Assembly (NCBI RefSeq): GCF_001039475.1
Contig: NZ_LELK01000004.1
Coordinates: 710,981-774,980, forward strand
Origin: Guptibacillus hwajinpoensis
GTDB taxonomy: Bacteria > Bacillota > Bacilli > Bacillales > Guptibacillaceae
Reading direction: 5' to 3'
DNA length: 64,000 bases
Of the stretch, positions 1 through 64,000 are shown one piece after another. The notes beneath the pieces were generated by a model. It saw nothing but the letters and a program-made list of their open reading frames with translations. It was not told the origin of the DNA and searched no databases. Every line of letters starts with the position of its first letter. Position 1 is the first letter of the stretch. The position numbers and the translations under genes are program-made.

Positions 1-2
1 GG

Positions 3-701
3 CAAATCAGTCAGAAAGAATTCTGGGAACTTGTTTCTTTCTTCAAACAACCGACGTTAGTCATAACAGAAGCAGCTCTTCAGCTAGCCAAAAAAATAGG
101 TCGCCTTCAATGGAAAAGATGGGGGATCTATTATTTTAATGCATCGGATATATCGTCTCAGAGTGAGGCTCACTCATTTTTAGTTGATACGCTTCAACCA
201 GATCACTTTATTGCTGGAATGGGGAGTATGGTTCCTTTTGAAGCAATAGAAGAGAGTCGCCTTCCCAAATATGAAGGCTCTACTGAAACTACGAAACGAA
301 TCGTAGGTTTTATTGGAGACTTAGCGAAGGATCATTTAAATTACAATCTTCTAAAGCAATTGCTAGTGGCAAATGCAGATCTAACCATTGAATTAATCGG
401 CTACAATGTTCCAGAAACCAAGCCTATTCGCTCAAACAGATTGAAAATTCGAGAGTACACGCATTGTGATGAAGTGACGAAACGGATCCAAAGGTGGACT
501 GGTGGAATCGTACCACTTTCTCATCAAGCTCAAAACGCGGCTATTCGAATGATGCATGCGATTGGTTTACCGATTTATGATATCAAGGATTGGAGCGATC
601 CCATCCAAGAGAACGATTTCTTACGTTCTACAAATGTGGAAACAATGAGTGATGGTATAGAGCAGTGTCTCCATTCAGGTGAAAGGGGAGGCAGTCTATG
701 A
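3..701 (+). CDS. Glycosyltransferase-like protein, 5' end cut by window edge
   Basis: The reading frame is open from the first full codon at base 3 to a TGA at 699-701, giving 232 residues with no start in view, so the N-terminus lies outside the window. Internal ATG codons near 219 have no good ribosome binding site and are not the start. The visible part looks like the C-terminal half of a two-domain glycosyltransferase: a VGFIGDLAKDHLNYNLL-type segment resembles the start of the nucleotide-sugar domain, followed by a GIVPLSHQ..NAAIRMMHA segment. It overlaps the next glycosyltransferase by 4 bp (ATGA), so the two are translationally coupled. A role in cell-surface polysaccharide or teichuronic-acid-type synthesis is inferred from context; donor and acceptor sugars are unknown. 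Confidence 0.6.
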   Translation, partial: QISQKEFWELVSFFKQPTLVITEAALQLAKKIGRLQWKRWGIYYFNASDISSQSEAHSFLVDTLQPDHFIAGMGSMVPFEAIEESRLPKYEGSTETTKRIVGFIGDLAKDHLNYNLLKQLLVANADLTIELIGYNVPETKPIRSNRLKIREYTHCDEVTKRIQRWTGGIVPLSHQAQNAAIRMMHAIGLPIYDIKDWSDPIQENDFLRSTNVETMSDGIEQCLHSGERGGSL

Positions 702-1762
702 AAATACTTTATATCTACCGCTATTTACTGCTTGGCGGTGTTACTACGCAACTCGCAAACAGACTTGGTTATTTACGAAATGTTAGCGATCCCCATTTTG
801 TCTTTTTATCAGACCATGGGGGAAGAACAGCATTTGGAGATTATGAGAAATTGAAGGTTCTATCAGAGCCTGCTCCTATATACGAGTATATTACCAAGCT
901 GCAATTTGATTTAATTATTGCGATTGATACGAAAGAAATAACAGACTACTTAATCGAACAAAAATGTCAAACGCCAATCATCCAGGAAGTTCATGGTATA
1001 TCATATAAGCTTAACTACTTAGTCGAAGAGGATTCGAACGCTTTTCAGGGCTATATTGTACCTTCATCATTTAGCAAAGAACGAATCATAGAAGATTACC
1101 ATGCACCAGAGGAAAAGACCTTTGTGATTCCGAACTGTTTGGATACGACCCTCTTTACTCCAAGAAAGACAGAATTGATCACCAATAAGAAGATCATTTG
1201 TTGGGTAGGAAAGTTAAACGATCACAAAAATTGGGTTGGATTTCTCGATCTAGCTGAAAAACTTGCGCAATATCGAGATGACTGTGTTTTCTGGATTGTG
1301 GGTGGTGAGACGGCTTCACTGAAAGCAACAAAGCATTTCCTTGATGAAGTAAATAAGCGTACGGTGAGTATTAACTGGATTGATCGAATGGAGTATAGTG
1401 AAATGCCTGAACTCTATTCTATGGTCGCCGAAAGTGGAGGCTGTACCGTTAGTACTTCTAAAGGAGAATCCTTTGGGATGAGCTTAATTGAAGCAATGGC
1501 TTGTGGATGCCCTGCAGTAGCGCCTACAGTTGGAGCCATTCCTGAGATTTACACTGAAACGCTTGAACGGCTAACTTATGAACTCCACGATATTGATTCT
1601 TGTGCAACGATTGTGAATCATCTTCTAGATGACGCTAATGAAAGATCTGTACAAATAAGTAATGGTTTGACCAAAGTGCGGTCGCATTATTCAATTGAAC
1701 ATGTGGTTTCCCGCTATTATGACTTACTTCATAAGCTAACCAAAACGCAAGAAATCTGGTGA
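698..1762 (+). CDS. Family 4-type glycosyltransferase
   Basis: This 354-residue cytoplasmic GT-B protein probably transfers a sugar from a nucleotide-sugar donor to a cell-surface glycan precursor. The N-terminus (MKILYIYRYLLLGGVTTQLA) is the usual GT4 first strand and glycine-rich loop. The C-terminal third carries the donor-site signature SKGESFGMSLIEAMACGCP with the conserved E-x7-E spacing typical of retaining GT4 enzymes. The start is ATG 698, preceded by GGGGAGG with good spacing and overlapping the upstream stop. A hairpin terminator begins at its stop codon. The specific sugar cannot be read from sequence. Confidence 0.85.
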   Translation: MKILYIYRYLLLGGVTTQLANRLGYLRNVSDPHFVFLSDHGGRTAFGDYEKLKVLSEPAPIYEYITKLQFDLIIAIDTKEITDYLIEQKCQTPIIQEVHGISYKLNYLVEEDSNAFQGYIVPSSFSKERIIEDYHAPEEKTFVIPNCLDTTLFTPRKTELITNKKIICWVGKLNDHKNWVGFLDLAEKLAQYRDDCVFWIVGGETASLKATKHFLDEVNKRTVSINWIDRMEYSEMPELYSMVAESGGCTVSTSKGESFGMSLIEAMACGCPAVAPTVGAIPEIYTETLERLTYELHDIDSCATIVNHLLDDANERSVQISNGLTKVRSHYSIEHVVSRYYDLLHKLTKTQEIW

Positions 1763-1785
1763 CCTCACCAGGTTTCTTCTTTTGG
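1751..1785 (+). terminator. Terminator overlapping the stop of the GT gene
   Basis: GAAATCTGGTGA pairs with TCACCAGGTTTC (12 bp, one G-T pair, two-base nominal loop), followed by the T-rich run TTCTTTT. The stop codon of the upstream gene lies inside the stem. It ends the first glycosyltransferase unit before the repeat array. Confidence 0.7.
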
Positions 1786-2262
1786 AGTGGAAATTACGAT
1801 CTCATTTATATCAACAACGTCTATGAAAAGAGTCTCTCTAAAAGGTTTTAGTTTTGAGATTGGTTTTAATTAAAGAGCAATACTTCTCTAATTGGAGCGG
1901 AAGGATGCTCGACTCCTGCGGGACTAGCGGGACAGGTGAGACCCCACAGGCACGCCCAAGCGTGCTGAGGAGGCTCACCGCCCGCCCCGCGGAAAGCAAG
2001 CATCCTGGAGCGGAAATTACGATCTCATTTATATCAACAACGTCTATGAAAAGAGTCTCTCTTAAAGGTTTTAGTTTTGAGATTGGTTTTAATTAAAGAG
2101 CAATACTTCTCTAATTGGAGCGGAAGGATGCTCTACTCCTGCGGGACTAGCGGGACAGGTGAGACCCCACAGGCACGCCCAAGCGTGCTGAGGAGGCTCA
2201 CCGCCCGCCCCGCGGAAAGCGAGCATTCTGGAGCGGAAATTACGCTCTCATTTAAAGAAACA
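1784..2262 (+). repeat. Tandem array of two GC-rich MITE-like units, period 223 bp
   Basis: Two head-to-tail units (about 1791-2013 and 2014-2236) differ at only four positions out of 223, so the duplication is recent. A partial right end of a third copy precedes them (1784-1835) and another follows (2230-2262). Each unit holds the GC-rich palindromic core (cores about 1894-2013 and 2117-2236) that begins GGAGCGGAAGGATGCTC and ends GAGCATCCTGGAGCGGAAAT, plus AT-rich arms containing GAAAAGAG. The open frames crossing the array are low-complexity by-products of the palindromes, not genes. The 634-bp gap between the flanking genes holds only this array, a small inverted repeat at 2273-2296 and a promoter. 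Confidence 0.9.
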
Positions 2263-2272
2263 AATGTTAAGG

Positions 2273-2296
2273 AGCTGTAAATTTTCCTTTACAGCT
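2273..2296 (+). repeat. Small inverted repeat
   Basis: AGCTGTAAA and TTTACAGCT pair perfectly around a six-base loop (TTTTCC). No T-run follows on the plus strand, so it is a poor intrinsic terminator. It marks the end of the repeat array. Confidence 0.6.
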
Positions 2297-2317
2297 TCAA
2301 CGGTTTCAGTAATCAAC

Positions 2318-2346
2318 TTTTCATTCGAATCTTAACGAAGTATAAT
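2318..2346 (+). promoter_or_regulatory. Candidate SigA promoter for the second GT pair
   Basis: A perfect TATAAT at 2341-2346 lies 17 bp after a weak -35 (TTTTCA, 2318-2323), about 50 bp before the ATG at 2397. It would start the unit containing the two glycosyltransferases and the LCP gene. Confidence 0.5.
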
Positions 2347-2396
2347 GGAAGAAGTGTTTAAATGTCGTATTCTTGTTAAGAGGGAAAGGATTTATT

Positions 2397-3623
2397 ATGA
2401 AGATTCTGTATATATCTCAACATTTCCCCCCGGAGATAGGTGCAGCGCAAGCGCGTGCCTATGATATGTCAATGAATTTAGTAGAAGAAGGCTGTGATGT
2501 AACGGTTGTTACTGCTTTTCCTAATCATATTTCTTCTAAAAAGTTCATCAAATCCAGCAAACATCTTGGTTTGAAGGTTATTCGTTCTTTCGTCGTACAA
2601 GATACGAAGAAAAGTACGCTACGTAGAATGTTGAATTATTTATCGTTTATGGTGACGTCGATTCTTTCAGGTTTATTTGTAAGCAAACCTGATGTTGTAT
2701 TTGCTACAACACCTCAGCTGTTTGCTGGTCTATCTGGTTATGTACTAAGCAAACTGAAGCGTGCGAAATTTGTCATCGAAGTGAGAGATCTATGGGTCGA
2801 CTTTGCCGAGGTTTTAAACCAAATCAATAATAAAAAGCTATTAACACTTGCGCGTAAGCTTGAGTGGTTTCTGTTTAACCAGGCAGATCATATTATCGTT
2901 GTGACGCATGGATACAAGCGCTACCTTGTTGAAAAAGGGATATCGGAAGACAAAATTGATGTAATTACAAATGGTGTTAATCCTAACGAAACGGGTGAAC
3001 TGTTGCCTGAAGATGGAAGAACAATTCGAAATGAATATGGACTTGAAGATCAATTCATTATTCTTTATGCAGGCAACATGGGAATTGCGCAGGGGCTTAA
3101 TACAGTTCTCGAAGCGGCAGAGCGCCTTAAACAAGATCATTCTATAACGTTTGTTCTTATTGGAGAAGGTGCTGAGAAGGATCGACTGAAGACCTACAAA
3201 GAAGAAAAAGGTCTTCATAATGTATTAATCCTAGATAGCCGAGCAAAGCAGGAGCTAAATGGGTTTTATGCAGCAGCAGATCTTTGTTTAGTGATCTTGA
3301 AAAATCATCCGCTTTTCGAAATCACCATTCCATCTAAATTATTTGATTGCCTAGCAATGAATAAGCCTGTTTTACTAGGAATTGGTGGAGAATCAAAGGA
3401 TATTGTGAAAAGCTTGAATGCAGGATTATTTTTTGAACCTGAAAATGCCGAGTCACTTGCCAATGTCGTTGTCGAAGCGGCGTCCAATCCAGAAATCATG
3501 GAGCTCCTAGAAAAGGACGTTAGGAGCAAAATGCTCTTAAGGTATAACCGTCAGGAGCTATCGAAGAATTTAGCTCAATTACTGCAATCCACTCTCTATA
3601 GTGTAAAAGGTTGGTCTCAATGA
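2397..3623 (+). CDS. Family 4 glycosyltransferase (WbuB-like)
   Basis: This is a 408-residue GT-B glycosyltransferase of the GT4 type. The N-terminus (MKILYISQHFPPEIGAAQAR) has the FPPE-x-GAAQAR loop typical of WbuB-like enzymes that act on lipid-linked aminosugar chains. The middle has YAGNMGIAQGL (start of the donor domain) and the C-terminus has EITIPSKLFDCLAMNKPVL, where the family's E-x7-E acid is replaced by a PSKLFDCL variant. The start ATG 2397 sits behind AAAGGA; an upstream in-frame TTG at 2373 overlaps that site. It overlaps the next gene by 4 bp. It likely builds a surface glycan; the substrate is unknown. Confidence 0.85.
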   Translation: MKILYISQHFPPEIGAAQARAYDMSMNLVEEGCDVTVVTAFPNHISSKKFIKSSKHLGLKVIRSFVVQDTKKSTLRRMLNYLSFMVTSILSGLFVSKPDVVFATTPQLFAGLSGYVLSKLKRAKFVIEVRDLWVDFAEVLNQINNKKLLTLARKLEWFLFNQADHIIVVTHGYKRYLVEKGISEDKIDVITNGVNPNETGELLPEDGRTIRNEYGLEDQFIILYAGNMGIAQGLNTVLEAAERLKQDHSITFVLIGEGAEKDRLKTYKEEKGLHNVLILDSRAKQELNGFYAAADLCLVILKNHPLFEITIPSKLFDCLAMNKPVLLGIGGESKDIVKSLNAGLFFEPENAESLANVVVEAASNPEIMELLEKDVRSKMLLRYNRQELSKNLAQLLQSTLYSVKGWSQ

Positions 3624-4738
3624 AAAAAGCGTGTGTCATCACTTCCATCCATTCACCTTATGATGGACGTATTTATCACAAACAGTGTAAAAGTTTAAAA
3701 AGAGCCGGTTACGATGTTGTTCTCATTGCTCCTGAACCAGAAGTTCAGGAGTCTGAAGACATTCCTCTTATCACTTTTAAGCGTCCTTCAAGTATTAAGG
3801 AACGAATACTATCTACTTTCCATCTATATAAATTAGCAAAAAATACAAATGCGGACATCTACCATTTTCATGATCCAGAACTTATGATTGTAGGCGTAAT
3901 GATTGAAATGGTGCTAAAGAAGCCCGTTATTTATGATGTTCATGAACATTATCCAAATACAATAATGGGAAGAGAGTATATTCCTTCCGTCATTAAAGTA
4001 CCGATGAAATTTGCTTATATTGCAGTAGAAAAAATCGCGCTTATGAAAATAAGCGGTGTGATCTATACAACGGAGGAAATTGGTCGCCGTTATTCATCTT
4101 ATAAGGGATGCAAAATTGAAAATTATCCTCTTAAACAAATGTTTCCAGAAGGAAAAAGAGAGAAAGATCCGCATCAACTTATCTATTTAGGTGGGATTAC
4201 AAAAATTAGAGGCGTCCTTGAGCTTGTGGATGGTTTTAGTCAAGCAGTTGGTAATGCTCCTCAAGCAAAGCTTCTTTTTCTAGGAAGTTTTGAATCTGAT
4301 GCATTTAAAGAAGAAGTATTTAACCTGATTAAGGAAAAGGGGATTGAAGAGAATGTATCCTTTATAAGCAGGGTACCCTACGAACAAATATCCTCCTATG
4401 TTAATCGCTCATCGATTGGTATTCTTCCATATTTGCCATATCCTAACCATCTTGTAGCGCTACCTAACAAGTTATTTGAATACATGGCAGCAAGCAATGC
4501 CATTATTGCTTCAGACTTTCCTCATTATAGGAAGGTGATGGAAGATAGTCAGGGTGGACTTGTGATTAATCCTGAAGATTCTAGAGACATTGCCGAAAAA
4601 ATTACACAACTATTAAATCAACCTAACGAAACGGCACAACTGGGCGATAACGCTAGAAAAGCCTTTGAAAATAAGTATAATTGGTCATGCGAAGAAAAAA
4701 AACTCCTTGAATTTTACCACACTTTGTTACGAAGGTAA
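3620..4738 (+). CDS. Family 4 glycosyltransferase
   Basis: This 372-residue GT4-type protein starts at the ATG that overlaps the previous stop (ATGA). N-terminal MKKACVITSIHSPYDGRIYH carries the HSPYDGRI-x-H motif common in one GT4 subgroup. VIYDVHEHYPNT follows, then YLGGITKIRGVLELVDGF at the start of the donor domain, and ALPNKLFEYMAASNAIIASDFPHYRKV near the C-terminus, which contains the PNKLFEYMA variant of the donor-binding signature. Coupling with the previous glycosyltransferase suggests successive steps on one glycan. Substrate not determinable. Confidence 0.83.
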   Translation: MKKACVITSIHSPYDGRIYHKQCKSLKRAGYDVVLIAPEPEVQESEDIPLITFKRPSSIKERILSTFHLYKLAKNTNADIYHFHDPELMIVGVMIEMVLKKPVIYDVHEHYPNTIMGREYIPSVIKVPMKFAYIAVEKIALMKISGVIYTTEEIGRRYSSYKGCKIENYPLKQMFPEGKREKDPHQLIYLGGITKIRGVLELVDGFSQAVGNAPQAKLLFLGSFESDAFKEEVFNLIKEKGIEENVSFISRVPYEQISSYVNRSSIGILPYLPYPNHLVALPNKLFEYMAASNAIIASDFPHYRKVMEDSQGGLVINPEDSRDIAEKITQLLNQPNETAQLGDNARKAFENKYNWSCEEKKLLEFYHTLLRR

Positions 4739-4779
4739 CGGTAAAGAATGAGAAGTTTGGAAAAAGCGGGGAATGAATA

Positions 4780-5745
4780 ATGAAAAAGAAGCAATCAAGG
4801 ATGAGAAGAAGGCGAAAAAAGAGTTTTTTTCGCAGAACTTTAACTTTTGTACTTCTCGTTGTTTTGATCCTTATCGGGTATGGCGCATATCTTGCTTATA
4901 ATGCCTATGATGCCGCATCAGGCTCCTATCAGGGGCTCTCACGAGGCGATAAATCAGCTTTACGAGAAGCAGAGGTCGCGGTTACGAAGGATCCTATATC
5001 AATTCTTATTATGGGTATTGAAGACTATTCAACAGGTGGAGAGAATGGACGTACTGATACGTTGATGGTCGCAACGATTGATCCAGATACGAAAAAAGTA
5101 AAATTACTAAGTATCCCTCGTGACTCTAGAGTACAAATTGTAGGCAAGGGAATCGAAGATAAGATCACCCATGCTCATGCATATGGTGGAACCGAAATGA
5201 CCATTAATACAGTCGAGAACTTTCTAAATATACCAATCGATTATTATGTAAAAGTAAACTTCGAAGGTTTTAAAGATGTAATTGATGAGATCGGCGGCAT
5301 TACTGTTGACGTTCCATTTGACTTCATTGCTCACACAGATGTTCCGGGTGGTAGGGCAGAGTTTACGGAAGGTCCAATGAACCTTGATGGAACGGAAGCT
5401 CTTGCTTATGCGAGAATGCGGAAAAGTGATCCACGAGGCGATTTTGGAAGAAGCGATCGACAGAAACAAGTGATTAAAGCTGCTATGGATGAAGTCTCTT
5501 CAGCTTCAGGTTTAATGAAGCTAGATGATATTGCGCAACATATCGGCAACAACATTGAAACGAATCTTAAACCAACTGAATTGTTTGCTTTGCAAAAAGC
5601 ATACTCAGGTGTTAGCTCATCTAGCATTGAAAGCATGACGTTCGATGGAACGGACCAACGAATAGACGGCGTCTATTACTTTATCCCAACAGATGAGAGT
5701 GTTGCTTCATTAAGTCAGGAGCTAAACGCTATTTTGACCCAATGA
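4780..5745 (+). CDS. LytR-CpsA-Psr (LCP) family wall glycopolymer ligase
   Basis: LCP proteins move undecaprenyl-pyrophosphate-linked glycopolymers such as wall teichoic or teichuronic acid onto peptidoglycan outside the membrane. The 321-residue product has a basic N-terminus (KKKQSRMRRRRKK), one membrane helix at about residues 15-37, then an extracellular LCP domain. Family motifs are visible: GRTDTLMVATID, LLSIPRDSRV (catalytic Arg-Asp region), and the GDFGRSDRQKQVI block. It follows glycosyltransferase genes and faces tagO across a shared terminator, as expected for a TagU/TagV relative. I recall an LCP gene (yvhJ/tagV) beside tagO in B. subtilis, so orthology to TagV is likely but not proven. 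Confidence 0.9.
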   Translation: MKKKQSRMRRRRKKSFFRRTLTFVLLVVLILIGYGAYLAYNAYDAASGSYQGLSRGDKSALREAEVAVTKDPISILIMGIEDYSTGGENGRTDTLMVATIDPDTKKVKLLSIPRDSRVQIVGKGIEDKITHAHAYGGTEMTINTVENFLNIPIDYYVKVNFEGFKDVIDEIGGITVDVPFDFIAHTDVPGGRAEFTEGPMNLDGTEALAYARMRKSDPRGDFGRSDRQKQVIKAAMDEVSSASGLMKLDDIAQHIGNNIETNLKPTELFALQKAYSGVSSSSIESMTFDGTDQRIDGVYYFIPTDESVASLSQELNAILTQ

Positions 5746-5776
5746 GGTCTTACGTTAGCTCAATAGACAAAAGAAA

Positions 5777-5922
5777 GGCTCTTTTCTAATAAAAGAATTT
5801 AAAATAAAAAACCACACGTTGCTAATTGGAGCGGAAGGTGCTCAACGCCCGCCCCGCGGAAAGCGAGTACCTGAAGCGGAAATCCCCCCACTCTTATAGC
5901 AGCAATGTATACGAAAAGAGCC
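5777..5922 (+). repeat. MITE-like element, internally deleted copy
   Basis: The left end GGCTCTTTTCTAATAAAAG (5777 on) and right end ACGAAAAGAGCC (to 5922) are imperfect terminal inverted repeats. Between them the GC-rich core (5828-5879) keeps both outer borders but has lost its middle. The flanks AAAGAAA (5770-5776 and 5923-5929) are identical and may be remnants of a target duplication, although the sequence is low in complexity. Confidence 0.8.
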
Positions 5923-5930
5923 AAAGAAAA

Positions 5931-5960
5931 AAGCATCTGCACATGTGCGGATGCTTTTTT
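5931..5960. terminator. Bidirectional terminator between LCP gene and tagO
   Basis: AAGCATC-T-GCAC pairs with GTGC-G-GATGCTT around a two-base centre, with T6 on the plus side and an A-run on the other. It separates two convergent genes; the tagO stop codon (5959-5961) touches it. Confidence 0.8.
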
Positions 5961-7038
5961 AACGTTTCATCGTGCTTGTAAAGATCAGAATTTTCTTCAG
6001 AGTATTGATCAGTGGTTTACGCTGATTTCCCATAGCACCAATTAGCTCAGCAGTAAATTGAATCACGACTAGGAGTAACACCAGCAAGAACAGAGATCCC
6101 CAAAGGGTAGATGCTGAGAAAAGAATGGCTGATACGCCAAAGAAGAAGCTGAGTAGATAAATGATGATAACGGTAGACTGATGAGAAAATCCAATGGCTA
6201 ATAAACAATGGTGAATGTGAAACTTATCAGGCGTTGATATTTTTTGCTTCTTCATAATTCTTCTTATAATAGCAAAGAATGTATCAAATATTGGAACAGC
6301 GAGAATAATGACAGGTATAATAAGACTGAAGACTGTAACGCTTTTAAATAAACCTAACATCGAAATGACCGATATAGAGAAACCGAGGAAAAGCGCTCCC
6401 GTATCTCCCATGAAAATACTGGCTGGATGAAAATTAAAGATCAAGAATCCGAGCGTACTACCTATAAGGATCACGGCAAGGGCTATAACAACTAACTGTT
6501 GATCGAGAACAGCCATAGTTAAAATGGATCCTATAGCAATTGTAGAAACGCCTGCTGCTAAACCGTCTAATCCATCAATTAAATTAATGGAGTTCGTGAC
6601 TCCTACGATCCAAAGAACAGTAATGATGAAACTCATAAAGCCAAATTCTATTCGACCTACAAATGGAAGTGAAACAAATTCAACCTGCAGTCCTGAGGTT
6701 GCAACGATAACAGCTGCAATAATTTGACCAATTAGCTTTACTTTAGGTGAAATAACGAATTTATCATCAAAAACACCGAGGAAAATAATAAGTGTTCCAG
6801 CAATAACAACCTCGGTCATATACGGTGAATAAGGCATGAGGTAAAGAAAACCAGCAGCAGTACCAGCGAAAATAGCGAGTCCGCCAGCTGAAGGCATAAC
6901 GCCTTTATGGACTTTACGTTGATTTGCGTTGTCAGCAATTTTAAATTTAAGCGATAAACGTTTAACAATAGGTGTCGCAATAATTGCAACGGCTATTGAG
7001 ATCAAAAACGCTATTATATATTCCGTTAACGAATACAA
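5959..7038 (-). CDS. tagO: Undecaprenyl-phosphate N-acetylglucosaminyl 1-phosphate transferase
   Basis: TagO transfers GlcNAc-1-phosphate from UDP-GlcNAc to undecaprenyl phosphate, the first step of wall teichoic acid linkage-unit synthesis, in the membrane. The 359-residue protein is almost wholly hydrophobic with about ten or eleven helices. It has the MraY/WecA family motifs FDDKF (Mg-binding Asp pair), TNSINLIDGLDGLAAG, MGDTGALFLGF and the KFHIHH loop that marks the GlcNAc/WecA branch. The start is TTG 7038 behind AGGGGGA. Neighbours match B. subtilis, where tagO lies beside yvyE, LCP and tuaH-type genes. Confidence 0.92.
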   Translation of the reverse strand: MYSLTEYIIAFLISIAVAIIATPIVKRLSLKFKIADNANQRKVHKGVMPSAGGLAIFAGTAAGFLYLMPYSPYMTEVVIAGTLIIFLGVFDDKFVISPKVKLIGQIIAAVIVATSGLQVEFVSLPFVGRIEFGFMSFIITVLWIVGVTNSINLIDGLDGLAAGVSTIAIGSILTMAVLDQQLVVIALAVILIGSTLGFLIFNFHPASIFMGDTGALFLGFSISVISMLGLFKSVTVFSLIIPVIILAVPIFDTFFAIIRRIMKKQKISTPDKFHIHHCLLAIGFSHQSTVIIIYLLSFFFGVSAILFSASTLWGSLFLLVLLLVVIQFTAELIGAMGNQRKPLINTLKKILIFTSTMKR

Positions 7039-7082
7039 TGAAATCCCCCTCTAATTGAGGAATAGTAACTCATTCCTTCCAT

Positions 7083-7110
7083 ATCATATCAAAATAAGTA
7101 GTTATTGCAA
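7083..7110 (-). promoter_or_regulatory. SigA promoter for tagO
   Basis: On the minus strand TTGCAA (7110-7105), a 16-bp spacer and TATGAT (7088-7083) with an extended -10 (TGA before it) lie about 45 bp upstream of the tagO start. Confidence 0.65.
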
Positions 7111-7241
7111 GATGTTTCTTGTGGTCCCTTTTTCTCGAAATTCGTCAATTAACTACAGTTTCCCCTGATGAGGGCCTTTCATGTTGAAATGGAGCGATTC
7201 ATATAATTACCAGTACCCTTTTCTGCTAAGGAGTAACCATT

Positions 7242-7874
7242 TTAGACATCATACTCATTATATAATTGTCCATCCTCAGTGATTGAAGCTTGACCACTAG
7301 TAAGGTTCGTTATCCACTCTTTAAATGTATCTTCAGAACCGCTTTCCACAAATGTAATAACTTGAACTTGCTCTAAATAATGAATGTCGTTCAATAAATA
7401 ATTCGATGATCGAATTTCATTTTCGACTTTACCTAATAAAGTATAATCAATTTTGATAGATATCCTTGTCATGAGTTTGCGCTCGACAATACCTGTTTCA
7501 TTAAGGCCTTCAGAAACAGCCTGTCCATAAGCCCGGATTAATCCCCCTGCCCCAAGTTTGATTCCTCCGAAATAACGGGTAACGACAACAGTAGTATCTT
7601 TTAGATGACGCTTTTTCAATACTTCAAGCATAGGTACGCCCGCTGTACCTGAAGGTTCGCCATCATCGTTTGCTTTTTGTATAAGGTCGTGCTCACCAAT
7701 TAAATATGCAGAGCAATTGTGGTTCGCACTGTGATGTGTTTTCTTAATATACTGTATAAAGTCCTGGGCTTCTTCTTCTGTTGTTGTTCTTTTCACATGA
7801 GTAATAAACCGTGATTTCTGTATCACAAGTTCATTTTGTCCATCACCTTTGACGGTATAATATGAAGTGAGCAT
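7242..7874 (-). CDS. yvyE: YigZ/IMPACT family protein
   Basis: This 210-residue protein has the usual family length and an N-terminal UPF0029 (IMPACT) domain followed by a C-terminal DUF1949 ferredoxin-like domain. Characteristic segments are KKTHHSANHNCSAYLIG, DDGEPSGTAGVPMLEVL and TRYFGGIKLGAGGLIRAYG. The exact biochemical function in bacteria is not established; relatives of eukaryotic IMPACT are linked to translation control. The start ATG 7874 follows TGGAGGA. Its position next to degS is conserved in Bacillus. The roughly 200-bp gap to tagO holds the tagO promoter and no clear terminator. Confidence 0.9.
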   Translation of the reverse strand: MLTSYYTVKGDGQNELVIQKSRFITHVKRTTTEEEAQDFIQYIKKTHHSANHNCSAYLIGEHDLIQKANDDGEPSGTAGVPMLEVLKKRHLKDTTVVVTRYFGGIKLGAGGLIRAYGQAVSEGLNETGIVERKLMTRISIKIDYTLLGKVENEIRSSNYLLNDIHYLEQVQVITFVESGSEDTFKEWITNLTSGQASITEDGQLYNEYDV

Positions 7875-7979
7875 GTTGATTCCTCCAGATAATCCTTGAA
7901 CATTACTAGGAATGAAAGGGATTTGTTTGTTATCATCGAATACTACATAATTAAAGGTTTTCTATAATGGATAAGAATA

Positions 7980-8188
7980 GGCTATTTTCGTAGACATTGT
8001 TACTATAATAGTGGGAGAATTTCAGCTCCAGGATGCTCGCTTTCCGCGGGGCGGGACACTTGAGCCTCTGTGGGGTCTCACCTGTCCCGCTGGTCCCGCA
8101 GGAGTCGAGCAGCCTTCCGCTACAATTAGCAAAGTGTGGTTTTTTATTCAATAATTGATTCAAAAGCAACAATCTATTAATAAAAGCC
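7980..8188 (-). repeat. Full-length MITE-like element with both terminal repeats
   Basis: This is a clear single copy of the GC-rich repeat family in inverse orientation. The ends are GGCTATTTTCGTAGACATTG on the left and, on the opposite strand, GGCTTTTATTAATAGATTGT on the right, imperfect inverted repeats of about 25 bp. The GC-rich core is at about 8021-8124. The 8 bp before it (TAAGAATA, 7972-7979) and after it (TAAGAAAA, 8189-8196) match at 7 of 8 positions, as expected for a degraded target duplication. The 487-bp gap between yvyE and degS is filled by this element and the degS leader. Confidence 0.85.
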
Positions 8189-8269
8189 TAAGAAAAGTCC
8201 GACGTGTGTCTTTCTTATTATAAGTGCCTTAAATAAATCCATCAAATATATATCCTCAAGTCATAAACA

Positions 8270-8336
8270 GACGGCCACATACGAATTTTGTAAAAGAAGT
8301 ACTTTTGGACTATCTTTTCTTTTCCCAATGGCCGTC
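8270..8336 (+). repeat. Inverted repeat in the degS leader
   Basis: GACGGCCA (8270-8277) and TGGCCGTC (8329-8336) are perfect complements separated by about 50 bases that include a smaller stem (AAAAG/CTTTT). The right arm ends 12 bases before the GGAGGA ribosome binding site of degS, so the folded leader could affect initiation. This is inference only. Confidence 0.5.
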
Positions 8337-8361
8337 CCTTGAAGGAATGGAGGAGTTTAGC

Positions 8362-9513
8362 TTGGATAGTCAAAAGCTGGATCCAAATGCGTTAGATGTC
8401 ATTCTAGACAGGACAATGGAGAGCATCAACACGAGTAAGTCGAAATTGTTCGAAATTGGAGAGCATTCACATGATGAACGCCAGGAGATTAATGAGCAGC
8501 TTCTATTATTAAGAGAAGAGCTTGAAACTGTGAAGAACCAAAAGCATGAGTGCATTAAGCAAGATCAAATCGCTCGTGCGGAGCTTGTGAAGATCAGTAA
8601 GAACTTCCATGACTATGGGGAACCGGTAATCAGAAAAGCGTATGAGGAGGCTTCCAACGCCCAAATAAAGCTATCTGTAAGTAGTGAGAAGGAAATAATG
8701 TTGAGAGATCAAATTTCTGACCTCGAAAACCGTATAAGTTCTCTCCAAAATACGTCAGAAAAAGCAGAGTCGTTTATGAGTCAGATCTCAACTGTCCTAA
8801 GTTACTTGGGAGGGGAGCTCAGACTTTATGGCGAAGTGATTGAAGATGCTCGTAGAAAGCAAGAGTATGGGCTTCGAATTATTGAGGCGCAAGAAGAAGA
8901 AAGAAAGCGTCTGTCGCGTGAAATCCACGATGGTCCGGCTCAAGTATTAGCGAATGTTCTATTGCGCTCACAGTTAATTGAACGAATTTACGAGAAAAAG
9001 GGTAAAGACGAGGCCTTTAAAGAAATTAAGGATATGCGATCTTTAATTGAAGATGCATTGAAAGAAGTGAGAAGACTCATTTATGACCTTCGTCCAATGG
9101 CGTTGGACGATTTGGGATTAATTCCTACACTGTTGAAGTATTTGAACAAGGTAGATGACCGCTCTGATGCAATTATTTACTTTGATTATAATGAACGTAT
9201 TCAAAGACTTCATGTTCGATTAGAAGCAGCAATATTCCGTCTTGTGCAAGAAGCGGTGCAAAATGCTTTAAAGCATGCAGAAGCAAGTGAAATAAATGTT
9301 GACCTGAGTCTTGATGGTGATAAGATTGTGGTAGCCATTGAAGATAATGGAATTGGATTTGATGTAAACGAACGGAAAGATCAATCATTTGGATTAATCG
9401 GGATGAAAGAACGAGTGGGATTATTAAATGGTACGATTCAGGTTCGTTCAACGCCGAAAAAGGGTACATATATATTAATCAGAATCCCGATTCATGAACA
9501 GGAGGGCGTGTAA
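8362..9513 (+). CDS. degS: Sensor histidine kinase DegS
   Basis: DegS is the cytoplasmic kinase that phosphorylates DegU and controls exoenzymes, competence and motility in Bacillus. I place the start at TTG 8362: GGAGGA lies 7 bases upstream, the product is then 383 residues (about 385 in B. subtilis), and the phospho-accepting His in SREIHDGPAQ falls at residue 189, the position recalled for B. subtilis. The upstream ATG at 8347 overlaps the ribosome binding site. Domains are a DegS coiled-coil sensor region (1-160), HisKA_3 (EERKRLSREIHDGPAQVLAN) and an HATPase with QEAVQNALKHAEA, EDNGIGFD and SFGLIGMKERV. No membrane helix is seen. degU follows after 3 bp. Confidence 0.95.
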   Translation: MDSQKLDPNALDVILDRTMESINTSKSKLFEIGEHSHDERQEINEQLLLLREELETVKNQKHECIKQDQIARAELVKISKNFHDYGEPVIRKAYEEASNAQIKLSVSSEKEIMLRDQISDLENRISSLQNTSEKAESFMSQISTVLSYLGGELRLYGEVIEDARRKQEYGLRIIEAQEEERKRLSREIHDGPAQVLANVLLRSQLIERIYEKKGKDEAFKEIKDMRSLIEDALKEVRRLIYDLRPMALDDLGLIPTLLKYLNKVDDRSDAIIYFDYNERIQRLHVRLEAAIFRLVQEAVQNALKHAEASEINVDLSLDGDKIVVAIEDNGIGFDVNERKDQSFGLIGMKERVGLLNGTIQVRSTPKKGTYILIRIPIHEQEGV

Positions 9514-9516
9514 ACG

Positions 9517-10221
9517 ATGTATGCAGCAAAAACCAAAACAAAAATTGTTATAATAGATGACCATCGCTTGTTTCGCGAGGGAGTTAAACGTATTTTAGAT
9601 ATGGAAGACGATTTTGAAGTAATCGCTGAAGGTGATGATGGCGGAGACGCTCTTCGTCTTGTCGAAGATTACAAACCTGATGTTGTATTAATGGATATCA
9701 ATATGCCACACGTCAATGGAGTTGAAGCAACGAGACAGCTTATTGATCAAGTACCCGCAACAAAGGTTATTATCTTATCGATTCATGATGACGAAACGTA
9801 CGTGACTCATGCTGTGAAAACTGGAGCAGCTGGCTATCTCCTTAAAGAGATGGATGCTAACTCTCTTGTTGAAGCGGTGAAAGTAGTTGCTTCTGGTGGA
9901 GCTTACATTCATCCTAAGGTGACGCACAACCTTGTAAATGAGTATAGACGTCTTGCAACAGAAGGAAAAAGACCTTCTACGCAAATCGGTTATAAAGAAG
10001 TTGAATACCGCAAACCGCTTCATATCTTAACGCGAAGAGAATGCGAAGTACTTCAGCTACTAACAGATGGAAAGAGTAACCGCTCAATCGGTGAAGATTT
10101 GTTTATTAGTGAGAAGACAGTTAAAAACCACGTGTCTAATATTCTTCAAAAGATGAATGTTAATGACCGTACACAAGCTGTTGTTGAAGCAATTAAAAAA
10201 GGTTGGGTAAAGGTGCGCTGA
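9517..10221 (+). CDS. degU: Response regulator DegU
   Basis: DegU is the DNA-binding partner of DegS. The 234-residue protein has an N-terminal receiver domain ([18 protein letters not shown]; phospho-acceptor Asp60 in VVLMDINMP; the TxK-type switch region ends in GYLLKEMDA). Its C-terminal LuxR/NarL helix-turn-helix contains [12 protein letters not shown] and [16 protein letters not shown]. The start is ATG 9517 with GGAGGG upstream, and it lies 3 bp after degS, so the two are coupled. A short hairpin terminator begins at its stop codon. Confidence 0.97.
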
Positions 10222-10236
10222 GGCGCATCTTTTTTA
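10212..10236 (+). terminator. degU terminator
   Basis: GTGCGC and GCGCAT (one G-T pair) form a short stem spanning the degU stop codon, followed by T7. It is short but well placed. Confidence 0.6.
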
Positions 10237-10238
10237 TT

Positions 10239-10676
10239 GGCTTTTTCTTAAGGCTATGTTAATGAACAATGTTGATATTTGGCTCATTTACGCCGTGTGG
10301 TGCCCATTCGCTTCGAGCAAATGAATTTGCTCAGGCGAATGGGCACCACACGGCGACCTTTCAGCAGAGCTGAAAGGCGAGTGAAACTGAGGTTTCACTC
10401 GAATGAGCCAAAAATCGAGAAAGCCACAATTTGAGCTAACATAGCCTTTCTTAAAGACTATTGCTGTAAGAGTGGTGTAATTTCCGCTGCAGGATGCTCG
10501 CTTTCCGCGGGGCGGGACACTTGAGCCTCCTCGTCGCTAACGCTCCTGCGGGGTCACACCTGTCCCGCTCGTCCTGCAGGAGTCGATCATTCTTCCGCTT
10601 CAATTAGCGAAGTGTGGTTTTCATACAAAGTTACTTTTCCCTTATAGCAAAAGTAACAATGCTGTCGCACACAGCT
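10239..10676 (-). repeat. MITE-like element interrupted by a second element
   Basis: This is a copy of the GC-rich family in inverse orientation, core about 10481-10602. Its outer end is split: GGCTTTTTCTTAA at 10239-10251 resumes at 10455 as AGACTATTGCTGTAAGAG. Removing 10252-10454 rebuilds a continuous terminal repeat like those of the other copies. The other end is diverged (AAAAGTAACAATG, ending near 10676), so that border is approximate. Confidence 0.75.
10252..10446. mobile_element. Cloverleaf MITE with 8-bp target duplication
   Basis: A 195-bp element starting GGCTATGTTA and ending TAACATAGCC. The terminal stem is 10 bp within the element and 12 bp with the flanking A/T (10250-10261 with 10437-10448). 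A second stem of 15 bp with one mismatch pairs 10274-10288 with 10402-10416. Inside lie three back-to-back hairpins: 21 perfect base pairs (10291-10311/10335-10355, topped by an 8-bp stem 10315-10322/10325-10332), 9 bp (10357-10365/10369-10377) and 10 bp (10378-10387/10392-10401). Both flanks carry TTTCTTAA (10244-10251 and 10447-10454), a perfect 8-bp duplication. It encodes no protein, so it is non-autonomous. Confidence 0.88.
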
Positions 10677-10690
10677 AATTATTTGAACAT

Positions 10691-10722
10691 AAAAAAAAGA
10701 ACCTCCGATTCGAAGGTTCTTT
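10691..10722 (-). terminator. Terminator of the NlpC/P60 gene
   Basis: AAAGAACCT (10696-10704) pairs with AGGTTCTTT (10714-10722). Read on the minus strand the stem is followed by T8. It lies 12 bases past the stop codon. Confidence 0.85.
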
Positions 10723-10733
10723 CTCTTATTTTA

Positions 10734-11663
10734 TTATACGCGCTTAGCACCAAGGTAACGTGGAGCCCAGTAAGAGTTGTCCATATCACTAATTGTTACT
10801 CCGTAAGAAGAAGAAGAGTGGATGAACTGACCGTTACCGATATAGATTCCAGCGTGAGATGGTCCAGCTTTGTAAGTTTCAAAGAATACAAGATCGCCAA
10901 CAGATGGTGAAGAAACGCTATCTGTTGCATTCCAGATGCTTGCTACAGTACGCGGGATTGACTCCCCAGCTTTGTTGTATACGTATTGTAGGAAACCGCT
11001 GCAGTCAAATCCTGATGGTGTAGTCCCTGCCCATACATAAGGTACGCCGATGTATTGCTTTGCAATGGATACAAGAGAAGAGTTAGAAGTTGATGCACTC
11101 TTCACTGAAGAAGATGATTTGCTAGCAGATGCAGCACCAGAAAGTGCTCCAAATGTGTTTGGTCCAGCAACACCGTCAACGCTTAAACCATTTGCACTTT
11201 GGAAGTTACGAACAGCCTGTTTAGTAATGGAGCCGAAAACACCATCTACTGAATAGCTGTAATAACCTTTTGATTTAAGTTGGCTTTGAAGATTTTTAAC
11301 AGTTTGACCGCGGTCACCGTAGCGAACTGTTCCGCTGTTTGAAGAATAGCTGCTAGATTTAGAGGAAGATGATTTAGATCCAGTAAGCGCGCTTACTGTT
11401 TGTGGACCAACAACACCATCAACACTGATTCCTGCGCTACGTTGGAAATCACGTACACCGTCTTCAGTTACCGTTCCGAAATATCCTGTTGCTCTATGGT
11501 AGTCAAAATATCCTTTATCGTCTAATACGTTTTGAAGTTCAGTTACGTCAGAGTTGCTCATGCCATTGTATAGGGTACGGTCGCCTAAAGCTGCTTCACT
11601 TACGGATGGTGCAAACAAAAGAGTACCTGCGAGTGTAGTAGTGATCACGACTTTCTTAAACAT
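10734..11663 (-). CDS. Secreted NlpC/P60 endopeptidase with two PG-binding domains
   Basis: A likely peptidoglycan D,L-endopeptidase acting in the cell wall. The 309-residue precursor has a signal peptide (MFKKVVITTTLAGTLLFAPS, cleavage near SEA-A at residues 26-28). Two PG_binding_1 repeats follow (LQNVLDDKGYFDY... and LQSQLKSKGYYSY...), separated by Ser-rich linkers. The C-terminal NlpC/P60 domain has the catalytic Cys in FDCSGFLQYVY, His in GPSHAGIYIGNG and a third polar residue in FIHSSS. The start ATG 11663 follows AGGGGG. A WalR-type box lies upstream, consistent with a wall-turnover hydrolase. It is in the location between degU and degV but is not part of those operons. Confidence 0.92.
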   Translation of the reverse strand: MFKKVVITTTLAGTLLFAPSVSEAALGDRTLYNGMSNSDVTELQNVLDDKGYFDYHRATGYFGTVTEDGVRDFQRSAGISVDGVVGPQTVSALTGSKSSSSKSSSYSSNSGTVRYGDRGQTVKNLQSQLKSKGYYSYSVDGVFGSITKQAVRNFQSANGLSVDGVAGPNTFGALSGAASASKSSSSVKSASTSNSSLVSIAKQYIGVPYVWAGTTPSGFDCSGFLQYVYNKAGESIPRTVASIWNATDSVSSPSVGDLVFFETYKAGPSHAGIYIGNGQFIHSSSSYGVTISDMDNSYWAPRYLGAKRV

Positions 11664-11737
11664 TATGTAATTCCCCCTGATTTATAAGTTTAAACATTAA
11701 ATTTTCTCTATCACAAATGCTAGTCTACATGATTGAG

Positions 11738-11776
11738 ATAACAGAACGATGAATATAACATTACAATCAGGTAACA
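11738..11776 (-). promoter_or_regulatory. WalR box and promoter of the NlpC/P60 gene
   Basis: On the minus strand TGTTAC-N5-TGTAAT (11776-11760) matches the WalR (YycF) consensus TGTWAH-N5-TGTWAH at every position. It overlaps a SigA-like promoter: TTGTAA (11766-11761), 17 bp, TGTTAT (11743-11738). WalRK controls wall hydrolases in B. subtilis, which fits the gene product. The 305-bp divergent gap holds this, the degV promoter and nothing else that I can identify. Confidence 0.65.
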
Positions 11777-11845
11777 AAATAACTGCCTAATTTACTAATT
11801 GCATCATTTTACGACATTTACATTAAAAAATGTGGGGTATAATGG

Positions 11846-11874
11846 TTGACAAATATTATCAAAAATATTATAAG
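11846..11874 (+). promoter_or_regulatory. SigA promoter of degV-comF
   Basis: TTGACA (11846-11851), a 17-bp spacer and TATAAG (11869-11874) form a near-consensus promoter about 95 bp before the degV ATG. A second TATAAT at 11838-11843 has a poor -35 partner. Confidence 0.75.
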
Positions 11875-11968
11875 CTCCTGTTGGCACATTTACAAAAATA
11901 CTCTATCATTAACTTGACTGAGTTTAGAATGAAAGTAAGCACTTAATAGATTGAAGAGAGGCGTTTTT

Positions 11969-12817
11969 ATGAAAACAGTAGCAATCGTTACGGACAGTAC
12001 CGCATATTTACCTAACGAAATGCTTTCTGAATATGACATTAGCATGATCCCGCTTAATGTTGTTTTTGGAAATGAATCGTTTTTAGAAGAGAAGGAGATC
12101 GGTGTAGACGACTTCTTCGAAAAACTCAGGAGTGAAAATGAATTCCCTAAAACATCCCAGCCGTCTATAGGAAGTTTCATAGAAACATATGAGAGATTAT
12201 CGAAAACACATGAGGAAATTATAACCATTACTCTTTCGAGTGGAATAAGTGGAACATTCCAGTCTGCTTATTCGGCAGGTGGAATGGTTGAAGGTGCTGA
12301 TGTTCATGTGTTTGATTCTGAGATTAGTTGTATGGTCCAAGGGTTTTATGTACTTGAAGCGGCTCGAATGGCGCAGGAAGGTTATTCAAGTGATCGTATA
12401 TTAGAACGACTTAATGAAATGAAGAGCGAAGGAATGCATGCTTATTTTCTCGTAAACGATTTAAGTAACCTCCATAGAGGAGGCAGATTAAATGCGGCAC
12501 AGCTAGTTGTTGGGAATCTCCTACAAATTAAACCTGTTCTGACATTCGTAGATAAACAAATAGTCCCTTATGAAAAAATCAGAACGAGAAAGAAGGCGTT
12601 AAACAAAATTCTTTCGTTGTTTGATGAATCAGCAAAGGATGGCGCACCTATAAAAGCGACTGTCATATATGCAAATAATAAAGAGGAAGCACTCAAACTG
12701 AAGTCTGAATTAGAAGAGAAGTATTCGAACGTAGAAATTATTCTAAGCTACTTCGGGCCAGTTATTGCAACCCACCTTGGCGAAGGTTCGCTTGGCCTTG
12801 GCTGGTACCGGACATGA
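11969..12817 (+). CDS. DegV family fatty-acid-binding protein
   Basis: DegV/FakB proteins bind a fatty acid and present it for phosphorylation by the FakA kinase. The 282-residue protein has the N-terminal VAIVTDSTAYLP strand-loop with the conserved Thr-Asp-Ser, TSQPSIGSFIETY, ITLSSGISGTFQSA (fatty-acid headgroup loop) and LHRGGRLNAAQLVVGNLLQIKPVL. The start is ATG 11969 behind AGAGAGG; an in-frame TTG at 11951 lacks a site. comFA follows after 28 bp. In B. subtilis the equivalent gene (yviA/degV) also precedes comFA. Confidence 0.92.
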   Translation: MKTVAIVTDSTAYLPNEMLSEYDISMIPLNVVFGNESFLEEKEIGVDDFFEKLRSENEFPKTSQPSIGSFIETYERLSKTHEEIITITLSSGISGTFQSAYSAGGMVEGADVHVFDSEISCMVQGFYVLEAARMAQEGYSSDRILERLNEMKSEGMHAYFLVNDLSNLHRGGRLNAAQLVVGNLLQIKPVLTFVDKQIVPYEKIRTRKKALNKILSLFDESAKDGAPIKATVIYANNKEEALKLKSELEEKYSNVEIILSYFGPVIATHLGEGSLGLGWYRT

Positions 12818-12845
12818 TTACCCTTTTAGGAAGGGGAGCAGGCTA

Positions 12846-14330
12846 ATGAGGTTTGCTTCCCTTCAACTTAACAATTCAACTGTCCTCATCCCTGAGCAAC
12901 TCTCCCCGACACAAGATTCATCCTTACTTCATCCCATTAGTTACTATAAGTCGTTTCCTCTTCAACCAATAGGCAAGTCCTTCAAGCCAAATTTTCAACT
13001 TCTCCAGGTTCTACAAGGGAAACATCTTTTAATAGATGAAATCCCTTTTCCTCTCTTGGATTTACATGCTCATTATTTGAACGGATTTATCCATATAGAA
13101 GCTGGTCTTCAGTTTAAAGAAGGCGAGCTTACGTGTATAAGATGTGGAAGCAAGCGGTCATTCTCCTCCTTTTCTTGTGCACGATGTAAAACGAAAGACT
13201 GCCGTTATTGTAGAAATTGTATCGTGATGGGAAAAGTTAGTTCTTGTTCACCGCTTTATTCTGCTTCTGCTTCTTTCCAACCAAAGGAATCTTCAATCTC
13301 ACTTGAATGGACGGGGACATTATCAAGTGGCCAACGAGAAGCTTCTCAAGCTGTAACTCGTGCAATCAAACGAAATGAAGATCTACTTGTTTGGGCGGTA
13401 TGTGGCAGTGGAAAAACGGAAGTGTTATTCCGAGGTTTAGAAGAAGCTCTTTCTCAAAACAAAACGATATGTATTGCAACGCCAAGAACAGACGTTGTTC
13501 TCGAGTTGTTTCCACGCTTTAAAAAAGTATTTCCTTCTATTGATCTATCGGCTCTTTACGGTGGAAGTTCTAAAGACTCTTCCCGATTTGTCATTTCAAC
13601 TACACATCAATTGATCAGGTATAAGGAATTTTTTGATGTCATGATTATCGATGAAGTAGATGCATTCCCCTACAACGCTGATTCTTCTCTCCAGTATGCG
13701 GTTGAAAAATCCCGAAAAAAGACTAGTTCCCTCATTTATTTAACGGCTACTCCACCTAAATCCATGATTCGGAATCGGCAGAATATCGTTCGTATTCCAG
13801 CAAGGTTTCACGGCTTCTCACTTCCAATTCCATCTTTAACATGGATAGGAAATTGGAGGAAGAAAATAGAGAAAGAGAAGTTACCCTCTATTTTAATCGA
13901 ATGGATCCAACAACAAATTGATGACCGAAAACCGGTATTGCTTTTTCTTCCTTCTATTAAGTTAATTGATAAAATAACACCTCTCTTAAACGAATACATT
14001 CAGTGCGAAGGTGTACATTCTGAAGATAAAGATCGTGTAAATAAAGTGATGAAGTTTCGAAACAATGAGCTACCAGTGCTTCTGTCCTCAACCATACTCG
14101 AACGGGGCATTACTATTCCAAATGTCTCGGTTGCTGTAATTGGTGCTGAGGATGACGTATTTACTGAAAGTGCATTAGTTCAGATTGCTGGAAGAGCGGG
14201 AAGAAGCAAGGATTATCCTGATGGCTCTGTAAGATTCTTTCATTATGGAAAGACAAATGATATGATAGCAGCTATTTGCCATATTAACGATATGAATCGA
14301 GAAGCGGATGAAAGAGGGTGGCTCAAATAG
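12846..14330 (+). CDS. comFA: Competence ATPase/helicase ComFA
   Basis: ComFA is a membrane-associated DEAD-box-like translocase that helps bring single-stranded DNA into competent cells. The 494-residue protein has a four-Cys zinc motif near residues 95-135 (CIRCGSKRSFSSFSCARCK, then CRYCRNC), Walker A (VCGSGKTEVL), the DEAD-box-like IIDEVDAFPY, TATPP, and the C-terminal helicase motif IAGRAGRSKDYPDGS. The start ATG 12846 follows GGAAGGGGAG just after degV. Its stop overlaps the comFC start by one base. comFB, found between comFA and comFC in B. subtilis, is absent here. Confidence 0.94.
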   Translation: MRFASLQLNNSTVLIPEQLSPTQDSSLLHPISYYKSFPLQPIGKSFKPNFQLLQVLQGKHLLIDEIPFPLLDLHAHYLNGFIHIEAGLQFKEGELTCIRCGSKRSFSSFSCARCKTKDCRYCRNCIVMGKVSSCSPLYSASASFQPKESSISLEWTGTLSSGQREASQAVTRAIKRNEDLLVWAVCGSGKTEVLFRGLEEALSQNKTICIATPRTDVVLELFPRFKKVFPSIDLSALYGGSSKDSSRFVISTTHQLIRYKEFFDVMIIDEVDAFPYNADSSLQYAVEKSRKKTSSLIYLTATPPKSMIRNRQNIVRIPARFHGFSLPIPSLTWIGNWRKKIEKEKLPSILIEWIQQQIDDRKPVLLFLPSIKLIDKITPLLNEYIQCEGVHSEDKDRVNKVMKFRNNELPVLLSSTILERGITIPNVSVAVIGAEDDVFTESALVQIAGRAGRSKDYPDGSVRFFHYGKTNDMIAAICHINDMNREADERGWLK

Positions 14331-15040
14331 TGAGATGTGTCTGGTGTGGAGAAGATTTGGACAGAAAGGTATCGTGGCGCATCCTATTGGGATTAGCAGC
14401 ACAACGCGTTATTTGTGACACCTGTCAGGCGGAGCTTGTTCCGATTACAGGTGAACTTTGTTTAACGTGCGGTCGTCCACTTTCGAAACTTAAACCTGAA
14501 TACATCTACGATCACGATTGCTCAGATTGCATGAAGTGGCGTACTAGTGAATTTGGCGATGTACTAAAGTTCAATCGATCCTTCTATGAATACAACGATT
14601 TTATGAAAGACATTCTTGCTCTTTATAAATTCCGAGGTGATGTTGAAGCGGGAAGAGTATTTTCTGCTATTTTTCAGGATGAAATCAAGAAGTCTTATGC
14701 CTATGTTGATTACGTCATTCCAATTCCCTCTAGTTTAGAAAGGCTATATGAAAGAGGGTTTAATCAATGCGAGGTATGGATTGAAGGAACTGAGTTTCAT
14801 GAGAAGCCTATTTTGTGCCGAGTTAACCATGAAGAAAAGCAAAGTAAGAAATCAAGAGCAAAGCGAATGAATCGGAAAGAAGACATGTTTCAGTTGCTTC
14901 CTAATGTGACCATGACAGGCAAAGCATGTTTACTGATTGATGATTTATATACGACTGGAACGACGCTTCATTATGCTGCAAAAACCCTTAAACATGCTGG
15001 CGCATCGCACGTATGTTCGTTAACATTATGCCGTGGCTAA
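14330..15040 (+). CDS. comFC: ComF family protein, phosphoribosyltransferase-like
   Basis: ComFC is needed for transformation and has a zinc-binding N-terminus fused to a type I phosphoribosyltransferase fold. The 236-residue product shows Cys pairs CVWCGEDL, CDTCQAEL, CLTCGRPL and HDCSDC, the segment VIPIPSSLERLYERGFNQ, and the PRPP loop LLIDDLYTTGTTL. I chose GTG 14330, which shares its first base with the comFA stop (TAGTG) and lies a suitable distance after AAAGAGGG; GTG 14318 would sit directly on that site. No strong terminator follows. B. subtilis continues here with flagellar genes, which are absent. Confidence 0.93.
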   Translation: MRCVWCGEDLDRKVSWRILLGLAAQRVICDTCQAELVPITGELCLTCGRPLSKLKPEYIYDHDCSDCMKWRTSEFGDVLKFNRSFYEYNDFMKDILALYKFRGDVEAGRVFSAIFQDEIKKSYAYVDYVIPIPSSLERLYERGFNQCEVWIEGTEFHEKPILCRVNHEEKQSKKSRAKRMNRKEDMFQLLPNVTMTGKACLLIDDLYTTGTTLHYAAKTLKHAGASHVCSLTLCRG

Positions 15041-15103
15041 CCCTTTGTCGAAACTTTATTAAGAAAACGCCTTCATTCGAGCTAAATCAACAAAAACACC
15101 CCT

Positions 15104-15132
15104 TTGACAGTACTTTAAGCTGGGCGTATAGT
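15104..15132 (+). promoter_or_regulatory. SigA promoter of the csp gene
   Basis: TTGACA (15104-15109), exactly 17 bp, TATAGT (15127-15132). The transcript would have a leader of about 40 nt, shorter than the long cold-shock leader of E. coli cspA. Confidence 0.8.
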
Positions 15133-15180
15133 TGATATATGGCAATGCCATGAAGATTTCTGAAGGGAATGTTGAACAAG

Positions 15181-15381
15181 ATGCAGGGAAAAGTAAAATG
15201 GTTTAACAATGAAAAAGGTTTCGGATTTATTGAGAGAGAAGACGGTGACGATGTATTTGTTCACTTTTCTGCGATCAGTGGCGAAGGATTCAAATCATTA
15301 GAAGAAGGTCAAACTGTTGAATTCGAAATCATTGAAGGCGATCGCGGTCCACAGGCTGCTAACGTAGAAAAAGTATCTTAA
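15181..15381 (+). CDS. Cold-shock protein, CspA/CspB family
   Basis: A 66-residue single OB-fold RNA chaperone. The RNP1 motif KGFGFIE and RNP2 motif DVFVHF are intact, and the protein ends [11 protein letters not shown] as in Bacillus Csps. Start choice: ATG 15181 gives the normal family length and the [10 protein letters not shown]-terminus. ATG 15169 would add MLNK and sits directly on the AAGGGA site with no spacer; with 15181 the spacer is about 12 bases, so some doubt remains. It is a single gene with its own promoter and terminator. Confidence 0.93.
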
Positions 15382-15399
15382 ATAAAAAATCCAATCATG

Positions 15400-15430
15400 A
15401 AGCTTCTATCATCATCGATAGAAGCTTTTT
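15400..15430 (+). terminator. csp terminator
   Basis: AAGCTTCTATC and GATAGAAGCTT form a perfect 11-bp stem with a six-base loop, followed by T5. Confidence 0.9.
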
Positions 15431-15529
15431 ATATGCCCAAAAAAGGTAATAAAAAGTAATTGTGTAAATTTTTGTCGGATAATAGGGTGTTTTGTGAAAA
15501 AAACGTAAAAATAATTGGATTTTTTTTAA

Positions 15530-15556
15530 GTTTATAGAGGGTAATCAGAAGGGTAT
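15530..15556 (+). promoter_or_regulatory. SigB-type stress promoter of hpf
   Basis: GTTTAT (15530-15535), 15 bp, GGGTAT (15551-15556) fits the SigB consensus GTTTAA-N13-15-GGGTAT with one mismatch. It lies 40 bp before the hpf ATG. Stress control of the hibernation factor by SigB is known in B. subtilis and Listeria. Confidence 0.6.
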
Positions 15557-15595
15557 AACGAATATATAGTTATAGCATGGAAGGAGGAGTGCCAC

Positions 15596-16159
15596 ATGAT
15601 GAATTTTAACATCCGTGGTGAAAACATTAAGGTTACACCTGCAATGAGAGAATATACTGAGAAGAAGGTAAGTAAACTTGAAAGGTATTTCGATACTCCA
15701 CCTAATTCTGATGTTCATGTAAATATGAAGGTTTACAACGATCAGCAAATGATCGAAGTAACAATTCCAATGCCTAACCTTCTACTTCGAGCTGAAGAAG
15801 AGCATCAAGATATGTATGCAGCAATTGATTTAGTTGTAGAGAAGCTAGAGCGTCAAATTCGCAAGCATAAAACAAAAGTAAACCGCAAATTCCGTCAGGA
15901 AGGTAGCGTTAAATATATGTTCCGCGATGAACTTAATCCTACAACAACAAGCGTTGCTGAAGCTGAGGTAGATGAAGACGAACTACAGGTTGTGAAAACA
16001 AAGCGCTTTACATTCAAGCCAATGGACGTAGAGGAAGCAATTCTACAAATGGACATGCTTGGTCATAGCTTTTTCGTTTTCTCTAATGCCGTATCTGGTA
16101 GCACAGGTGTTGTCTACCGCCGTAAAGATGGAAAATACGGATTAATTGAGCAGGACTAA
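15596..16159 (+). CDS. hpf: Ribosome hibernation promoting factor, long form
   Basis: Long HPF binds the 30S decoding region and dimerises 70S ribosomes into inactive 100S particles. The 187-residue protein has an N-terminal HPF domain (residues 1-100, MNFNIRGENIKVTPAMREY...) and a C-terminal dimerisation domain (about 128-185, RFTFKPMDVEEAILQMDMLG ... GVVYRRKDGKYGLIEQ). The start is ATG 15596, 8 bases after AAGGAGG. It stands alone between promoter and terminator, directly upstream of secA as in B. subtilis (yvyD). Confidence 0.96.
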   Translation: MMNFNIRGENIKVTPAMREYTEKKVSKLERYFDTPPNSDVHVNMKVYNDQQMIEVTIPMPNLLLRAEEEHQDMYAAIDLVVEKLERQIRKHKTKVNRKFRQEGSVKYMFRDELNPTTTSVAEAEVDEDELQVVKTKRFTFKPMDVEEAILQMDMLGHSFFVFSNAVSGSTGVVYRRKDGKYGLIEQD

Positions 16160-16173
16160 AGAATAAATGAACT

Positions 16174-16203
16174 AGGGCAGGGGATTTTTCCCCCTGCCCT
16201 TTA
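16174..16203 (+). terminator. hpf terminator
   Basis: AGGGCAGGGG and CCCCTGCCCT form a perfect 10-bp GC-rich stem around a seven-base loop, followed by a short T-rich stretch. Confidence 0.85.
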
Positions 16204-16379
16204 AATATGCAAGTAGCTTTCGTTCTATTGCTCATCATGATACGAATATGAAGGTACGGTTTTTTAACTTTCTTGTACCTCTAGCAACTAATTGTTAAAA
16301 TAACTACATAGTATAAAAAATTCAAAGTTTAGTTAGATACATGATAGCACTCTACTGACAACAAAAGAGGAGCGTTTCT

Positions 16380-18902
16380 ATGAAGGGTTTATTACGTAAG
16401 ATTATACCGAATGGCAATGAGCGTCAGATAAGCCGCTTGCAAAAGATTGCTGATCAAGTGGAAACTTTTTCAGATGCAATGAAAAAGTTATCAGATGATC
16501 AACTTCGTAACAAAACGGAAGAGTACAAAGAGCGAATTCAAAAAGGTGAAAAGCTAGATAAAATGTTACCAGAAGTGTATGCAACCGTTCGCGAAGCATC
16601 TGAACGTGTTCTAGGCATGCGTCCATTTCCTGTTCAAATTATGGGAGCGGCAGCGCTACATGAAGGAAACATAGCTGAGATGAAAACGGGTGAAGGTAAA
16701 ACGCTAAGTGCCACAATGCCCGTCTATCTTAATGCGTTAACTGGTAAAGGCGTACACGTCATCACAGTTAACGAATACCTTGCGAAGCGTGACGCAGAAG
16801 AAATGGGTGAGCTTTACAACTTCCTTGGCTTAACGGTTGGTTTAAATGTTAGTGGTCTTTCAAAAGAAGAAAAAGCTGAAGCATACGCTGCTGACATCAC
16901 TTACGGAACAAACAACGAGTTTGGTTTCGACTATCTGCGTGACAACATGGTTCTCTATAAAGAAGAAATGGTGCAACGCCCGCTTCACTATTCCATCATT
17001 GATGAGGTGGATTCGGTTTTAATTGATGAAGCGAGAACGCCGCTCATTATTTCTGGAAGTGCTGAAAAATCAACGACGCTTTACATTCAAGCGAATCAAT
17101 TTGTTAGGACACTAAAAGAAGAAGACGACTACAATGTCGATATCAAAACAAAGAACGTTCAGCTAACGGAAGATGGAATTACGAAAGCTGAGAAATTCTT
17201 CGCGATCGAGAACTTATACGATTACAAAAATGTGCAGTTAAATCATCATATTAACCAGGCGATGAAAGCGAATTTCATTATGCAACTGGATATGGACTAC
17301 GTTGTACAAGAAGAAGAAGTTGTAATCGTTGACTCCTTCACAGGTCGTTTAATGGCTGGCCGCCGTTACAGTGATGGACTACACCAGGCTATTGAAGCAA
17401 AAGAAGGTCTTGTCATCCAAAGAGAGAGTATGACGCTTGCTACGATTACGTTCCAGAACTACTTTAGAATGTATGACAAGCTTTCTGGCATGACAGGTAC
17501 TGCTAAAACGGAAGAGGAAGAATTCCGTAACATCTATAATATGAACGTTATTGCGATTCCTACGAATAAACCGATTGCTCGTATGGACTATCCTGATCTT
17601 GTTTATAAATCAACAAAAGGAAAGTTTCAGGCTCTTTCAAGAGAAATCGAAGAACGTCATCGTAAAGGACAGCCAATTCTAGTTGGTACAGTTGCTGTAG
17701 AAACGTCAGAATTGATTTCGCAATTCCTAAAAAAACAGGGTGTTCCACATAATATATTGAATGCGAAAAACCATGCTCGCGAAGCGGAAATCATTGAATC
17801 AGCCGGCCAAAAAGGTGCTGTTACAATTGCGACGAACATGGCTGGTCGTGGTACAGATATTAAACTAGGAACGGGTGTACTTGATCTTGGTGGACTGTTT
17901 ATTCTTGGAACGGAGCGTCATGAAAGTAGACGTATAGATAATCAGCTCCGAGGACGTTCGGGTCGTCAAGGTGATCCAGGTGAATCAAGATTCTATATTT
18001 CAATGGAAGATGAACTGATGCGTCGATTTGGTTCAGATAACATGATGAATATGATGAATATGATGAATCGCCTAGGTATGGAAGAAGATCAACCGATTGA
18101 ATCAAAACTTGTTTCAAGAGCAGTTGAATCAGCACAAAAACGAGTAGAGGGTAACAACTATGATGCTCGTAAGCAGCTTCTTCAGTATGATGATGTTATG
18201 AGACAACAGCGTGAAATCATATATGCGCAGCGCGCAGAAGTGCTTGAATCTGATAATCTACGTGAAATTGTTGAAACGATGTTAACTTCTGTTATTAATC
18301 GCGTGGTTGATGCACATACAGGTGATGAAGATATTCAGGAAGAATGGGATCACCAAGCGATCATCGACCATGCTAAAGGAATTTTCCTTCAAGAAGGCCA
18401 GGTTACTGTAAAAGACATTAAAGGTCTTGATAAAGAGGAAATCGTTGAACTACTTGTAGAGAAAATGAAGGTTAATTACGATGAGAAAGAAGAGTCGTTT
18501 GAGCCAGAGCGCATGCGTGAGTTTGAGAAAGTTATTCTTCTTCGCAGTGTTGATCGTAAATGGATGGATCACATTGATGCTATGGATCAGCTACGACAGG
18601 GAATTCATTTAAGAGCATATGGTCAAAACGATCCTCTTCGTGAATATCAATTCGAAGGTTATGAGATGTTTGAAGATATGGTTGCAGAAATAGAAGAAGA
18701 AGTGGCTACTTATATTATGAAAGCACAGGTTGAAAGTAATCTGAAGCGCGAAAAAGTAGCTGAAGGAAAAGCTGTTAATCCAAAAGAAGAAGGAAGCACT
18801 AAAGCAAAGCCTGTTAAGAAGAAGCAGGATATTGGTCGTAACGACCCTTGTCCGTGCGGAAGCGGTAAGAAATATAAGAATTGTCACGGCAAAGCAGAAT
18901 AA
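16380..18902 (+). CDS. secA: Preprotein translocase ATPase SecA
   Basis: SecA drives proteins through SecYEG using ATP. The 840-residue protein (841 in B. subtilis) has Walker [12 protein letters not shown], the DEAD-box [17 protein letters not shown], the second nucleotide-binding fold ([27 protein letters not shown]), the PPXD and scaffold regions, and a C-terminal zinc motif [16 protein letters not shown] that binds SecB-like partners or ribosome. An unusual [10 protein letters not shown] run at residues 554-563 comes from a 9-nt tandem repeat (18039-18068). The start is ATG 16380 after AAGAGGAG. The 220-bp gap upstream holds the hpf terminator and no promoter that I can call with confidence. 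Confidence 0.98.
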
Positions 18903-18941
18903 TATCGTGTTCAACTGAGCACTTTCCTGTCTCGCCTATCT

Positions 18942-18995
18942 GGTGAAGTCCCCCATCTTAAAGCGTATAACCAATACGTTGAGGTGGGGTTCACC
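18942..18995 (+). repeat. Hairpin between secA and prfB
   Basis: GGTGAA-GT-CCCC pairs with GGGG-TTCACC around an inner CGTAT/ATACG stem. No T-run follows, so it is not a standard terminator. It could be an RNA processing or leader element within a secA-prfB transcript. Confidence 0.45.
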
Positions 18996-19090
18996 TTTGT
19001 AACTAAACGAACTGAACTTGGAGTATGCTTCAAGCCGCTCTAGCAGGTTCACTCGATTGTATGGAAAATAACGAAGCTGAGGTGTACGCA

Positions 19091-20201
19091 ATGGAAATGC
19101 ATGAAATTCGTAGCGAACTAAACACAATAGAAACAAGATTAAATGATTTTAGGGGGTCTCTTTGACCTCGAAAATAAGAGAGCTCGGATTGATGAATTAG
19201 ATATTCAAATGACAGATCCTGATTTTTGGAATGATCAGAATGCTGCTCAGAAAGTTATTAATGAATCAAATGCTTTAAAAGAGGTTGTTCATGAATTTGA
19301 TTCGCTTCAAGAAGGGTACGAAAATCTTGAAGTTTCATATGAACTAGTAAAGGAAGAAAATGATCAGGAACTGTTTGAAGACCTTGAGGTTGAAATTAAA
19401 GATCTGAAAAAAACAGTCAATCAATTCGAATTAACACTTCTCTTAAGTGAAGAGCACGATAAGAATAATGCGATTCTTGAACTTCATCCTGGCGCTGGTG
19501 GCACAGAGTCGCAGGACTGGGCATCTATGCTTCTCCGTATGTATACACGTTATGGAGAGAAAAAAGGGTTCAAAGTAGAAACGCTTGATTATCTACCTGG
19601 TGATGAAGCGGGAGTAAAGAGCGTAACCTTGAACTTTAAAGGACATAATGCTTACGGCTATTTAAAGGCTGAGAAAGGCGTTCATCGTCTCGTTCGTATT
19701 TCTCCGTTCGACTCAAGTGGGAGACGTCATACATCATTTGTTTCCTGTGAGGTTATGCCTGAATTTAACGACGAAATTGAAATTGATATTCGAACAGAAG
19801 ATTTAAAAGTTGATACGTATCGTGCAAGTGGTGCTGGTGGACAGCATATCAACACGACCGATTCGGCTGTCCGAATTACGCACTTGCCTACAAATGTTGT
19901 CGTTAGTTGTCAGGGAGAGCGGTCTCAAATCAAAAACCGTGAACAAGCAATGAAAATGCTGAAAGCTAAACTGTATCAATTGAAAATTGAGGAACAGGAA
20001 GCAGAGCTTGATGAGATCCGAGGCGAACAAAAGGAAATTGGTTGGGGAAGCCAAATTCGTTCGTATGTTTTTCATCCTTACAGCATGGTGAAAGATCACC
20101 GAACAAATGTAGAAGTTGGGAATACTCAGTCGGTTATGGATGGAGACCTCGATCCATTTATTGATGCTTACCTACGATCACGTTTAAATGAGAATAAATA
20201 A
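19091..20201 (+). CDS. prfB: Peptide chain release factor 2, with programmed +1 frameshift
   Basis: RF2 ends translation at UGA and UAA. The frame from ATG 19091 ([10 protein letters not shown]..., GAGGTG ribosome site) runs 24 codons to an in-frame TGA at 19163-19165. The rest of the protein is in the +1 frame from GAC 19164 to 20201. The junction AGGGGG-TCT-CTT-TGA-C is the classic autoregulatory RF2 frameshift site. The joined product is 369 residues and reads ...[32 protein letters not shown], the peptide-release motif [14 protein letters not shown] and the [13 protein letters not shown] block are present. The stop is therefore functional, not a pseudogene lesion. Confidence 0.97.
19151..19166 (+). 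promoter_or_regulatory. RF2 autoregulatory +1 frameshift site
   Basis: A Shine-Dalgarno-like AGGGGG is followed by three bases and then CTT-TGA-C, the slippery Leu codon and stop. When RF2 is scarce, the ribosome pauses at UGA and slips by +1 to GAC. Confidence 0.95.
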
Positions 20202-20208
20202 AAATACG

Positions 20209-20237
20209 AAAGCCTCTGTTTCGAACAGAGGCTTTTT
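20209..20237 (+). terminator. prfB terminator
   Basis: AAAGCCTCTGTT and AACAGAGGCTTT form a 12-bp stem with a three-base loop (effectively larger) and a T5 tail. Confidence 0.9.
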
Positions 20238-20466
20238 CAATTGTTTAACTAATTTCAACTGAGGTGGGGCAAAGTAAAAAAGAAGAAAAGGGATAATGAA
20301 ACCTTGGAGTTACTTCGAAATTGATAAGGGGAATGCAACACTTCAATCTGATAACGCGCTGCTACAATGCGGTTTACACCCTAAATGCCCGGTGATATAC
20401 TACTGAAGGATTTTGCTGAAAATTCGGCAGGGACGAAAAACATACAATAAGTGAGTGAATGCCTTT

Positions 20467-21339
20467 ATGATTGCAACGTTAGCGAAGTTTACAGCCAAAA
20501 GAGTTTCATTATCACACAGAATATTAGAGTACATAAGCGTTATAGTAGGATCTGCCATTGTTGCGATTGCGTTTAACCTCTTCTTACTTCCGAATAGTAT
20601 TGCCTCAGGTGGCGTAAGCGGAATTAGTACGATTACGAAAGGGGTGTTCGATTGGAAACCTGCATACGTCCAATGGGCATTTAACATTCCTTTATTTATA
20701 AGTGGATTGATTTTTCTTGGAAAGAAGTACGGTCCGAAAACCCTTGTTGGTACTCTGTTTCTTCCATTTGTCGTTAAATTAACGGAGAACGTTGAACCAG
20801 CTACGACAGATCCATTACTAGCTGCATTATTCGGCGGTCTTGGAGTAGGACTTGGTCTTGGGATCGTTTTTAGAGGGAAAGCGTCTACTGGTGGAACAGA
20901 TTTAGCTGCACAGATTGTAAACAAATATAGTGGTGTTTCGCTAGGAACATGCGTCTTTATGATTGATGGGCTGATCGTCGTCGCATCAGCTTTTGTATTC
21001 AGCCTTGAAGAAGCACTTTATGCGCTCATCGCAATGTACTTAACAGGAAAGACGATTGATGTTGTACAACTAGGCCTAGGTTATTCCAAAATGGCTCTCA
21101 TAATTTCAGATAAAGAGGAAGAGCTTCGTGAAGGAATTATAACAGTAGTCGATCGCGGTGTAACTCGAATTTCAGGACAGGGTGGCTATACAAACGATAA
21201 GCGCCCGATCTTAATGGTCGTTGTCGCACAAAACGAAGTAACGAAATTGAAGCAACTTGTTAAAGATGTTGACCCTTCTGCATTTGTAATTGTTTCAAAT
21301 GCAACTGAAGTGTTGGGTGAAGGTTTTAAAAGAGAGTAA
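20467..21339 (+). CDS. YitT family membrane protein (YvjA-like)
   Basis: A 290-residue protein with about five or six N-terminal membrane helices (YitT domain; AIAFNLFLLPNSIASGGVSG, GLGVGLGLGIVFRGKASTGG) and a C-terminal cytosolic DUF2179 domain (GQGGYTNDKRPILMVVV, DVDPSAFVIVSNATEVLGEG). Function is unknown for the family. ATG 20467 is my start; in-frame GTG 20455 is possible since the site AAGTGAG is weak. Position before the cytochrome and ftsE matches B. subtilis yvjA. The 265-bp upstream gap holds the prfB terminator and no clear promoter. Confidence 0.88.
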   Translation: MIATLAKFTAKRVSLSHRILEYISVIVGSAIVAIAFNLFLLPNSIASGGVSGISTITKGVFDWKPAYVQWAFNIPLFISGLIFLGKKYGPKTLVGTLFLPFVVKLTENVEPATTDPLLAALFGGLGVGLGLGIVFRGKASTGGTDLAAQIVNKYSGVSLGTCVFMIDGLIVVASAFVFSLEEALYALIAMYLTGKTIDVVQLGLGYSKMALIISDKEEELREGIITVVDRGVTRISGQGGYTNDKRPILMVVVAQNEVTKLKQLVKDVDPSAFVIVSNATEVLGEGFKRE

Positions 21340-21382
21340 GCAGGTAATAGTAATGTAAAAAGATTCATTAGGAGTGAAATAA

Positions 21383-21766
21383 TTGAAAAAGTGGATGAGT
21401 ATGGTGCTTGGAATGGTTCTGATTCTAGGACTAGCTGCGTGTGGTGGCGGTAACGAAAACGGTGGAAATGAAAGCTCTATGAATGATGGATCCACAAACA
21501 ACTCTTCAGATAAGACGAGCGAGTCTTCTGGAGAATATGACGCTGAAGCAGCACGGGCTACGTACGAAGCTAATTGCTTAAGCTGTCATGGTGAGAATTT
21601 GCAAGGTAAAGTAGGTCCTGGGTTAACTGCTGTTGGTTCAAGCTATTCAAAAGATGAAATCTTGAACATTATTCAAAACGGTAAAGGCCAAATGCCAGGT
21701 AATATTCTTAGAGGAGATACCGAAAAAGAAGAAAATGTAGCTAAATGGCTAGCAGATATGAAATAA
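21383..21766 (+). CDS. cccB: Lipoprotein cytochrome c-551
   Basis: A small membrane-anchored c-type cytochrome on the outer face of the membrane, probably an electron carrier to a terminal oxidase. The 127-residue precursor has a lipoprotein signal with lipobox LAAC (Cys at about residue 20), an Asn/Ser/Gly-rich linker (GGGNENGGNESS...), then a class I cytochrome fold with heme motif CLSCH and a distal Met in GQMPG. The start is TTG 21383 behind AGGAGTGA. The order YitT gene, cccB, ftsE matches B. subtilis. Confidence 0.92.
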   Translation: MKKWMSMVLGMVLILGLAACGGGNENGGNESSMNDGSTNNSSDKTSESSGEYDAEAARATYEANCLSCHGENLQGKVGPGLTAVGSSYSKDEILNIIQNGKGQMPGNILRGDTEKEENVAKWLADMK

Positions 21767-21777
21767 AGATCAGTCGG

Positions 21778-21804
21778 CACTCGCATAAATGTGAGTGTTT
21801 TTTT
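21778..21804 (+). terminator. cccB terminator
   Basis: CACTCGCAT and ATGTGAGTG pair (one G-T) around AA, followed by T7. Confidence 0.9.
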
Positions 21805-21810
21805 ATTAAG

Positions 21811-21880
21811 GTTCTTTAGAATAGATTGTTTTCGTAGCTTTTTTTGCTACAAGGAGAATGGTTGATTTCCGCCCCAGCCA
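21811..21880 (-). repeat. Degenerate remnant of the MITE-like element
   Basis: GGTTCTTTAGAATAGATTGT followed, after a diverged stretch, by GTTGATTTCCGCCCCAG resembles the outer arm and core border of an inverse copy. The rest of the core is missing. It is abutted on the right by a better copy at 21950. Confidence 0.5.
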
Positions 21881-21949
21881 CCGTTCGTATGTAAATTTTA
21901 TTTTGAACCAACTCAAGAACAACTATTTTTTGAAAGTCTATTTTCTAAA

Positions 21950-22111
21950 GGCTCCTTTCTAATAGATTGTTGCTTTTGAATCAATTATTGAATAAAAACC
22001 ACACTTCGCTAATTGTAGCGGAAGGAGGCTCACCGCCCGCCCCGCGGAAAGCGAGCATCCTGGAGCGGAAATTAACCCAATCATATAGCAACAATGTCTA
22101 GGAAAAGAGCT
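21950..22111 (+). repeat. MITE-like element, internally deleted copy
   Basis: The left terminal repeat GGCTCCTTTCTAATAGATTG and long AT arm are intact, the core (22014-22068) lacks about half its length, and the right arm ends ATGTCTAGGAAAAGAGC. No convincing target duplication. With the remnant at 21811 it fills most of the 618-bp cccB-ftsE gap. Confidence 0.8.
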
Positions 22112-22275
22112 TTAAAATAAGAGTAGTAATAAAGTTTAAACAGAACGGATTGTATAAAAATGTAGATTGTGTAAGTTTCTATAAAATATTAATGCGTCAT
22201 TGCAGAAGATGTCATATTAGCACGAAGTTGAAACAGAAATGTAATAAAAATTTGTCCTAAAATAGCGAAATTGTC

Positions 22276-22284
22276 TGTTATAAT
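22276..22284 (+). promoter_or_regulatory. Extended -10 promoter of ftsEX
   Basis: TGTTATAAT is a perfect extended -10 (TGn plus TATAAT). No good -35 is seen at the normal distance. It lies about 100 bp before the ftsE start. Confidence 0.55.
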
Positions 22285-22384
22285 ATCTACAGATGTAAAA
22301 GATACATTAGATATTTACTATACTTAAAAACCTGAATCCTAAGAGTTTGCATCGAGAAATTAAGCAAGTAGGAAGTGGTATATT

Positions 22385-23071
22385 TTGATCGAAATGAAAG
22401 ATGTATGGAAAACATACAACAATGGAATTAAAGCCATTAATGGAATTGATATTAAAATAGGTAAAAGTGAGTTTGTATACATAGTAGGACCAAGTGGAGC
22501 TGGTAAATCCACCTTCATGAGGATGATGTATCGTGAAGAAGTGCCTACAAGCGGAACAATCATTATCAATGGAAAAGATGTTGGCAAAATGAAGAACAAG
22601 CACGTCCCTAAACTTCGTCGCGAAATCGGCGTTGTTTTTCAGGACTTCAAACTTCTTCCAAAGCTAACCGTGTACGAAAACGTCGCTTTTGCTCTTGAAG
22701 TCATCGAAGAAAGCAAAGCATCTACTCGCAAGCGAGTCATGGAAGTTCTAAGTCTCGTAAATTTGAAGAACAAAGCAAGGTTTCTACCAGATGAACTATC
22801 TGGAGGGGAACAGCAGAGGGTTTCAATAGCAAGAGCGATCGTGAATAATCCTAGCATTCTGTTAACGGATGAACCAACCGGGAATCTGGATCCAGAAACG
22901 GCTTGGGGGATTATGGATTTATTAGATCAAATTAACAATCGCGGTACGACTGTTATTATGGCAACTCATAATAAAGATATTGTGAATACATTCAGAAAAC
23001 GTGTTATTGCAATTGATGGCGGTTTAGTGACCCGTGATGAAGCAAGAGGTGAGTACGGGTATGAAAATTAA
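22385..23071 (+). CDS. ftsE: Cell division ATP-binding protein FtsE
   Basis: FtsE is the ATPase of the FtsEX complex, which transmits ATP hydrolysis across the membrane to control peptidoglycan hydrolases. The 228-residue protein has Walker A GPSGAGKST, the Q-loop VFQDFKLLP, signature LSGGEQQR, Walker B ILLTDEPTGNLD and H-loop MATHNKDI. The start is TTG 22385 after AGGAAGTGG; the N-terminus MIEMKDVWK matches the B. subtilis protein as I recall it. It overlaps ftsX by 11 bp. Confidence 0.97.
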   Translation: MIEMKDVWKTYNNGIKAINGIDIKIGKSEFVYIVGPSGAGKSTFMRMMYREEVPTSGTIIINGKDVGKMKNKHVPKLRREIGVVFQDFKLLPKLTVYENVAFALEVIEESKASTRKRVMEVLSLVNLKNKARFLPDELSGGEQQRVSIARAIVNNPSILLTDEPTGNLDPETAWGIMDLLDQINNRGTTVIMATHNKDIVNTFRKRVIAIDGGLVTRDEARGEYGYEN

Positions 23072-23954
23072 AACGTTTGGTCGTCATGGAAAAGAAGGTT
23101 TCAAGAATCTTGGTCGAAATGGCTGGATGACCTTTGCTTCTATTTCAGCTGTAACCGTGACGTTACTTCTTGTAGGTGTTTGTCTAGCACTGCTACTCAA
23201 CTTAAATGCTTTTGGTGATCAGCTTGAAAGTGATGTTGAAATTAGTGCATTTGTTGACATAACAGCTAAACAAGAACAACAGGACGAACTAAAGAGTAAA
23301 ATTGAGAATATTTCAGAAGTTGAATCAGCCACTTTCCAATCGAAAGAAGAGGGGCTAGATCAATTAATTGATAATCTTGGGGATGAAGGCGAAGTTTTCG
23401 AATCCTTAAGAGAAGAAAACCCATTGAGCGATGCTTTTCTTGTGAAAACAAAGGATCCTCAAGACGTTAACAAAGTTGCGGAAGAAATTGAGCAACTAGA
23501 AAATGTACAGAACGTTGAATTCGCAGAAGATACGGTGAACAAGCTATTTAAAGTTCTGGAAATCGCACGTAATGTTGGACTAGCTCTCGTAATCGGATTA
23601 CTATTTACAGCTATGTTCCTCATTTCAAACACTATTAAACTTACAATTGTTGCTAGAAGTCATGAAATAGAGATTATGAAATTAGTAGGTGCAACAAATT
23701 GGTTTATTCGTTGGCCATTTCTAATAGAAGGAGTCTTAATTGGGATATTGGGTGCGCTCATACCAATTGGAATTTTAATTTACGGTTACTATTATTTAAT
23801 CGACTTAATCGCAAATCGTTTTCCGACTTTTATTATCGACTTACTACCAGTAACGCCTTTCGTTTATCAGCTATCAGGACTTCTCGTCGTTCTGGGAGTT
23901 ATTATCGGGGTCTGGGGAAGCCTTACGTCAATGCGTAAGTTCTTGAAAGTTTAA
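23061..23954 (+). CDS. ftsX: Cell division protein FtsX
   Basis: The membrane partner of FtsE. The 297-residue protein has a cytoplasmic N-terminus (MKIKTFGRHGKEGFKNLGRN), TM1 at about 22-44, an extracellular loop of about 120 residues that binds the hydrolase partner, then three helices (about 165-290) with FtsX-family SHEIEIMKLVGATNWFIRWPF. The start ATG 23061 follows AGAGGTGAG inside the end of ftsE. The next gene encodes a secreted coiled-coil M23 peptidase, the probable partner. Confidence 0.96.
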   Translation: MKIKTFGRHGKEGFKNLGRNGWMTFASISAVTVTLLLVGVCLALLLNLNAFGDQLESDVEISAFVDITAKQEQQDELKSKIENISEVESATFQSKEEGLDQLIDNLGDEGEVFESLREENPLSDAFLVKTKDPQDVNKVAEEIEQLENVQNVEFAEDTVNKLFKVLEIARNVGLALVIGLLFTAMFLISNTIKLTIVARSHEIEIMKLVGATNWFIRWPFLIEGVLIGILGALIPIGILIYGYYYLIDLIANRFPTFIIDLLPVTPFVYQLSGLLVVLGVIIGVWGSLTSMRKFLKV

Positions 23955-24006
23955 TGACACAATTACTAGATAAATAGATTCATCTATATCGGGGGAGGAA
24001 CAAAGA

Positions 24007-25377
24007 TTGAAGAGTAAATTGATCGCAACAGCATTAACATTAACTCTAGGATTTGGCGGATTAGCCGCAGCACTTCCGGAAACTACGGTCGCAGCAAATC
24101 TTGATGAGAAATTAAATGACGTAAAAAAGAAGCAATCAGAAAATGAGCAGGAGCTTAAAGAAAAAGAGTCTGAGCTTGCTGATGTACATGAAGAACAAGA
24201 AGACGTGCATGCAGATATTGAACGTCTTGAAAACGAAATAGCTGAAACGGACGATCAGATTTCAGCAAAAGAAAATGAAATCAATAAAACAAATGAAGAA
24301 ATTGATCAGCTTAAAGAAGAAATTGCTGTTCTTGAAGATCGCATTGCTGAACGAGACAAGCTACTGAAAGATCGCGTTCGTTCCATGCAACAAAACGGTG
24401 GCGGAACTGTCGACTACATGGAAGTATTACTTGGATCTAAAGACTTTGGAGATCTAGTGGAACGTGTTCTAGCTCTTAATACAATTGCGGATCAAGATAA
24501 AAAGATTCTAGAAGAACATAAAGCCGACAAGCTTTCTGTTGAAGAGAAAAAAGCGGAAGTCGAAGAGAAGCTAGCATCACTACAAGATCAAAAAGCTGAA
24601 CTTGAACAGCTTAAAAAAGACCTTGATGCTAAAAAAGCTGAAAAAGATAAACTTATGGAATCCCTTGAAGAAGAAGAAGGCGAACTTCATAATCATATGA
24701 TGGATTTAAACGAAAGTGCTGAACTTTTACAAGCACAAGAAAAGGCTGTTCAGCAAGAAATTAAGCGTGCTGAAGAAGAAGCGCGTAAAGCAGAAGAAGC
24801 ACGCAAAGCAGCTGCAGCAAAGGCAGCTAAAGAGAAAGCGGCTAAAGAGAAGGCAGCAGCCGAAGCAGCAGCGGCAGCTAAAAAAGCAGAGAAATCTTCT
24901 AGCTCAAGTGAAAGTAGCTCAAATTCTGCACCAGCTCCAGCACCAGAGCCGGAACCAGCACCAGCTCCTGCCCCAACAGGTAGCGCAATCTTTAACAAAC
25001 CAGCAGCAGGTCCGATCACATCTGGATATGGAAGCCGCTGGGGTGGCATGCACGAAGGAATTGATATTGCTCGAGCTGGAGATACACCTGTAAGTGCAGC
25101 TGCAGCAGGTACAGTTCTTAAATCTTATCACTCAAGTTCATACGGTAATGTAGTATTTATTACTCACAGCATTAACGGTCAAATGTATACAACAGTTTAC
25201 GCTCATTTGAAAAACCGTGCTGTATCTACTGGTCAATCGGTAAGTGCAGGTACTTACCTAGGTACGATGGGTAATACTGGTAGATCAACTGGGAAGCATT
25301 TGCATTTTGAAATCCACAAAGGTGGATGGAATGCTAGCAAGTCAAATTCTGTTAACCCAATGAACTACCTTCGTTAA
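24007..25377 (+). CDS. Secreted coiled-coil M23 peptidase, probable FtsEX partner
   Basis: A 456-residue exported protein built like EnvC/PcsB-type FtsEX effectors. It has a signal peptide (residues 1-30, ALPETTVAA), a long charged coiled coil (about 31-280, rich in E, K, Q and including the PcsB-like NGGGTVDYMEVLLGSKDFGDL segment), an Ala/Lys then Ala/Pro/Glu linker (about 260-330), and an M23 domain at the C-terminus. The metal ligands are present (HEGIDIA, HLHFE), so it may cut peptidoglycan itself, unlike degenerate EnvC. The start is TTG 24007 after GGGGGAGG, 52 bp after ftsX. B. subtilis uses CwlO as FtsEX partner, encoded elsewhere. Confidence 0.88.
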   Translation: MKSKLIATALTLTLGFGGLAAALPETTVAANLDEKLNDVKKKQSENEQELKEKESELADVHEEQEDVHADIERLENEIAETDDQISAKENEINKTNEEIDQLKEEIAVLEDRIAERDKLLKDRVRSMQQNGGGTVDYMEVLLGSKDFGDLVERVLALNTIADQDKKILEEHKADKLSVEEKKAEVEEKLASLQDQKAELEQLKKDLDAKKAEKDKLMESLEEEEGELHNHMMDLNESAELLQAQEKAVQQEIKRAEEEARKAEEARKAAAAKAAKEKAAKEKAAAEAAAAAKKAEKSSSSSESSSNSAPAPAPEPEPAPAPAPTGSAIFNKPAAGPITSGYGSRWGGMHEGIDIARAGDTPVSAAAAGTVLKSYHSSSYGNVVFITHSINGQMYTTVYAHLKNRAVSTGQSVSAGTYLGTMGNTGRSTGKHLHFEIHKGGWNASKSNSVNPMNYLR

Positions 25378-25460
25378 TCTATCGAAAGTATCGACTCTTC
25401 TGTCACAAACTGAGATGGAAACATAATGAAAACAACTGAATCATATAGTACAATAAGATG

Positions 25461-25497
25461 AAAAGGCATCGCATCGTTATGATGGGGTGCCTTTTCC
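25461..25497 (+). terminator. Terminator after the M23 peptidase gene
   Basis: AAAAGGCA and TGCCTTTT pair, with an inner CATC/GATG stem. The tail CCTTC is not a clean T-run, so termination may be partial. Confidence 0.55.
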
Positions 25498-25521
25498 TTC
25501 AAATCAGAAGAGGTGAGTACA

Positions 25522-26967
25522 TTGAAGATACAGGGGAAAGTTGTCGCGTTACTCGTCGTGATTGCTTTACTTGTGGGTTCTGGTGGTACATATGCGGCTT
25601 TCGCACTCTTTCAGGACGAGTCTCAAGGAAGTGAACAGTCGATGACGCTCGGCTCAGGAAACGACATGGAGTCAGAGGAACTTTCGAAAATAAATAAAAC
25701 GTATGAGCTGATTACTGATCGCTATGTGAAAGATGTCGATCAAAAAGATCTACTAGACGGGGCAATCAAAGGAATGATTGAAACCCTCGATGATCCTTAT
25801 TCCATTTATATGGATCCAAAAACTGCAGAGCAGTTTAGCCAATCACTAGGCTCTTCATTTGAAGGAATCGGTGCCGAGGTTAATATGGATGATGGTCGAG
25901 TGACAATCGTGTCACCTTATAAAGACTCTCCAGCTGAAAAAGCAGGTCTTCGTCCAAACGATAAAATCATGACAATTGACGGTGAAAGTACGGAAGGACT
26001 TGATCTGTATGATGCTGTCTTAAAGATACGCGGCGAAAAAGGCACGGTTGTAGAGTTAGGTGTTCAACGTCCAGGTGTATCTGAAATCATGGAAGTGAAG
26101 GTAACGAGAGACGAGATTCCAATTGAAACGGTGTATGCCGAAACGGTTGAGAAAAATGGTAAGAAAATCGGCGTTCTCCAAGTGACTTCTTTCTCAGAAA
26201 ACACAGCAGAAAATTTCTCTAAAGAGCTTAAAAAGCTTGAAGATGAAGGTATTGAAGGACTAGTACTTGATGTTCGTAATAACCCAGGTGGTCTCTTAAA
26301 CGTTGTATCTGATATGGCTGAAGAGATTATTCCAAGTAATAAACCATACGTTCAAATTGAAGATCGTCAGGGAGAGAAACAGCGCTCGGTCTCTTCATTA
26401 GAACAGAAAAAAGACTACCCAATCGTTGGTTTAATTGATCGTGGAAGTGCATCTGCTGCTGAAATTCTAGCGGGAGCTCTTAAAGAAGCTGGTGGATATG
26501 ATCTTGTTGGGGAGAAGACGTTTGGAAAAGGCACAGTCCAAACGACAGTTGATCTAGGAGACGGAAGCAATATTAAGCTCACAATGTTCAAATGGCTTAC
26601 TCCAGATGGAAATTGGATTCATAAAGAAGGCATTAAACCGACTGTAGAAGCTGAACAGCCTGCTTATTTCTATGTTAATCCATTGTCAGCAGAGAAGACA
26701 CTTGAATTCGATCAGAACAACAAACAAGTTGAATCAGCGCAAGTCATGTTAAAGGGACTTGGTTTTGAACCTGGACGAACGGACGGCTACTATAGTGACA
26801 AAACGGTTACTGCTGTGAAAGCATTCCAGCGTTCTAACAACATCGATGTATCTGGAAAAATCGACGAAAAAACGGCTCAGACACTTCAAGAGAATATCAT
26901 AGACTCGATTCGTAATCCTGAGAACGATGTTCAGCTTGAAACAGCTGTGGAGCTACTTGCTAAATAA
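25522..26967 (+). CDS. ctpB: Carboxyl-terminal processing serine protease CtpB
   Basis: An S41 family protease. In B. subtilis CtpB cleaves SpoIVFA to trigger SigK activation in sporulation. The 481-residue protein has an N-terminal membrane helix (residues 5-25), an S41 cap, a PDZ domain (about 95-180, GIGAEVNMDDGRVTIVSP), a catalytic core with Ser in DRGSASAAEILAG and Lys in GEKTFGKGTVQT, and a C-terminal PG_binding_1 domain (QVMLKGLGFEPGRTDGYYS). TTG 25522 is best spaced after AGAAGAGGTGAG; GTG 25513 overlaps that site. Confidence 0.93.
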   Translation: MKIQGKVVALLVVIALLVGSGGTYAAFALFQDESQGSEQSMTLGSGNDMESEELSKINKTYELITDRYVKDVDQKDLLDGAIKGMIETLDDPYSIYMDPKTAEQFSQSLGSSFEGIGAEVNMDDGRVTIVSPYKDSPAEKAGLRPNDKIMTIDGESTEGLDLYDAVLKIRGEKGTVVELGVQRPGVSEIMEVKVTRDEIPIETVYAETVEKNGKKIGVLQVTSFSENTAENFSKELKKLEDEGIEGLVLDVRNNPGGLLNVVSDMAEEIIPSNKPYVQIEDRQGEKQRSVSSLEQKKDYPIVGLIDRGSASAAEILAGALKEAGGYDLVGEKTFGKGTVQTTVDLGDGSNIKLTMFKWLTPDGNWIHKEGIKPTVEAEQPAYFYVNPLSAEKTLEFDQNNKQVESAQVMLKGLGFEPGRTDGYYSDKTVTAVKAFQRSNNIDVSGKIDEKTAQTLQENIIDSIRNPENDVQLETAVELLAK

Positions 26968-27002
26968 TTCCAAGAAGGAAACAAACTGTTGATGTCGAAG
27001 CT

Positions 27003-27032
27003 ATTCCGCAGGAAATTCTGCGGAATTTTTTT
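27003..27032 (+). terminator. ctpB terminator
   Basis: ATTCCGCAG and CTGCGGAAT form a perfect 9-bp stem with a six-base loop, followed by T7 counting the last stem base. Confidence 0.9.
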
Positions 27033-27064
27033 CTGACAGGGGCAAAAGCATGGAGGAATATTAA

Positions 27065-28255
27065 ATGGACATTATTGGTCTTTCCATACTAAAGGGGATA
27101 ATCAGCTTTTTTGTACATCCCTTAACGTATATCACCCTAATTGGGGCATTCATCCTTGGGCTCTCACGTGTGAAACGAGATCGTCGTGACTTTCATACAC
27201 GCGTACACGATGCTCTTGATGATGTGGCGTTTGCCATTGTACCGGGAATAATTGCCGGTGCAGCATTTATGGTAGCAAACTTATTTTTAGGCATTACGCT
27301 ACCATTCAGTAGTACGGTAGCTTTAAGCATTGCTGCTTTCTTACTTCTTGTGACAGGACAAATTCGATTTCTTTCTCCGGCGTTTACGTTTATCTTACCA
27401 GTCGTTGCCGCTATATTTTACACACCAATTGATTTTGGAAGTGAACAAATAAATTCCATTCAAGACGGTATAGGTTCAAGCTCAATGATTGCGATCGTCC
27501 TGTTAGTTGGGATTCTTGTGATCATGGAAGGTATACTCATTTCTAGGAATGCTGTTAGGCAGACATCGCCAAGATTAGTGGAAAGTAAACGTGGAAAGCT
27601 TGTCGGGGGTCATGAAGTTCAGCGACTCTGGTTGATTCCACTCTTTCTCTTTCTTCCAATTGGCAATGTCGAAGCATTCTCATGGTGGCCGCTTTTACAC
27701 TTTGGAGAACAAACCTATTCATTTCTGTTAATCCCACTCCCAATTGGTTTTCAAAAACTCATTCACCATGCACTACCAGTTCCTGAACTTAAACGGAATG
27801 GAAGACAGGTATTGCTGTTAGGAATCAGTGCTGTCGCTATTGGATTAGTCAGTTATGTTATGAATAGTCATTGGCTTGCATTGATTACGTTAGGTATTGT
27901 AGTTATTATGAGAGCGACAATTCTCCTGCTGCATCGCGGTAAAAATAAAGCAGCCTATTTTAACGAACGAAATGAAGGTCTCGTCATTCTCGGTATTCTA
28001 CCCGAGTCTCCAGCAGATCAAATGAATTTACATGTTGGTGAAGTGATTTCCAAAGTGAACGGTATTCCGCTAGGAAAAGGGACTGACTTCTATACCGCAC
28101 TCCAAAGAAATGCGGCACATTGCAAATTAGAGGTTCTCGATTTTAACGGAGAAGTAAGGTTTGTACAAAAAGCGCTGTATCACAACGAGCATCATGAGCT
28201 AGGTTTGTTATTCGTAAAAGAACACCGCCTTCATAACATTGAAGAAGCGCAATAA
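27065..28255 (+). CDS. minJ: Division topological determinant MinJ
   Basis: MinJ links DivIVA to MinCD and keeps division away from cell poles. The 396-residue product has several membrane helices in the first about 290 residues and a C-terminal PDZ domain (LVILGILPESPADQMNLHVG, with KVNGIPLGKG). Length and order (after ctpB, before csbA-uvrBA) match B. subtilis minJ (yvjD, 397 residues as recalled). The start is ATG 27065 with TGGAGGA upstream. A MITE-like copy follows the stop closely. Confidence 0.88.
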   Translation: MDIIGLSILKGIISFFVHPLTYITLIGAFILGLSRVKRDRRDFHTRVHDALDDVAFAIVPGIIAGAAFMVANLFLGITLPFSSTVALSIAAFLLLVTGQIRFLSPAFTFILPVVAAIFYTPIDFGSEQINSIQDGIGSSSMIAIVLLVGILVIMEGILISRNAVRQTSPRLVESKRGKLVGGHEVQRLWLIPLFLFLPIGNVEAFSWWPLLHFGEQTYSFLLIPLPIGFQKLIHHALPVPELKRNGRQVLLLGISAVAIGLVSYVMNSHWLALITLGIVVIMRATILLLHRGKNKAAYFNERNEGLVILGILPESPADQMNLHVGEVISKVNGIPLGKGTDFYTALQRNAAHCKLEVLDFNGEVRFVQKALYHNEHHELGLLFVKEHRLHNIEEAQ

Positions 28256-28271
28256 TTAAATAAATATAATT

Positions 28272-28466
28272 GGGTCTTTAATGCGGTTGATTTCCGCTCC
28301 AGGATGCTCGCTTTCCGCGGGGCGGGCGGTGAGCCTCCTCGTCGCTAACGCTCCTGCGGGGCCTGTCCCGCTAATCCCGCAGGAGTCGAGCATCCTTCCG
28401 CTCCAATCTGCGAAATGTAGTTTTTATTCAGAACCCTTTTTAAATCAACAATCTTATAGAACGCTG
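28272..28466 (-). repeat. MITE-like element, inverse copy
   Basis: Core 28291-28406 in inverse orientation with complete outer borders (TTTCCGCTCCAGGATGCTCG to CATCCTTCCGCTCC). The left end is shortened to GGGTCTTTAATGC; the right arm is diverged (AATCAACAATCTTATAGAA), so borders are approximate. It makes up the 308-bp minJ-csbA gap together with the csbA leader. Confidence 0.75.
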
Positions 28467-28563
28467 ACTTTAATTTAATCTCTTTTAGCTCATCGTAGCA
28501 TTCATTCCCTTATTTGTTGTAAGATGGGGGGAGACGCTTTACTTTGAGAGGTGAATTACTTTT

Positions 28564-28794
28564 ATGCAAGAGATATTAATTGCTTTACTCGTTCCAGCGA
28601 TTATTACGGTCGTGTTTACACGCGTTACATATAATACATTTGTTAGCTTTGCGTTAACGCTTCTATTTATGTGGGCTGTGTTTGGTGGATTAGATCATCC
28701 GATTCATCTCATTCTGCTAACGATTTTATCAGCAGTTGTTGGTTTCTATTTATCTAAGAAAACACAAAAACAAAACAAAAAAAAGATGAAATAG
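28564..28794 (+). CDS. csbA: CsbA-like small membrane protein (DUF2198)
   Basis: A 76-residue protein with two or three membrane helices and a basic C-terminus (KKTQKQNKKKMK). The segment VVFTRVTYNTFVSFALT matches CsbA of B. subtilis, a SigB-controlled membrane protein of unknown function that lies just upstream of uvrBA, as here. The start is ATG 28564 after GAGAGGTG. I could not find a convincing SigB promoter. Confidence 0.8.
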   Translation: MQEILIALLVPAIITVVFTRVTYNTFVSFALTLLFMWAVFGGLDHPIHLILLTILSAVVGFYLSKKTQKQNKKKMK

Positions 28795-28828
28795 CGTCTA
28801 TTCCGACTGGAGTAGACGCTTTTTTTTC
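28793..28828. terminator. Shared terminator of csbA and the TauE gene
   Basis: AGCGTCTA and TAGACGCT pair around a 12-base loop, with T8 on the plus side. It overlaps the csbA stop codon and the stop of the convergent gene. Confidence 0.8.
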
Positions 28829-29664
28829 GTTCGATACTGGTAAGTGAAGAGGGTCATTAAAGCAAGAACATAAGCTCCAACAATAAATAATCCCAATAGG
28901 GGCTGATGGAGAAGTTTAAAGACGATACTAGTTAATGTAAAGATATATAGCGTGCCTAATAGTTTCTTAATCGTACTCTCTGAAAAAGAGTCAGTTAAAC
29001 TTGCTCCAAAACGAGAACCGATAACAGCACCAATGACAAGAGTAAATGCAAGAAACAACGGAATCTCAACTGTTCGTATGTACGTAAAGAATCCTGTTGT
29101 AACAATTAAGAAAATCGTTGCGAGAGAAGTTCCGATCGCTAATCTTGCAGGCATATGTAGAACGCGTATTAACAATGGAACCATAACAAATCCTCCACCT
29201 ACTCCAAGAATGGATGAAATAAAGCCACCAGCTAGACCGATTAAAATCGTAAGAACTGGGGAATAGGGGGAAGTGGTATTTCGTTCGCCGACTGAAGATT
29301 CTTTAGAAAGCATAGTCAGTGCGAAATAGGAAAGTAAAACAACATACAATAGTGGAATAATGAAAGTATCAATACCGGTTCCTTCCATTGCTATTACAAG
29401 TGGATTGGCAACTTGAGTACTAATCATTCCACTTATTGAAAGAATCAGTGTTTGTGTCCAGAGAACACGCTTTTTCTTAATATAGGTTAGCGCTCCTGAA
29501 ATAGAGGTACTCATACTATATAATAAACTGATTGTAATCGCCGTTGCTGGTGAGTACCCAAGCAATAGTAGGATCGGTGTTAGCAAGAAGCCGCCTCCTA
29601 CTCCAAAGAAACCGGATATTGCACCAATTGCGATGCCGAGTGGCAAAGCCCATAAGACAAACAA
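28798..29664 (-). CDS. TauE/SafE family permease
   Basis: A sulfite-exporter or sulfonate-type anion permease, 288 residues with about eight helices. The duplicated family motif is visible in both halves (GAISGFFGVGGGFLLTPILL and GGFISSILGVGGGFVMVPLL). The transported anion is unknown. I place the start at TTG 29664: AAGGAG lies 8 bases upstream, whereas longer frames run through that site. It is divergent from uvrB and not part of a recognisable operon. Confidence 0.88.
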   Translation of the reverse strand: MFVLWALPLGIAIGAISGFFGVGGGFLLTPILLLLGYSPATAITISLLYSMSTSISGALTYIKKKRVLWTQTLILSISGMISTQVANPLVIAMEGTGIDTFIIPLLYVVLLSYFALTMLSKESSVGERNTTSPYSPVLTILIGLAGGFISSILGVGGGFVMVPLLIRVLHMPARLAIGTSLATIFLIVTTGFFTYIRTVEIPLFLAFTLVIGAVIGSRFGASLTDSFSESTIKKLLGTLYIFTLTSIVFKLLHQPLLGLFIVGAYVLALMTLFTYQYRTKKKRLLQSE

Positions 29665-29769
29665 TGTCAAAACTCCTTCTGAGTGGATGAATAGTGTTGG
29701 GCAAGACTGCACTCTATAGCATACCTCAGTTTAATAAGAAGAGAAAGATTTCGATAAGAAAGAAAAATG

Positions 29770-29783
29770 GGAATATCAGTTCG
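29770..29783 (+). promoter_or_regulatory. Possible degenerate LexA (SOS) box upstream of uvrB
   Basis: GGAAT-ATCA-GTTCG matches the Bacillus SOS box CGAAC-N4-GTTCG at 8 of 10 positions with correct spacing. uvrBA is a known SOS operon, but the left half is weak and it sits about 30 bp upstream of the -10. Confidence 0.35.
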
Positions 29784-29811
29784 CTTTAATTGAAGAAATG
29801 ACCACGTAATG

Positions 29812-29820
29812 TGATATAAT
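29812..29820 (+). promoter_or_regulatory. Extended -10 promoter of uvrBA
   Basis: TGATATAAT is TGn plus a perfect TATAAT. The -35 region is weak (TTGAAG at 19 bp). It lies 33 bp before the uvrB start. Confidence 0.6.
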
Positions 29821-29852
29821 AATTCCTATAGATGATTCGAACGGAGGCGAAG

Positions 29853-31832
29853 ATGGTGGAAAGAAAGTTTGAATTGGTGTCAGACTATGAACCGCAAGGT
29901 GACCAGCCTGAAGCAATTAAAAAGCTTGTTGAAGGCGTTCAAAGCAATGAACGACATCAGACTCTTCTCGGTGCAACGGGGACTGGTAAAACCTTCACGA
30001 TGTCAAATGTCATTCAAGAAGTAAATAAACCAACGCTCATTATTGCCCATAACAAGACGCTCGCCGGACAGCTGTATAGTGAGTTTAAAGAGTATTTTCC
30101 AAATAATGCTGTCGAATATTTTGTCAGCTATTACGATTATTATCAGCCTGAAGCATACATACCTCAATCTGATACTTTTATTGAAAAAGATGCGAGTATC
30201 AATGATGAAATTGATAAGCTTCGTCACTCGGCTACGTCCAGCTTGTTTGAGCGTAACGACGTTATTATAGTAGCAAGTGTCTCGTGTATTTATGGTCTAG
30301 GTAATCCAGAAGAATATAAAAGCCTTGTGCTCTCTCTTCGAAAAGGGATGGAGAAAGATCGAGATCAATTACTTCGAGACATGGTTGATATTCAATATTC
30401 ACGTAATGATATCAATTTTACGCGAGGAACATTCCGGGTTCGCGGTGATGTAGTAGAAATCTTTCCTGCTTCACGCGATGAAAATTGCATTCGTGTCGAG
30501 TTTTTTGGGGACGAAATCGACCGAATCACAGAGGTGAACTCGTTAACTGGAGAAATTCTTGGAGAACGAGAACACGTAGCGATCTTTCCTGCTTCCCACT
30601 TCGTAACTCGTGAAGAGAAATTAAAAATCGCCATTAAACGAATTGAAGCAGAGCTTGAAGAAAGACTTAAAGCCTTAAACAATGACGGAAAGTTATTAGA
30701 AGCTCAACGTCTCGAACAACGGACTAGATATGATGTTGAAATGATGGCTGAGATGGGCTTTTGCTCAGGAATCGAGAACTATTCACGACATTTAACGTTA
30801 CGAGATGCTGGTGCTACTCCATATACGCTGATGGATTATTTTCCTGAAGATTTCTTAATTATGGTCGATGAGTCCCACGTAACACTTCCTCAGGTAAGAG
30901 GAATGTACAATGGTGACCAGGCAAGAAAGGGAGTTCTTGTTGATCACGGTTTCCGTCTTCCTTCTGCAAAGGATAATCGTCCGCTTCGCTTTGAAGAATT
31001 TGAAGAGAAAGCTCATCAATTTGTATACGTATCAGCTACACCAGGTCCTTATGAAGAGGAGCATTCAACAAAGGTAGTAGAACAAATTATCCGTCCTACA
31101 GGATTGCTTGATCCAACGATCGAAATTCGTCCAATTGAAGGACAAATTGATGATCTGTTAGATGAAATAAACAAACGATCAGAGCAGAATGAGCGAGTCC
31201 TTGTTACTACGCTTACGAAAAAGATGTCTGAGGACTTAACAGATTATTTGTTAGAAATGGGAGTAAAGGTTCGTTACCTTCATTCTGAAATTAAGACGCT
31301 TGAACGAATTGAAATCATTCGTGATTTGCGTTTAGGTGTATTCGATGTTCTTGTTGGAATCAACCTCCTCAGAGAGGGTCTTGATATTCCGGAAGTATCG
31401 CTTGTTACAATATTGGATGCTGATAAAGAAGGGTTCTTAAGATCAGAACGTTCATTAATCCAAACAATCGGTCGGGCAGCACGTAACTCCAAAGGACATG
31501 TTATTCTATACGCTGATAAAATGACAAATTCCATGGAGCTTGCAATTGGTGAAACAAATAGACGTCGGGAAATACAGCAACAATACAATGAAAAATATAG
31601 CATTACGCCAACAACGATTAAAAAGAAAGTACGCGAAGGTATTCGCGCTACTGTTGCTGCTGAGGATGGCGAAGAATACACAGTACCGAAGCAAGGTAAA
31701 ATGACGAAGCAAGAACGTGCTAAAGTAATTGAAAACGTAGAAACAGAAATGAAGGAAGCTGCACGAGAACTTAATTTCGAGCGTGCTGCTGAACTTCGTG
31801 ACCTATTATTAGAGCTTAAAGCGGAAGGATGA
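29853..31832 (+). CDS. uvrB: Excinuclease ABC subunit B
   Basis: UvrB verifies DNA damage and loads UvrC in nucleotide excision repair. The 659-residue protein has Walker [13 protein letters not shown], the beta-hairpin [29 protein letters not shown], helicase motifs V-VI ([23 protein letters not shown]) and a C-terminal UVR domain ([14 protein letters not shown]). The start is ATG 29853, 5 bases after GGAGG; the upstream ATG at 29832 has no site. It is followed after 7 bp by uvrA. Confidence 0.97.
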
Positions 31833-31839
31833 CGAACAG

Positions 31840-34707
31840 ATGGCAAACGATGAGATCGTCGTCAAAGGGGCGAGGGCCCACAATTTAAAAAATATAGACG
31901 TATCCATTCCAAGAGATAAGCTAGTCGTTGTTACTGGCTTATCTGGATCGGGTAAGTCTTCATTAGCATTTGACACTATTTATGCTGAAGGACAGCGACG
32001 TTACGTCGAATCACTCTCAGCATATGCAAGACAATTTCTTGGACAAATGGATAAGCCTGATGTGGATGCGATTGAAGGTTTATCACCGGCTATTTCAATC
32101 GATCAGAAAACAACAAGTCGGAATCCTAGATCTACTGTAGGTACCGTAACCGAAATCTATGACTACCTCCGTTTATTATTCGCAAGAATAGGTCGACCAG
32201 TCTGTCCGAGACACGGTGTGGAAATTACGTCACAGACGATCGAGCAGATGGTGGATCGCATTTTAACATATGAAGAACGGACGAAACTTCAAATTCTATC
32301 TCCAGTCGTATCAGGACGAAAGGGAGAGCACGTTAAGGTTTTAGAAGATATTAAGAAGCAAGGGTACGTTCGTGTTCGTGTGGACGGCGAAATGATGGAA
32401 GTTGCAGAAGAAATCAATTTGGAGAAAAATAAAAAGCATTCAATTGAAGTTGTGATTGACCGGATTGTTGTAAAAGACGGTGTTCAATCCCGGCTAGCGG
32501 ACTCACTAGAAACAGCGCTGAATCTTGGCGGTGGTCAGGTAATTGTTGACGTGATGGGTCAAGAAGAGCTGCTTTTTAATCAGCACCATTCTTGTCCATA
32601 CTGTGGTTTTTCGATCGGTGAGCTTGAACCAAGATTGTTTTCATTCAACAGTCCGTTTGGAGCTTGTCCTTCTTGTGATGGTCTAGGACTTAAGCTTGAG
32701 GTTGATCTAGACTTAGTTATTCCAGACTGGGATAAGTCACTACGCGAGCATGCGCTTGCTCCATGGGAGCCAGTTAGTTCTAACTATTACCCACAGCTTC
32801 TTCAAAGCGTGTGTAATCATTTTGGAATTGATATGGATACACCTGTTAATAAAATTCCAAGAGCGCAGCTTGATAAAGTGTTGTACGGAAGTGATGGAGA
32901 GAAGGTCTATTTCAGATATGAGAATGACTTTGGCCAAGTACGTGAAAACAATATTATCTTTGAAGGTGTTGTTCCTAACGTAGAGCGACGCTATCGTGAA
33001 ACAAGTTCTGACTATATACGCGAGCAAATGGAAGCTTACATGTCACAGAAACCGTGTCCAAGCTGTAAAGGCTATCGTTTAAAGAAAGAATCTCGTTCCG
33101 TTTTAATTAATGGAAAGCATATTGGCGAAGCGACAGAATACGCCATTAGAGATGCTGCTGGCTTTTTTGACGAGCTTGATTTAACGCCAAAAGAGGCGAC
33201 GATCGGTAAAATGATATTACGAGAAATTCAGGATCGACTTGGTTTCCTCGTGAACGTAGGATTGGATTATTTAACGTTAAATCGTTCAGCAGGAACTTTA
33301 TCAGGAGGGGAAGCACAGCGAATCAGGCTTGCGACTCAGGTTGGTTCCAGGTTGATGGGTGTCTTATATATTCTTGATGAGCCTTCAATTGGTCTTCATC
33401 AGCGCGACAATGATCGATTAATTGCGACGCTTCAAAGCATGAGAGACCTTGGTAATACGCTAATTGTTGTCGAGCATGATGAAGATACGATGCTTGCAGC
33501 TGACCATATTATTGATATTGGTCCTGGTGCTGGTGCGCATGGCGGCTACATTACGTCAGAAGGTACCCCAGCAGAGATTATGGATGATAAAGAATCGTTA
33601 ACTGGAGAATACCTCTCAGGCAAAAAGTTCATCCCTGTTCCGGCTGAGCGAAGGAAACCCGATGGACGATATATTGAAATAGTTGGGGCAAAAGAGAATA
33701 ACCTTAAGAACACGAAAGCAAAAATCCCGATTGGATTATTTACGTGTGTGACAGGTGTTTCAGGTTCAGGCAAAAGTACGTTAATTAATGAAATCTTATA
33801 TAAAGCACTCGCACAAAAGCTTCATAAAGCAAAGGATAAGCCAGGTGAGCATAAGAAAATCAATGGTTTAGAATATGTAGATAAAGTTATTGATATTGAT
33901 CAGTCACCGATTGGACGTACACCGCGATCGAATCCTGCAACTTATACGGGTGTATTTGATGACATTCGCGATGTATTTGCACAAACGAATGAAGCTAAGG
34001 TTCGCGGTTATAAAAAAGGGCGTTTCAGTTTTAATGTAAAAGGCGGTCGTTGTGAGGCGTGTCGTGGAGATGGCATTATCAAGATCGAAATGCACTTTCT
34101 ACCAGATGTATACGTACCATGTGAGGTTTGTCATGGTAAACGATACAACCGTGAGACGCTTGAGATTGAGTATAAAGGGAAGAATATTGCCGATATCCTT
34201 GGGATGACGGTTGAAGATGGACTGGATTTCTTTAAAAATATCCCGAAAATCAATCGAAAGCTTCAAACCTTATATGATGTTGGTCTAAGTTACATTAAGC
34301 TAGGGCAACCAGCAACCACTGTTTCTGGAGGAGAGGCTCAGCGCGTGAAGCTCGCTTCTCAGTTATACAAACGTTCGACTGGTAAGACGCTCTACATCTT
34401 AGATGAGCCTACTACTGGCTTGCACGTTGACGATATATCTCGATTGCTAGAAGTATTACAGCGTCTAGTTGAGAATGGTGATTCAGTATTAATCATTGAG
34501 CATAACTTAGATGTTATTAAGACAGCTGATTACTTGATTGATCTTGGACCTGAGGGTGGTGACGGCGGTGGTGAAGTGATCGCCACAGGCACACCAGAAA
34601 AGATCACGAAAGAAGAAAGATCTTATACAGGATACTACCTTGCCCCTATTCTTGAACGAGACAAAAATCGCATGAAGAAAAGATTAGAGCAAACTCAGTC
34701 TGTATAA
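31840..34707 (+). CDS. uvrA: Excinuclease ABC subunit A
   Basis: UvrA is the damage-sensing ABC ATPase of nucleotide excision repair. The 955-residue protein has two ABC modules: Walker [12 protein letters not shown] and [11 protein letters not shown], signatures [12 protein letters not shown] and [12 protein letters not shown]. It has two zinc modules (CPYCGF...CPSCDGLG region near residue 250 and CEACRGDGI...CEVCHGKRY near 740) and the glycine-rich [12 protein letters not shown] tail. ATG 31840 follows the GAAGGATG at the end of uvrB. A strong terminator follows. Confidence 0.98.
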
Positions 34708-34712
34708 GAGGG

Positions 34713-34739
34713 AAAAGACAGCCTCTGGCTGTCTTTTTT
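34713..34739 (+). terminator. uvrBA terminator
   Basis: AAAAGACAGCC and GGCTGTCTTTT form an 11-bp stem with a three-base loop and T6 at the 3' side. Confidence 0.92.
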
Positions 34740-34762
34740 CTTATATTTGGTTCTTTCTTATA

Positions 34763-35390
34763 GGCTCTTTTCTAAAAGATTGTTACTTCGAAGCAATTAT
34801 TGAATAAAAGACCAAACTTAGCTAATTGGAGCGGAAGGATGCTCGACTCCTGCGGGACAAGCGGAACAGGTGAGACCCCGCAGTAGCGACGAGGAGTCTC
34901 ACCACCCGCCCTACGGAAAGCGAGCATCTTGGAGCGAAAATTAATCATTCTTATAGAAACAACGCCCACGAAAAGAGCTTTTCTAAAAGACTGTTGGTTT
35001 TGAACTATTTTTTGTAAAAACACCACACGTAGCTAATTGGAGCGGAAGGATGCTCGACTCCTGCGGGACAAGCGGGACAGGTGAGACCCCGCAGGAGCGT
35101 AAGCGACGAGGAGGCTCACCGCCCGCCCCGCGGAAAGCGAGCATCCTGGAGCGGAAATTAATCCACTCTTATAACAATATTATCTACGAAAAGAGTTTTC
35201 TAAAAGATTGTCGTTTTTAAAACGATTTTTGAAGAAACACTCAGCTAATTGGAGTGGAAGGATGCTCGACTCCTGCGGGACAAGCGGGACAGGTGAGACC
35301 CCGCAGGAGCGTAAGCGACGAGGAGGCTCACCGCCCGCCCCGCGGAAAGCGAGCATCCTGGAGCGGAAATTAACTACACATCATTAGCTA
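34763..35390 (+). repeat. Tandem array of three MITE-like units, period 211-212 bp
   Basis: Cores start at 34828, 35039 and 35251, all in the same orientation. The second and third cores (35039-35154, 35251-35366) differ at one base in 116. At each junction the right end of one unit and left end of the next are fused (ACGAAAAGAGC running into TTTTCTAAAAGACTG), so terminal repeats are shared. The first unit starts with a full GGCTCTTTTCTAAAAGATTG; the last lacks its right arm. The array and the following SigW promoter account for the 772-bp gap. Confidence 0.9.
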
Positions 35391-35418
35391 ATCAATTATG
35401 ATATTTATTTTCCCTTTA

Positions 35419-35444
35419 TGAAACTTTCTTTTTACCAAATCGTA
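35419..35444 (+). promoter_or_regulatory. SigW-type promoter of the yvl operon
   Basis: TGAAAC (35419-35424), exactly 16 bp, CGTA (35441-35444) matches the SigW consensus perfectly. It lies 36 bp before the first gene. B. subtilis yvlABCD belongs to the SigW regulon, as I recall. Confidence 0.8.
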
Positions 35445-35479
35445 TAGATAGGTAGAGATTATTGAAAGGGGAAACAACA

Positions 35480-35773
35480 ATGTCCGTTGAAAAAGTAATG
35501 TCTTCTCTTTGTTACTTCAGTGTGTTTTTCGCGCCTTTTCTCTTTCCGATCATCGTCTTTTTTGTGATGAGAGATGAAGAGGTTTCATACCACGCCAAAC
35601 GTGCCGTATTATCTCACTTGTTTCCTTTCCTGTCTTTCGTACTTGCCCTTTTTGCGGTGTTTGTTATGGATGCGGGATCGGTTATCTTTTTAGGTATGAT
35701 ACTGTTTGGTTTATTAAATGTCATTGTGTTCATATGGAACATTGTTAAAGGCATTCAGGTTCTACGCTGGTAG
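35480..35773 (+). CDS. DUF4870-type small membrane protein
   Basis: A 97-residue protein with three hydrophobic helices and a central VSYHAKRAVLSHLFP segment like the DUF4870/Tic20-like YHAKQA motif. The start is ATG 35480 after AAAGGGGAAA. First gene behind the SigW-type promoter, and position corresponds to yvlA of B. subtilis, though I am not sure the two are orthologous. Function unknown; envelope stress is suggested by the promoter. Confidence 0.75.
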   Translation: MSVEKVMSSLCYFSVFFAPFLFPIIVFFVMRDEEVSYHAKRAVLSHLFPFLSFVLALFAVFVMDAGSVIFLGMILFGLLNVIVFIWNIVKGIQVLRW

Positions 35774-35821
35774 TTGGTCTAGTGCATGTTTACAACAATC
35801 GATAAAAAGGAGATGTGTAGA

Positions 35822-36868
35822 ATGAATGAAGAACGTAAAATGATTCTTAAGATGATCGAGGATGGCAAGATTTCAGCAGATGAAGGTGCAAAGCTACTAA
35901 AAGCGATTGGGCCTCAAGAAGAAGAACAGAAGTATACAAAAGAATCAGAATCTTACTCAGAGCGCACTGCCCCTACTTATAAGGTTGGCCAATTCGTCGA
36001 AACGTTGATTCAAAAAGTGAAAGATATGGACTTTGATTTTAATTTTGGTTCTTCAGAAGAAGTTTCACATGTTTTTGAACAGTCTGAAGTTGATCCAAAC
36101 ACGTTAGATGTTCATGTAAGAAATGGAGAAATCACTTTTCAAACGTGGGATCGAAATGATGTGAAGATTGATTGTCGTGCAAATGTATACCGAGCGTCCA
36201 ATGTACAAGAAGCGACGGATAAGCTATTGCGTGAAACGTATTTTTCTGTAGATAACGACAAGTTGACGTTTAAGTCAGAGCGTGCAGATATAAAGGCTAA
36301 TCTCGTTATTTATGTTCCGGCTACTGATTACAAAGGGGTCTGGATGACGACGTTTAACGGTGATGTGACAGGTGAGAATATTTCTGCAGAAAAAGTTAAG
36401 TTAAAAACAGCGAATGGGAAAGTCGGTATTCGTGAATCAAAGATTAACGTCTTAGAAGCTGTAACGGGTAACGGAGCGATTGTTATAGAAGGGACGGCTG
36501 GCGAAGTTTGTGAACTTGAAACAGCTAATGGACCAATAACGATTGATGGAACGTTCGTAGACACAGAAGCTCAATCATTTAATGGCGCAATTCGCCATAC
36601 TCTACAAAAGCCTGTAAGTGGTCGTGCAGATTTCAAAACAGTAAACGGAACGATTCAAATTGTTGTACCAAAAGGAATGACTATTAAAGGTGACTTGAAA
36701 TCTACCATTGGTGCAATTACGACGGATCTTGACAATATGAGTATTATTCGCGAGAAAAAGGAAATTTCTCATCGTATGAAGAAGTTCAAAACAGAAGAGG
36801 AATCAGAACATAATTATCGAATTGAAGCGAATTCAACTGCAGGTTCAATTACTGTTTCCTATCTTTAA
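35822..36868 (+). CDS. yvlB: YvlB-like DUF4097 protein
   Basis: A 348-residue protein with an N-terminal SHOCT-like helical segment (MILKMIEDGKISADEGAKLLKAI, with the usual G-K-I-S-A-x-E-A/G-x-x-L-L pattern) and a C-terminal DUF4097 repetitive beta domain (KTANGKVGIRES, VTGNGAIVIEGTAG, ETANGPITIDGTF, KTVNGTIQIVVPKG). No signal peptide or membrane helix is evident. The start is ATG 35822 after AAAAGGAGATG. Molecular role unknown; in the SigW-type operon. Confidence 0.85.
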   Translation: MNEERKMILKMIEDGKISADEGAKLLKAIGPQEEEQKYTKESESYSERTAPTYKVGQFVETLIQKVKDMDFDFNFGSSEEVSHVFEQSEVDPNTLDVHVRNGEITFQTWDRNDVKIDCRANVYRASNVQEATDKLLRETYFSVDNDKLTFKSERADIKANLVIYVPATDYKGVWMTTFNGDVTGENISAEKVKLKTANGKVGIRESKINVLEAVTGNGAIVIEGTAGEVCELETANGPITIDGTFVDTEAQSFNGAIRHTLQKPVSGRADFKTVNGTIQIVVPKGMTIKGDLKSTIGAITTDLDNMSIIREKKEISHRMKKFKTEEESEHNYRIEANSTAGSITVSYL

Positions 36869-36936
36869 TTTAGGCTAATACTCCTCTTTTTGGTGAATAC
36901 TAGGCTTCAATGAAAAGTGGAAGGCAGGGGGTTCTT

Positions 36937-37296
36937 ATGCGACAATGGCTCGTAAGCTTACTTGTTAGTAGCATTGTTTTAATGGTGGTAGCAGGATTTT
37001 TTGAAGGTTTCTATATTGAAAGTGTATGGTCCGCGATACTTGCAAGTGTTATTCTTGCAATCGTGAATGTACTAATTAAACCAATTCTAATCTTGTTGAC
37101 CCTCCCTGTTACGATTCTTTCACTAGGGTTATTTCTCATTGTTATTAATGCGATAACACTAACAATGACCGCTGCTCTTATGGGAGATGCATTTCAAATA
37201 GACGGCTTTCTAATGGCCATTCTAGCTTCCATTGTAATCGGAGTATTGAATCTCTTAATTGATAAAATCATTGTAAAACCAATAAGTAACAGCTAA
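36937..37296 (+). CDS. yvlD: YvlD-like membrane protein, phage-holin superfamily IV
   Basis: A 119-residue protein with four helices and the family motif ASVILAIVNVLIKPILILLT. Such proteins are called holin-like only by similarity; no lysis role is shown. The start is ATG 36937 after GCAGGGGG. It completes the operon. B. subtilis also has yvlC (PspC domain) between yvlB and yvlD; there is no room for it here. Confidence 0.85.
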   Translation: MRQWLVSLLVSSIVLMVVAGFFEGFYIESVWSAILASVILAIVNVLIKPILILLTLPVTILSLGLFLIVINAITLTMTAALMGDAFQIDGFLMAILASIVIGVLNLLIDKIIVKPISNS

Positions 37297-37330
37297 GAGC
37301 ACGCTCTCCTTGAGGGCGTGCTCTTTTTAG
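37295..37330 (+). terminator. Terminator of the yvl operon
   Basis: AAGAGCACGC and GCGTGCTCTT form a perfect 10-bp stem, 11-base loop, T5. It overlaps the yvlD stop. Confidence 0.9.
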
Positions 37331-37383
37331 CGTATCATATCGTAATTTCTGGTAAGATATAAAAGTAAAGGAGAGGTAGTCTT

Positions 37384-37944
37384 ATGACATTTCATAACCA
37401 GAGTATCCTGCCAGCCGTAAGGAAAATGAGGGACTTTGAGACGTTGCTTACTAGTTCCTACACATATATCGTACTTCTTGATACCCATATTGGTCAGTTA
37501 AAATCGGTTGTTAAGGAAGCCAATCGTGCCGGTAAAAAGATATTACTTCATGCTGATCTCGTACAGGGGTTACGAAACGATGAGCATGGCGCGGAGTTTC
37601 TGTGTCAGGAAGTTAAGCCAGCAGGATTGATTTCAACAAGGTCAAACGTACTCTCCGTTGCAAAAAGACGTGGTCTTCTTACTGTGCAACGGTTATTTAT
37701 GCTCGACTCTATGGCGCTAGATACTAGCTATAGTATGGTCAGAAATACGAAGCCTGATTGCGTAGAAGTGATGCCAGGAATTATTCCGCAGGTGTTTGAA
37801 GAGTTACATGAGCAAATTAAAGTACCGATCTTTGCTGGAGGATTTATTCGCTCAGTAGATGACGTTGAAGCAGCGTTAAGAGGCGGTGCAGCTGCTGTTA
37901 CAACATCCAAGAAAGATCTTTGGAAACATTATGAACCTAAATAA
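37384..37944 (+). CDS. glpP: Glycerol-3-phosphate responsive antiterminator GlpP
   Basis: GlpP binds glycerol-3-phosphate and then the leader mRNAs of glpFK and glpD to prevent termination. The 186-residue TIM-barrel-like protein shows ILLHADLVQGLRNDEHGAEFL, GLISTRSNVLSVAKRRGL, VQRLFMLDS and EVMPGIIPQVFEEL ... IFAGGFIRSVDDVEAAL. The start is ATG 37384 after AAAGGAGAGG. Both expected target leaders with terminator hairpins occur downstream. Confidence 0.95.
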   Translation: MTFHNQSILPAVRKMRDFETLLTSSYTYIVLLDTHIGQLKSVVKEANRAGKKILLHADLVQGLRNDEHGAEFLCQEVKPAGLISTRSNVLSVAKRRGLLTVQRLFMLDSMALDTSYSMVRNTKPDCVEVMPGIIPQVFEELHEQIKVPIFAGGFIRSVDDVEAALRGGAAAVTTSKKDLWKHYEPK

Positions 37945-37949
37945 ATATC

Positions 37950-37979
37950 TTGACATCGCTTACATTTGTCTGTTTTAAT
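37950..37979 (+). promoter_or_regulatory. Promoter of glpFK with cre site
   Basis: TTGACA (37950-37955), 18 bp, TTTAAT (37974-37979). TGACATCGCTTACA at 37951-37964 fits the catabolite response element consensus TGWNANCGNTNWCA at every fixed position and overlaps the -35, so CcpA with HPr-Ser-P or Crh-Ser-P should repress by blocking RNA polymerase. Confidence 0.8.
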
Positions 37980-38016
37980 AAGTACTATGTTAATAGCCCG
38001 TGCCTGAGATGAGGAG

Positions 38017-38067
38017 AACCACACAAGAAACCTATCAGCTGATGGGGGAATTTGTGTGGTTTTTTTA
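38017..38067 (+). terminator. GlpP-controlled leader terminator of glpFK
   Basis: AACCACACAA and TTGTGTGGTT form a perfect 10-bp stem, followed by T7, in the untranslated leader about 80 bp before glpF. The block AGGAGAA-CCACA at its 5' foot is shared with the glpD leader and is the likely GlpP recognition region. Confidence 0.85.
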
Positions 38068-38145
38068 ATTTCTATTTTTAAAACGAAAAAATAGGGAATA
38101 GTTTCAGGGAAGGGTTTTATCTAAACTCATAGGAAGGTGATCAGG

Positions 38146-38973
38146 TTGTCTCCATTTATTGGTGAAATATTAGGAACGATGATTTTAATTATTTTTGGCG
38201 GAGGTGTTGTAGCTAACGTCAACCTACAGGACTCAAAAGCTCAGGGAGGCGGATGGATTGTTGTAGCTCTTGGGTGGGGACTTGGTGTTACAATGGCTGT
38301 ATACGCAGCTGGTCAGGTCAGTGGCGCCCATATTAATCCAGCCGTAACGCTTGGACTAGCAGCAATTGGTGATTTTCCATGGAGTGATGTACCGAGCTAC
38401 ATAACAGCCCAGATGATTGGTGCATTTCTCGGTGGATGTATTGTGTATTTTCATTTTCTTCCTCATTTCCGTAAAGAAGATGATAAAGCGCTTAAATTGG
38501 CTGTTTTTTCTACCGACCCTGCGATTCCGCATACTTTCAGCAACTTTCTTAGTGAGTTTATCGGAACAGCGATGTTATTGATTGGATTACTTGCAATCGG
38601 TTCCAATGAGTTTACTGAAGGATTAAATCCTTTTATTGTCGGTTTTCTAATTGTAGCGATTGGTCTGTCACTTGGTGGTACAACAGGCTATGCCATTAAT
38701 CCAGCACGAGACCTTGGACCAAGACTTGCTCACTTTTTCTTACCGATACCAGGAAAAGGTGATTCAAATTGGCAATATGCTTGGATCCCTGTTGTTGGCC
38801 CTGTAGCAGGAGGAATGTATGGCGCGGTCTTTTATCAAGCAGTGACCGAAGCAAGTTACGGCACACTATTCTGGATTTGGACCGTAGCAGTGGCCGTACT
38901 ACTCATTGGCCTTTATCAAATAGGGGACAAGTTGCAGGAAACGGTTAAAGCAAATTCAGAGGCGAAGAATTAA
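38146..38973 (+). CDS. glpF: Glycerol uptake facilitator GlpF
   Basis: An aquaglyceroporin for passive glycerol entry. The 275-residue protein has six helices and both half-helix NPA motifs (SGAHINPAVTLG and GYAINPARDLGPR). The Asp after the second NPA-R marks a glycerol-type rather than water-type channel. The start is TTG 38146 with AGGAAGGTGA upstream; GTG 38137 lies within that site. glpK follows after 35 bp in the same operon. Confidence 0.95.
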   Translation: MSPFIGEILGTMILIIFGGGVVANVNLQDSKAQGGGWIVVALGWGLGVTMAVYAAGQVSGAHINPAVTLGLAAIGDFPWSDVPSYITAQMIGAFLGGCIVYFHFLPHFRKEDDKALKLAVFSTDPAIPHTFSNFLSEFIGTAMLLIGLLAIGSNEFTEGLNPFIVGFLIVAIGLSLGGTTGYAINPARDLGPRLAHFFLPIPGKGDSNWQYAWIPVVGPVAGGMYGAVFYQAVTEASYGTLFWIWTVAVAVLLIGLYQIGDKLQETVKANSEAKN

Positions 38974-38996
38974 AGACGAAACTTAACTTTATTTAG

Positions 38997-40505
<1,509 letters not shown>

Positions 40506-40535
40506 GCTTTAAGAGTAGGCAACGTTCCGTCATTG

Positions 40536-40544
40536 TGCTACAAT
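40536..40544 (+). promoter_or_regulatory. Extended -10 promoter of glpD
   Basis: TGCTACAAT (TGn plus TACAAT), about 40 bp before the leader hairpin. No good -35 is seen. Confidence 0.5.
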
Positions 40545-40582
40545 TAAAATAAGTTAATAATGACTTGGTCGGAGAATAGGAG

Positions 40583-40640
40583 AAGACCACAGCCTTCAGA
40601 CATGGAAAGTCCATGTTCTGATGTGTTGTGGTCTTTTTTT
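40583..40640 (+). terminator. GlpP-controlled leader terminator of glpD
   Basis: AAGACCACA (40583-40591) pairs with TGTGGTCTT (40627-40635); inside is a second stem TCAGA-CATGGA/TCCATG-T-TCTGA. T7 follows. The 5' foot AGGAGAAGACCACA resembles the glpF leader. Confidence 0.88.
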
Positions 40641-40783
40641 GTCCTTTCAAGCAGGTCTGTTCAAACAATGTGTATTACGATGCTTAAGCTACCCTAGTTT
40701 ATGGGTAAAGTACTGAAGAGAGTTATTTTGAAGACAAATGTTAACTAGTGAAACTTAAGATAAAAACAGGGAGTGTGATCATC

Positions 40784-42454
40784 TTGGTTAAACCATTTTC
40801 CGGATTACAAAGAAGCGTAGTCCTCGATCAAATCGTATCTGAAGAGCTAGATGTTCTTGTTGTTGGAGGTGGGATTACCGGAGCGGGTATTCTTCTTGAT
40901 TCAGCTTCTAGAGGCATGAATGCAGCCGTTATTGAAATGCAGGATTTTGCGGCTGGTACATCAAGTCGATCAACAAAGCTTGTTCATGGTGGCCTTCGCT
41001 ATCTCAAGAATTTCGAAGTTGGTCTTGTTGCTGAAGTAGGGAAAGAGCGAGCTATTGTATACGAAAATGCTCCGCATGTGACAACACCAGAATGGATGTT
41101 ACTTCCGATCATTAAAGGCGGTACGTTTGGTAAATTCTCAACAAGCGCTGGACTAGCTCTATATGACAGACTAGCAGGAGTTAAACGAAAAGAAAGAAGA
41201 ACGATGCTGTCGAAAAAAGATACTTTAAATAAAGAACCATTGCTTCGTAAGAGTGACATCAAAGGCGGTGGGTATTACGTTGAGTACCGTACAGATGATG
41301 CTCGTCTTACACTTGAAGTTATGAAAGAGGCTGTCCACCGTGGTGGCAAGGCTGTTAACTATGTGAAAGCAGAACAGCTACTATATGAAGATGGTAAAGT
41401 CGTTGGTGTTCGTGCAAAAGACGTGATCACTGGTGAAACGCGTGAAATTCGAGCTAAAAAAGTCGTTAACGCTGCTGGACCGTGGGTGGATGAGATTAGA
41501 GAGCTTGATAAATCTAGAAAAGGTAAGCACATGTTCTTAACGAAGGGTGTTCACCTTGTGTTTGATCAATCGAAATTTCCACTTCAACAAGCGGTTTACT
41601 TCGATACACCATTTGATGATGGTCGAATGATGTTTGCGATTCCACGAGCTGGTAAAACGTACATCGGAACGACGGATACACAGTATTCCAAAAATCCGGT
41701 GCATCCTCAAATGACTGTTGAAGATCGTGATTACATTGTTGATGCTGCCAATTACATGTTCCCAGGCATTAACGTAACGAAGAAAGATGTGGAATCAAGC
41801 TGGTCAGGCGTACGCCCACTCATTCATGAGGAAGGAAAAGATCCATCTGAAATTTCACGTAAAGATGAAATATTCATTTCAGACTCTGGACTCATTACAA
41901 TTGCAGGGGGTAAGTTAACAGGCTATCGTAAAATGGCTGAAAGTGTCATTAATCTTGTAGCAGATCAATTGAAAGAAGAAAAGCACGGGAAGTTCCCTGC
42001 GTCTACTACGAAAAACATGGTTCTTTCAGGTGGATATGTTGGCGGAAGTAAAGGCTTCAAAGAGTATGCGAAGGAGCAGGTTCGTCGCGGAACGACGCTT
42101 GGTCTAACTGTTAATGAAGCCGAAACACTTGTGCAACGTTACGGTTCAAACATTGAACGCATTTATCAAATCATTGAAACAGTTGGAACAGAAGCAAATT
42201 TCCATCACTTAAGCCTTGAAGTATTTTCAACGCTTATCTATGGTATTGAAGAAGAAATGGTAGCAACACCACTTGATTACTTCAACCGCAGAACCAGTGC
42301 TCTGTATTTCGACATTGATTGGGTTCGTCGTTGGAAGGAACCGGTTATCGAGTACATGGCAAAACGCCTGAACTGGTCACAAGAAAGAAAAGAAGCACAT
42401 ATGCAGGAACTTGATCAACAGATTCATGATTCTGTCGTTCCAGTGAATGCTTAA
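40784..42454 (+). CDS. glpD: Glycerol-3-phosphate dehydrogenase, aerobic FAD type
   Basis: A membrane-associated flavoenzyme that oxidises glycerol-3-phosphate to dihydroxyacetone phosphate and passes electrons to menaquinone. The 556-residue protein has the FAD loop VVGGGITGAGILLD, GTSSRSTKLVHGGLRYL, GGYYVEYRTDDARL and the C-terminal DAO_C domain; SGLITIAGGKLTGYRKMAE closes the FAD domain. The start is TTG 40784 behind AGGGAGTGTGA. Upstream ATT-like extensions lack a site. It ends with a strong terminator. Confidence 0.96.
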   Translation: MVKPFSGLQRSVVLDQIVSEELDVLVVGGGITGAGILLDSASRGMNAAVIEMQDFAAGTSSRSTKLVHGGLRYLKNFEVGLVAEVGKERAIVYENAPHVTTPEWMLLPIIKGGTFGKFSTSAGLALYDRLAGVKRKERRTMLSKKDTLNKEPLLRKSDIKGGGYYVEYRTDDARLTLEVMKEAVHRGGKAVNYVKAEQLLYEDGKVVGVRAKDVITGETREIRAKKVVNAAGPWVDEIRELDKSRKGKHMFLTKGVHLVFDQSKFPLQQAVYFDTPFDDGRMMFAIPRAGKTYIGTTDTQYSKNPVHPQMTVEDRDYIVDAANYMFPGINVTKKDVESSWSGVRPLIHEEGKDPSEISRKDEIFISDSGLITIAGGKLTGYRKMAESVINLVADQLKEEKHGKFPASTTKNMVLSGGYVGGSKGFKEYAKEQVRRGTTLGLTVNEAETLVQRYGSNIERIYQIIETVGTEANFHHLSLEVFSTLIYGIEEEMVATPLDYFNRRTSALYFDIDWVRRWKEPVIEYMAKRLNWSQERKEAHMQELDQQIHDSVVPVNA

Positions 42455-42469
42455 TAAGTAGAGATAGGA

Positions 42470-42500
42470 GAACCGATGCGGGTGCATCGGTTCTTTTTTT
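42470..42500 (+). terminator. glpD terminator
   Basis: GAACCGATGC and GCATCGGTTC, 10-bp perfect stem, four-base loop, T8. Confidence 0.95.
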
Positions 42501-42519
42501 ATGTAGTAGAGGGGAAGGA

Positions 42520-42543
42520 GGGGTCAGGTCCGGACCTGACCCC
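42520..42543. repeat. 24-bp perfect palindrome
   Basis: GGGGTCAGGTCC followed at once by its exact complement GGACCTGACCCC. It lies between the glpD terminator and the hprK promoter in a G/C-skewed stretch. No T-run follows. It may be a dispersed short palindrome or protein-binding site; function unknown. Confidence 0.85.
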
Positions 42544-42596
42544 CACCCTCCCTATAAATGTAGCGTCTGCTTTTCTATGTCCTTTCAAATAGGAAG

Positions 42597-42605
42597 TGGT
42601 ACAAT
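42597..42605 (+). promoter_or_regulatory. Extended -10 promoter of the hprK operon
   Basis: TGGTACAAT (TGn plus TACAAT), 55 bp before the hprK start. The -35 region is weak. Confidence 0.5.
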
Positions 42606-42660
42606 AGGGGATAGTTGAAATTGAATCGTGGTTTACGGTTCGTACATAGGAGGATCACGC

Positions 42661-43599
42661 ATGGTTAAAGTTCGTATGAAAGATGTTATGGAGAAATTTA
42701 ATCTTGAATTAGTTAGTGGTGAAGAAGGAATTCATCGCCCGATTACAACGAGCGATATTTCGCGCCCAGGACTTGAAATGGCTGGTTTTTTCACGTATTA
42801 CCCAGCAGAGCGCTTACAACTTCTAGGGAAGACAGAGATGTCTTTTTTTCATGGGTTAACTGACGAGCAAAAGGGAGAACGAATGGCGAAACTCTGTACG
42901 GATGATACGCCTGGTATTGTTCTTTCAAGAGATATGGAAGTGCCAGAGGAGCTTGTGAAGTCTTCAAAAGCGAATGATGTTCCTATTCTTCGTTCACCGA
43001 TGACAACAACTCGATTAAGCAGTCGTTTAACGAATTATCTTGAAAGTCAGCTTGCTCCAAACACGGCGATTCACGGTGTTCTTGTTGATATTTATGGTGT
43101 TGGTGTTTTAATTACAGGTTCAAGTGGAGTAGGAAAAAGCGAAACAGCACTAGAGCTTGTAAAACGTGGTCATCGCCTTGTAGCGGATGATTCTGTTGAG
43201 ATTCGTCAAGAAGCAGAAAATACGCTTGTAGGTAGTGCTCCAGAACTAATTCAGCATCTCCTTGAAATTCGAGGTCTTGGTATTATTAATGTGATGACGC
43301 TGTTCGGCGCTGGGGCGATACGAAATTATAAGAAGATCTCTCTCGTTATGAATCTTGAGTTATGGGATTCCAAGAAAGTATACGATCGTCTTGGTTTAGA
43401 AGAAGAGTATATGAAAATTATTGATTCTAATGTTCCGAGACTTGTCGTTCCGGTCCGTCCGGGACGTAACCTTGCCATCATCATCGAAGTAGCAGCTATG
43501 AACTTCCGATTGAAGAACATGGGAATGAACGCTGCCAAGCAATTCTCTGAAAGGTTAACGAGAGAAATTGAAGATGGAGACGAACACGATAGCATTTAA
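42661..43599 (+). CDS. hprK: HPr kinase/phosphorylase
   Basis: HprK phosphorylates Ser46 of HPr and Crh when glycolytic intermediates are high, and removes the phosphate otherwise; it is the sensor of carbon catabolite repression. The 312-residue protein has an N-terminal HPr_kinase_N domain, Walker [17 protein letters not shown] near residue 150, the signature [20 protein letters not shown] and the C-terminal [25 protein letters not shown] 42661 follows TAGGAGGA; an upstream frame lacks a site. It heads an operon with lgt, yvoD, ppaX and yvoF as in B. subtilis. Confidence 0.97.
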
Positions 43600-43634
43600 A
43601 CTTAATACTCGAACAATAAAGGAGAGACAAAATC

Positions 43635-44447
43635 ATGCTAGCTTCCATTCAGCCGCTTGATCGAATCGCGCTTCAGCTTGGGCCGATTTCGATCTATTGG
43701 TATGGCATCATTATTGCACTTGGTGCCTATCTCGGCCTACTACTTGCGATTAGAGAAACGCAGCGACAAGGGCTTCCAAAAGAAACGTTTGTAGATTTAA
43801 TCCTCTGGGCTGTCCCAATTGCCATTGTATCTGCACGTCTATACTATGTTTTGTTCCAATGGAGCTATTACAAAGACAACCCAGGTGATATCTTTGCGAT
43901 CTGGGAAGGTGGAATAGCGATTCACGGTGCTTTAATCGGATCTGTTATAACTGCAATTGTTTTCACTAGAAAACGCGGACTATCTTTCTGGAAAATTGCT
44001 GATATCGCTGCCCCTAGCCTCCTTCTTGGTCAGGCGATAGGGCGCTGGGGTAACTTTATGAACCAGGAAGCGCACGGTGGTCCAGTGACTCGAGAATTTC
44101 TTGAGAATTTAATGCTACCGGAATTTATAGTGAACCAGATGTACATCGATGGTACCTACTACCACCCTACTTTTCTATATGAATCACTGTGGAATCTTGC
44201 TGGAGTTATACTGCTTCTTGTTCTTCAACGAGCAGCTCTTAAAAGAGGGGAAATCTTCTTACCTTATGTCATCTGGTATTCTTTCGGACGTTTCTTCATT
44301 GAAGGGCTTCGCACAGATAGCCTGATGTTAACAGAAACACTGCGAGTGGCTCAGGTGATTTCAGTTGTTCTCGTTATTGTTGCAATTGCACTTATTGTAT
44401 ATCGACGTACGAAAAAGTCGACGAAGCCTTACAACGAAAAAGTTTAA
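43635..44447 (+). CDS. lgt: Prolipoprotein diacylglyceryl transferase
   Basis: Lgt attaches diacylglycerol from phosphatidylglycerol to the lipobox Cys of prolipoproteins, in the membrane. The 270-residue protein has about seven helices, the [14 protein letters not shown] start, [11 protein letters not shown], and the Lgt signature [14 protein letters not shown], plus PTFLYES and the [13 protein letters not shown] arm motif. ATG 43635 follows AAAGGAGAGA. It lies 35 bp after hprK and 15 bp before yvoD. Confidence 0.97.
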
Positions 44448-44462
44448 AAAGGAGGTGGGAGA

Positions 44463-45410
44463 ATGGGAACATTGCGACGTGGATTGAAAGCAGGTCTTAC
44501 CACAACGTGGGAATTAGGTAAAATTATCTTTCCAATTACGCTTGCTGTGACAATTCTTCGCTATACTCCTGTCCTCGAATGGCTCATCGGTTTTATTGCA
44601 CCTGCGATGAAATGGCTCGGACTTTCAGGGGAAGCAGCTATTCCGTTAGTAATCGGAAACTTCTTAAATCTGTACGCAGGAATCGGTGCTATTTTAACGC
44701 TTGATCTTACTGTAAAAGAAGTGTTTATTCTTGCGGTTATGCTCTCGTTTTCTCATAACTTATTGATTGAGTCAGGCGTAGCAGCAAGAGTAGGTGTGAA
44801 ACTGTGGGTTATGCTAGTAGTAAGAATCGGTCTTGCAATCGTTTCGGCCGTTGTGATTAATTTAGTATGGAATGGCGGTGGGGAGCAGGCTTCTTATGGC
44901 CTTGTTTCACAGACGAGTGAAACGGTTCAAGGCTTCAGTGCAATTCTGTTACAAGGACTTGAAAAGGCTTCATTCGGTGTCCTTCAGCTTGCCCTTATCG
45001 TTATCCCACTTATGCTATTTATCCAGGTTATGAAAGACTTCTCATGGCTGCAAACATTTTCGCGTTGGATGTCTCCTGTAACAAGGAGTCTTGGGATGAA
45101 AGAAAATACTTCAACGACTTTAGCGGCAGGTCTTGTCTTCGGTCTTGCATATGGCGCTGGCGTTATGATTCAGGCCGTTAAAGAAGATGGAGTAGAGAAG
45201 AAGGATCTTTATTTAGCGTTTATTTTTCTTGTTGCGTGTCATGCTGTCATTGAAGATACGCTCATTTTTATTCCGCTAGGGATTCCAGTTATATGGCTTT
45301 TGCTTGTTAGACTCGTAACAGCCATTCTTCTAACTCTTGTTGTCTCAGTTATTTGGAAGCGTCGCGACGTTAGCACTTCAGAAAGAAAGGAACCAACGTA
45401 TGAGCATTAA
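44463..45410 (+). CDS. yvoD: YvoD-like nucleoside-recognition (gate) domain membrane protein
   Basis: A 315-residue integral membrane protein with about eight helices and two gate-domain halves (GNFLNLYAGIGAILTLDL and GLVFGLAYGAGVMIQAVKEDG). It resembles the SpmA/SpmB/nucleoside-recognition group; substrate unknown. Gene order lgt-yvoD-ppaX matches B. subtilis. ATG 44463 follows AAAGGAGGTGGGAG. The end overlaps ppaX by 11 bp. Confidence 0.85.
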   Translation: MGTLRRGLKAGLTTTWELGKIIFPITLAVTILRYTPVLEWLIGFIAPAMKWLGLSGEAAIPLVIGNFLNLYAGIGAILTLDLTVKEVFILAVMLSFSHNLLIESGVAARVGVKLWVMLVVRIGLAIVSAVVINLVWNGGGEQASYGLVSQTSETVQGFSAILLQGLEKASFGVLQLALIVIPLMLFIQVMKDFSWLQTFSRWMSPVTRSLGMKENTSTTLAAGLVFGLAYGAGVMIQAVKEDGVEKKDLYLAFIFLVACHAVIEDTLIFIPLGIPVIWLLLVRLVTAILLTLVVSVIWKRRDVSTSERKEPTYEH

Positions 45411-46044
45411 TACAGTACTATTTGATTTAGATGGAACTCTAATTAATACAAATGATTTAATTATGGCCTCATTTAAACATACATTTGAGCATTTTTATCC
45501 TGGGCGTTATGAGGATGAAGAGTTAAAGCAGTTTATTGGGGAGCCACTTTACCATACATTTGCTAAGCATGATGAATCGCGAGCAGAAGAAATGGTCGCT
45601 TTCTATCGTGAACATAATATCGCGAATCACGATAACCTCGTAACGGAATTCGATGGCGTTTTTGAAACCGTGAAGACGTTATCTGAAAACGGGTATAAGC
45701 TTGCGATTGTAACGTCAAAAATGAGAAACACAGTTGAAATGGGACTAGCATTAACGAAGCTTGATCAGTTCTTCCCAGTTGTTATCACTGTTGATGAAGT
45801 AGAGAATCCTAAACCTCATCCCGAGCAGCTTGAAACAGCAATGAAGAAGCTTGGTTCTGCTCGAGAAGAAACGCTTATGGTTGGAGATAGCCAATACGAT
45901 ATTCTTGCTGGACAAAACGCGGACGTTACGACTGTTGGTGTTTCGTGGACGATTAAAGGAAGTGAGTTCCTTGCATCGTATAAGCCTGATTACTTAGTTG
46001 ATCATATGGGAGAACTACTCGAGATCGCAGGAGTAGGAAAGTGA
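45400..46044 (+). CDS. ppaX: Pyrophosphatase PpaX, HAD family
   Basis: PpaX hydrolyses the pyrophosphate made when HprK dephosphorylates HPr-Ser-P, which explains its place in the hprK operon. The 214-residue HAD phosphatase has the nucleophile motif FDLDGTLINTND, motif II IVTSK and motif III/IV PKPHPEQLETAMKKLG ... MVGDSQYDILAGQNA. ATG 45400 follows AGAAAGGA within the end of yvoD. The stop overlaps the yvoF start (GTGA). Confidence 0.95.
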   Translation: MSINTVLFDLDGTLINTNDLIMASFKHTFEHFYPGRYEDEELKQFIGEPLYHTFAKHDESRAEEMVAFYREHNIANHDNLVTEFDGVFETVKTLSENGYKLAIVTSKMRNTVEMGLALTKLDQFFPVVITVDEVENPKPHPEQLETAMKKLGSAREETLMVGDSQYDILAGQNADVTTVGVSWTIKGSEFLASYKPDYLVDHMGELLEIAGVGK

Positions 46045-46544
46045 GAAACACGGAGCGGTACCCCGTTACTGGCAGCAACGCGCTCTGGCAAATTTATAAG
46101 ACCGTTCCGTTCTGGAAAGTGGTCAAAAACTTTATCGTTATTCAGCTTGCCCGGTACATGCCGTTTATTCCGGTGAAAAACTGGCTATATAAAACGTTTC
46201 TTGGCGTGAAAATTGGTGACCAAACCGCTTTTGCATTAATGGTAATGTTAGATATTATGTTTCCTGAAAAAATTTCGGTTGGTAAAAATTCCATTATCGG
46301 GTACAACACAACGATCCTAGCTCACGAATATTTAATTGATGAATATCGTCTTGGTGAAGTGATCATTGGTGATCGCTGTATGATTGGAGCTAACAGCACC
46401 CTGCTTCCTGGTATTACGATTGGTGACGGAGCCATCGTTTCAGCTGGAACGCTTGTACACAAAAGCGTACCTGCAGGTGCTTTCGTTGGTGGAAATCCAA
46501 TGCAAGTAATTCATATTAAAGAACAGCCGAAGGAAGACATATAA
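46041..46544 (+). CDS. yvoF: YvoF-like acetyltransferase, left-handed beta-helix type
   Basis: A 167-residue hexapeptide-repeat acyltransferase. Repeats of the [LIV]-G-x4 kind are visible from residue about 85 (IGDRCMIGANSTLLPGITIG, GDGAIVSAGTLVHKSVPAGAFVGGNP), with the usual GGNPMQVI end. Substrate unknown. The start is GTG 46041 overlapping the ppaX stop. It ends the operon before a strong terminator. Confidence 0.88.
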   Translation: MRNTERYPVTGSNALWQIYKTVPFWKVVKNFIVIQLARYMPFIPVKNWLYKTFLGVKIGDQTAFALMVMLDIMFPEKISVGKNSIIGYNTTILAHEYLIDEYRLGEVIIGDRCMIGANSTLLPGITIGDGAIVSAGTLVHKSVPAGAFVGGNPMQVIHIKEQPKEDI

Positions 46545-46575
46545 GAAACCCGTAGCGAGCGCTACGGGTTTCTTT
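46543..46575. terminator. Terminator of the hprK operon
   Basis: GAAACCCGTAGC and GCTACGGGTTTC form a 12-bp perfect stem with a four-base loop (GAGC). A short T-run follows on the plus side, and it also lies just past the stop of the convergent map gene. Confidence 0.88.
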
Positions 46576-46583
46576 GTGTTCAC

Positions 46584-47339
46584 TTATTCGTCGCCTTGAT
46601 CTGTTAACAGAACAGGGCCGTCTTTTGTAATTGCGAGAGTATGCTCATACTGTGCAGAAATAGAGCCATCTACTGTACGAGCAGTCCAACCATCTTCGTC
46701 TATTATGCTAAAAGGAGCTCCTATGTTTAGCATTGGTTCAATTGTAATAACCATACCTTCTTTTAACCGTGGACCAGTTCCTGGCTCCCCGAAGTGAGGA
46801 ATCATTGGCTCTTCATGAAGTGTTGGTCCTATGCCATGACCTGTAAAGTCGCGTACTACGCCATATCCTTTACTTTCAGCGTATTTTTGGATGGCGTGGC
46901 CAATATCTCCAATGCGATTGCCGACAACGGCCTGTTCTATTCCAAGGTATAGAGACTTTTTCGTAGCATCAAGCAACTGTTGCACGTCATCAGAAATGGA
47001 ACCTACAGCATAGGACCATGCTGAATCAGCAAGAGCGCCGTTTAAGTTTACAACCATATCTACTGTTACGATGTCTCCCTCTTTTAGCTTCTGAGTACCA
47101 GGAAACCCGTGACAAATGACGTCGTTCACTGAAGCGCAAGTTGCGAAAGGATAATCATGATAGCCTTTTTGTTCAGGAGTAGCGCCACGTTCTTCTAGAA
47201 AGAATTCTACAAAATCGTCAATTTGCTTCGTTGTTACGCCAGGTTTAATAATGTTGCGTAACTCTTTATGACAGTCAGCTAGAACCTTTCCTGCCTCTTT
47301 CATTAATTCGATTTCTCTTTTTGTTTTACGATGAATCAT
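46584..47339 (-). CDS. Methionine aminopeptidase, type I
   Basis: Removes N-terminal Met from nascent proteins with a two-metal site. The 251-residue protein has the five metal ligands in family order: Asp in VTVDMVVNLN, Asp in ALADSAWSYAVG, His in GHGIGPTLHEEP, Glu in ITIEPML and Glu in QYEHTLAIT. It is closer to the second Bacillus enzyme (MapB/YflG type) than to the ribosomal-operon Map, judging by context alone. The start is ATG 47339. It stands alone between genes of other operons. Confidence 0.92.
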   Translation of the reverse strand: MIHRKTKREIELMKEAGKVLADCHKELRNIIKPGVTTKQIDDFVEFFLEERGATPEQKGYHDYPFATCASVNDVICHGFPGTQKLKEGDIVTVDMVVNLNGALADSAWSYAVGSISDDVQQLLDATKKSLYLGIEQAVVGNRIGDIGHAIQKYAESKGYGVVRDFTGHGIGPTLHEEPMIPHFGEPGTGPRLKEGMVITIEPMLNIGAPFSIIDEDGWTARTVDGSISAQYEHTLAITKDGPVLLTDQGDE

Positions 47340-47437
47340 GTTTTCGCCTACTTTCTGCGGTTTGTTTAAGTATTTGCGTGTGACCTAGTAAATTTACTAA
47401 CACGTTATGCAGAGGATCTTCCCTCAGTTACTGTAAC

Positions 47438-47462
47438 AAAAAAGCCTGCAAATTGCAGGCTT
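47438..47462 (-). terminator. Terminator of the cation exchanger gene
   Basis: AAGCCTGCA and TGCAGGCTT pair around a three-base loop; on the minus strand a T6 run follows. It lies 5 bases past the stop. Confidence 0.88.
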
Positions 47463-47467
47463 CGAAA

Positions 47468-48529
47468 TTAGAGTAAATAAAAACCAATTCCCATAATTAA
47501 GTACGCAGCAAGCAATGTTGCTCCTTCAAACCAATTTGTTTCACCGTCATTACTAATCACAATTGTTAATAAAACAGCGGTTACCATTGTCACTAATTCT
47601 GGTAAAGTAAAGACAAGCGGCATTTGTACAGGAAAGAACAGTGAGATCAACACAAGTATTGGAGCAACAAACATGGCAATTTGAAGAGTAGAGCCTATTG
47701 CAATCTCAACAGCAATATCCATTTTGTTTTTGTAAGCCATAATAATGGCAGAAGCGTGCTCAGCTGCGTTTCCTACAATCGCTACAATAATAACCCCGAT
47801 AAATAACTCGCTCCATCCAAAGGTTTCCCCTACAGTTTCAAATGTATGAACAAGGCTTTCCGCTACATAACCGACCGCAACTGTTGAAAGTGCTAGAACG
47901 ATCATCGCCTTCTTCTTGCTCCATTCAGGCTCTTCATGATGAGGCTCTGCTCCGTTTTCTTCATTATGCTGGTAGACACCACGGTGTGTAACAAGCTTAA
48001 AGAAGAGAGCGGCAAGATAAAGTACGATTAGAATAACTGAAATTCCAATACTTAATGAAATCGCTTCAGCATCATCCATTCCCATTGCAAATACTTCCGG
48101 AATGACAAATGCTACGATTACACCGAACATTAATAGTCCAGAGTTGTGCCTTGCGTCGTAAACATTGAACTTCTGGCGTTTGAACTTAATGCCGCCAACG
48201 AAGAACGATAGTCCGGCAACAAGAAGAAGATTCCCAAGTACAGATCCTGTGAGGGAAGCTAGTACAATTTCTACTAATCCTTCTTTTAAGGCAAAGATTG
48301 AAATAATGAGTTCAACGGCATTACCGAAAGTTGCATTTAATAAGCCACCGATTCTTGGGCCTGATATAATCGCGAGACTTTCAGTGGCTCTACCCATATA
48401 TGCAGCGAGGGATACGATGGTTAAACAATAAACAGTAAACATAAGAATTTGTGACCAGTGAAGTAGACTTCCCGCTACAGACAGAGGAACTCCTATAACA
48501 ATTAAGATAAAGAAGATTTTGTTTACCAC
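47468..48529 (-). CDS. Ca2+/H+ antiporter, CaCA/CAX family
   Basis: A 353-residue exchanger with about eleven helices. The two inverted alpha repeats carry the ion-binding motifs GNAVELIISIFALKEG and GNAAEHASAIIMAYKNKMD, each with the essential Glu, and an acidic loop with a His-rich stretch (HNEENGAEPHHEEPEW) separates them. It resembles ChaA/YfkE of B. subtilis. The start is GTG 48529, 8 bases after AGAAAGGA; the ATG at 48538 lies directly on that site. Confidence 0.9.
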   Translation of the reverse strand: MVNKIFFILIVIGVPLSVAGSLLHWSQILMFTVYCLTIVSLAAYMGRATESLAIISGPRIGGLLNATFGNAVELIISIFALKEGLVEIVLASLTGSVLGNLLLVAGLSFFVGGIKFKRQKFNVYDARHNSGLLMFGVIVAFVIPEVFAMGMDDAEAISLSIGISVILIVLYLAALFFKLVTHRGVYQHNEENGAEPHHEEPEWSKKKAMIVLALSTVAVGYVAESLVHTFETVGETFGWSELFIGVIIVAIVGNAAEHASAIIMAYKNKMDIAVEIAIGSTLQIAMFVAPILVLISLFFPVQMPLVFTLPELVTMVTAVLLTIVISNDGETNWFEGATLLAAYLIMGIGFYLL

Positions 48530-48615
48530 GGTGCACATCCTTTCTACTTTTTATCATTAGTTTATTCTGTCTTTATTATAGTTTTCATTTATTGGGAAAG
48601 AAAGTTTTACCAGTA

Positions 48616-48830
48616 GGGTCTTTTCGTGAAAGGTTCATTTCGTAATGTTGCTATATAGCAGTTGATTTGCACTCCAGGTGCTCACCTGTCCCGCTAATCC
48701 CGCAGGAGTTGAGCACCTTCCGCTCCAATCAACGATGAAGGAGTTTTCACTATAGAAAAACTTTAAAAACAACAATCTTTACGAAAAGAGCCTTTCTATA
48801 AGATTGTTGCTGTGAAAAGAGAGCAAATCA
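48616..48830 (-). repeat. MITE-like element, deleted copy plus partial second copy
   Basis: Inverse copy with end GGGTCTTTTCGTGAAAGG at 48616 and AAAACAACAATC...ACGAAAAGAGCC to 48792; the core (48666-48726) keeps the outer palindrome but lacks the middle. A second arm fragment (TTTCTATAAGATTGTTGCTG) follows head-to-tail to about 48830. It fills much of the 508-bp gap before the his operon. Confidence 0.75.
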
Positions 48831-48934
48831 ACGATGAAGTTTGGCTTCAACCCTTAGCTTCCTTTTCAAAAACAACAAAAAGGATTGATTAAGAGTACTC
48901 GGGAAGGGTAAGGGGAATAATCGCTTCATATTGG

Positions 48935-48963
48935 TTGACGAAAATTTTCTAGGCGTGTAAACT
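48935..48963 (+). promoter_or_regulatory. Promoter of the his operon
   Basis: TTGACG (48935-48940), 17 bp, TAAACT (48958-48963). About 75 bp upstream of hisZ. A tandem repeat lies in the transcribed leader. Confidence 0.55.
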
Positions 48964-48991
48964 ACAAATAACTTCATCTTGTTAGTATATT

Positions 48992-49021
48992 AGCGAACTA
49001 AAGTAAAGCGAACTAAAGTAA
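48992..49021 (+). promoter_or_regulatory. Perfect 15-bp tandem direct repeat before hisZ
   Basis: AGCGAACTAAAGTAA occurs twice back to back, ending 4 bases before the GAGGTG ribosome site. A complementary half (GTTAGT) lies at 48981-48986. Such spaced ACTAA/TTAGT half-sites are plausible targets of a TrpR-like repressor (YerC/HisR type) of histidine synthesis; this assignment is inference. No T-box or attenuator was seen. Confidence 0.55.
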
Positions 49022-49037
49022 ATGCGAGGTGCAAAAA

Positions 49038-50219
49038 ATGACGAGACCATTTGTATTTGAGAAACCACTCGGTATGCGAGATACGCTACCGTTACTATAC
49101 GATCTGAAAACAAGCATTCGAGAAAAAATTCAACACGTAACAGAAACGTGGGGATATCGGTTTATGAATACACCTACTCTTGAGTACTACGAAACAGTAG
49201 GTGAGGCGTCAGCAATTCTAGATCAGCAGCTTTTTAAACTGCTTGATCAGCGTGGGAATACACTTGTGTTAAGACCCGATATGACGGCACCGATCGCCCG
49301 CGTAGCTGCGTCTAGTTTGAAGAAAGAGCCTTTTCCATTGCGCTTGGCTTATGATTCTAATGTGTACCGTGCACAAGAGGACGAAGGTGGCAAACCGGCT
49401 GAATTTGAACAAATTGGTGTCGAGTTAATTGGAGATCGCACGACTAGTGCAGATGCAGAAGTCATTGCCTTAATGGCTGCTGTTCTAAAAGAAGCAGGGC
49501 TTGAGAATTTTCAGATCGCAATTGGACATGTTGGATTTATCCAAGAGCTGTTTCTTTCAATTGTTGGAAATGAAGATCGTGCGGCTGTTCTTCGTCGCTA
49601 TTTATATGAGAAGAACTACGTTGGGTACCGTCAGCACGTTCGCGAAATGCCGCTTTCATCAATTGATCAAAAAAGACTAATGGATCTTCTAACCCTTAGA
49701 GGAGATGGTTCTAAGCTAAGTGACGCCATCGAACTTCTTCCTACTGAAGCGGGTGAACGTGTGTTAGATGAGCTCCGGACGCTTATACAAACGCTTGAGG
49801 CTTATGGGGTTGCAGATCAGGTTAAGTTTGATTTCACGCTTGTTAGTCACATGAGTTATTACACAGGTGTCGTATTCGAAGGGTACGCAAATGAGCTTGG
49901 CGTTCCATTAAGTAATGGCGGTCGTTACGATGAATTATTATCTCGCTTTGATCGTCCGGCACAAGCAACTGGATTTGGGATTCGTCTTGATCATTTGGCT
50001 GAAGCGCTTGGCCTAACGGGTGATGAAAAGCTACCTGATGCGATTATATTTAGTCCAGAACGGAGAGAGGAAGCTATCCAGCAGGCTTCAGAAAGACGAG
50101 CTCAAGGCGAAAAAGTCGTTATGCAGGAACTGAGCGGCATTACGAATCTTGATGAGTACTCAGAACGTTTTGATGATGTTGTATATATGATTGGTAAGAA
50201 CGGAAAGGGGACGTTGTAA
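49038..50219 (+). CDS. hisZ: ATP phosphoribosyltransferase regulatory subunit HisZ
   Basis: HisZ is a catalytically inactive histidyl-tRNA-synthetase-like protein required by the short form of HisG. The 393-residue product has class II synthetase motifs (FELIGDRT-like [47 protein letters not shown]). ATG 49038 follows GAGGTG; GTG 49029 overlaps that site. First gene of an eight-gene his operon with overlaps throughout (1 bp with hisG). Confidence 0.95.
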
Positions 50220-50860
50220 TGCTTACGATCGCAATGCCAAAGGGACGTATTTTTGACGAAGCATCTGAGTTGCTTCGTCAAGCTGGTTACAAGCTCCCTC
50301 CTGAATTTGATGATTCAAGAAAACTGATTCTAGATATTGAGGAAGAGAATATCCGTTTCATTCTAGCGAAGCCGATGGATGTTCCAACTTATGTTGAACA
50401 CGGTGTTGCTGATGTTGGGATTGCTGGAAAAGATGTAATGCTTGAAGAAGAACGCAATGTTTATGAAGTACTTGATTTGAAAATCAGCGGCTGCTATCTC
50501 GCTGTGGCTGGGCTTTCAGATGGTCCAATCAAAGGAGTTGCTCCAAAGATTGCAACGAAGTATCCGAACGTTGCTTCTAATTATTTTCGAGAGCAAGGTG
50601 AGCAAGTAGAGATTATTAAATTGAACGGATCTATTGAACTTGCGCCGTTAATAGGCCTTGCGGATCGCATTGTCGATATTGTTTCAACAGGACGAACGTT
50701 AACGGAGAACGGACTAATGGAAACGGCGTTTATTGAGCCGATAACATCTCGCTTTATCGTAAACCCAGTAAGCTATCGAACAAAAGATGCCATTATTGAT
50801 GATATGGTCGAGCGTCTTTCAGCTGTTGTGGAAGGAGGTAGCGGAGATGAAAATCGTTAA
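50219..50860 (+). CDS. hisG: ATP phosphoribosyltransferase catalytic subunit, short form
   Basis: Catalyses step 1 of histidine synthesis: ATP plus PRPP to phosphoribosyl-ATP. At 213 residues it lacks the C-terminal regulatory domain of long HisG and so depends on HisZ, encoded just upstream. Motifs: [28 protein letters not shown], and the PRPP loop [21 protein letters not shown] overlaps the hisZ stop by one base. It overlaps hisD by 14 bp. Confidence 0.97.
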
Positions 50861-52121
50861 CATGAACGACGGGATTTCCATTAAGCGGTCTATTGAAGAA
50901 GGAACAGAGGAGCAACGTCAGGTTGTGCTCTCGATCCTTGAGCAGGTTAAAACAAACGGTGATGATGCCGTTAAAACATACACGAAAAAATTTGACGGTG
51001 CTACACTCGATGATTTGCGCGTAACGAGTGAAGAAATTGAACAAGCGTATGGGGAATTGTCTGACGAGCTTGTTGCAATTATTCAAGAAGCCGCCTCGAA
51101 CATCAAAACATTTCATGAGCGTCAGCGTCGAGAGTCATGGTTTACAACGTCTCTGGATGGTACGCTACTTGGCCAGAAAGTAACGCCACTAGATTCTGTT
51201 GGCGTATATGTGCCAGGAGGCAAAGCTGCTTATCCTTCTTCTGTTCTAATGAACGTTATCCCTGCTACAGCGGCAGGCGTTCAGAGAATTGTAATGGTTA
51301 CACCTCCTGATTCAGAAGGAAAAGTGCCAGCAGGCGTACTTGTTGCTGCTAATGAAGTAGGCGTTACCGAGATTGTTAAAGCGGGTGGTGCACAAGCTGT
51401 CGCTGCCCTTGCTTATGGAACAGAATCGATTTCTGCAGTTGATAAAATCGTCGGTCCAGGAAATATCTTCGTCGCTCTTGCCAAACGAGAAGTGTTTGGT
51501 ATTGTCGATATTGATATGATTGCAGGACCGAGTGAAATCGTCGTTCTAGCCGATGAACAAGCGAATCCTGCTTATGTTGCAGCAGATCTGCTATCACAGG
51601 CTGAGCATGATGAACGCGCAAGCGCAGTACTTGTTACACCATCTCAAGTACTTGCTGAGCGCGTTCAAGAACAAGTAGAGAAGCAGCTTGCAGAGCTTCC
51701 ACGTGCCGAAATCGCTTCGAAATCGATTGAAGATTATGGCGTCATTTACGTTGTTGACAATATGGTAGCAGGCGTTGAAGCAGTGAATGATCTAGCACCT
51801 GAACACCTTGAGATTATGGTAGATGAGCCAATGACGTTACTTGGGAAAATTCGTCATGCAGGTGCGATCTTCCTTGGACCTTATAGCTCGGAACCGGTTG
51901 GTGATTACTTTGCAGGACCAAATCACGTTCTACCAACGAATGGGACAGCTCGTTTTTCTAGTCCTCTTTCAGTGGATGATTTTATTAAGAAATCGAGTGT
52001 GATTTCGTATAGTAAAGAAGCAATGAAGCAGAACGGCAATAGCATTGCTGCGCTTGCAAAGCTTGAAGGGCTCGGTGCTCACGCAAGAGCGGTTGAACTT
52101 CGATTGGAGGATTTGAAATGA
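50847..52121 (+). CDS. hisD: Histidinol dehydrogenase
   Basis: Performs the last two steps, histidinol to histidine, with NAD and Zn. The 424-residue protein has [64 protein letters not shown] (Zn ligand region) and GPNHVLPT. The start is ATG 50847, 7 bases after GGAAGGAGG within the end of hisG. The stop overlaps hisB by 4 bp. Confidence 0.97.
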
Positions 52122-52711
52122 GTGAAGAGAGAGTAAGTTCCATTGCTAGAGAAACATCTGAAACGTCTATTAACCTTTCTTTCGGGGTAGATGGAGAAGG
52201 GAAGTCAGATCTACAGACGTGCGTTCCGTTTTTAACGCACATGCTCGACCTGTTCACAAAGCATGGAAAGTTCGACTTAGCGATCGCAGCGAATGGCGAT
52301 ACAGAAATTGATGATCATCATACAACTGAAGATATTGGTATTTGTCTTGGCGAAGCGTTAAAGCAAGCGCTTGGCTCGAAGGAAGGCATCAAGCGATATG
52401 GCAATGCGTTTGTACCAATGGATGATGCGCTTGCCCAGGTTGTTGTTGATTTAAGCAATCGTCCACATCTTGAATATCGCGTTGAATTACCATCCACACG
52501 AGTTGGTACCTTTGATACAGAACTTGTTCATGAATTTCTATGGAAGCTTGCGATTGAAGCACGAATGAATTTGCATGTCATCGTTCACTACGGCCATAAT
52601 ACGCATCACATTATTGAGGCGATTTTCAAAGCACTTGGACGAGCATTGGATGAAGCAACGCTGATTGATCCTCGTGTAAAAGGTGTTCCTTCAACGAAAG
52701 GGATGCTATAG
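52118..52711 (+). CDS. hisB: Imidazoleglycerol-phosphate dehydratase
   Basis: Dehydrates imidazole glycerol phosphate to imidazole acetol phosphate. The 197-residue single-function enzyme has the Mn-binding motifs [17 protein letters not shown] and [15 protein letters not shown]. It is the monofunctional form without the histidinol phosphatase domain found in enterobacteria, and no separate phosphatase (HisJ type) is in this operon. ATG overlaps the hisD stop. hisH begins at the next base after its stop. Confidence 0.97.
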
Positions 52712-53347
52712 ATGATTGGTATTATTGACTATGGAATGGGCAATTTGTATAGCGTGAGTAAAGCGCTTGAACGTCTCGGATATGATTACTTCGTTTCAGA
52801 AGAAGAGGAAGAACTATCAAAAGCGACAGGTCTTCTTCTTCCTGGAGTAGGATCTTTTCGAGATGCAATGGCGATATTGAATGAAACAGGATTAAAAGCG
52901 TTTATAGATAAAGAAGTAGCTCGTGGTAAACCCCTTCTTGGCATTTGTCTTGGCATGCAGCTTCTTTTTGAAGAAAGTAATGAAAATGGCTTTGCAGAAG
53001 GCTTTTCATTTCTACCAGGTAAAGTGAAGAAGTTTCCAGGTCAAGACTCATCCGGAACATCTTATAAAGTCCCTCATATGGGGTGGAACAAGCTAGATAT
53101 TAAGAAACCGGAATCTTTCCTTATGAATGAAGTAGGGGATGAACATGTCTACTTTGTTCACTCTTATTATGTTGATACAGAAGATCGTGATGTGCTGATC
53201 GCATCTGCAGACTATGCAGAAGAAGTACCTGCGGTTGTTGGAAAAGGAAACGTGTTTGGTACACAATTCCACCCAGAGAAAAGCAGTCATGCAGGACTTA
53301 CGATTCTCAGAAACTATGCCCAATACGTTGAAAGGAATGACGCATAA
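52712..53347 (+). CDS. hisH: Imidazole glycerol phosphate synthase, glutaminase subunit
   Basis: Supplies ammonia from glutamine to HisF. The 211-residue class I amidotransferase has the nucleophile Cys in [13 protein letters not shown], the oxyanion strand [13 protein letters not shown] and the His-Glu pair in [10 protein letters not shown]. Its start directly follows the hisB stop. hisA follows after one base. Confidence 0.97.
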
Positions 53348-53348
53348 T

Positions 53349-54068
53349 ATGGCAATGACAATCTATCCAGCAATTGATATGAGAGGCGGCAAGTGCGTTC
53401 GTCTCCTTCAAGGCGATTACAATCAGGAAACAATTTATGGAGATTCACCTTTTGACATGGCAAAGAAATTCGCTGACGACGGTGCAGAATGGATTCACAT
53501 GGTTGATCTTGATGGAGCTCGAGAAGGCAAACGAGTGAACGATCGTTATGTTTTGGAAGTTGCAGACAAACTAAACGCTCGCGTTCAAATTGGTGGCGGA
53601 ATTCGTAAAGAAGAAGATGTAGCGTATTACTTAGATAACGGAGTTGACCGCATTATTCTAGGAAGTAGTGCGATTTCAGACCCCGATTTCGTTAAGAAAA
53701 TGCTTTCTCGTTATAAAGAAAAAATCGCAATTGGAATTGATGCGCGCGATGGATACGTGGCTGTTGAAGGTTGGCTAAAAACATCGGAAGTTAAGGCGGT
53801 TGACCTTGGTAAGGAGCTTGCTAATCACGGAGCAGAGGTGTTCATTTTCACTGACATTTCAAAAGATGGCACACTATCTGGACCGAACGTCGAGGCGATT
53901 GCTGAACTCGGCGAAGCAACAGGTAAGGAAGTTATCGCATCTGGTGGTGTGAGCTCACTTGATGATGTGCTAAGTCTTCGTGAACGAAGTGATTCAATCA
54001 GTGGTGCTATTATTGGTAAGGCGCTCTACACAAATCAGTTCACGTTAGAACAAGCACTGGAGGTATAA
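53349..54068 (+). CDS. hisA: ProFAR isomerase HisA
   Basis: Isomerises the ProFAR intermediate, step 4 of histidine synthesis. The 239-residue (beta-alpha)8 barrel has [14 protein letters not shown] with the catalytic Asp, VQIGGGIR, and the phosphate loops [11 protein letters not shown] and [15 protein letters not shown] 53349 lies 12 bases after AAAGGA; ATG 53355 (two codons in) is an alternative. A longer frame back to 53214 runs inside hisH and has no site. Confidence 0.95.
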
Positions 54069-54070
54069 GG

Positions 54071-54829
54071 ATGCTAACGAAGCGAATTATCCCGTGTCTT
54101 GATGTGAAAGAAGGCCGAGTTGTAAAAGGGATTCAGTTTGTCGGTCTTCGTGATGCTGGAGACCCAGTAGAGCTTGCAAGAGTGTACGATAAAGAAGGCG
54201 CAGATGAACTTGTTTTTCTCGATATTTCAGCATCACATGAAGGAAGAGAAACAATGGTTGATGTTGTGCGCCAGGTCGCAGCTGAGCTTGCTATCCCCTT
54301 TACAGTTGGCGGTGGCATCAACAAGCTTGAAGACATGAAACGTGTTCTTCGCGCAGGAGCTGATAAAGTATCCATGAATACAGCAGCTGTACTTCGTCCG
54401 GAACTAATTCGTGAAGGTGCAGACTATTTTGGAACACAGTGCATGGTCGTTGCAATCGATGCAAAGTGGGAAGAAGAGACCGGGTCTTGGCGTGTCTATA
54501 CGCATGGTGGTCGAACAGCAACAGAATGGGATGCTGTAGAATGGGCTTTGAAGGCACAGGAAATGGGAGCAGGTGAGATTCTTCTAACGAGTATGGATGC
54601 GGACGGTAGCAAAGACGGTTTCGATATTTCCCTTACGAAAGCGATTGGAAATGCGGTCACGATTCCAGTCATTGCATCAGGTGGTGCTGGTTCTTCAGAC
54701 GATTTTCTAGATGTTTTCAATGATGCTTCTGCAGATGCGGCACTTGCAGCATCTATTTTCCACTACAAAGAAACCTCACTCACACATGTGAAAGAGTACT
54801 TAAAACAAAACGGGGTGGCAATTCGATGA
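54071..54829 (+). CDS. hisF: Imidazole glycerol phosphate synthase, cyclase subunit
   Basis: Works with HisH to make imidazole glycerol phosphate and AICAR. The 252-residue barrel has [15 protein letters not shown] with catalytic Asp11, [35 protein letters not shown] with the second catalytic Asp, and [14 protein letters not shown]. The start follows GGAGGTATAAGG. Overlaps hisI by 4 bp. Confidence 0.97.
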
Positions 54830-55455
54830 ATCTAGATATGATCCAATTTGATGAAAAAGGTCTTGTTCCAGCTATTGTGCAGGATACAGCAAGTAAGGAA
54901 GTATTAACCCTTGCTTATATGAATAAAGAATCGCTTACTAAAACGATTGAAACGAAAGAAACGTGGTTTTATAGTCGTTCACGTGAAGAGTTATGGCATA
55001 AGGGCGAAACCTCAGGAAACACGCAGACCGTTACGGACCTTCGCTATGATTGCGATCAGGATGCGGTGCTCGTTCTAGTTAAGCCGGCTGGACCAGCTTG
55101 TCATAAAGGAGACTACACGTGTTTTTCTGATTCGTTACTAGGTAATGAGGTAACGCCTGAAGAGAATCGCTTCGCTATTCTAAATACACTAGAAGAAATT
55201 ATTGCAAAGCGTCACGAAGAACGTCCAGAAGGAGCTTACACAACGTATCTCTTTAGTGAAGGCGTAGATAAGATTTTGAAGAAGGTTGGGGAAGAAGCAT
55301 CTGAAGTGATTATTGCTGCGAAGAACCGCGATCTTGAAGAATTAACCTGGGAGTCTGCGGATCTTCTATTCCACCTTATGGTTCTATTAAGAGAGCAGGG
55401 ATGTCCTCTTGATGATGTACTCAACGTGCTTGAAAAACGTCACGCTTCCAAATAA
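54826..55455 (+). CDS. hisI: Bifunctional phosphoribosyl-AMP cyclohydrolase / phosphoribosyl-ATP pyrophosphatase
   Basis: HisIE fusion performing steps 2 and 3. The N-terminal HisI domain (residues 1-110) has [22 protein letters not shown], the metal motifs [11 protein letters not shown] and [12 protein letters not shown]. The C-terminal HisE domain (about 112-205) has [32 protein letters not shown]. Total 209 residues, as in B. subtilis. Last gene of the operon. hisC is not in the cluster. No clear terminator lies right after it, so a small downstream gene may be cotranscribed. Confidence 0.97.
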
Positions 55456-55520
55456 TGAAACCTTTTCCCCTTATACTCGTAGAAATAGGAAATGAGAGTA
55501 ATGAAATGGGGAGTAAAATC

Positions 55521-55658
55521 ATGTTTGTAGGTTTTATGTTTGTTGGACTTGCAATAGGCTTGTTTCTCGGTCAACCGGGACCGGGTGTGCTTCTTGGTAT
55601 GGGAGTAGGCTTCATTGCTGATGAGATTATGAAGCGCAGGAAAGATATGTGGAAATAA
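55521..55658 (+). CDS. Small hypothetical membrane protein
   Basis: A 45-residue protein consisting of a glycine-rich hydrophobic stretch (MFVGFMFVGLAIGLFLGQPG, then VLLGMGVGFIADEIM) and a basic tail (KRRKDMW). ATG 55521 lies 7 bases after GGGGAG; ATG 55506 (50 residues) is an alternative. A terminator sits right after the stop, supporting expression. I do not recognise it; function unknown. Confidence 0.6.
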   Translation: MFVGFMFVGLAIGLFLGQPGPGVLLGMGVGFIADEIMKRRKDMWK

Positions 55659-55682
55659 AAGCGAGCTTTCGAGCTCGTTTTT
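55657..55682 (+). terminator. Terminator after the small membrane protein / his operon
   Basis: CGAGCT and AGCTCG with a TTCG tetraloop, extended by A/T pairs, followed by T5. Confidence 0.8.
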
Positions 55683-55782
55683 AGTTTGCGTGTGGTTCTC
55701 CCCTTTAAATAAGGCATCTGCCTTAAACCTTTTAATAGGCAAGTATTTCTACTTTTTTCTTACACGACTGGGTGAAGATGTA

Positions 55783-55791
55783 TGTTATACT
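55783..55791 (+). promoter_or_regulatory. Extended -10 promoter of the TPR gene
   Basis: TGTTATACT (TGn plus TATACT), 57 bp before ATG 55848. No good -35 at normal spacing. Confidence 0.45.
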
Positions 55792-55847
55792 TTTGAACGG
55801 ATATGACTGGTAGTAGAATTATTTTGATGAAATTAATGGGGGAAAAC

Positions 55848-57446
55848 ATGAAGAAACAACTTCTTGCTTCTTCGGAAATGAAAGGCCGGCTGATTCCGTT
55901 CGTACAGAGCGGAGATTATTTTTATAAAAAGGCGATGAGAGCCTATCAGCAGCGAAACCTCGATAAAGCAAAACAGCACCTTGAACGTGCTGTCAAACTT
56001 TCACCCGAAGAAGTCGATTATATATGTCAACTTGCAGCGGTCCTGTCGGAATTAGGTGAATATGAAGCATCCAACGAATGGTTAACATTCGTTCTAGATG
56101 ATCTTGATCCTGAGTATTATGATTGCTATTTCTTTCTAGCAAATAATTACGCTCATATGGGTCTTTTTAAACAAACCGAAGAAAATGCACAAAAATACCT
56201 TAACCATGAACCAGATGGTGAGTTTGTTGAAGATGCAGAAGAACTTGTTGACTTGATTTTACTTGAGAAATCTGAGGATTTACCTCAAGAACTCGGGGAC
56301 GAAGAACAGCTTATTCTTGAGCATGAAGAAGCACGAAAAGCGATTGAGTCGGGAAGATTTTCTGAAGCAATCGATCTGCTTGAGAATATGACGGACGCTT
56401 ACACTGAATTCTGGCCAGCTTATAATAATCTTGCACTTGCGTATTTCTATGATGAGCAATTTGAGGAAGCGATACGTGTCCTTGATCTCGTTCTTACGAA
56501 AAACGAGGGCAATCTGAATGCGGTTTGTAACCTTGCATTGTTCTATGACTTCCTTGGTCAGCATGTAAAACGTGATCTTATGCTAGAGCGATTAAAGAAT
56601 GTCTATCCGATCCATCCAGATCATTCTTATAAGCTCGGTAGTACATTTGGGTTTCTTGGTGAGCATGAGCTAGCATTTCACTGGCTTCGTAAAGTAGAAG
56701 TAACGCGCCACTCATGGGATGTTTCTTTCTACCATTGGATGGCTGTCTCTTCTTTTCAACTTGATCGTCCAGAGCTCGCTAAGCGTTACTGGAACAAAAT
56801 GAAAGAACTAGACCCAACTAATCAGATTGCGATAGGCCATCTTACTAAATTAGAAGAAGGAACGCTAAAGAAAAATCGTGTTTCCTATCGTTCTCAAGCC
56901 ACTGAAGTTAAAGATGAAAAAGAGAAAAAGCATGATTATCACGCTAGAATGACGCATCTTATGCTTCTTTATACGAGACGCGACGCGGAGAGTGCTTCTC
57001 TTCTTCAAACGTATTGTAAACGGAAGGACGAGCCCACGATTATTAAAGAGCTTTCAGCCTACATTGCGTTAACCCTATCTGGTGAACCTGTTCGCGTTTT
57101 AACAGAGGACAATGAGTTTACAGTGACTAACGTTAATGATTTTCCAGAACACGTACTTTCTGGAATGCGTGTGATTGCTGAACTTGAACAGGCAAACATT
57201 AGTGACTCTGAATTGCATGAGCTTATTGCAACCACTTGGCTACGCTGCTATGTTAAACTTTCAGAAAGAAAGCTTTCTTTCCAGAATGCAAAAGGAACAG
57301 CTGCAGCTATGCTATACATGTGGAAGAGTGCGAATGAGTCACACGTATCACAGACTGAAATAGCTAATGCGTTCGGAATCTCGACTTCTACTGTTTACTC
57401 TTACCGCAAAAAAATAGCAAGTTTACTTGAGAGCGAAGAGCTGTGA
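55848..57446 (+). CDS. yvcD: TPR-repeat protein with C-terminal HTH-like segment (YvcD-like)
   Basis: A 532-residue cytoplasmic protein with tetratricopeptide repeats over most of its first about 300 residues (AMRAYQQRNLDKAKQHLERAV, NLALAYFYDEQFEEAIRVLDL, LALFYDFLGQ). The C-terminal about 30 residues (VSQTEIANAFGISTSTVYSY) look like a helix-turn-helix. The first few repeats suggest protein-protein contact. Its position upstream of trxB equals yvcD in B. subtilis. Function unknown. The start is ATG 55848 after ATGGGGGA. The symbol rests on synteny. Confidence 0.8.
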   Translation: MKKQLLASSEMKGRLIPFVQSGDYFYKKAMRAYQQRNLDKAKQHLERAVKLSPEEVDYICQLAAVLSELGEYEASNEWLTFVLDDLDPEYYDCYFFLANNYAHMGLFKQTEENAQKYLNHEPDGEFVEDAEELVDLILLEKSEDLPQELGDEEQLILEHEEARKAIESGRFSEAIDLLENMTDAYTEFWPAYNNLALAYFYDEQFEEAIRVLDLVLTKNEGNLNAVCNLALFYDFLGQHVKRDLMLERLKNVYPIHPDHSYKLGSTFGFLGEHELAFHWLRKVEVTRHSWDVSFYHWMAVSSFQLDRPELAKRYWNKMKELDPTNQIAIGHLTKLEEGTLKKNRVSYRSQATEVKDEKEKKHDYHARMTHLMLLYTRRDAESASLLQTYCKRKDEPTIIKELSAYIALTLSGEPVRVLTEDNEFTVTNVNDFPEHVLSGMRVIAELEQANISDSELHELIATTWLRCYVKLSERKLSFQNAKGTAAAMLYMWKSANESHVSQTEIANAFGISTSTVYSYRKKIASLLESEEL

Positions 57447-57476
57447 GCAAACGGGTAGACATTTAAAGCACATTGA

Positions 57477-58505
<1,029 letters not shown>

Positions 58506-58514
58506 TAACGTACA

Positions 58515-58548
58515 AAAGCAGAGAATCTAAGGATTCTCTGCTTTTTTT
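58515..58548 (+). terminator. trxB terminator
   Basis: AAAGCAGAGAATC and GATTCTCTGCTTT, 13-bp perfect stem, four-base loop, T7. Confidence 0.95.
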
Positions 58549-58550
58549 GA

Positions 58551-58597
58551 CAAAAACCGCAGGTAACCGCAGGTGCCTGTCACCCGCGGTTTTTTTG
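58551..58597 (+). terminator. Second hairpin terminator after trxB
   Basis: AAAAACCGC pairs with GCGGTTTTT, extended by GGT/ACC, with T7. The loop contains CAGGTGCCTGTCACC, a short partial palindrome. Confidence 0.75.
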
Positions 58598-58690
58598 CGT
58601 AATTCGGTTTTAATTCTCCTGTAACAGCGATGCAATATAAGTGGGGTAAACTTGAATTAGATTTAACCCCCTTTAACATAGTTAGTCATT

Positions 58691-58719
58691 GCGCGGACAT
58701 TTGCTCCGCGCTTTTTTTT
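58691..58719 (+). terminator. Orphan terminator with no gene upstream
   Basis: GCGCGGA and TCCGCGC, 7-bp GC-rich stem with a seven-base loop, T8. About 90 bp of sequence separates it from the previous terminator, including a possible stem GGGGTAAA/TTTAACCCC (58651-58671 region). This layout suggests a small RNA, but no clear promoter is seen. The whole trxB-yvcI gap (555 bp) holds three terminators and one MITE remnant. Confidence 0.75.
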
Positions 58720-58778
58720 GTACTTTAAAACACAATGGTTGTATAGGGGTAATGTGATCAGCTTAATTCAATTAACTA

Positions 58779-58891
58779 GGCTCTCTTCTCAAAGATTGTT
58801 GCTTTTGAAAAAAATGTATAAAGAACCAAACTTAGCTGATTGGAGCGGAAATCCCCTTACTCTTATTTCAACAATGATTACGAAAACAGCC
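58779..58891 (+). repeat. MITE-like element with the core almost wholly lost
   Basis: Both terminal repeats remain (GGCTCTCTTCTCAAAGATTG at the left; CAACAATGATTACGAAAACAGCC ending at 58891, written here in two overlapping parts CAACAATGATT and ACGAAAACAGCC) but only GATTGGAGCGGAAATC of the GC-rich core is left. Flanks share ATTAA (58771-58775 and 58892-58896), possibly part of an old target duplication. It shows that the arms belong to the element independently of the core. Confidence 0.75.
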
Positions 58892-59060
58892 ATTAAAATG
58901 ACGAAAATGACAGATTTTAAATCACCATCTTCTACCTTCCGAACCGCTCTCATTGTTCATGAACTTTAATCATAGTATACTATGGTTAGAAAATATTGAA
59001 GTCTGTCGTACGTTCAGACTCTCGTATTAAAAATCGGATGACCGAATTGGGGTGACAATT

Positions 59061-59525
59061 GTGCAACGCGTAACAAACTGTATTTTAAACGACCAAGCTA
59101 ATGATCGAGTACTTCTACTGAAAAAGCCAAGACGCGGATGGTGGGTTGCACCAGGTGGCAAAATGGAATCGGAAGAATCGATTCGCGATTCGGTGATTCG
59201 AGAGTTTCGAGAAGAAACGGGAGTCTACTTAAAGAACCCGAAACTTAAAGGGATTTTCACGTTTATTATTAAAGAAAATGATGTTACAAAATCAGAATGG
59301 ATGATGTTCACGTTCCTCGCAACTGAATACGATGGGGAGTCTGTGAAAGAGTCAGATGAAGGCAAAGTTTCCTGGGTTAAAACAGAAGAAGTTAGCGAAC
59401 TTCCTATGGCTCCAGGTGATTATCATATTCTTGATTACATGTTAAAAGGTCACGGTATTATTTACGGCACATTTACTTATACACCTGACTTCAAGCTACT
59501 TTCTTATAGGCTAGACCCGTCTTAA
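59061..59525 (+). CDS. yvcI: Nudix hydrolase YvcI
   Basis: A Nudix family pyrophosphohydrolase of 154 residues; it resembles the 8-oxo-dGTPase (MutT) group but the true substrate is unknown. The Nudix box is complete: G-x5-E-x7-REFREETGV, starting at [11 protein letters not shown] 59061 is 6 bases after TTGGGGTGA; GTG 59052 is an alternative that matches the B. subtilis N-terminus (MTxxQRVTN) better as I recall it. It leads the yvcI-rapZ-mgfK-whiA-crh cluster conserved in Firmicutes. Confidence 0.9.
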
Positions 59526-59568
59526 TCAAAGTGGAACAATAAGAGAAACTGAGAATGGAGTGGGGAAA

Positions 59569-60459
59569 ATGACCGAATCTAACGACAAACGCATTCATAT
59601 GGTCATTATTACAGGCATGAGCGGCGCTGGTAAAACAGTTGCCATGCAATGTTTTGAGGACATCGGGTACTTCTGTATTGATAACTTACCACCTGCGCTT
59701 TTACCGAAGTTCGTTGAAATGGTCGACGGATCAGAGGGAAAGCTGAATAAAGTAGCGCTTGTAATGGATCTCCGCGGTGGTGACTTCTTTGATCATCTAG
59801 TCGAAGCTGTTGATCACCTCGATACACATGACCGCCTCGATGCGGAAATTCTTTACCTAGATTCAAAAGATTCAACATTAGTGCGACGCTACAAGGAAAC
59901 ACGACGATCTCACCCACTTGCACCTGAAGGCTTGCCGCTCGAAGGAATTAAGAAAGAGAGAGAAATGCTTGAAGAGTTAAAGGGACGCTCTCAGCAAATT
60001 ATCGATACGAGTGACATTAAACCGGTCCAGCTTAGAGAAAAAATTATGGATCGGTTCACCAATAACGAGAAAGAGAACTTTGGAGTTAATGTGATGTCAT
60101 TTGGGTTCAAGTACGGTATACCAATTGACGCCGATCTTGTCTTTGATATTCGCTTCCTTCCAAATCCTCATTATGTCGAGCATTTGCGTCCAAAAACAGG
60201 AGTGGAAGAAGAAGTCGCGAACTATGTATTTAAGTGGAAAGAAACGCAAACGTTTCTTGCGAAATTGATTGATATGTTAGCCTACATGCTTCCTCAATAT
60301 AAGAGGGAAGGGAAAAGCCAGTTAGTGATTGGAATAGGATGTACTGGTGGTAAGCATCGATCTGTTGCCTTTGCTGAGCATATTGGAAAGCATTTCGAAT
60401 TGGAGTACCGAACCAACATTACCCACAGGGATATTGAAAAAGGGAAGGGTCATAACTAA
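59569..60459 (+). CDS. rapZ: RNase adapter RapZ / YvcJ nucleotide-binding protein
   Basis: A P-loop protein of 296 residues. In E. coli RapZ targets the GlmZ small RNA to RNase E; in B. subtilis YvcJ affects competence. Motifs: Walker [46 protein letters not shown]-like [14 protein letters not shown] and the C-terminal [20 protein letters not shown] 59569 follows GGAGTGGGGA. mgfK begins one base after its stop. Confidence 0.95.
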
Positions 60460-60460
60460 T

Positions 60461-61432
60461 ATGGATGACACTAATCTGCCAAAGGCTGTTGTCATTGGTG
60501 GAGGAACAGGCCTATCTGTACTACTTCGTGGACTTAAAACGTTTCCTGTAGACATTACTGCAATTGTTACGGTCGCAGATGACGGAGGAAGTTCAGGACG
60601 TTTGCGTGAAGAGTTTGATATTCCTCCGCCAGGCGATGTGCGAAACGTAATTACGGCTTTATCAGAGGTTGAACCTTTACTAGAAGGACTTATGCAACAC
60701 CGCTTTAAGAATGGAAATGGTCTATCAGGACATTCACTTGGCAATTTAATGCTTGCAGCGATGACTGATATTACCGGAGATTTTGTTCAAGGTGTGAGAG
60801 AAATGTGCCGTGTTCTTAACGTACGCGGTAAGGTACTTCCTGCATCTAATCAAAGCGTTGTTCTACATGCTGAAATGGCTGATGGTACATTTGTTAAAGG
60901 CGAATCTCAAATTCCAAAAATGAACAAGACCATTAAAAAAGTATTCCTCTCACCACCTGGTATTAAAGCTCTTCCGGAATCGTTACAGGCGATTCGTGAA
61001 GCGGATCTCATTGTACTTGGTCCAGGGAGTCTTTATACAAGTATCCTTCCAAATTTACTAGTGCCGGGCGTTGCACATGAAATCCGGCAAGCAAAGGGAA
61101 GAAAAGTATACGTATGTAACGTGATGACCCAGTTAGGTGAGACAGAAAATTATACAGCGAGTGACCACGTGCAGGCACTCATTGACCACATCGGTTATAA
61201 ACTTATGGATACCATTATTGTTAACGAACAGATTATTCCATCTTTTTATGCAAAACGCTATGCACAAGAACGAGCAGAAGTTGTGCAATACGACGAAAAT
61301 CGTCTAAAGAGCTTTGGTTTTGAAGTTATAAGTGATAAGATTATCCAATACGATGAGAAGTATGTACGCCATGATGCGAAGAAGATATCATCTATTCTTT
61401 TATCGTTATTAGACGATAAAAAATCAGGGTGA
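60461..61432 (+). CDS. mgfK: Gluconeogenesis factor MgfK (YvcK)
   Basis: A 323-residue CofD-like protein that binds UDP-GlcNAc and is needed for growth on gluconeogenic carbon sources and for cell shape. It shows [57 protein letters not shown] and [21 protein letters not shown] 60461 follows AGGGAAGGGT; longer frames run inside rapZ. The next gene, whiA, is 40 bp downstream. Confidence 0.94.
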
Positions 61433-61472
61433 AGGGTCAGTGGGGTCCCTGCATGGAAAAGGGGGGATGGCA

Positions 61473-62414
61473 ATGTCATTTGCTGCTGATACAAAGAAAG
61501 AGTTAACACAGCTAGAAAGTAAAGCATGCTGTGCAAGATCAGAGCTAGCAGCACTCATACGAATGAACGGATCTATATCGTTTGGTAACAGACAATTGAT
61601 CCTGAATATTCCGACTGAACATGCTGCCATTGCAAGAAGGATCTATACGCTTATTAAGCGAATTTACAATTATGATGTTGAACTGCTAGTCCGTAAGAAA
61701 ATGAGACTTAAGAAGAACAATGTTTACATTGTTCGTGTATCCGCGAAGGCGAGAGAATTACTTGAGGATCTTGGTATTATGGATAGTGCATTCACATTCA
61801 CTAGAACTATTTCTATCGATTTTACGAAAAAAAATTGCTGTAAACGTTCTTATCTAAGAGGAGCATTTCTTGCTGGAGGATCCATTAACCATCCGGAAAC
61901 TTCTTACCATCTAGAGATCTTCTCCATGTATGAAGAGCATACAGAATCTCTTTGTAACTTAATGAATGAGTTCGGATTAAATGCTAAAATGCTTGAACGA
62001 AAAAAAGGCTATATTGTTTATATCAAAGAAGGCGAGAAAATCACAGAGTTTCTAAGTGTAGTAGGTGCACATCAGGCGCTCCTCTATTTCGAAGATGTCC
62101 GCATTATGAAAGATATGCGCAATTCGGTTAATCGAATTGTAAATTGTGAAACTGCCAATTTGAACAAAACTGTCGGCGCAGCTTTTCGTCAGGTTGAAAA
62201 CATCCGTTTCATCGAAAAAGAGGTTGGACTTGAGATTCTCCCTGATAAATTGAGGGAAATCGCTGTTCTTCGTGTAAAGCATCAGGATGTCACGTTGAAA
62301 GAACTTGGTGAAATGGTAACTGGTGGAGCAATAAGCAAATCGGGCATCAATCATCGTTTGCGTAAGATTGATCAGATTGCCGACAAACTGCGAACAGGTA
62401 GTCCTATTTCATAA
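61473..62414 (+). CDS. whiA: WhiA DNA-binding protein
   Basis: WhiA has a LAGLIDADG homing-endonuclease-like N-terminal domain and a C-terminal helix-turn-helix; it supports cell division and chromosome segregation in B. subtilis. The 313-residue protein shows [60 protein letters not shown] and the HTH segment [21 protein letters not shown] chose ATG 61473 after AAGGGGGG; ATG 61467 is on the site. The position between mgfK and crh is conserved. Confidence 0.96.
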
Positions 62415-62433
62415 ATGAACAGTTGAAAAAGAA

Positions 62434-62470
62434 AAGCTTCCACCAGCAGTTGGTGGAGAGCTACTTTTTC
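62434..62470 (+). terminator. Terminator after whiA
   Basis: AGCT-TCCACCA pairs with TGGTGGA-G-AGCT (one bulge) around GCAGT, followed by T5 after two bases. Moderately strong; read-through into crh is possible. Confidence 0.6.
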
Positions 62471-62658
62471 TACTAATAAGTAAGTTACAATAAGAAAAAC
62501 GTTGTCTTCAGAATGGAGCACACGTTTTTCTAACTTTTTCTGATTTTGAGATAGCGCTTACTTATCCAAATAATAAGAAAGTATAGAATTCAGTGATGTC
62601 TTGCCATAACGCTCAGGTAGGTTAATCATCTGCTCTATTTAATGGGAGGAATGAAGAA

Positions 62659-62913
62659 GTGGTTCAAAAAGAAGTTGTTGTTACGTTAGATACAGGATTG
62701 CAAGCACGCCCTGCGGCATTATTCGTTCAGGAAGCAAATCGATTTAACTCGGACATTTTCCTCGAAAAAGATGGGAAAAAAGTAAATGCCAAAAGCATTA
62801 TGGGTATCATGAGCCTAGCTGTTGGAACAGGAGCTTCTGTTATCTTGACAGTAGACGGCAATGATGAAGAAGATGCGATCTCTTCATTAATCGAATTTGT
62901 ACAAAAAGGTTAG
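62659..62913 (+). CDS. crh: Catabolite repression HPr-like protein Crh
   Basis: An HPr paralogue acting only in catabolite repression. The 84-residue protein has Gln at position 15 (TGLQARPAA) where HPr has the PTS-phosphorylated His, and keeps Ser46 (NAKSIMGIMSL), the HprK target. It therefore cannot carry PTS phosphate but can serve as CcpA co-repressor. The start is GTG 62659 after GGGAGGA. It ends the yvcI-crh cluster. HprK, PpaX and a cre-controlled glp regulon lie in this same window. Confidence 0.96.
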   Translation: MVQKEVVVTLDTGLQARPAALFVQEANRFNSDIFLEKDGKKVNAKSIMGIMSLAVGTGASVILTVDGNDEEDAISSLIEFVQKG

Positions 62914-62919
62914 CATGAC

Positions 62920-62954
62920 AGGCTTCCGCTAAAACCTAGCAGAAGCCTTTTTTT
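62920..62954 (+). terminator. crh terminator
   Basis: AGGCTTC-C-GCT and AGC-A-GAAGCCT pair with one internal mismatch; T7 follows. Confidence 0.88.
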
Positions 62955-62965
62955 ATGTTTTCTGG

Positions 62966-63158
62966 TGTTATTTCCGCTCCAGGGTGCTCGCTTTCCGCGG
63001 GGCGGGCGGTGAGCCTCCTCGTCGCTTACGCTCCTGCGGGGTCTCACCTGTCCCGCTAATCCCGCAGGAGTCGAGCACCCTTCCGCTCCAATCAATTATG
63101 TCGTGCGTTTCTCATATACTAAACCGTTCGAAAGCAATAAACTCTTTAGAAAGAAGCT
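62966..63158 (-). repeat. MITE-like element, inverse copy
   Basis: A nearly complete core (62971-63092) in inverse orientation, starting TTTCCGCTCCAGGGTGCTCG. The left arm is missing (it abuts the crh terminator); the right arm is diverged but keeps AAAGCAATAAACTCTTTAGA. It fills most of the 304-bp gap between crh and clpP. Confidence 0.8.
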
Positions 63159-63174
63159 TCTATTAAAACACGAC

Positions 63175-63210
63175 AAAAAAACGCCTCTCCCATTTCGGGA
63201 GAGGCGTTTT
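63175..63210 (-). terminator. clpP terminator
   Basis: AAAACGCCTCTCCC and GGGAGAGGCGTTTT, 14-bp perfect stem, five-base loop, with a T-run on the minus strand. Confidence 0.95.
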
Positions 63211-63217
63211 GAACGTT

Positions 63218-63802
63218 TTAAGCTTTTTTCTCCATTACTTCGTCGATCAAGCCGTATTCTTTCGCTTCATTTGCTTCCATGAAACGGTCACGATCAGTGT
63301 CGCGATCAATTGTTTCAAGTGGCTGACCTGTACGCTCAGCAAGAATTTTGTTAAGCTTTTCGCGCATTTGGATAATGCGTTTTGCGTGAATCTCAATGTC
63401 TGATGCTTGACCTTGCGTACCACCTAATGGTTGGTGAATCATAACTTCACTGTTTGGAAGTGCATAACGTTTTCCTGGCTCACCAGCTGCAAGAAGGAAT
63501 GCCCCCATGGAAGCTGCCATACCAATACAGATAGTAGAAACTTTTGGTTTAATGAACTGCATTGTATCGTAAATTGCCATTCCTGCTGTGATTGAACCAC
63601 CAGGGCTGTTAATGTAAAGTGAAATATCTTTGTCAGGATCTTCAGCTGCTAGGAAAAGTAGCTGTGCTACTACTGCGTTTGATACGTTATCATCGATTGC
63701 AGTACCAAGCATGATGATGCGGTCTTTAAGAAGACGAGAATAGATGTCGTACGCTCTTTCACCGCGGTTTGTTTGTTCAATTACCGTTGGAATTAAAACC
63801 AT
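63218..63802 (-). CDS. clpP: ATP-dependent Clp protease proteolytic subunit
   Basis: ClpP forms the 14-subunit proteolytic chamber used with ClpX, ClpC and ClpE. The 194-residue protein has the catalytic triad Ser98 (GMAASMGAF), His123 (MIHQPLGG) and Asp172 (DRDTDRDRF), and the propeptide-free start [20 protein letters not shown]. The start is ATG 63802 with GGGAGGAA upstream; the ATG 24 bases earlier has no site. A CtsR operator overlaps its promoter, so it is heat- and stress-induced. Confidence 0.98.
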
Positions 63803-63850
63803 TTTAAATTCCTCCCTTATTTTCATTAAATATGTAGTTGCTGTACGTTC

Positions 63851-63880
63851 ATCATACCTAAAAGGTCAATATAGGTCAAA
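63851..63880 (-). promoter_or_regulatory. clpP promoter with CtsR operator
   Basis: On the minus strand TTGACC (63879-63874), 17 bp, TATGAT (63856-63851) is a SigA promoter. The heptad repeat GGTCAAT-ATA-GGTCAAA (63864-63880, plus strand) fits the CtsR consensus with one mismatch in a half site and covers the -35 and spacer. The remaining 120 bp to the window end show no gene or other signal. Confidence 0.88.
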
Positions 63881-64000
63881 TGAAGTGCTGTGCGATTTTA
63901 TCAATAGAGGAATAGAGGTTGCTTTCCCCCGTCCACCTACATCCATTTTCCCCGCGTTCCTTTATTTTAAACGGATCGACTGTTCCTTTTTTGAAAGCGA

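Follow-up and report, generated by a model that had tools for sequence, protein, structure and literature searches.

A 195-bp element on the forward strand of Guptibacillus hwajinpoensis (positions 10252-10446 of the 64,000-nucleotide stretch of DNA that was analyzed, hereafter the window) is, with high probability, a non-autonomous IS1595-type MITE that was presumably mobilized in trans, is nested in an older GC-rich repeat and carries a cloverleaf core, a candidate DNA module, as cargo. A nested MITE alone is of a known kind; what is new is the conserved cargo domain, which is found in two unrelated types of bacterial MITE. The species is placed by NCBI in the order Caryophanales, and its genome comprises 4.26 Mb in 14 contigs. 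Upstream of the element lies a gene of 234 aa (9517-10221, plus strand), matched at the DNA level in 17/17 genomes searched, whose product we take by recognition to be a DegU-like response regulator. The convergent downstream gene of 309 aa (10734-11663, minus strand) presumably encodes, again by recognition, a peptidoglycan-binding / NlpC-P60-like cell-wall protein.

The inverted ends of the element are GGCTATGTTA and TAACATAGCC. It is bounded by perfect 8-bp repeats, as an earlier note on this DNA had described: TTTCTTAA at 10244-10251 and an identical copy at 10447-10454, together forming a target-site duplication. On the plus strand, the left part of the GC-rich repeat's terminal repeat as it stood before the insertion (10239-10251, aligned to an uninterrupted copy in the same-genus genome G002) precedes the element, and the remainder of the older repeat follows it (10455-10676, likewise aligned to G002, with a central motif at 10499-10516 and a right end at about 10655-10676). 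Deletion of the element and one repeat joins 10239-10251 to 10455-10466, and the joined sequence reads as the GC-rich repeat's left end, in agreement with the reconstruction first proposed.

The empty site with a single TTTCTTAA that the earlier note predicted is present in G002, where it reads GGCTTTTTCTTAAAGATTGTTGC. There, 3ʹ of degU, the host repeat end is uninterrupted, holds one TTTCTTAA and continues into the host repeat. Aligned to the flanks of the element joined over the element and one repeat, the G002 sequence crosses the junction without a gap; the degU side is nearly identical, degU itself is 93% identical over 656 bases, and the alignment to the host repeat holds to approximately 10620 and is poor beyond. 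The empty-site comparison covered ten relatives of the genus (G001-G010), among which only G002 has the GC-rich repeat at the 10239-10676 site. Neither the GC-rich repeat nor the MITE is present at the site in G001, G005, G006 and G008, which were read by eye, or in G003, G004, G007, G009 and G010. Further copies of 10252-10446, which the earlier note had asked for, recur in the own genome, and duplications of 8 bp are found across the family. The two observations that the note had said would speak against transposition were junctions shared by all relatives and other copies lacking 8-bp flanking repeats; what was found is an empty site in G002 and other copies that do carry such repeats. Its central claim, that a cloverleaf element without a gene transposed into an existing repeat copy, is borne out by the duplication together with a real empty site, and at the level of sequence comparison the movement of the element is demonstrated. 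The simplest order of events would place the GC-rich repeat first and the MITE second. An origin of the 10244 and 10447 repeats by chance or recombination, and not by target duplication, draws some support from the richness of the 8-bp sequence in A and T, but the family-wide 8-bp duplications and the empty site in G002 make this extremely improbable.

Seventy-one pieces matching the element are present in the own genome. The 61 own-genome loci examined contain 51 two-ended elements of 68-224 bp, which are short, multicopy and without a transposase gene; at least one of the 51 (224 bp, locus L013) is a GC-rich repeat. A perfect 8-bp duplication flanks 32 of the 51, compared with 4 of 2550 mismatched flank pairs, and 37 of the 51 have 7 or more of the 8 bases duplicated, compared with 48 of 2550; a perfect 9-bp duplication occurs at none of the 51. 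Sizes of 195 bp (11 elements), 106 bp (8) and 142 bp (5) are the most frequent. In the copy studied, the left terminal inverted repeat, GGCTATGTTA-N8-TGTTGAT (10252-10276, plus strand), has no mismatches, and the right one (10422-10446, minus strand) is imperfect, with 2 mismatches, which corrects an earlier description. Allowing at most 2 mismatches, the end pattern occurs in the own genome 75 times in forward and 69 times in reverse orientation, against 0 and 1 for a reversed-pattern control, and some of these matches may be ends of GC-rich repeats, which are similar. The flanks of 37 elements, read on both strands, yield the target consensus YT-N8-AR with an A/T-rich N8, in which T occupies position -1 in 63/74 cases and A occupies position +8 in 63/74.

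This preference bears on the choice of site. In GC-rich ends of the GGCTCTTTTCTAAAAGATTGTTG type, CT-TTTCTAAA-AG is present; the MITE landed in this spot because a target of the preferred kind lies in the host terminal repeat, and GC-rich repeats are ready-made landing places because their ends carry a YT-N8-AR site. The GC-rich central motif, CGCTTTCCGCGGGGCGGG, occurs 11 times in the 64-kb window with at most 3 mismatches, where 0.02 occurrences are expected; its places include 2204, 5848, 8038, 22036, 28309, 35122 and 62989. No target duplication of the host GC-rich repeat itself is visible by eye. Two insertions are nested in GC-rich ends, the 195-bp element studied (L001) and, in L013, a GC-rich repeat; five further loci with weaker nesting matches (3-5 differences) were excluded from this count. 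In L013, the 224-bp GC-rich repeat lies inside a GC-rich terminal repeat with 7/8 duplicated bases, which suggests that the GC-rich repeat was itself moved by an IS1595-like enzyme. GC-rich repeat and MITE share GGCT-type ends, and the 224-bp L013 copy has its 7/8 duplication within such an end, although that copy, unlike the MITE, lacks the cloverleaf core. Three GC-rich repeats also start one after another in tandem 3ʹ of degU in G002 (L134), an arrangement consistent with recurrent insertion at the target sites that lie within each other's ends. The nested insertion of the MITE suggests a reason for the accumulation of such repeats, namely that the preferred target lies in their own ends.

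The element is assigned to the IS1595 type because its ends and duplication length match those of IS1595 elements of other genera; two-ended copies with 8-bp duplications are present in the own genome. Several IS1595-bearing loci have GGCTNTGTTA ends around a transposase gene, and L121, L128 and, with a single mismatch on the left, L119 are bounded by GGCTNTGTTA-N8-TGTTGAT. Among the five IS1595 loci with both ends, the 8-bp duplication is perfect in L119 (1723 bp), L121 (1636 bp) and L132 (1180 bp), and matches at 7/8 bases in L128 and 5/8 in L126. NCBIfam assigns the L121 and L119 transposases to IS1595; the L128 transposase match is below the Pfam cut-off. IS1595 insertion sequences and MITEs therefore resemble this element in their GGCTNTGTTA-N8-TGTTGAT ends and A/T-rich 8-bp duplications (L119, L121, L132), and differ from it in that the four-armed core is present here, whereas the terminal 200 bases of those loci appear by eye to be without it. 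A further ORF lies between the transposase and the right end in L119 (2142-2579) and L121 (2089-2502), and the product of the former presumably resembles a GNAT acetyltransferase, as judged by eye.

The IS1595 transposase domain PF12762 has matches in 13 of 61 genomes (9 above the cut-off) and none in the own genome, G000, or in any of the 14 genus genomes. A mobilizing transposase in the same genome is usual for such MITEs but not indispensable. ISL3 was rejected as the mobilizer, with transposase matches in G008 only among the 14 genus genomes and none in G000. As neither an IS1595 nor an ISL3 transposase is found in the own genome, the mobilizer is inferred from other genera. The ends, duplications, target preference and empty site are seen directly; the mobilizing enzyme was probably an IS1595 transposase that is now missing from this genome. 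Acting in trans, such a transposase would cut a YT-N8-AR target with an 8-bp stagger, here a site that the older GC-rich repeat carries in its terminal repeat; the element would insert at the cut, and gap filling would yield the TTTCTTAA duplication.

The cargo of the element is a four-armed cloverleaf core of 143 nt (10274-10416, plus strand), which shows covariation and matches the model R1 at 160.3 bits, this copy being itself among the 28 cores used in the model. On the same strand, the closing stem P1 pairs a left arm (10274-10288) with a right arm (10402-10416). Within it lie P2, a long hairpin (10291-10355) whose sequence is highly variable between loci; P3, CCTTTCAGC-AGA-GCTGAAAGG (10357-10377); and P4, CGAGTGAAAC/GTTTCACTCG (10378-10401), which shows compensatory changes. 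Of the four arms, the 106-bp forms inspected retain P1 and P4 alone, joined in a single long hairpin, and the 68-bp form retains only part of P1.

The core extends well outside this family. With the 28-core model, it is found in 62/397 genomes and 16/135 genera of the order (E ≤1e-5, strict filters), and in 18/61 relatives at E ≤0.001; in a class-wide sample whose out-of-order share is not given, 6/398 genomes match, each from the same order or the own genome. IS1595-type ends surround the core in the own genus and in G058 and are more eroded in G092, G101, G205 and G383, and some relatives match only approximately positions 22-168 of the element, with the ends missing. Cores without recognizable ends include those of groups g28, g63, g40 and others. 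One such core lies between an adh-like gene and pgi (the latter confirmed) in 10 of 14 genus genomes (L047, L051, L025-L029, L053, L054 and L056). At this place only a 3ʹ remnant is present in G002, most of the core having been lost, and no core is found in G003, G008 and G011, so it is not needed there. In L023, L055 and L113, an outer GGGGAT...ATCCCC inverted repeat takes the place of IS1595 ends; these cores may represent a third type of carrier, or else a single locus with its orthologs. A fixed gene context was ruled out, as neighboring genes and orientations vary between core loci (49 loci by a simple ORF rule, with ten neighbor proteins searched). Carriage by plasmids or phages was likewise rejected: one TIR-less core (L047) has no match in plasmids or phages, the whole element has none in plasmids, and one exact arm pattern has none in viral contigs. 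As for known RNAs, no Rfam family reaches its gathering score in the window, and 18 weak matches in five core loci are each below gathering.

A second carrier is of the IS630 type. In G115, cta and ta border each of the eight core copies examined, giving TA on both sides, and in seven of the eight the borders are cta and tag. These copies have TATAAGTTGAA ends, and ends similar to them flank a 1167-bp IS630 element in G261 (L255), whose transposase is assigned to IS630 by NF033545 at 237.1 bits (cut-off 100); with TA on both sides and the ends of an IS630 element, the G115 copies are classed as IS630-type MITEs. At 3 mismatches or fewer, the IS630-type end pattern is no better than a reversed control in four genomes; the seven places inspected comprise six in G261 and one weak match in G218, and the second end is missing in two of the seven. 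IS630-family MITEs are like the G115 core copies in their TATAAGTTGAA ends and TA target, as in L255, and belong to another transposon family than the window element, with which they have the core alone in common. In a tree of 63 cores (143 columns), IS1595-MITE cores of different genera fall in separate clades and IS630-MITE cores group with those of their own genus. This tree is only a hint, since its sites are not independent, and nothing here rests on it.

The manner in which the core evolves is distinctive. P1, P3 and P4 retain much of their sequence across genera, whereas P2 is strongly divergent between loci yet remains paired; in the adh-pgi group, substitutions per site amount to 0.170 in P2 and 0.056 elsewhere. 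Both sides have changed in 28 of the 52 pairs of the 28-core alignment. In nine ortholog groups, 4184 pairs were compared and 294 had changed on both sides, against approximately 36 expected if the sides were independent; the comparisons are pairwise, so the counts are not independent events, and they exclude L029 and 45 pairs with gaps. L029 (adh-pgi, G012) was left out because the two arms of its P2 derive from different alleles: each resembles another allele and they are unpaired, as in a recombinant. The 294 both-side changes comprise 265 Watson-Crick pairs, 28 broken pairs and 1 G-U pair, and the one-sided changes comprise 104 broken, 39 G-U and 21 Watson-Crick pairs. A mirrored one-base indel is present in L189 and L193. 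In the lspA-ileS intergenic region (g40), the core between the P1 arms lies in opposite orientation in G243 and G284: the flanks match at 383/400 and 379/400 positions (95-96%), and the core at 121/139 when reversed versus 94/119 when direct. This inversion is a single case from one species pair (L217/L218; L187/L179). In the seven g63 genomes retrieved (L169-L175), one core stands at a single position next to a gene for an ABC-transporter ATPase.

As judged from these comparisons, the core is most likely a DNA-level cruciform module, with extrusion and template switching or selection as the probable cause of its pattern of change. The four-armed structure would act as its own module within IS1595-type and IS630-type MITEs, persist at conserved loci where ends are no longer recognizable, and be able to invert in place. 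It would extrude as a DNA hairpin or cruciform, its arms being kept perfect by template switching, selection for structure, or both; paired Watson-Crick changes, few G-U steps, the mirrored indel and the inversion are what hairpin extrusion with template switching would be expected to leave. The broken pairs (104 one-sided, 28 both-sided) count against a DNA module. A conserved fold with extensive covariation is also the usual mark of a functional RNA, and core copies sit between genes, so that the cloverleaf might be a regulatory or processed small RNA carried incidentally by the MITE. This reading is improbable, although the evidence on the two marks expected of a new RNA family, tolerance of G-U pairs and a strand fixed relative to the neighbors, is mixed. 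G-T pairs account for only 76 of 4848 pairs in 82 cores (every distinct core of three alignments; an earlier count on 44 hand-picked cores gave 41/2710), compared with 25 of 406 in a set of 32 terminator-like hairpins, drawn from the window and from 39 own-genome loci. Among changed pairs in the nine groups, the G-U share is 40/458, with 34 of the 40 in g63 and none among the 268 changed pairs of adh-pgi; the one-sided changes to G-U in g63 (34/111 changed pairs) favor an RNA or fit one equally well. The inversion of the core relative to its neighbors in one species pair, the differing neighbor genes and orientations, and the lack of an Rfam family at gathering score further argue against an RNA.

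Two other explanations were weighed. Pairing might be maintained by mutation alone, through hairpin template switching and without function, and direct Watson-Crick to Watson-Crick changes, the mirrored indel and the in-place inversion are all compatible with this; however, conservation of P1, P3 and P4 across genera, but not of P2, is not predicted by a purely mutational process, and such an account is rather unlikely. The conserved sequence of these three arms would seem to ask for more, for example, a binding protein. Cores without ends might alternatively be old MITE insertions whose ends have decayed, with no independent module, a possibility to be taken seriously though somewhat doubtful: eroded ends are readable by eye beside some cores (e.g., L105 and L183-L186), but arms are near-perfect where ends are beyond recognition (L106, L107), orthologous copies change in pairs, and the same core is carried between IS630-type ends. 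Returning to the cruciform DNA module, we propose tentatively, and with less than even confidence, that the core represents a class of bacterial DNA element in its own right. It would be a four-armed cruciform of approximately 141 nt and almost constant geometry, recognized or maintained as DNA, able to persist at chromosomal loci in several genera and to flip where it stands; two or more unrelated transposon families would have acquired it independently as a conserved cargo domain.

The nested insertion illustrates cleanly how an element without a gene can move, but the core matters more. Its near-perfect, co-changing arms, mostly without G-U intermediates, and its inversion look like evolutionary traces left by the extrusion of hairpins or cruciforms in living cells, a process otherwise hard to show, and its many copies ease tests of binding, extrusion and deletion. 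A literature search, with most subscription papers outside its reach, found no description of the core or of IS1595 MITEs of Bacillus, and in the literature searched there was no bacterial parallel to a conserved domain common to unrelated mobile families. Among known bacterial repeats, bcr1 of the Bacillus cereus group has a target duplication shorter than 8 bp, whereas the duplications here are of 8 bp. bcr1 is described as a repeat of approximately 150 bp with the characteristics of a mobile element (PMC2267715), and by that description it is like the present element in being a short, mobile-type repeat. A parallel for the core is offered by the highly conserved domains of SINEs, such as the V domain, a conserved domain that mobile elements have in common and that has spread together with a DNA transposon (PMC6887750); the V domain belongs to eukaryotic retroposons, whereas the core described here is a cloverleaf in bacterial MITEs.
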